From a virus: a DNA stretch of 21,962 nt. The notes below the pieces were generated by a model. The model was not told where the DNA came from and searched no databases. It worked only from the letters and a program-made list of their open reading frames with translations. This document shows, piece after piece, positions 1 to 21,962 of the stretch (position 1 is the first letter of the stretch; every line of letters starts with the position of its first letter). The stretch spans positions 1 to 21,962 of IMG/VR virus record IMGVR_UViG_3300024517_000122; one strand, written 5' to 3'. Both the position numbers and the translations under genes were made by a program.

Positions 1-160
1 ATAATGCGATAACCCGGTAAACCAAGCCTCTGACAGATCCTCCTACATAAGTGATTTTCTGGGTTTCCCCGAAACCACCTGGAATTAGAGATTCATGCTG
101 TTCCACACGTTTAAGTGTGTGACGATGAAAGTCCATCACAAATAAATACTCTTTCATCAT
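1..160 (-). CDS. Partial hypothetical protein, N-terminal part, runs off window start
   Basis: Reading the minus strand from the ATG at 160-158, the frame stays open for 53 codons to the window edge, beginning MMKEYLFVMDFHRHTLKRVE. A second ATG follows immediately, so the start could be 157. The preceding lipoprotein gene stops only 6 bases upstream, so the two are probably cotranscribed. The visible part has alternating charged and hydrophobic residues and a Gly-rich stretch (IPGGFGE, VGGSVRG), with no signal peptide. The family is not recognised; most of the protein lies outside the window. The open frame and operon spacing make it likely to be real. Confidence 0.6.
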   Translation of the reverse strand, partial: MMKEYLFVMDFHRHTLKRVEQHESLIPGGFGETQKITYVGGSVRGLVYRVIAL

Positions 161-166
161 AGCTAA

Positions 167-511
167 TTAGAATTTAAATGGTATCAGGTATTGGTCATTG
201 TATGTGAACATCAGATGTTCTGTCAGTTCTTTTACATGGTCTTCCTGATATGTAGCAATCATCTCAAATACTCTATGATAGGTAAATGCTTTAGTCATTA
301 TCACATCATCAACCACCAGAGTATATTTAATATCGGTTGAATCCCGAGTATACTCATACATGATGGCAGTAACACTGTCAACCACATAATAATTAGGTTG
401 TTCAAGTTCTAATTGAGCTTTAACAGCTTCCAAATGTTTTAATCTCTGACCAGAGCGTGATGTACAGGACATCATAACTGCTATAAGCAGTAAAATAATA
501 AATTGTTTCAT
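167..511 (-). CDS. Small predicted lipoprotein
   Basis: This 114-residue protein starts MKQFIILLLIAVMMSC: a short basic N-terminus, a hydrophobic core and a Cys at residue 16 preceded by Ser, which fits a signal-peptidase-II lipoprotein. The mature part is about 98 residues, mixed alpha/beta in appearance, with no recognised domain. After the Cys come TSRSGQR, not the acidic residues that usually export Bacteroidetes lipoproteins to the cell surface, so a periplasm-facing anchor is more likely. It sits in the minus-strand arm just before a gene cut by the window edge. Small phage lipoproteins in other systems (for example T5 Llp) block superinfection by masking receptors; that role here is only inference. 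Confidence 0.75.
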   Translation of the reverse strand: MKQFIILLLIAVMMSCTSRSGQRLKHLEAVKAQLELEQPNYYVVDSVTAIMYEYTRDSTDIKYTLVVDDVIMTKAFTYHRVFEMIATYQEDHVKELTEHLMFTYNDQYLIPFKF

Positions 512-540
512 TTTATTTGATTTTTAAGGATTTTAAATGT

Positions 541-996
541 TAATGTAGATACAGAAGGGGTGGCTGTTGTCACTCACCCCTGTATGTCTTCAGTGTACAC
601 TACATAATTAAAAGATTTAAATTGTTAATACTGATAATTTGTTAGTAATAAATAAGCTATTATGGGTAATAGGCCATTGTACTCGTCACGTACATCGCAC
701 TAATTTCAGTCTGTATTGAAGATCTCTCCTGCTTAGACACTTACCATTCTGGTTCTTTTTTGCAACGCATTTATATTAGCATCGCACGACGAACTCGCCT
801 CATAATAGCTATAAACTCTTCTACGCCTGACTAATACAGACAGTAAACCGTTAGGCTGTTAAGCCCTCTGCTTAGATAAAAGAGTTAAATAACATACCCG
901 ACAACTCCCATTATTCCCCAGTAACTTAATGTCCGAGGTGTGTGCCGATTGATCCATCTGGTTTTGTGTATTTGTGCCAGCGCGTATATTTAATGA
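541..996. other. Long gene-free stretch, possibly a structured RNA
   Basis: No open frame of useful length is seen on either strand and no tRNA could be recognised. A hairpin lies at 549-585 (ATACA/TGTAT outside, GGGGTG/CACCCC inside). Two longer complementary pairs occur: 655-664 with 801-810 (10 bp, perfect) and 709-717 with 833-841 (9 bp, perfect). These pairs cross, so together they would form a pseudoknot. A small hairpin TGTAC/GTACA lies at 678-694. CATCGCAC and CTGCTTAGA each occur twice as direct repeats. Pairs of 9-10 bp are expected now and then by chance in this length, so the support is moderate. Strand is unknown; flanking genes are on the minus strand. Confidence 0.35.
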
Positions 997-1224
997 TTAC
1001 TTTATTCTTTCAAGTTCACGTTCTATTTGTTCTATTGCCATAGTTCTACCAAATTTCTTACCACTGGCGAACCTTGAATCAGCAAACTTCTCAACTTCCT
1101 CTATCTTCTGACTAGTTGTTCTATAACTAGTTGATAGTAGTTGTTCAATATACTCACCATAATAACCTTTATCGGCTGCTATGGTGAGTGATTTGAACTT
1201 CTTCAACATTTCTATACTCATCAT
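997..1224 (-). CDS. Hypothetical protein, 75 residues
   Basis: A small charged protein (many Lys, Glu and Arg), predicted mostly helical, with a C-terminal amphipathic helix (IEQIERELERIK). Its ATG overlaps the stop of the upstream gene by one base (TAATG), a typical translational coupling arrangement, which supports both genes. No domain is recognised and no membrane segment or signal peptide is seen. It precedes the 541-996 gene-free stretch. An alternative start is the second codon (MSIEMLKKF). Confidence 0.6.
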   Translation of the reverse strand: MMSIEMLKKFKSLTIAADKGYYGEYIEQLLSTSYRTTSQKIEEVEKFADSRFASGKKFGRTMAIEQIERELERIK

Positions 1225-1592
1225 TATTCAGGGATATGAGTGAGTTTAGCAAGTAAGTCTTTACCATTGGTTGCTTTACCTGAAGTATGTAAGATACCTT
1301 TGGCGATAGTTTCCAGAATATCAGAACATTGGTATAAATATCCAAGTTCTTGCGTAGTTATAAGCTCCAGTCCTTCAGGTGTTGCTTTGATGTCACCAGG
1401 TAGTTCTTTGTCTATGATAATATCATCAACATCAGGATAGATTTCAGTATCAGTGAGACGTAGAATACCTCTACAATCTTCAGCTGTCAAGAATACAGTT
1501 CCACCTACTATCACATCAGTTGATTTGAATGTAGTCACTACTTGCACAGGATGTGCATGTTTCAGTTGTTTTTCATTTTTAGTCATTGCCAT
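1224..1592 (-). CDS. Hypothetical protein, 122 residues
   Basis: The protein begins MAMTKNEKQLKHAHPVQV; a second ATG two codons in (MTKNEK) is an alternative start. It appears soluble and mixed beta/alpha: beta-rich in the first 60 residues (VQVVTTF, VIVGGTVFL) and helical near the C-terminus. No family is recognised. The leader just before the start (TAAAAACTTAAA) is nearly identical to the one before the 2889 gene on the same strand, suggesting a shared leader type in this arm. It is coupled to the next gene by a one-base overlap. Upstream of it lies the roughly 850-base gene-free stretch, part of which could be its 5' leader. Confidence 0.65.
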   Translation of the reverse strand: MAMTKNEKQLKHAHPVQVVTTFKSTDVIVGGTVFLTAEDCRGILRLTDTEIYPDVDDIIIDKELPGDIKATPEGLELITTQELGYLYQCSDILETIAKGILHTSGKATNGKDLLAKLTHIPE

Positions 1593-2442
1593 TGTTTTAA
1601 GTTTTTAAATGATTTTTACAGACATATTGTTTCGTCCAGCCTCTTCAGTGTAATTGTTATAGTCTTCTGGATGACTTAAAGTATTATACCACTGACTTGA
1701 TCAAGTGTCAGTGGCATTAGTGTCGTTTATTACCGTGATTGTACTACCAATACAACCATCAGCGCCGCAGGTCTAATATCCTACCCTTGGCTATTCCATA
1801 TTAAGATGTGTATGCTCAATTTTAACGCTGCTTGGTTCAAGATATCAATCAAGTCAGGTTACCCTTAAGTAGAGCTTCTTATATTAGTATATTTGTGGAA
1901 GTCGCTAACATAGCTGTGGCAGGCTAAAGGACTTCATTGCACAAAGAGAGTTTAATTGACACTCACAAACATTAATTTCCAAGGACTCTCCTCAGAATAG
2001 GGTAAGACTCTTGCAAGGCAGCGCCCACCTGCTATCATTGCAACCATTACGGAGCTATTTTATGCAAGATTACGGGCCTTTTAGCAAGAGTCTATATTAT
2101 AACTTAAACTATCTAGTCCAGGTTCTCTACAACTGGATAGACCATGACATTGTTAATGTTACCACCTCATTGTTTGGATTACAGTAACAGGGAACTCATG
2201 CTTAGCTATTGCGTTACCCGAGGTTTTAGTTTTGATTGAAGATAGTTTAAGTATTTTATGCTATGAATACTGATTTATTGGTGTATGAGTGCAATAAACA
2301 GTTAAATTGTCTTTTATTGGGGGAAGGTTCTAAAACCCACACTCACAGCCACTTAGAGTGTCGTTAGTGACACTAAACAGTCCTTGAGAAAGAACTGTGA
2401 GGCGTGTGAGTTAGTAGAGCTTTAAAAAATATAGGCAACAGC
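1593..2442. ncRNA. Candidate large structured noncoding RNA
   Basis: About 850 bases without a plausible gene on either strand. The stretch divides into consecutive domains closed by complementary segments: 1692-1701 with 1848-1857 (10 bp); 1898-1903 with 1930-1935 (6 bp); 1946-1951 with 1985-1990 (6 bp); 2005-2014 with 2084-2093 (10 bp, extended by 2015-2019 with 2076-2080); 2102-2113 with 2241-2252 (12 bp, perfect); and a three-way junction at 2341-2411. Smaller hairpins lie inside, for example ACATT/AATGT near 2147-2159 and TCCAG/CTGGA near 2117-2136. The 12-bp and interrupted 15-bp pairings are unlikely by chance at this length; the 6-bp ones are weak alone. No tRNA or group I/II intron core was recognised. 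Flanking genes suggest minus-strand transcription, but the pairs do not fix the strand. Confidence 0.45.
2341..2411. other. Three-way-junction RNA fold
   Basis: An outer stem, ACTCACAGCC (2341-2350) with GGCGTGTGAGT (2401-2411), pairs over 10 bp with one bulged base. It encloses two hairpins: AGTGTC (2357-2362) with GACACT (2369-2374), and ACAGT (2377-2381) with ACTGT (2394-2398), the latter continued by CTT/AAG around a GAGA loop. This is the most compact and convincing fold in the gene-free stretch. It lies just past the terminator of the minus-strand 2443-2889 gene. Confidence 0.55.
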
Positions 2443-2450
2443 CTATATTT
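2424..2450 (-). terminator. Intrinsic terminator of the 2443-2889 gene
   Basis: The perfect 10-bp inverted repeat AAATATAGGC / GCCTATATTT (2427-2436 and 2441-2450) has a four-base loop and, read on the minus strand, ends in a run of six T. The stem overlaps the stop codon of the 148-residue gene, so the terminator is fused to the end of the coding region. The stem is AT-rich apart from its GGC/GCC core, so strength may be moderate. Confidence 0.75.
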
Positions 2451-2889
2451 CTTCGATAGCGATAGCTACCAATCGAACGGAACCTTCGGTTTCGCGAGCT
2501 TGTTTCCAATTGGCGATAGCCTTTGGATTATCAGCATAGCGTGCTTCAACCAATGATTCATCCACGTCAAGTGGTGATTGCTTTGCAACTTTAACTATCA
2601 CATTTACTGATTCACTCTCACCGGGACGTTGAGAGAAGATGTTTTGAACGAAGTCAAAATCTGTCATATCAGCAGTTGTGTACAAGTTACCATGAGCAGT
2701 ATGCGAAGGCTTAAGATAAGCACCTTTATCTTCAGATGTTCTGGTGACTGTTGCCTTAAACCATAGAGCACCATCGGTGTCTAAAACCCACAACGCTGGG
2801 TTCGCTCCATTAGCAATTACTAAATCTTTGTTAAAGGCTTTGGCCTGTGCAGCCGTTGCCAAACGGTTTTTAATCTCTGTTTGTGTCAT
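2443..2889 (-). CDS. Hypothetical protein, 148 residues, first gene of the minus-strand arm
   Basis: The protein begins MTQTEIKNRLATAAQAKAFN and ends in TAG, which argues against TAG being recoded in this genome. No signal peptide or membrane segment is seen. It appears as an N-terminal helix, a beta-rich centre (ALWVLDTDGALWFKATVTR) and an acidic C-terminus. No family is recognised. As the first gene leftward from the divergent intergenic region it may be expressed early and strongly, and it has its own terminator. The leader TAAAAACTTAAA upstream of its ATG matches that of the 1592 gene. Confidence 0.7.
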   Translation of the reverse strand: MTQTEIKNRLATAAQAKAFNKDLVIANGANPALWVLDTDGALWFKATVTRTSEDKGAYLKPSHTAHGNLYTTADMTDFDFVQNIFSQRPGESESVNVIVKVAKQSPLDVDESLVEARYADNPKAIANWKQARETEGSVRLVAIAIEEI

Positions 2890-2947
2890 TTCTTTAAGTT
2901 TTTATGTGAATAAAACAGTGTGGCCCAACGGGACCGAAACTCGATAC

Positions 2948-2973
2948 GGGGGTGGTGTTACTATATCACCCCC
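2948..2973. other. GC-rich hairpin in divergent intergenic region
   Basis: GGGGGTG (2948-2954) and CACCCCC (2967-2973) form a 7-bp GC stem with a 12-base loop. It lies between the diverging arms, about 60 bases upstream of the minus-strand gene start, and would be in that gene's 5' leader or its promoter region. There is no T tract on either side, so it is not a standard terminator. Confidence 0.4.
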
Positions 2974-3032
2974 ACAAATAGCCGCATAAAAATTTTATTT
3001 TGCCCTATAGTATTTTTTCTGAAAATTTTTCG

Positions 3033-3040
3033 TACCTTTG
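3033..3040 (+). promoter_or_regulatory. Bacteroidetes-type -7 box, rightward promoter
   Basis: TACCTTTG matches the Bacteroidetes -7 consensus TAnnTTTG exactly. The ATG of the next gene starts 12 bases after the first base of the box, so transcription would begin at or next to the start codon, giving a leaderless message. No well-spaced TTTG is seen upstream; the nearest TTG at 3000-3002 is 30 bases away, which is too far. Confidence 0.5.
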
Positions 3041-3044
3041 CTGT

Positions 3045-3254
3045 ATGAAAACATGGAGAACCATAAAGAATAGGAACTTGAAGAGGAATCTGTTGTATGA
3101 CAGTTATCCTACAGGAGCCTACTGTCCTTGGTGTTCTCCTTTAAAAGTATCTAAGGAAGCTATAGAATCGTACCTGCAATATTACCTGAATGTTGGTGAG
3201 TTGACCGAGAAAGATTTTGAGCAGGTAAGACACCCTTTTAAACAACAGTACTAA
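3045..3254 (+). CDS. Hypothetical protein, 69 residues, first gene of the rightward arm
   Basis: The frame is open from a TTG at 3000, but that start would lie upstream of the promoter-like TACCTTTG box, so the ATG at 3045 (MKTWRTIKNRNLKRNLLYDS) is preferred. The protein is basic at the N-terminus and carries one CPWC pair of cysteines near residues 27-30 and a helical C-terminus. A lone CxxC could bind metal or act in redox chemistry, but nothing else supports either. The family is not recognised. It is followed by a long imperfect hairpin before the next gene. Confidence 0.6.
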   Translation: MKTWRTIKNRNLKRNLLYDSYPTGAYCPWCSPLKVSKEAIESYLQYYLNVGELTEKDFEQVRHPFKQQY

Positions 3255-3305
3255 AAGTGTCCTGTTAGTGCCCTAATAGTAATAGGCTACTAATGGGACA
3301 CTTTC
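3253..3305. other. Long imperfect hairpin between genes
   Basis: AAAGTGTCC (3254-3262) pairs perfectly with GGACACTTT (3296-3304). The stem continues inward through TTAGT/ACTAA and a short CTA/TAG near the loop, with small bulges, for about 19 bp in all. It starts at the stop codon of the 69-residue gene and ends 21 bases before the next ATG. No T tract follows, so it looks more like a messenger-processing, stability or attenuation element than a plain terminator. Confidence 0.5.
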
Positions 3306-3325
3306 GGTACCCCTACTAAAATCAG

Positions 3326-4240
3326 ATGAAAAGTATATTTAAAATCAGGAAGAACACAACAGGAAAAGTAAGATTAAAATTATGTATTGAAGATGTAGAG
3401 TTCAGGGATAAGGAGGTTCTTGAGGGTTTCGGGCTCATTACAAAGGTGTACTTTAATGATATGGAAGATGAGAATGTGCTGTATTTTGCCAACCCTTTTC
3501 ATGTACCGAAGTTCAACAAGTTCTATGCTTCCAGAATAAAGACTATCACGGATCCTTACCTGAAAGAACTTATCCAGAGAATATTGTACTTGAATCCTCA
3601 CCCTGATAAGTTGATGATTAAAAAGATAACAGAATGTATTATCCTGCAGTTCTCTGTAATTGAGATGAGAGAGTCGCAGGTATCTTCCAAAGAGATTGCT
3701 GTACCGGTATTGAGATTTGAAGAGGTGGAACCTATTGTGGTATTCTTGGTAGCAGAGCAGAAGTCTTTTTATAAGTATCCGGATAACCAGGATATAGTGA
3801 TGTTTCACAGGGATAGCAAGTTCTCACCTGTTCAGAAGATGCGTATCAAGGCTATCTGCAGAGGTGAAGCTGTTAAGGAACGTATGGAATCTGCTATTCA
3901 TATTGCTGCTGAGCATTTGATTGATGTGGAGGTTTTTGTCAAGATAACTGCACCTCGTATAGAGAATACAAAGATGGTGGTACGCAACGGGAACATCACA
4001 CCTGCCAAGACTATTCGAAAATATATGGGAGAAAGGACAAAGAGGGTTATTGAAGAGCATAATTCCTATGCACCTTTTAAATCTGAGAAGTCTGCTGATA
4101 AATATAAGGAGTTCCTGGCCCTCGATCATATTAATATGTCATTGGATGAAATGGTGTATAAATTAGGGGTGTCCAAATCAAGAGCTGTGGAATTTAGACG
4201 GATGTATCAACAAAATTATATATCTTTACCAGAAGTTTAA
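3326..4240 (+). CDS. Hypothetical protein with C-terminal helix-turn-helix-like region, 304 residues
   Basis: The protein starts MKSIFKIRKNTTGKVRLKL and shows no signal peptide or membrane segment. The first 100 residues look alpha/beta, the middle is basic (QKMRIKAICRGEAVKERMES), and residues about 268-295 (SLDEMVYKLGVSKSRAVEFR) resemble a helix-turn-helix as seen in sigma-like or transposase-type DNA-binding segments. A DNA-binding or transcription role is plausible from this and from its place at the head of a group of small DNA-binding-like genes. The function is not recognised. No promoter is obvious directly upstream, so it is probably read from the 3033 box through the hairpin. Confidence 0.75.
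   Translation: MKSIFKIRKNTTGKVRLKLCIEDVEFRDKEVLEGFGLITKVYFNDMEDENVLYFANPFHVPKFNKFYASRIKTITDPYLKELIQRILYLNPHPDKLMIKKITECIILQFSVIEMRESQVSSKEIAVPVLRFEEVEPIVVFLVAEQKSFYKYPDNQDIVMFHRDSKFSPVQKMRIKAICRGEAVKERMESAIHIAAEHLIDVEVFVKITAPRIENTKMVVRNGNITPAKTIRKYMGERTKRVIEEHNSYAPFKSEKSADKYKEFLALDHINMSLDEMVYKLGVSKSRAVEFRRMYQQNYISLPEV
4221..4228 (+). promoter_or_regulatory. Possible -7 box ahead of the Lys-rich protein gene
   Basis: TATCTTTA followed by C is identical to the box at 18007-18014 and one base off TAnnTTTG. It lies in the last codons of the 304-residue gene, 36 bases before the next ATG. No -33 element is clear, and such AT-rich words arise by chance, so this is weak. Confidence 0.25.
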
Positions 4241-4256
4241 ACTAAATTAAAATATT

Positions 4257-4577
4257 ATGTCAAATGAAAAACCTAAAAAAGCTAAGTCGAAAAAACCCAG
4301 CGCCTCCACACCCGGAGTCGTGAAGAAAAAACAGCCTAGTAAAGCGCAAAAGTTAAAGGCAGTAAATGCCAAACTGGATAAGGATGTGGCAAAACAGATC
4401 GAGGATGCTGTATTTGCAAAGGCATGTCCACAAGGTCATCCACAGGGCGCTGATGCCAATGCAAAATTCGAACTTGTAGCTGAAGCAGGAAAACAATTGC
4501 TTGTAGATGAAACGTGGGATGTTGTAGGAGTCAAGGATTCCAAAGGACAGGTCACACACATTGTAATCGAGAAATAA
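4257..4577 (+). CDS. Lys-rich small protein, possibly nucleic-acid binding, 106 residues
   Basis: The first 45 residues are a basic, Pro/Ser/Lys-rich tail (MSNEKPKKAKSKKPSASTPG and on), probably disordered and suited to nonspecific nucleic-acid binding. Residues about 46-106 look like a small folded domain with a CPQGHPQGAD segment and a beta-hairpin-like end (WDVVGVKDSKGQVTHIVIEK). No family is recognised. It is followed at once by an intrinsic terminator, so it may be abundantly and separately expressed. Histone-like or virion DNA-packing roles are possible but unproven. Confidence 0.65.
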   Translation: MSNEKPKKAKSKKPSASTPGVVKKKQPSKAQKLKAVNAKLDKDVAKQIEDAVFAKACPQGHPQGADANAKFELVAEAGKQLLVDETWDVVGVKDSKGQVTHIVIEK

Positions 4578-4580
4578 TAC

Positions 4581-4602
4581 AGGGCGCTTCGGCGCTCTTT
4601 TT
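4581..4602 (+). terminator. Intrinsic terminator with UUCG tetraloop
   Basis: AGGGCGC (4581-4587) pairs with GCGCTCT (4592-4598), with one G-U pair, around a TTCG loop, and the T run extends to 4602. This is a textbook stable terminator just after the Lys-rich gene. The next start codon begins only two bases after the T run. Confidence 0.85.
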
Positions 4603-4604
4603 GT

Positions 4605-4871
4605 ATGGAGAAAATTCAGGCTACAAAGAAAGAAGTGCTTCTGGCCATAGCCATGTCAGGGTTCTACCAGACAACACATGTGCATTATATGCCTATTGGT
4701 AAACAGTATACCAATATGCTGATGCGTCTTCGTGCCGGTGGGTATGTGGAACCAATGATGGAGAATTTCTATAAGCTCACCAAGAAAGGTCGGGAGTATT
4801 TAGTCCGACAGGATGTACTTGATGTGCAAGATATTGATAATCAAATAGATGCATTTATAGAAAAATTATAA
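4605..4871 (+). CDS. Small winged-helix-like protein, 88 residues
   Basis: The protein starts MEKIQATKKEVLLAIAMSGF. Residues about 8-70 fit a winged-helix pattern: helix 1 (KKEVLLAIAM), a recognition-type helix (NMLMRLRAGGYVEP) and a wing ending in LTKKGREYL, a sequence typical of MarR/PadR-like or replication-initiator wings. It is probably a small DNA-binding regulator. The start codon sits directly behind the terminator hairpin of the preceding gene, so its translation may depend on read-through. A longer overlapping frame from 4514 is rejected because it crosses the terminator in the wrong frame. The family is not identified further. Confidence 0.65.
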   Translation: MEKIQATKKEVLLAIAMSGFYQTTHVHYMPIGKQYTNMLMRLRAGGYVEPMMENFYKLTKKGREYLVRQDVLDVQDIDNQIDAFIEKL

Positions 4872-4882
4872 TAATTTTTGTG

Positions 4883-4913
4883 TTGTTATGTAACAATTTT
4901 TGTTATATATTTG
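4883..4913 (+). promoter_or_regulatory. Bacteroidetes-type promoter of the 4933 gene
   Basis: The -7 box TATATTTG (4906-4913) matches TAnnTTTG exactly, with a TTG at 4883-4885 giving a 20-base spacer; another TTTTTG lies at 4875-4880. The leader CAACAACAAAAG starts 11 bases after the first base of the -7 box, exactly as at the scaffold/capsid promoter. Confidence 0.65.
4891..4905. promoter_or_regulatory. Operator-like dyad TAACAANNNTTGTTA, copy 1
   Basis: TAACAATTTTTGTTA has 6-bp arms around three T and abuts the -7 box. The same dyad consensus occurs at 12698-12712 in the scaffold/capsid promoter. A protein bound here would cover the spacer and -7 region. Confidence 0.5.
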
Positions 4914-4916
4914 TAA

Positions 4917-4928
4917 CAACAACAAAAG
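4917..4928 (+). repeat. Leader 12-mer CAACAACAAAAG, copy 1
   Basis: The identical 12-base word recurs at 12742-12753 and 15441-15452, each time 4-9 bases before a start codon. Here it would be at the very 5' end of the message, taking the place of a Shine-Dalgarno site. Low-structure A-rich leaders are favoured in Bacteroidetes translation. Confidence 0.6.
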
Positions 4929-4932
4929 CATT

Positions 4933-5313
4933 ATGATACCTATAAAAGAAGACAATATTGTCATCAAGATCAAGGGTACACCTTCTCAGGTCATATCCAA
5001 TTACCTTCGAATTTATTTAGCGAATGAACGACTCACAGAAAAACAACTGGAGGTCACTTCCAAGTTGGTGTCCAAGTATTCTGAATATGTAGCCAATGGA
5101 GTGACAGAACCTTATGCTTCCATTTTACTGTTCTCTACCGAGACACGTAAAGACGTGGTGACAAAGCTGGGTATTTCTGCAGCCCACCTCAACAATACAT
5201 TCAATGCCCTTACCAAAAAGAATATTCTGGCGAAGACCGATGGAAAGTATTCCATCAATCCTTCGCTTGTGCCCAACAGAAGTCTGACATTTCAATTTAT
5301 GATAGATGGATAA
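4933..5313 (+). CDS. Winged-helix-like DNA-binding protein, 126 residues, candidate late regulator
   Basis: The frame opens further upstream, but the ATG at 4933 (MIPIKEDNIVIKIKGTPSQV) follows the promoter and leader, so it is chosen. The C-terminal half has a winged-helix pattern: TRKDVVTKLGISAAHLNNTF as helix-turn-helix, then a wing (KKNILAKTDGKYSINPSLV). The N-terminal half is helical and could dimerise. A dyad operator overlaps its own promoter and recurs at the scaffold/capsid promoter, so I infer it may regulate itself and the capsid operon. It overlaps the next gene by eight bases. The protein-DNA link is inference; the fold call is moderately sure. Confidence 0.7.
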   Translation: MIPIKEDNIVIKIKGTPSQVISNYLRIYLANERLTEKQLEVTSKLVSKYSEYVANGVTEPYASILLFSTETRKDVVTKLGISAAHLNNTFNALTKKNILAKTDGKYSINPSLVPNRSLTFQFMIDG

Positions 5314-5572
5314 CAAGGGCAGGATAATACGACAGGTAGCCGACAGACTTGGTCTTCCTGTAAGATCTGTGGATGCTATAGTGGCTTCACAGTTAAATGT
5401 GGCACGTCAGGCTCTTAAGGGTAAGAAAGATGTGAGTGTGTATTTGAGAAAGGTAGGCACTTTCATCTCTCCTGCCATGAGAATGCATCTGGCATGGGAA
5501 CGGTTCAAGGTAGTCAACAGCAGGGAAAAGAAAATAACACAACAGGTTGAAGAACCTTATGAATTTAAATAA
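5306..5572 (+). CDS. HU/IHF-like protein, 88 residues
   Basis: The protein starts MDNKGRIIRQVADRLGLPVR and overlaps the previous stop by eight bases (coupled). Residues 5-38 resemble the two N-terminal helices of HU/IHF, and DVSVYLRKVGTF at 42-53 matches the beta strand carrying the conserved G-x-F. The usual DNA-embracing beta-arms with their conserved proline are not evident, so the rest is divergent or adapted. IHF-like genes near packaging genes are a known feature of crAss-like phages. A role in bending DNA during packaging or in gene control is plausible. Confidence in the family is moderate. Confidence 0.65.
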   Translation: MDNKGRIIRQVADRLGLPVRSVDAIVASQLNVARQALKGKKDVSVYLRKVGTFISPAMRMHLAWERFKVVNSREKKITQQVEEPYEFK

Positions 5573-5578
5573 CAGCAA

Positions 5579-6358
5579 ATGAAATTAGTCTACGACATTA
5601 AAAGTCTTCCTCAAGGATTGGATCCGGGGAACCTGACAAAGATTTATGAACAGCATCATCTGGTATACTGGGACTCTTCCAAAGGAGGTACCAAGCCACA
5701 GCTCTACGGAGATGATGACAAGAAATCACCACTTATGATAGTGGATCTCGAAGGACAGCGAATGAATGTAGCCCGGTATGCACAGGAATTTTCAGACAAT
5801 GAGTTCTGGGATAAGGAACTGCACAATTGCAGGAATTCCCCGATGTACTTCTGGGCAAATTACGGGACACCCGTATATCCACATATACAGGAAGATCTGA
5901 AAAAGTATCTTACTGATATAGGACTTATAGATATTGTGGAAAAGGATTCCGAGAAAGCCAAGGTACTCTGGGAAAAGCAAAAAGCAAAGATCAAGAAAGT
6001 AACTGACAAATACACCATTGAGTTCTTGAAAGAACGTAAGGCTGCCATTGATGCACTCAAGGCAGAATACGATACCAAGGTAGCGTCTCTGGAAACACTT
6101 GTAAAGGAGTTTGCGAAGTTGTTTGATTCCACTGATGCACCCATTGCAGACAAGAAGCGCATTACAGTACTTACAGAAAAAATTTCACGGCATTATCCTA
6201 TATTGCCAAAATATCGCGATATTTACAGAAACAAAAAAGGGAAATGGGACAGACCTATGCTGTTCAACACTTCCTATGGAATACTATTAGAAATGTTTTA
6301 TGACGTACTCGTTGATCAGAATAGGATCGAAGAAAATGTGGATGGCCCAGCCAAGTAA
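5579..6358 (+). CDS. Packaging-region protein with TerL-N-terminus-like motif, 259 residues
   Basis: The protein starts MKLVYDIKSLPQGLDPGNLT. Residues 82-101 (HNCRNSPMYFWANYGTPVYP) resemble the signature at the N-terminus of many large terminases (Cys, Pro, Tyr-Phe, Asn-Tyr). The TerL in this window has a similar GPLYWFVNF at 67-75. No Walker A or B motif or nuclease residues are present, so it is not itself a motor. Residues about 120-182 are a Lys/Glu-rich coiled coil. It lies five genes upstream of TerL in an overlapping chain, so it may be a partner or duplicate of the TerL N-terminal domain. Function is not established. Confidence 0.7.
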   Translation: MKLVYDIKSLPQGLDPGNLTKIYEQHHLVYWDSSKGGTKPQLYGDDDKKSPLMIVDLEGQRMNVARYAQEFSDNEFWDKELHNCRNSPMYFWANYGTPVYPHIQEDLKKYLTDIGLIDIVEKDSEKAKVLWEKQKAKIKKVTDKYTIEFLKERKAAIDALKAEYDTKVASLETLVKEFAKLFDSTDAPIADKKRITVLTEKISRHYPILPKYRDIYRNKKGKWDRPMLFNTSYGILLEMFYDVLVDQNRIEENVDGPAK

Positions 6359-6467
6359 CTGGGCTGAGTTGAGATATACATTACATGAAGAACCTGAAGG
6401 GTTGTTGGATTATGACCCTAATAATATAGAACCGGATTATGAACTATTAAATATGTTTTTAGAATGA
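6342..6467 (+). CDS. Acidic micro-protein, 41 residues
   Basis: ATG at 6342, stop TGA at 6465-6467. The protein begins MAQPSNWAELRYTLHEEPEG and is strongly acidic (Glu and Asp), with a helical C-terminus (DYELLNMFLE). It overlaps the end of the preceding gene by 17 bases, and its stop overlaps the next ATG (ATGA). The chain of overlaps fills what would otherwise be a 105-base gap in a tightly packed operon, which is the main support. No family is recognised. Confidence 0.55.
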   Translation: MAQPSNWAELRYTLHEEPEGLLDYDPNNIEPDYELLNMFLE

Positions 6468-6871
6468 AAAGTAACATGTTCTCTGAACGTCACAGAAGAG
6501 CCGCAAAAAAGATTAATGAATTATTGACCAAATATCCAAAGGGTCCAGATACGTCTGAGCAATACACCTGGCCGATAATGGTTACAAAAAACAACAGAAG
6601 AATGAAACCAATCACAATTAAAGGAAACACGGTAACGCAACAAGAAGTGGAAAATGCCATAATGCATGAAGCGTATATCAAACAAGGGAAGAAAATAACT
6701 GTATGCCATCTTACACTGGTGGACGGATTTGAAGTAGTGGGAACTGCAGGTGTGGTAGACCCTGACAATTACGACCCGAAGATAGGCAATAAGATAGCAA
6801 AGGAAAAAGCACTGGATAAGGTGTGGCAGCATATGGGGAGCATCCTGCAAAATAAGCTTGCTTCCAGATAA
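6464..6871 (+). CDS. N4 gp49 / Sf6 gp66-family protein
   Basis: This 135-residue protein starts MKSNMFSERHRRAAKKINEL. Residues about 78-130 carry the family pattern: KITVCHLTLVDGFEVVGTAG, then VDPDNYDPKIGNKIAKEKAL and a final VWQHMGSIL, matching the conserved layout of the phage gp49/gp66 family (strand, Gly-Phe, acidic Asn-Tyr loop, helix, Trp). The molecular role of that family is unknown. Its N-terminal basic helix is extra compared with the core domain. It is coupled to both neighbours by ATGA and TAATG overlaps. Recognition is from motif order, not a search. Confidence 0.75.
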   Translation: MKSNMFSERHRRAAKKINELLTKYPKGPDTSEQYTWPIMVTKNNRRMKPITIKGNTVTQQEVENAIMHEAYIKQGKKITVCHLTLVDGFEVVGTAGVVDPDNYDPKIGNKIAKEKALDKVWQHMGSILQNKLASR

Positions 6872-7011
6872 TGAATGCTGAATATTATTACATCAATAAA
6901 AAGCGTGTAGCAATATTCATAAGGTTCTTGGAACAGGGAGAGTGTGGATGTGAATATGATATTCAGGAAGAGTATTTTACTCGTGGAAATAAATTATATA
7001 AAAAATTATGA
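6871..7011 (+). CDS. Micro-protein, 46 residues
   Basis: The ATG at 6871 overlaps the previous stop by one base (TAATG), and the stop TGA at 7009-7011 overlaps the next ATG (ATGA). The protein begins MNAEYYYINKKRVAIFIRFL and continues with EQGECGCEYDIQEEYF, including a CGC pair. Mixed charge with helical tendency; no family recognised. Overlap on both sides in the packaging operon strongly suggests it is translated. Confidence 0.6.
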   Translation: MNAEYYYINKKRVAIFIRFLEQGECGCEYDIQEEYFTRGNKLYKKL

Positions 7012-7640
7012 TACAACTTCATCCAATAGACAATTTTGACCTGAAGGTAAATTACTGGTTGGAATACCCTTCTTATAAGGTACATAGTATCTTTGGGGAA
7101 ATATACCGTATCAATAAAAAGGAGAACCTTGAGAAGTCTTCAAGATTCATGTGGCTTCTTGCTCTGTGTTATGACAGGAAGAGTGCCATCTACTCTCAAC
7201 CGGAACTGGACAAATGGGAAGTATCAGGGGAGCAGCTTTTTGATGATGAGCATTTTATGGTGAACCTGTTGGAAGCACCTGAAAAGTGTAAGGTTCTATT
7301 GATGCCTCCGGGAATGGATCTTCGTGATACTATTATACAGTTTGAGAAAAGCATTGATACACCTCTGGGTATTTCTTTGCGCAGGCTGGAAAAGAAACTT
7401 GATGAAAGGACTACCTTTATAACCGATACAGAGTACAGTGTAGATTATTATGAACAGGTAGGAAATAAGAATGTGCTCAAAAAAGGTTCGGCAGACCAGT
7501 TGGACAGGATGTTCGCTGCCACGGAAAAGATAAACGGAATTATACTCTCGGCGATGGATTCTCTGAAAGCCTCTGAAACAGCAGGCTCTACCAAAGGTGG
7601 ACAAAAGGAATCCCTGAGTGATGGAAATAAATCATTTTAA
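7008..7640 (+). CDS. Candidate small terminase-like protein, 210 residues
   Basis: The protein starts MIQLHPIDNFDLKVNYWLEY and ends only two bases before the TerL start. Its N-terminal part (EYPSYKVHSIFGEIYRINKK, then SSRFMWLLALCYDRKSAIYS) is hydrophobic and helical, the middle has EKSIDTPLGISLRRLEKKLD, and residues about 165-185 form another helix before a polar Gly/Ser/Lys tail. No helix-turn-helix can be assigned with confidence. Small terminase subunits are often encoded directly before TerL, are of this size and are mostly helical, so that role is the best guess from position alone. Confidence 0.75.
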   Translation: MIQLHPIDNFDLKVNYWLEYPSYKVHSIFGEIYRINKKENLEKSSRFMWLLALCYDRKSAIYSQPELDKWEVSGEQLFDDEHFMVNLLEAPEKCKVLLMPPGMDLRDTIIQFEKSIDTPLGISLRRLEKKLDERTTFITDTEYSVDYYEQVGNKNVLKKGSADQLDRMFAATEKINGIILSAMDSLKASETAGSTKGGQKESLSDGNKSF

Positions 7641-7642
7641 AT

Positions 7643-9967
7643 ATGGCGCTACCCATACATGATGACATGTGGATTCTCTACAAGAATCGAATACCTGTAG
7701 AGAAAGTAAAGGATGCTATCAATCCACCTATACTAAATCCTTTAGGGGTCAAGTATATGCGTTACTGGAAAGAGCAGAAACGAAGATGTATTGATGGGTA
7801 TTGGGTAGAGCATGAAGGAGATCATAAATGGGTATCTGGACCTCTGTACTGGTTTGTGAACTTCTGGAAAATAAAACTCACACCAAAAGGAAGCAAGTCG
7901 AAATTAAAGAGAACAGGTATACCTTTCCTTCGGGATCTGGAATGGATAAAAGCCCAACTTCATGAAGAAGCACGGGGCTTTTCCGGTTTTGAGGATGACG
8001 ATGAGTTTACCTGTCATACTATATTAAAGGACATCGATCCCATTAAGGACCCACAGGATTTTGAGGATACCATGATGGAGTACAACAGTCCTGAACTCAT
8101 CAAGGGTGCCATTATAAATTCCAAAGGAGAGTTCAAGAAATTCATGCCTGCCAGGGATTATCTGAGGATGTATTTCAAAAAGGATCTTGGTAAGGCTGAA
8201 TACTTCAACATGTCATTCAATATGGCTGACATGGAAGCAAGGGGAGGTGGGAAATCCTATTGGGCTTCTTCTTGTCTGGCACATAATTTTCTGTTCGATG
8301 GGGCTACGGATTATGATGAGTATCTGGAACTCAAGCAAAATGATGAGCAGATGACATCCGAGACACTTGTAGGCGCTATTGACACCAAGTATTCCAATGA
8401 CCTTATCTCTAAAATGAAGTTAGGGCTCAACAATTTGCCCGGCAGGAGAAAGATAGGAGATCAGGATTATCCTTCACCATTCCATAAAAGGTATTCAGGT
8501 TCTTGGGAATCCGGTAAGACCATCACTGCAGGATATGACATCAAGATAGGTGGACAATGGAGCCGTAAAGGTTCTGCCTCACTTATACAACACAGGAGTT
8601 TCAAGGACAATCATGTGGCGGCCAACGGTACACGTCCCAACTGGTCAGTGATTGATGAGGTAGGATTCATGGTGAACCTTATCGAAGTTCTTGGGCAAAT
8701 GAAAGAAGCAGCGGCAGATGGAACCGTTAAACAAGGTGTTATCTGGATGACTGGAACAGGTGGGGACATGACAGGTGGTGCAACGGAAGCTGTAAAACAG
8801 GTGTTCTATTCTCCGGGTGCATTCGACTGTCTGGAATTTGATGATGAGTTCGAAGGATATATGACGAAAATAGGATTCTTTGTTCCTGCATGGATGACAC
8901 TTAATCAGTTCAAAGATGAACTGGGTAATACCAATTGGAGAGCTGCTGTCAGGTATCTGCACAAGACTCGTGAACGTCTTAAGAGAAATGTCAAGAAGAA
9001 ACAGGCTTATGAAGATGAGATCGTACAACGACCACTGGTACACTCTGAAGTATTCTTGTTAACGCACAATTCCATTTTGCCTGGTGCAGACTTAAAAGAA
9101 CATATGGACAACATGCTTTCCATGCAAAGTGATCCGGCTATCAAGGGAATCTCAGGTTGGATGCATATTGATGACCAAGGGGAAGTAAGCTTTAAACTGG
9201 ATGATGATAAGTTCCCGACGGACTATCCTGTAAAGGCTACTGACAACAATCACGGTGCTGTTGTCATATGGGAACCACCTGATAAAGATGCAGAATACGG
9301 GTGGTATTGTGGAGGTCTGGATCCATACGATTTTGATATTGCACCAAATTCCGTATCTTTAGGCTCAATAATAGTTGTCAGGCGAGGTACAGCGCTCAAT
9401 GGTGGGTACGACAGAATTGTTGCCGAATACACCGGAAGACCTCAACTCGCCACTACGTTCTATGAACAGGCTCGAAGATTGTTGTTGTATTACGGAGATG
9501 CGCAGTGTTTGTATGAGAATGAGAAGCAAATGATAAAGGATCATTTCAAGAAAATGTACTCTATCGGATTGTTGGCATTTACACCCGGAGTGTTGAAAGC
9601 CAATGAGACTTCCAAGACTGCAAAGACAAGAATTTACGGGCAACATATGAGTACAACGGTAAAGAATGAAGCAGAGATTTACCTACGCGAATGGCTCTTA
9701 ACACCAATTGGCGATGGAAAATTGCAATTACATACAATAAAATCTATACCTTTGCTCAAAGAGTTGATCTCTTATAATGTGGATGGCAACTTCGACAGGG
9801 TGATCGCACTTATGCTTGCAGTTATCCAGCTCATACAAATGAGGAACATTATAATTGAAGAGAAGCGTAAAGAAGCAGAACAGAAAGATCGGGAGGATGA
9901 CAATACACCTCCGGACTTCTTCAATAGAAAATTATTCGCAGGGAATATGTCACATAATAGAAGATAA
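7643..9967 (+). CDS. terL: Large terminase subunit (TerL)
   Basis: This 774-residue ATPase-nuclease drives DNA into the prohead and cuts concatemers. An N-terminal extension of about 195 residues precedes the ATPase. Walker A is ARGGGKSY at 199-206 (Lys204, Ser205), Walker B is SVIDEV at 335-340 (Asp338, Glu339), and the coupling motif TGTGGD is at 370-375. The C-terminal RNase-H-like nuclease has its first acidic residue in GGLDPYDFD (Asp560), a candidate second in CLYENE, and the third in FDRVIALML (Asp718). The length and late Walker A fit crAss-like terminases rather than the 450-600 residues common elsewhere. It is immediately followed by the portal gene. All catalytic motifs appear intact, so it should be functional. 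Confidence 0.95.
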   Translation: MALPIHDDMWILYKNRIPVEKVKDAINPPILNPLGVKYMRYWKEQKRRCIDGYWVEHEGDHKWVSGPLYWFVNFWKIKLTPKGSKSKLKRTGIPFLRDLEWIKAQLHEEARGFSGFEDDDEFTCHTILKDIDPIKDPQDFEDTMMEYNSPELIKGAIINSKGEFKKFMPARDYLRMYFKKDLGKAEYFNMSFNMADMEARGGGKSYWASSCLAHNFLFDGATDYDEYLELKQNDEQMTSETLVGAIDTKYSNDLISKMKLGLNNLPGRRKIGDQDYPSPFHKRYSGSWESGKTITAGYDIKIGGQWSRKGSASLIQHRSFKDNHVAANGTRPNWSVIDEVGFMVNLIEVLGQMKEAAADGTVKQGVIWMTGTGGDMTGGATEAVKQVFYSPGAFDCLEFDDEFEGYMTKIGFFVPAWMTLNQFKDELGNTNWRAAVRYLHKTRERLKRNVKKKQAYEDEIVQRPLVHSEVFLLTHNSILPGADLKEHMDNMLSMQSDPAIKGISGWMHIDDQGEVSFKLDDDKFPTDYPVKATDNNHGAVVIWEPPDKDAEYGWYCGGLDPYDFDIAPNSVSLGSIIVVRRGTALNGGYDRIVAEYTGRPQLATTFYEQARRLLLYYGDAQCLYENEKQMIKDHFKKMYSIGLLAFTPGVLKANETSKTAKTRIYGQHMSTTVKNEAEIYLREWLLTPIGDGKLQLHTIKSIPLLKELISYNVDGNFDRVIALMLAVIQLIQMRNIIIEEKRKEAEQKDREDDNTPPDFFNRKLFAGNMSHNRR

Positions 9968-9971
9968 AATC

Positions 9972-12428
9972 ATGCAAACAGAAACCTTAGCCTACACTAC
10001 CTCTCCCAACGCGATGCCACCACAGCATCTCAACAGTACTTCTAAAACACCTAAATGGGGACGCGATACAGTACTCTCCATAAAATCCATGTCAACGGTC
10101 ACTGATGATATGGGAAGAAGTTCTCGGGAAAACAAGGAAATCAATTATGATCTTGTAAACTCAAAGTTCAGGGAGCAGGACTTTGATTACGTACTTAACC
10201 CAATGGGTATCAATATGCAGAAGTATGGGGGAACTCCTACCAAGATGCAGAACTACAATATAATCCGGTCAAGGTTGGAAACTCTTCGAGGTGAAGAGAT
10301 GAACTCTTCGCTGGATTTCTTTGTGTATGCCATCTCAGGAGAAGCCGTATCTGCAAAGAAACAGAAGAAGAAGGAAATGCTTAAGGATCTGATGAAAGCC
10401 CATATTCGTATGGAGCTTCAGTTGGATAAGCAGATAACTGACTTGGAAGCACAGATAGCAGAACTTCGCAAAGCCATAGGCACTATTCAGGACCAGACAC
10501 AATTACAACAGGCGCAGGCGCAGATGCAACAACTTATGCAGCAACGTCAGAACATGCCTGACATCAAGCTGGAGATGGAGCGTTTCAATTCCACTTATGT
10601 AGATCCTACAGAACGTGTCAATACCAAGATATTAAAGATGCTCAAGCATCAGGACCAACTGGCATTGAAGTTCAACCTTGGTTGGTTTCATGCACTGGTA
10701 TCTGCAGAAGAGATATATTATACAGGAATCACAAAAGGGCATCCTTCCACACGAACCGTAAATCCTTTGCAGTTCGATTATGACAAGGAGGCAAATACTA
10801 CATTTATACATCAGGGGAACTGGGCAAAAGAAGAATACTGGTTACCCATTGGTGAGGCCATCTCACAATTTGGAGATGTGCTTACTGATATGCAGGTAAA
10901 GAAAATATCCAATGGACAGGCAGGTCATTCTTATTTCCAGAATGGTATGCATCAGTCTTTTGCCTATTCATATGATGGTGGACAGCGCAGGCACTTTGCC
11001 GATCAGGGTGCTGCCTCGCATGTATATATCATGCAGTGTGCATGGCGTTCTTTCCATAAGGTAGGGATGCTGAGATACAAGGACCCACGTTCAGGGAAAT
11101 GGGAAGAGATAGAAGTGGATGACACTTTCAAGATGACTGATGAACTTAGGGAATTAGGGGCACAACTTTCATGGGAGTGGGAAGATGAGATATGGGAAGG
11201 AACCATGATAGGCAGTGACATCTTTGTCAATGTACGTCCAAAGAACAACCAGACAAAAAATCTTCCGTACATAGGGTATGTCTACAACAATATCAATTCA
11301 GTGGCTACCTCTATGGTAGACCTTGTCAAGTCACATCAGTACACCTATATTATAGTATGGTGGCGTCTTGAACAGGAATTGGCAAAAGCAAAAGGCAAGA
11401 AGTTCATCATGGACCTTGCACAACTTCCACAGTCTATGGGATGGGATGTAGACCAATGGATGTACTATTTTGAGAATCTGGGTGTAGCCTGGATCAACTC
11501 AAGGGAAGAAGGACGTAAAGGAGATCCTACATCAGTGGCACAGTTCAACCAGTTCCAGTCAATTGACATGGCACTCTCACAAGTGGTGAGTCAGTATATG
11601 GAAGTAATAAAGAAACTGGAGATACTGGTAGAGGACATCATGGGTGTATCACCACAACGTATGGGTGGTATCAAACCTTCTGAGACTGCAACAGGTGCAC
11701 AGACTGCCATCTCACGTTCTACCAATGTCACAAAACCGTGGTTCTATTTCCACGATATGGTCAAGGAAGCAGTTCTGAACGAACTTCTGGAACTTGCCAA
11801 GATAGCATATATAGATGGAGGAGAATATGAATTCCTTGATGGGCTGGATGTAGCAACTCTGAAGATTGACGGTGATAAGCTCAACGGTTCTCACATGGGC
11901 TGTTTTGTAACCAACTCTTTTGATGACCGTAAGAAACTTGACAAAATGGAAGAACTGCTTATAATGGCAGTACAGCAAGGCAAGGCTTCTCTTCTGGATA
12001 TTGCGAATACCATTGACTCACCATCTATGTCTTACGCGAAAGCTGCCTTGGATGAAGGCGAACGCAAAGCACAGGAAAATGCACAGGCTTCTCAAAAAGC
12101 CACGTCTGATGATAATCAGAAAAAGATCGAAGCTGCTGCCAAGGAGAAAGAACTTGACAGAGCCAAGGATATTCAAATATCTGATGCTGAGATAGGAAAG
12201 GATATTCTGCTTAAGAAACTGGAACTTGGAGTGACCAGTGCTGAGCAGGATGATGGTACAGGCATTGCCAAGATAGTTGCAGATGCCACTATTGAAGAGG
12301 ATAAACTCGACTTTGAAAAAGACAAGGAGAAAACACGAGCTTCTGAGAAACAGCAGGAACTTAAATTAAAGGATAAAGAAATCAAAGCTAAAAACAATGG
12401 AACTAAAACCGAAAGTAAAAGCAATTAA
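9972..12428 (+). CDS. Portal protein
   Basis: The frame is open from 9855, inside TerL, but the ATG at 9972 (MQTETLAYTTSPNAMPPQHL), just after the TerL stop, is preferred, giving 818 residues. Portals form the dodecameric ring at the capsid vertex through which DNA passes. Residues about 136-206 are a Gln-rich coiled coil. Near 557-580, DIMGVSPQRMGGI followed by SETATGAQTAI is typical of the portal region ahead of the crown. The last 130 residues are charged and helical, with many Lys/Glu. Position directly after TerL and the large size match crAss-like phages. The last 32 bases overlap the next gene. Confidence 0.88.
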   Translation: MQTETLAYTTSPNAMPPQHLNSTSKTPKWGRDTVLSIKSMSTVTDDMGRSSRENKEINYDLVNSKFREQDFDYVLNPMGINMQKYGGTPTKMQNYNIIRSRLETLRGEEMNSSLDFFVYAISGEAVSAKKQKKKEMLKDLMKAHIRMELQLDKQITDLEAQIAELRKAIGTIQDQTQLQQAQAQMQQLMQQRQNMPDIKLEMERFNSTYVDPTERVNTKILKMLKHQDQLALKFNLGWFHALVSAEEIYYTGITKGHPSTRTVNPLQFDYDKEANTTFIHQGNWAKEEYWLPIGEAISQFGDVLTDMQVKKISNGQAGHSYFQNGMHQSFAYSYDGGQRRHFADQGAASHVYIMQCAWRSFHKVGMLRYKDPRSGKWEEIEVDDTFKMTDELRELGAQLSWEWEDEIWEGTMIGSDIFVNVRPKNNQTKNLPYIGYVYNNINSVATSMVDLVKSHQYTYIIVWWRLEQELAKAKGKKFIMDLAQLPQSMGWDVDQWMYYFENLGVAWINSREEGRKGDPTSVAQFNQFQSIDMALSQVVSQYMEVIKKLEILVEDIMGVSPQRMGGIKPSETATGAQTAISRSTNVTKPWFYFHDMVKEAVLNELLELAKIAYIDGGEYEFLDGLDVATLKIDGDKLNGSHMGCFVTNSFDDRKKLDKMEELLIMAVQQGKASLLDIANTIDSPSMSYAKAALDEGERKAQENAQASQKATSDDNQKKIEAAAKEKELDRAKDIQISDAEIGKDILLKKLELGVTSAEQDDGTGIAKIVADATIEEDKLDFEKDKEKTRASEKQQELKLKDKEIKAKNNGTKTESKSN

Positions 12429-12657
12429 AGAGCCGAAGAGTTACGGACACATTACGCTGAACTCGTCCGATTTTCCCGGTGTTGCAGACCTGACATTAGG
12501 AGAGAAAAAAGAAATTACGATAAGTGTGGATATAAGAGCACTGGAAAAGCCGGATTCATGGCAAATCAGTGAGGGTAGGCTAAAACCTACAGATGTTATA
12601 GCTCGTATCAACATCTTGGGAGTGAAGCTTCCTGCTAAAAAGAAAGAGGTTAAATAA
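12397..12657 (+). CDS. Small conserved-position protein between portal and scaffold, 86 residues
   Basis: The start ATG lies within the end of the portal gene (32-base overlap in another frame), giving MELKPKVKAIKEPKSYGHIT. The protein is basic at both ends with a beta-rich centre (KKEITISVDIRAL, DVIARINILGVKL), consistent with a small beta domain. No family is recognised. Small proteins at this position could be head-completion, decoration or scaffold-associated factors, but nothing specific supports any of these. It is the last gene before the scaffold/capsid promoter. Confidence 0.65.
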   Translation: MELKPKVKAIKEPKSYGHITLNSSDFPGVADLTLGEKKEITISVDIRALEKPDSWQISEGRLKPTDVIARINILGVKLPAKKKEVK

Positions 12658-12694
12658 ATGATTTATAGAGGTTTAAAAAAATTACCATAAAAAC

Positions 12695-12715
12695 TCATAA
12701 CAAAATTTGTTATGA
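12695..12715. promoter_or_regulatory. Operator-like dyad TAACAANNNTTGTTA, copy 2
   Basis: A perfect inverted repeat with 10-bp arms around a single A; its core at 12698-12712 matches the dyad at 4891-4905. The one-base centre argues against an RNA hairpin and for a protein-binding site. It covers the -33 element TTTG of the scaffold/capsid promoter. Confidence 0.55.
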
Positions 12716-12738
12716 TACGTAATTTTATATTACCTTTA
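12706..12738 (+). promoter_or_regulatory. Promoter of the scaffold/capsid operon
   Basis: TTTG (12706-12709), then a 21-base spacer, then TACCTTTA (12731-12738), one base from the Bacteroidetes -7 consensus. The leader CAACAACAAAAG starts 11 bases after the first base of the -7 box, the same spacing as at the 4906 promoter. Confidence 0.65.
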
Positions 12739-12741
12739 CAG

Positions 12742-12753
12742 CAACAACAAAAG
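12742..12753 (+). repeat. Leader 12-mer CAACAACAAAAG, copy 2
   Basis: Identical to 4917-4928 and 15441-15452. It ends seven bases before the scaffold start and would lie at the message 5' end. No Shine-Dalgarno site is visible between it and the ATG. Confidence 0.6.
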
Positions 12754-12760
12754 TGTAACC

Positions 12761-13870
12761 ATGAGTGAATTTAAGACGTTCTGGGGTGATATGGCAGTAA
12801 CCGGTAAAGTGACTGACGCACCCAAAGATGACAAAAAAGAGGACCCAAAAAAAGGAGAAACTGTAGATGACCCAAAAGGTGAGGAAGTTAAAGACGTTAA
12901 GGAAAAGCCTGAAGAGCCAGAGAAAGAAAAAAAGGGAGAAGATGCAGGAGATGATCAGGATAAGGGAGATGGGGAACCGGAATACGAGTTTACCGAAGAT
13001 GACATCTCTAAAGCCTATACGATGCTTCTTGAAGAAGACGTCCTAGAAGCTGAAGAAGATCAGGAGTTTGAGGGAACAACAACAGGATTGGCAGATGCCG
13101 TGGCTGCTACTGTACAATCCAAGTTAAAGAAGGAAATAGCAGCTATCCCCGAAGTAGTGCAGGAGTTTTATTCTCATGTGATCAACGGAGAGGATCCAAG
13201 TTCTTTTACACCCACACAAGCAGAAACGATGTGGGATGAATACGATATTAGTGAGGAAGCTGCTCAGGAAGCAACACTCAGGGCTTTGTACAAGTCTCAG
13301 GAAATGACAGAAGAGGATATTGAAGAGGAAATTGAGGATATCAAGGCTGCAGATAAGCTGGAAAAGAAAGCTGAAATTGCCAAGAATACACTGGCAAAAG
13401 CTCAGAAGACACGGATAGCAAATACTGCAAAAGCCAAAGAACAGGCTACCAAAGATGCTGAAAAAGCTGCATTGAAAGAAGTGGACGACATCAAGAAGTC
13501 CATTGATGATATGAAAGAGATAGCAGGTTTTGAGCTTACTGATAAAAGAAAGACTGCATTCAAGGATTATCTTTTCAAGGTTCAGCCAAGAACCGGTAAG
13601 ACACAGATGCAGGATAACATGGCAGACAAGGACAGGCGAATGACAATTGCTTTCCTTGATTTCGTGAATTACACGAAAGCAGATCTTGCCAAAGAAGAAG
13701 CGACCAAACTCACAAAACAAAGGAAAAAGAAGCTGGTGCGATTTTCCGACAAGAATGTCAAAAACAAGAATAGCAGTGCAACTGTTACTACTGATACTGA
13801 CAACAAAACCAAGGGTAAGTTAATTATCCCAGGAATATTCGGACCACAGAAAATAGAAATAGAAGACTAA
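12761..13870 (+). CDS. Scaffold-like protein, 369 residues
   Basis: The protein starts MSEFKTFWGDMAVTGKVTDA. Residues about 20-95 are a disordered, highly charged segment of Asp, Glu, Lys and Pro; residues about 190-260 are a long Lys/Glu/Ala coiled coil; the C-terminus is basic (KQRKKKLVRF). A charged, helical protein directly before the major capsid gene is the usual profile and position of a capsid scaffold, which shapes the prohead and then leaves or is degraded. No protease domain is seen. It shares a promoter with the capsid gene, 12 bases downstream. An internal virion protein is the main alternative. Confidence 0.75.
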   Translation: MSEFKTFWGDMAVTGKVTDAPKDDKKEDPKKGETVDDPKGEEVKDVKEKPEEPEKEKKGEDAGDDQDKGDGEPEYEFTEDDISKAYTMLLEEDVLEAEEDQEFEGTTTGLADAVAATVQSKLKKEIAAIPEVVQEFYSHVINGEDPSSFTPTQAETMWDEYDISEEAAQEATLRALYKSQEMTEEDIEEEIEDIKAADKLEKKAEIAKNTLAKAQKTRIANTAKAKEQATKDAEKAALKEVDDIKKSIDDMKEIAGFELTDKRKTAFKDYLFKVQPRTGKTQMQDNMADKDRRMTIAFLDFVNYTKADLAKEEATKLTKQRKKKLVRFSDKNVKNKNSSATVTTDTDNKTKGKLIIPGIFGPQKIEIED

Positions 13871-13882
13871 AAATTAAAGATT

Positions 13883-15331
13883 ATGTTTCAAACAGATGTA
13901 TCACCTTTACAATTGCACAAATTACGTGCTTTACCATCTGGCATGACGGAATCAGACCATTTATCTGCAGCTTATTTGACTGAGCCAGAAAGAATGGATG
14001 CTGTATTGGCTTATGCATTTGGTACCCAAAATGAAACTGTACTGTCCATGTTGACAGGAGGTATTGGGAACACAAGGTTCGTCAGCAACCGAGAATACAC
14101 TTGGGATCTGCACGGACAAACTGAACGAGCTATCGTTGTAACCGGACCACTCCAATCAGGTAATGCTGGTACCAGTGGACTGCCTTTCAAGTGGAAAATG
14201 GAAGAAGGTATATTCCAGGTTTCTGATAACTTAGTTTCTGATGATGGAACTCAATGTAGAGTATCTGACGTATCATATAATGGTATTGATTATATTTACA
14301 CAGCAGTTCTTACTGATCCGGATCCTACAAAATTCATCAATGCAAGTCAACTGTTGGCAGGTGCGAGATTCTCTAAGGATTTCTCTACTGTTGAAGAGTT
14401 CTCTGACAAAGGTGGAGGAACTGATTTCGTTGCACCAATGACATTGAAAAATCAATTGACTACCTTGAGAAAGCATTATGCTGTATCAAGAAGTGCTGCG
14501 ACAGACGTTATGGTGATTGAACTATTCTCTGAGGATGGTAAATCAACTAAACTTTGGACTAAATTGGCTGAGTGGACTGCTCTTGCACAATGGTACAAAG
14601 AGATTGACCGATCATTTATCTACACTATCTATAACAAGGACCCTCAAGGTATTGTTAGATTGCAAGGTAAAAACCAAAGACCGGTATATCACGGAGCAGG
14701 AATCCGTCAACAAATTTCTCCTGCCAATAAGTATTACTACGCAAAACTTACTTATGATGCAATTGATGAGTTCTTACTGGACTTATCCTACAATGCTTCT
14801 CGTTGGGGTGGAGATTATAATTTCATTGCACTTACAGGTAAGATGGGTATCAGGGAATTTAACAGAGCTGTTATAGCACGACAAAATGAACTTGGTATCA
14901 CTATAACCAATTCTGGTACATTTATCACCGGAACTGGCGACAACTTAACTTTAACAGGACACTTCAAGAAAGTTGAATTCTTGAATGGTGTATCTTTGAC
15001 TGTTAAAGAATTTTCTCCTTATGATGATAAGGTTCGTAACAGAACTTTACACCCGGTAACCAAGAAGCCAATCGAATCTTACAGATTTACAATATTGAAC
15101 TTCGGTACTGTTAAAGGTAAAGCGAACATCAGAAAGGTTGCGAAGAAAAATTCTGAAAACGCCATGTGGCATGTTTGTGGTTCTACCACTCCTTTCGGGG
15201 AAGTAGCTGCTTCAATCAGCACTATGCGTTCAACAGGTTTGGATGGTTATGAAGTACATATGCTTGCTGAGGTAGGTATCCAACTTCAGGATCCAACCAG
15301 TTGTGGAGAAATGATTATGAGATTGAATTAA
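13883..15331 (+). CDS. Major capsid protein
   Basis: This 482-residue protein starts MFQTDVSPLQLHKLRALPSG, a length typical of crAss-like capsid proteins with the HK97 fold, which build the icosahedral shell. Support comes from position (after portal and scaffold), soluble mixed alpha/beta composition with no membrane segments, and isolation as a strong expression unit: promoter before the scaffold gene and two hairpins directly after the stop. Codons ending in T (GGT, TCT, ACT, GTT) seem more frequent here than in neighbours, as expected for a highly made protein, though I did not count them. No signature motif is diagnostic by eye. Confidence 0.85.
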   Translation: MFQTDVSPLQLHKLRALPSGMTESDHLSAAYLTEPERMDAVLAYAFGTQNETVLSMLTGGIGNTRFVSNREYTWDLHGQTERAIVVTGPLQSGNAGTSGLPFKWKMEEGIFQVSDNLVSDDGTQCRVSDVSYNGIDYIYTAVLTDPDPTKFINASQLLAGARFSKDFSTVEEFSDKGGGTDFVAPMTLKNQLTTLRKHYAVSRSAATDVMVIELFSEDGKSTKLWTKLAEWTALAQWYKEIDRSFIYTIYNKDPQGIVRLQGKNQRPVYHGAGIRQQISPANKYYYAKLTYDAIDEFLLDLSYNASRWGGDYNFIALTGKMGIREFNRAVIARQNELGITITNSGTFITGTGDNLTLTGHFKKVEFLNGVSLTVKEFSPYDDKVRNRTLHPVTKKPIESYRFTILNFGTVKGKANIRKVAKKNSENAMWHVCGSTTPFGEVAASISTMRSTGLDGYEVHMLAEVGIQLQDPTSCGEMIMRLN

Positions 15332-15345
15332 TTTTATAATTATCT

Positions 15346-15373
15346 AAAAGTACACAAAGTACTTTTATCTTTT
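15346..15373 (+). terminator. Terminator-like hairpin after the capsid gene
   Basis: AAAAGTAC (15346-15353) pairs with GTACTTTT (15359-15366) around a five-base loop, followed by a T-rich stretch (ATCTTTT). The stem is AT-rich, so termination may be partial. It would separate the capsid gene from the next virion genes. Confidence 0.6.
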
Positions 15374-15414
15374 GTTGTTAAAAAGGGTGGCTTCAACCCC
15401 ACCCTTTGAACAAC
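15374..15414. other. Strong hairpin between capsid gene and next virion gene
   Basis: AAAGGGTGG (15382-15390) pairs with CCACCCTTT (15399-15407), extended by GTTGTT (15374-15379) with AACAAC (15409-15414) across a small internal loop. It immediately follows the terminator-like hairpin. No T run follows on the plus strand, so it is more likely a processing or stability element, or a second barrier to read-through. Confidence 0.6.
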
Positions 15415-15440
15415 AGAAAAGTAAAAATCATTAAGAATCA

Positions 15441-15452
15441 CAACAACAAAAG
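15441..15452 (+). repeat. Leader 12-mer CAACAACAAAAG, copy 3
   Basis: The third identical copy, ending nine bases before the next ATG. Unlike the other two, it has no clear TAnnTTTG box 11 bases upstream; the strong hairpin lies ahead of it instead. This message end may come from processing or from a divergent promoter. Confidence 0.55.
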
Positions 15453-15461
15453 ACATATATC

Positions 15462-16352
15462 ATGATTAGATCATTAAAAGAAATAGATCGTACGCAGAAG
15501 ATTTTTTTAAAGCAAATTTATGCTGACCCTCTAATTAAAATGAAAAAGTATGCAGAGGCATACACAACTCTAGGTCCAGGTGTGGATAAAAATGGAAGAC
15601 CTGTGACCGGTCTGACTGAAGACAGAGTTGACATAGTAAAAGGGAGCCCTGTCAATATAAAGGGAACCCGAGTACCGATGGAAGGTATTATGGATCTGGC
15701 AGAAGGAACACTGAAACAAACCTCAGCTTTCTGGATTGCCTACAACATCAAAATCGGTTCAGAACGAATTGAATTGGACTTACAGAGTCCCGATGATCTT
15801 TTAAGATATATGTTTGCAGTTGCTCAGACTATTGTAGCTAATGGTTTACATAAAATAAAAGATGATTCCAGAGTAGAATTTGTATTGTATTCTGAAGAGC
15901 AGGAAGCTAAAGAAAGAGTAACTGAAAGACGTTCATTGAGTAAAGCCTATGTGTTGGCAGATAAGTTGGATCTGGAAACAAAAATGAATATCCTTAATGT
16001 ATATGGGATTATCACAGATGCTTCTTCTCCTAACAGTATTGAAGATAAGATAGGCGAGAAAATTGAAGAGGACCCTAAAAAGTTCTTGGCTATGGTAGAT
16101 GATGCTGATTTGATATATAAATCAATGGTGACCAAATGCCTGGACAAAGGAGTTCTTACAATGAAAGACGGTGCTATCAAACATGGAGAGATCAATGTAG
16201 GGTTTGATAAAGACAGTGCTGCCAAAGCCATTGGAAAAGACATAACTCTGCAGGCTGTACTGAAAGCAAAATTATCAGGTGATATGGACCTAATTAAAAA
16301 GGCAATGACCCCTGAGAAAAAAGAAGAAAAGAAAAAAGAACCTGCAAAATAA
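15462..16352 (+). CDS. Probable virion protein following the capsid gene, 296 residues
   Basis: The protein starts MIRSLKEIDRTQKIFLKQIY. The first 100 residues look alpha/beta with a Gly/Pro-rich segment (YTTLGPGVDKNGRPVTG); the middle and C-terminal parts are helical, ending in a Lys/Glu-rich tail (EKKEEKKKEPAK). No membrane segment or enzyme motif is seen. Its place between capsid and connector-like genes, and its own leader element, suggest a head or internal structural protein. The family is not recognised. Confidence 0.75.
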   Translation: MIRSLKEIDRTQKIFLKQIYADPLIKMKKYAEAYTTLGPGVDKNGRPVTGLTEDRVDIVKGSPVNIKGTRVPMEGIMDLAEGTLKQTSAFWIAYNIKIGSERIELDLQSPDDLLRYMFAVAQTIVANGLHKIKDDSRVEFVLYSEEQEAKERVTERRSLSKAYVLADKLDLETKMNILNVYGIITDASSPNSIEDKIGEKIEEDPKKFLAMVDDADLIYKSMVTKCLDKGVLTMKDGAIKHGEINVGFDKDSAAKAIGKDITLQAVLKAKLSGDMDLIKKAMTPEKKEEKKKEPAK

Positions 16353-16361
16353 AAATAAATT

Positions 16362-16982
16362 ATGACTGGTGCTGAGTTCATTACCTTTGTAAAAGCCAAG
16401 TTAAACAGGCTTGATACCAACGCATACGAAGATATAAGGCCAGAGGAAGTTCTTCTCTATGCGAACGATGCGTATAAGAATTTGATTCTTAACTTTGACA
16501 TAGGTAAGTACTCTCCGGCTCTGGATTCAGAAGTTATAAAAAATTACTTGGCTAAGTTACATGTAATCACTGGTGAGGTAGCCCTTACAGAAAATGCAGT
16601 AGCAATGCCGGAACTTTTAAAGATCAAGGACATGAAGGTCTTTGTGACAATAGGTGCAGGTGATGATGAGGAAACAGGTTGGATGAAAACTCGTAATCTG
16701 GACAATATAAAGAATACTTCTCGTGAAGATAATGTAATGAGAAGGTCTTTTCCGGAAGAACCTGTTTACAGATTAACTGACAGCAAGATAAAGTTTGAAG
16801 TTAATAATTTTACATGTTCTAAGATAATTTATGAATATCTCAAGAAACCTGTAGAAATCACTGAAATATCATCCATCGACTTCATTTATATGAAGGAATT
16901 GCAAGATGCTACAGTGACCAGCATACTAGAAACCTTAGAAAGCAGACGACTGCAGAGTCAGGCTGTTGTTTCTAAAACCTAA
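16362..16982 (+). CDS. Connector/ring-like protein, 206 residues
   Basis: The protein starts MTGAEFITFVKAKLNRLDTN. Layout: an N-terminal helical part (IRPEEVLLYANDAYKNLI), a beta-rich centre (about 85-160, with YRLTDSKIKFEV and KIIYEYLKKPVEI) and a C-terminal helical part (FIYMKELQDATVTSILETLE). This helix-beta-helix order, with a tyrosine-rich strand ending in K-P before the last helices, is the usual plan of head-to-tail adaptor proteins below the portal, and two further genes here share it. A ring protein of the neck/tail is the likely role. It follows the previous stop by nine bases. Confidence 0.65.
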   Translation: MTGAEFITFVKAKLNRLDTNAYEDIRPEEVLLYANDAYKNLILNFDIGKYSPALDSEVIKNYLAKLHVITGEVALTENAVAMPELLKIKDMKVFVTIGAGDDEETGWMKTRNLDNIKNTSREDNVMRRSFPEEPVYRLTDSKIKFEVNNFTCSKIIYEYLKKPVEITEISSIDFIYMKELQDATVTSILETLESRRLQSQAVVSKT

Positions 16983-17009
16983 ATAAATTATTAATTAAAA
17001 TTACGTATC

Positions 17010-17951
17010 ATGAGAAATTATGTATCAAAAGTATTATTGGGGATAGACACTGCCAACGTGAATACCACAAATGACATCGATCCGGCTGCTTTGACAGACC
17101 GACAATTGATTGTATTTGACTGGGACACTAAGCTGGGTGTATTGTCTACAACCACTAATTTAGGGTTTGCAAGAGGAACAGGAACCATTGCAAGACCACT
17201 GATAGTAGGTCCTATTCCAAAAGCTGGAATTACTTCTGCTATTCTAAATCCTTACAAGGCTGCTGTAAAGCAAAAGAAAACTTTAACTGTAACTACAGTT
17301 CCTACTGTGGGTAAAACGTGTATTTTCAAAGTATCCTATCACGATAACTTAAGTATTATACCTAATCAAATCAAGCAAACTGTAATCGCTTTGGAAGCTG
17401 ATGCTGTAAATACTGCAACCACAACTACGTGGGCAGCAGCAATAGCAGCTGAATTTAACAAGCAAGTTGTTGACGGGAATGTGTTTGTAGCTATTACAAC
17501 TGCTACGAATGTTGTTACATTTGAGTCATTGACCATTACCTCTGCAAGTGATTATAATGGAATTGACAGACCTGAAACAGTATTCTTCGAAGTAGGGAAA
17601 CCTGATGAAGCCGGTAAAGGTGTATATGCAGTTGCCCAAACTGTCGCTGGTTCTGTAGGTCAAGGAGATCCTGCTAAGATGGCATGGATTGAAGAGCAAG
17701 CAATGGGTCGTCATGGATTCTCTGACAGACGTATGTGGAATGATACTAAAAAGTATCCTTCTCAGGTCGTTGCAGGAGAAACTTATGATACGCTGGTTAT
17801 CCAAGGGAATATAGCAGTAGAAGGAGACATGCAAGGTGTGCGTCAAAATCCTATTGGCGTAGTCTTGGGTGGGGAAAGCGATACATTGGCTTTAATCTTG
17901 GTTGATTTAGCTGTTGCACTGGTTGTTCCAACTACTGTTGCCGCTGGTTAA
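17010..17951 (+). CDS. Probable virion protein, Ala/Thr/Val-rich, 313 residues
   Basis: The protein starts MRNYVSKVLLGIDTANVNTT. It is rich in Ala, Thr, Val and Gly, with many predicted beta strands (KKTLTVTTVPTVGKTCIFKV, NVFVAITTATNVVTFESLTI) and few charges, as in capsid-decoration, tail-tube or fibre-type proteins. No signal peptide; the hydrophobic C-terminus (ALILVDLAVALVVPTTVAAG) looks like a strand-rich packing surface rather than a clear membrane anchor. It ends the second virion transcription unit and is followed by a strong terminator. Whether it is a capsid auxiliary or a tail component cannot be told from sequence reading. Confidence 0.7.
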   Translation: MRNYVSKVLLGIDTANVNTTNDIDPAALTDRQLIVFDWDTKLGVLSTTTNLGFARGTGTIARPLIVGPIPKAGITSAILNPYKAAVKQKKTLTVTTVPTVGKTCIFKVSYHDNLSIIPNQIKQTVIALEADAVNTATTTTWAAAIAAEFNKQVVDGNVFVAITTATNVVTFESLTITSASDYNGIDRPETVFFEVGKPDEAGKGVYAVAQTVAGSVGQGDPAKMAWIEEQAMGRHGFSDRRMWNDTKKYPSQVVAGETYDTLVIQGNIAVEGDMQGVRQNPIGVVLGGESDTLALILVDLAVALVVPTTVAAG

Positions 17952-17975
17952 AATCACTTTTTTCCATAAAAATTT

Positions 17976-18005
17976 AAAGCCCGATATAATTGTCGGGCTT
18001 TTTTT
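17976..18005 (+). terminator. Intrinsic terminator
   Basis: AAAGCCCGA (17976-17984) pairs with TCGGGCTTT (17993-18001) around an eight-base loop, followed by further T to 18005. A strong terminator closing the virion unit that ends with the 313-residue gene. Confidence 0.9.
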
Positions 18006-18006
18006 A

Positions 18007-18014
18007 TATCTTTA
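18007..18014 (+). promoter_or_regulatory. -7 box directly behind terminator, likely leaderless promoter
   Basis: TATCTTTA is one base from TAnnTTTG and starts exactly 12 bases before the ATG at 18019, the same geometry as the 3033 box. It follows the terminator at once, so the next genes need a new promoter here. A TTG at 17990 is only 14 bases upstream, a poor -33 spacing. Confidence 0.45.
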
Positions 18015-18018
18015 CGTC

Positions 18019-18735
18019 ATGAAAGCTAAGGAACTAATTGATAACTTACGGACAAACTTGGCTGAAGCAGACAAGCAAATAACAAACTTTACAGACCATC
18101 ATTTATTGTTTATGCTCGATGAAGCTCGGGCATCTTTGGCAGCTCAGAAGATGGATGCCAAGGTCAATGTTATACAGATGATCCAAAGTATTGATGTCAC
18201 ACCAATCGATTCTACCAAGGCAGAATTTGGTCAGGTCGGAGAAAAGAAGGTTCTCAAGCTGGTACTTCCTGACGTGATAGCTTACCTCAACGGAGGAGGT
18301 GTCATGACAGTTGGGCCTACTGACGGAACAGAAAGTTACACTCGCATTACTTATTCACAGATTCGTACAGCTCTTTATCGTAAATACACAGCCATAGCAC
18401 CGAAATGGTTCTGGCATGAGAATGCTATTTACATCATCAATGCTGATTCAGAGATGCTGAGCAAGATACGTGTGCGTGCAATATTCGATGAACCTTACAA
18501 GGTTGAAATATTTATGGGTAGGTATAAGTACCTGGACCCGTTTAACTGGGAATATCCTCTTAGCATGAAAGATGCCAAGACAATTTATCAATTGGCTATA
18601 GCCGGTGATCTTGGATGGGGCAGTATTGCTGCTAAGACTATTCAGGCAGCTAAGAATAAGCAGAAAAAGGATAATCAATTGATACAAGCGTTACAACAAA
18701 TGGGTAATGCCAAAGCACAACAAAAACCAGCATAG
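18019..18735 (+). CDS. Connector/ring-like virion protein, 238 residues
   Basis: The open frame begins further upstream at 17914, but that start would pass through the terminator hairpin, so the ATG at 18019 (MKAKELIDNLRTNLAEADKQ) is chosen. Layout: N-terminal helices, a beta-rich centre (about 55-160, with VLKLVLPDVIAYLNGGGVMT and AIYIINADS), a tyrosine-containing strand (VRAIFDEPYKVEIF), then C-terminal helices and a Gln/Lys tail. This matches the plan of the 16362 and 19156 proteins, so it is inferred to be another ring of the neck or tail. It ends in TAG. Confidence 0.65.
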   Translation: MKAKELIDNLRTNLAEADKQITNFTDHHLLFMLDEARASLAAQKMDAKVNVIQMIQSIDVTPIDSTKAEFGQVGEKKVLKLVLPDVIAYLNGGGVMTVGPTDGTESYTRITYSQIRTALYRKYTAIAPKWFWHENAIYIINADSEMLSKIRVRAIFDEPYKVEIFMGRYKYLDPFNWEYPLSMKDAKTIYQLAIAGDLGWGSIAAKTIQAAKNKQKKDNQLIQALQQMGNAKAQQKPA

Positions 18736-18739
18736 TCTG

Positions 18740-19153
18740 ATGTATATATATCAGCAGTACAAGAAGACTGTTGATAATCCTGTAGACTATAAGACACATA
18801 AAAAAGTTCTTGACACATGGGGAGAAGTCCTTGTGTCGTATTTATTGGAAGGTAAAGATGTACGGCTTCACAGTGGGATGTCTGTATTGGGTATCAGGAA
18901 GAAGAAAAAACGTACATATGTAGATCGCCAGGCAAGCAAAAAAGCCGGGAAACTGGTCATTAAGCTCAATACTCATTCAGGGTTCTACCATGCAAGAGTA
19001 TACTGGAGAAAGAACTACACGCAGTACAGTGCCAAAGGCTGGGTATTCAAACCTGCCCGAGCATTGTCAAGAGCTTTGGGTGCAGTGATGCAACAACCAC
19101 ATGGGCATGCAAAGTTTGTTAAACAGGCAAAAGTCATAAGTAAAAAAGATTAA
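18740..19153 (+). CDS. IHF-like phage protein, 137 residues
   Basis: An ATG at 18707 would overlap the previous gene by 29 bases; the ATG at 18740 (MYIYQQYKKTVDNPVDYKTH), four bases after the stop, is preferred. Residues 31-58 (LVSYLLEGKDVRLHSGMSVL then GIRKKKKR) resemble the IHF/HU pattern of helix, Gly-Lys, strand and Gly turn. Later come GFYHARVYWRK (81-91) and a basic C-terminus with ARALSRALG. Very basic overall, so DNA contact is likely. crAss-like phages carry IHF-like genes beside tail genes, which fits. Family call is moderate; a virion-associated DNA-binding role is inferred. Confidence 0.65.
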   Translation: MYIYQQYKKTVDNPVDYKTHKKVLDTWGEVLVSYLLEGKDVRLHSGMSVLGIRKKKKRTYVDRQASKKAGKLVIKLNTHSGFYHARVYWRKNYTQYSAKGWVFKPARALSRALGAVMQQPHGHAKFVKQAKVISKKD

Positions 19154-19155
19154 TT

Positions 19156-19797
19156 ATGAATTACGATATAGTAGAAGTAGTCATTGACAGAACCATCAGG
19201 ACATTCAGGTTAAGGGAATGGCAGTATGATATTGAGGATATTGTGGAAGATATTGCAGAAGCGCTTAAACATATTGGGGCTGCCAAGATCTATGCTGAAC
19301 TGATAGCCACCGTTACAGTCACCAATAAAATAGCGAAGATACCACGGGACTGTCAGAATATAAAATATGTGGATACTCCTAATCAATACTACAGGGAATC
19401 AGGAAATTTCATCGAGATAGATCTGGCTGATGATACAGAAGTAGATATTTATTATCAGGCTATGCCGGTGGATACAAGAGGATACCCATTGGTTCCTGAC
19501 AATGTTGCCGTGCGTGATGCTATCATGTGGTTCTTGGCAAAAGTCCTTATCCTTCAAAAAGAAATAACCCACGTACCATTTGCACAAGCAGAAGCAGAAT
19601 GGCAGTGGAGATGTGGTTCTGCAAGAGCTTCACTTACTTCCCTCAACCTGCAACAAGTGAATCGTATGTATCAGGACTGGGTAAGGTTGAACCCTCTGAA
19701 AGATGTACACGAGAATAATTACACACAATTAGGTAAGGGAAATACCCTTGACAGAGAAAGGCATACTGAATATTATAGAGATAGCGCAAACAGATAA
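19156..19797 (+). CDS. Connector/ring-like tail protein, 213 residues
   Basis: The protein starts MNYDIVEVVIDRTIRTFRLR, two bases after the previous stop. N-terminal helices (IEDIVEDIAEALKHIGAAKI) lead to a beta region (TVTVTNKIAKIPRDCQNIKY, FIEIDLADDTEVDIYYQAMP), then GYPLVPDNVAVRDAIMWFLA and C-terminal helices. The strand ending in an I-Y-Y-x-A-x-P segment, followed by G-Y-P-x-x-P-D and a helix, is characteristic of tail-tube/adaptor proteins in podophage-like tails. It is the best supported of the three ring-like proteins in this window. Its stop overlaps the next start by one base. Confidence 0.72.
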   Translation: MNYDIVEVVIDRTIRTFRLREWQYDIEDIVEDIAEALKHIGAAKIYAELIATVTVTNKIAKIPRDCQNIKYVDTPNQYYRESGNFIEIDLADDTEVDIYYQAMPVDTRGYPLVPDNVAVRDAIMWFLAKVLILQKEITHVPFAQAEAEWQWRCGSARASLTSLNLQQVNRMYQDWVRLNPLKDVHENNYTQLGKGNTLDRERHTEYYRDSANR

Positions 19798-21962
19798 TGA
19801 AGACAACATTTACAAAAGGCATACATATTGCTACGGATCCTGTAAACACTCCTCCGGAATATTATCGTGACGCAGAGAACTTCAGAATCAGTGGCAACAG
19901 CAAACGATCAGAAGAAGGGATGACACATATGGTGGGTGTTCCTTCTAATTTTATTATATGGGGAAACTGTGCCATAGGTGACCAGACCATATTGCTGGGT
20001 CAGATAAATTCGAAAAGTGTCATAGGCTCTCTGGATAAAGATGACAATTGGGTGGTTGAGGTTCCTGCACGGGTCAATGAGATACTGGGTATTGTAGAAC
20101 CTACACAAGTGGAAGGTAAGAAGAACTGGGCAGGTGAGCGTATCATTTACTTTTCCACTTCATCAGGTGCACGACGTATCAACCTTGGAACAATAGCAGA
20201 CGGACCTGACCTGCCTACAGGTGACACTGATTTTGACAAGGTAACTTCACTGTTCTTGGAATATGACCTTCCAAAAGTGAATTACACAGGAGAATCTTCA
20301 GGTGGGACATTGCTTTCAGGTTCTTACCAATTAGGTGCGAGATTGGTCACTGAGTCGGGCGCATCCACTGCATTCGGCATTGTATCCAATGTGATTCCTG
20401 TAGTGCCGTCTTCTTTACAATCTGAACGTGGTTCCATTGTAGGTGCAGCTCCACAGACAGCAACTACCAAGGCGCTTCTTTTGAGCATCACCAATATAGA
20501 CACTTCATTCAAGTACATAGAAATAGGAATACTCACTTATACGGGGCTTGCCAATATACCGGTTCTGACAGTATCGAACAGGATCAATATCAATAACCAG
20601 TCTACAATTCAATATACCTACAGGGGAGCCTCCGATGACTACGGAACGCTTTCCATCGATGAATTCATCATATCAGGAGTATCTTATGTGTCAGGGGAAT
20701 TTCTGGCACAGAAAGACGGGACACTTATACTGGGTGCACCAAAGGAATCTACCCAACCGAACATTGACTGGCACAGGGTTGCAGATGGTATGGTATCCGA
20801 ATTTGTGGTCAAGACCATAGCGTACAAAGAACAACTTGCATTTCAGGGAAGTGGCCTTGATGATTCCACTGTAGAACTTGGAGTACAGGAATTGGTGGAG
20901 ACTTCTCAGGAGCCTTTGGATGATGGGTATAAAAATCCTTTGACATGTACTTTGTATAAAGGTTACAGACGAAATGAGGTTTATGCATTTACACTGACAC
21001 CTGTGTTCACATCGGGTGTATACGGACCTACTGTACATATTCCTGCAGGGCATGCAAGTGCAACTCCTGCGAACACTCCGGGAGCTGCAGATGATGGTGG
21101 AACTCTGGGAACTTATATCTCAGAAGAAAAATATCCTGATGACAGGTATCCATCCATCGCAGCCAACACAGGTCTCAGATTACACAAATTTCCTGATGCA
21201 GACACCCAACCACTTTTATCGGGGAATGTGGAAACAGGTAATATGTATTTCAGGGTTCTTGGAGTTAAGTTTTCCAATATAGTGCTGGATGCATCTGAAA
21301 CAGAGTACAGTGATCTTATTGCAGGATTTATAATAGGAAGAGTGAACAGAGTTGGCAATGAGACTCAACTTGCTCAGGGACTTGTACGTCCCAATGGAAA
21401 TATAATACACCTTAACAGTGTGAGAACCCGTTGTACAATGCTTGGTGATGGATTCATGGACTGGAGTATAGCAAGTGAACATGAGGGAGGAGATTCTACG
21501 GGTATAGCAGAAAGAGGACATACAAACAGTTGTTATCCTGATATTCCAAATAATGATGTAGATGATTTCACTTTTGTAGCTCCGGATATCATCCACGGTC
21601 TGTACAATGCAGATCAGGCAACACATATAAAACAGTTTGCAGGTTATAAGGCAAATCCTTATACAGCACCTACTTCATTTGTAAAGACTGATGCAGGTTC
21701 TAATACCAAAAAAATATGGGATGACCGTAATGATGATTGGGCAAGAACTGCAGGTATATTCAAGAATATAACAGGTGAGAGTTCTTTTGATATAGGTTCG
21801 AGAGCAGAAACAGCACTGGATGGTGTAAAGCCTCCTGTATATCCTTTTGGTGTTCCAAGGGCATCACATACCAATGGTGGAAAAGAAAATACAACTATAC
21901 AACGTGTAGCAGATGAATTGCAGATGTGCTCTTCAGATGGGTTTGTATGGATGCATACTCTG
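19797..21962 (+). CDS. Large tail protein, N-terminal 722 residues (stabilisation/muzzle type), runs off window end
   Basis: The ATG at 19797 overlaps the previous stop (TAATG), and the frame is open for 722 codons to the window edge. The protein starts MKTTFTKGIHIATDPVNTPP and continues EYYRDAENFRISGNSKRSEE with GMTHMVG, resembling the N-terminus of the phage DNA-stabilisation/tail-hub group (Asn-Phe-Arg, then a Glu-Gly motif). The rest is rich in Gly, Thr, Ser and beta strands, as in a beta-propeller or tail-nozzle protein; no transmembrane segments. Position after the ring and IHF-like genes matches the giant tail gene of crAss-like phages, which closes the tail tip. Total length is unknown because of the window edge. 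Confidence 0.8.
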   Translation, partial: MKTTFTKGIHIATDPVNTPPEYYRDAENFRISGNSKRSEEGMTHMVGVPSNFIIWGNCAIGDQTILLGQINSKSVIGSLDKDDNWVVEVPARVNEILGIVEPTQVEGKKNWAGERIIYFSTSSGARRINLGTIADGPDLPTGDTDFDKVTSLFLEYDLPKVNYTGESSGGTLLSGSYQLGARLVTESGASTAFGIVSNVIPVVPSSLQSERGSIVGAAPQTATTKALLLSITNIDTSFKYIEIGILTYTGLANIPVLTVSNRININNQSTIQYTYRGASDDYGTLSIDEFIISGVSYVSGEFLAQKDGTLILGAPKESTQPNIDWHRVADGMVSEFVVKTIAYKEQLAFQGSGLDDSTVELGVQELVETSQEPLDDGYKNPLTCTLYKGYRRNEVYAFTLTPVFTSGVYGPTVHIPAGHASATPANTPGAADDGGTLGTYISEEKYPDDRYPSIAANTGLRLHKFPDADTQPLLSGNVETGNMYFRVLGVKFSNIVLDASETEYSDLIAGFIIGRVNRVGNETQLAQGLVRPNGNIIHLNSVRTRCTMLGDGFMDWSIASEHEGGDSTGIAERGHTNSCYPDIPNNDVDDFTFVAPDIIHGLYNADQATHIKQFAGYKANPYTAPTSFVKTDAGSNTKKIWDDRNDDWARTAGIFKNITGESSFDIGSRAETALDGVKPPVYPFGVPRASHTNGGKENTTIQRVADELQMCSSDGFVWMHTL

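Follow-up and report, generated by a model that had tools for sequence, protein, structure and literature searches.

The window is a 21,962-base virus fragment, and we studied a gap in it, positions 1593-2442, on both strands. In a family-level search, the major capsid protein and the large terminase match the corresponding phage families, and Crassvirales records (e.g. cr118_1 and cr114_1) share 34-41% identity with the capsid protein, bearing out the original prediction of a crAss-like phage. Left of ~3000, all genes are coded on the minus strand. The gap is flanked by two of them, E1 (2443-2889) and gene 1224-1592 (hereafter the 1592 gene; Table 1). The 122-aa protein of the 1592 gene has no Pfam or PHROG match. 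The phage is less compact elsewhere than had been stated: a second noncoding gap of 485 bases (512-996) lies upstream of gene 167-511 and shows neither significant folding (z -0.9) nor a ribozyme match.

The only listed frame in the gap at 1593-2442 is a 58-aa TTG frame on the plus strand, and the longest stop-to-stop frame on the minus strand is 35 codons. No convincing gene is found on either strand with table 11. Reading any single stop codon as sense opens nothing convincing, which rules out a recoded gene. A decayed gene is ruled out as well, the search for protein remnants giving scores at chance level only and no protein similarity. Therefore, these ~850 bases are truly noncoding, as had been proposed. 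A tRNA scan returns nothing.

E1 ends in a terminator-like hairpin (2424-2449; -11.5 kcal/mol, z -4.0 against shuffles). T-run hairpins, read from the sequences, occupy the matching place after E1 in the four crAss-like contigs with diverged E1 homologues, L045, L056, L057, and L058. Therefore, an RNA of the gap needs either read-through or a start of its own.

DNA and protein searches of phages and IMG/VR find no close relatives of the left arm, and a scan with a conserved motif of the E1 leader for nearer relatives returns mostly unrelated contigs. The leader itself (window 2890-3000, minus strand) carries a strongly conserved element, GTAACACCACCCCC, which is identical in four of five phages and has one change in L045 (coordinates in the relatives: L045 4594-4755, L056 15269-15440, L057 1584-1750, and L058 3670-3842), although the E1 proteins of its carriers are only 20-27% identical. 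The element may act as a structured leader or antitermination RNA, or belong to the divergent early promoter. Other features were observed in further contigs. L045 encodes a permuted (two-piece) tmRNA on the minus strand at 1681-1890 (RF04321, 66.3 bits, cut-off 47), also called by ARAGORN. The same contig has an Rfam tRNA match of 45 bits spread over 108 bases (2872-2979, minus strand), which is not called by ARAGORN and may contain an insertion. The terminase gene is split by a ~1-kb insertion (intron or intein) in L052 (10001-13342) and in the terminase region of L033 and L035.

Table 1 Features of the gap and its flanks.
Feature	Position	Strand	Basis or detail
Gene E1, 148 aa, first of the leftward early arm	2443..2889	-	ORF; diverged homologues at the same place in 4 other crAss-like contigs
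Intrinsic terminator-like hairpin followed by U6, overlapping the E1 stop codon	2424..2449	-	AAATATAGGC-TGTT-GCCTATATTT-TTT
Domain of two hairpins closed by a long stem (three-way junction)	2328..2420	-	-33 kcal/mol, z -4.2, 0/200 shuffles
Domain closed by a 13-bp perfect stem	2102..2252	-	Whole-domain z -1.9
Domain closed by a 10-bp perfect stem	2003..2095	-	-34 kcal/mol, z -4.1 for 2000-2098
Near-palindromic 11-bp hairpin directly upstream of the ribozyme	1687..1718	-	-16.5 kcal/mol, z -4.4 (within 1678-1730)
Promoter-like CTGACA-N17-TATAAT	1683..1711	-	11/12 match to consensus (TTGACA/TATAAT) only; not a Bacteroidota promoter type
RAGATH-1 hammerhead ribozyme (RF03152), predicted	1616..1677	-	Covariance-model match; 85% identity over 47 bases to copies in other phages; covarying helices
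P0 hairpin, AGUC/GACU	1676-1673/1664-1661	-	Hammerhead fold
Pseudoknot, 5 bp, UCCAG/CUGGA	1671-1667/1639-1635	-	P0 loop with minimal stem II loop
Stem I, 5 bp, UUACA/UGUAA	1653-1649/1620-1616	-	Hammerhead fold
Core CUGAAGAG	from 1648	-	CUGAAGA
GAAA (within ACGAAAC)	1633-1630	-	Hammerhead core
Stem III, 3 bp, ACA/UGU	1630-1628/1624-1622	-	Hammerhead fold
Predicted self-cleavage site, GUC^U, after C1621	1620..1621	-	NUH triplet position in the hammerhead fold
A-rich mRNA leader predicted to be left after the cut, 28 bases including U1620	1593..1619	-	Predicted cut to ATG at 1592
122-aa gene downstream of the gap; its mRNA would start at 1620	1224..1592	-	ORF

The RAGATH-1 hammerhead motif and its copies in other phages

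At the default cut-off, Rfam finds nothing. When the curated cut-off is replaced by an E-value threshold (matches with E<=10 listed), the minus strand at 1677-1616 matches the RAGATH-1 hammerhead ribozyme (RF03152) over the full model length, with 56.2 bits against the curated cut-off of 56.3 and an E-value of 5.3e-8 (1.4e-8 with the gap alone searched, 871 bases). This is the one recognisable motif of the gap, and it had been missed. GOLLD and ROOL, which the gap had been said to recall, give no match to their covariance models at E<=10, nor does any other large phage RNA.

The matched sequence, AAGUCAUCCAGAAGACUAUAACAAUUACACUGAAGAGGCUGGACGAAACAAUAUGUC^UGUAA, contains all needed core residues (CUGANGA, G10.1-C11.1, GAAA, A15.1-U16.1, and the GUC site). 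Stem II is a single pair and stem III is only 3 bp long; a stem III of this length is seen also in another phage copy (L099:8306-8369), which likewise scores below the cut-off. Judged by these features of sequence and structure, the element is predicted to be a RAGATH-1 hammerhead that misses the curated score by 0.1 bit. A circular RNA would be suggested by another ribozyme at the opposite end, where neither an Rfam match nor a second hammerhead core is found.

Copies were sought by pattern scans, by BLAST against annotated phages, and by RF03152 searches of whole records. RF03152 copies are present in the Crassvirales subfamily Oafivirinae, namely in cr130_1, cr131_1 (four copies), and cr272_1 (two copies), at places that are intergenic and unannotated. 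Dulem virus 42 also carries the ribozyme, as do many IMG/VR contigs of 85-213 kb; of these, G021, G025, G041, and G048 are crAss-like by terminase. A pattern scan of genome contigs returned 56 matches to the core, most of them isolated and lying in unrelated bacterial genomes. The window ribozyme is 80-85% identical to many phage copies over 46-61 bases. It is the only part of the gap with homologues (none were found for 1678-2427 in anything searched), and the phages that share it have TerL proteins just 24-33% identical, indicating that the ribozyme is under selection.

The helices are supported by covariation. Among ~26 distinct copies, the left and right strands occur in 11 combinations for P0, 10 for the pseudoknot, 19 for stem I, and 6 for stem III, and nearly all are standard pairs. 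Stem I and the core positions were fixed by sequence in this count, whereas the pairing itself guided the script's placement of P0 and the pseudoknot, so the covariation is support and not a formal test.

Among the closest relatives (records G001-G019), no convincing copy is found outside the window, so in this set the window's particular arrangement occurs once. This absence, together with the shortest possible stem III and the sub-threshold score, would fit a copy that has decayed or is only passing through, has no function at present, and lies in a gap made up mostly of spacer. However, the core residues, P0, the 5-bp pseudoknot, and the 5-bp stem I are all intact, and decay should have cost some of them. 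We regard such a copy as very unlikely.

Two arrangements of hammerheads in other phages were also observed. In cr131_1 (L217 332-1010), one of the four RAGATH-1 hammerheads lies just upstream of an annotated tRNA-Gln, which suggests release of the tRNA by the ribozyme. In a different phage (L064 12761-12933, minus strand), a RAGATH-1 and a type III hammerhead lie ~40 bases apart, and their two cuts would release a small RNA.

Strand-specific folding of the gap

Folding energies were compared with those of dinucleotide shuffles (60 for the whole gap). As minus-strand RNA, the gap has a z of about -3.8 and none of the 60 shuffles is as stable. As plus-strand RNA, it is not clearly more stable than the shuffles (z -1.0 to -1.4). 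The original prediction was read from the plus strand; folding better than that of shuffled sequence holds for the minus strand and fails for the plus strand.

Two stems had been singled out. The first, 12 bp at 2102-2113 with 2241-2252 over a 127-base loop, exists but is actually a perfect 13-bp stem (2102-2114 with 2240-2252) with a loop of 125; a perfect stem of at least 12 bp is present in only 3.2% of shuffled gaps. The second, a bulged 15-bp stem at 2005-2019 with 2076-2093, is there as 10 perfect pairs (2005-2014 with 2084-2093) plus further pairs, in a domain with a z of -4.1.

With the ribozyme and the terminator taken out, the minus strand still has a z of -3.4, which falls to -2.0 upon further removal of the 2328-2420 domain; segment 1735-1880 has a z of -0.6. 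The structure of the gap is real but uneven, concentrated in a few domains. The noncoding status and the minus-strand folding support the earlier claim that this crAss-like phage has a region of structured noncoding RNA, with the fold on the minus strand. The ~700 bases upstream of the ribozyme are a significantly folded noncoding RNA that matches no Rfam family, and one sequence gives no basis for calling a family.

These ~700 bases could function in infection as one large structured RNA of a new kind or as a series of small RNAs, with the hammerhead serving only to make the 3' end. The z of -3.4 just given, the z of about -4 of the separate domains, and the gaps of 280-1025 bases that follow the E1 gene in four relatives are consistent with such an RNA. 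However, the gaps of the relatives share no sequence with that of the window, nor with one another in pairwise comparison of five relatives, and their folds are not significantly more stable than those of shuffles (z +0.1 to -1.6). In addition, covariance models of the two best domains (2328-2420 and 2003-2095) give no further match across 633 kb of DNA from related phages, and the z of -2.0 without the 2328-2420 domain argues in the same direction. We consider this explanation unlikely.

Predicted cut position, upstream hairpins and possible transcription of the gap

For 25 copies, we measured how far the predicted cut lies from the next start codon, counting only frames of 40 codons or more. 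The distance is 19-43 bases in 10 of the 25, compared with 12% of random noncoding positions at the same loci (binomial p about 5e-4, an optimistic value as several copies come from related phages and not all are independent). In 13 of the 25 copies, more than 100 bases separate the cut from the next start codon; therefore, leader trimming is not the only use of the ribozyme. The leaders after cutting would be A-rich and alike across copies, e.g. AAACUCAAAAACAAAUAAG before the AUG in phage G022. The 28-base leader before the ATG of the 1592 gene, UGUAAAAAUCAUUUAAAAACUUAAAACA, is 57% A and fits this pattern.

Immediately upstream of the ribozyme, a hairpin of at least -14 kcal/mol in strength is present in about 11 of the 25 copies. 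For L095, L098, and two copies of L099, it is a classical terminator; the ribozyme begins within a few bases of it, too close for a promoter to fit between them, and must be reached by read-through. The hairpin at 1687-1718 has the corresponding position in the window. The hairpins of L223, L225, and L099:6625-6690 resemble terminators and have letters in common inside them (GTAGGTG...TGCATC..GACTAC in L223 and L225), a hint of another conserved RNA element.

The promoter-like sequence at 1711-1683 offers a different origin for the transcript, and this is the main rival explanation. Per strand, 0.3-2% of shuffled gaps contain an 11/12 match, and with the spacing seen here transcription would begin at about the first base of the ribozyme. 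Among the phage copies, 24% have a match of at least 9/12 at equal spacing, a mild excess over the 5% of random positions. If the promoter is real, the 1592 operon would start at ~1677, the hammerhead would be a 5'-end trimmer removing the first 57, triphosphate-bearing bases, the palindrome at 1687-1718 would be an operator, and 1720-2420 would be a separate element. The main promoters of Bacteroidota are of the TTTG/TAnnTTTG type, and no such promoter with both boxes is found. The promoter-like sequence is thus of the wrong type for the host group of Crassvirales, which infect Bacteroidota (PMC10136315), and in cultured crAss-like phages a virion RNA polymerase transcribes the early genes (PMC10136315). 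A promoter is also at odds with the copies in which a terminator directly precedes the ribozyme, and leaves the minus-strand folding of 1720-2420 unexplained. A promoter at this place is conceivable but rather improbable.

We favor, with a probability of about 55%, a reading in which the hammerhead cuts a leftward transcript in two, the upstream part being a structured noncoding RNA and the downstream part an mRNA. Minus-strand transcription of the gap would come from read-through of the terminator after 2443-2889, or would start inside the gap. Once made, the RAGATH-1-type hammerhead at the 3' end of the gap RNA (1677-1616) would fold and, we infer, cut itself between 1621 and 1620. The upstream product would be a structured noncoding RNA of up to about 800 bases that ends in the 1687-1718 hairpin and the ribozyme body. 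Its 3' end would be defined, a 2',3'-cyclic phosphate behind a stable hairpin, and the RNA may accumulate and act as such. The downstream product would be the mRNA of the 1592 gene with an A-rich, 5'-OH leader. The phage probably trims its own messenger RNA before the 1592 gene. Counting against this reading are the sub-threshold score, the short stem III, the absence of a hammerhead at this place in close relatives, and the 13 copies distant from a start codon. The earlier suggestion of a long structured leader for this gene comes close, the hammerhead lying 28 bases upstream.

More tentatively, and with considerable doubt, hammerheads may be routine sites of RNA processing in the early arms of Crassvirales and other large Bacteroidota phages; they would follow terminators or structured noncoding RNAs and precede start codons by 20-40 bases, or precede tRNAs. 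Read-through transcripts would then be cut into units with uniform short A-rich leaders, in the window with the additional release of a large lineage-specific structured RNA.

Comparison with known systems

Crassvirales are the most abundant human gut phages. Most bacterial and phage hammerhead ribozymes have no known natural function. The recurring place of the copies, 20-40 bases before start codons and behind terminators, offers a concrete candidate job, the cutting of early transcripts without host RNases. The window also illustrates how a ribozyme may account for a structured phage gap and yet escape the default Rfam cut-off, here by a tenth of a bit.

Hammerheads have been reported earlier in phages, in intergenic regions of PaP3 and Bcep176 (Perreault et al. 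2011, PMC3088659), and a pseudoknot contact of stems I and II is described there as common in hammerheads. The accessible part of that paper names no Crassvirales or Bacteroidota phage among the carriers. A 2023 review of Crassvirales mentions ribozymes only as self-splicing introns (PMC10136315), and our literature search, which covered papers outside subscription, found none on hammerheads in Crassvirales. The window holds a predicted member of a known ribozyme family, RAGATH-1, in a recurrent and apparently unreported phage context.

The PaP3 and Bcep176 hammerheads resemble that of the window in their intergenic place in tailed phages and belong to other phage lineages. Those of cr130_1, cr131_1, cr272_1, and Dulem virus 42 are of the same ribozyme family as in the window, but their neighbour genes and adjoining noncoding sequence are unrelated. 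GOLLD and ROOL are like the window gap in extending over hundreds of bases, in having several domains, and in occurring in phages, but give no match at a useful E-value. The closest known system is RAGATH-1 itself (RF03152), with which the window element shares the P0 hairpin, the pseudoknot to the stem II loop, the one-pair stem II, the core, and the GUC site, and it is predicted to work like a cis-acting processing ribozyme. It differs from RAGATH-1 in its 3-bp stem III, its score 0.1 bit under the cut-off, and its place at the end of a 700-base structured noncoding stretch.
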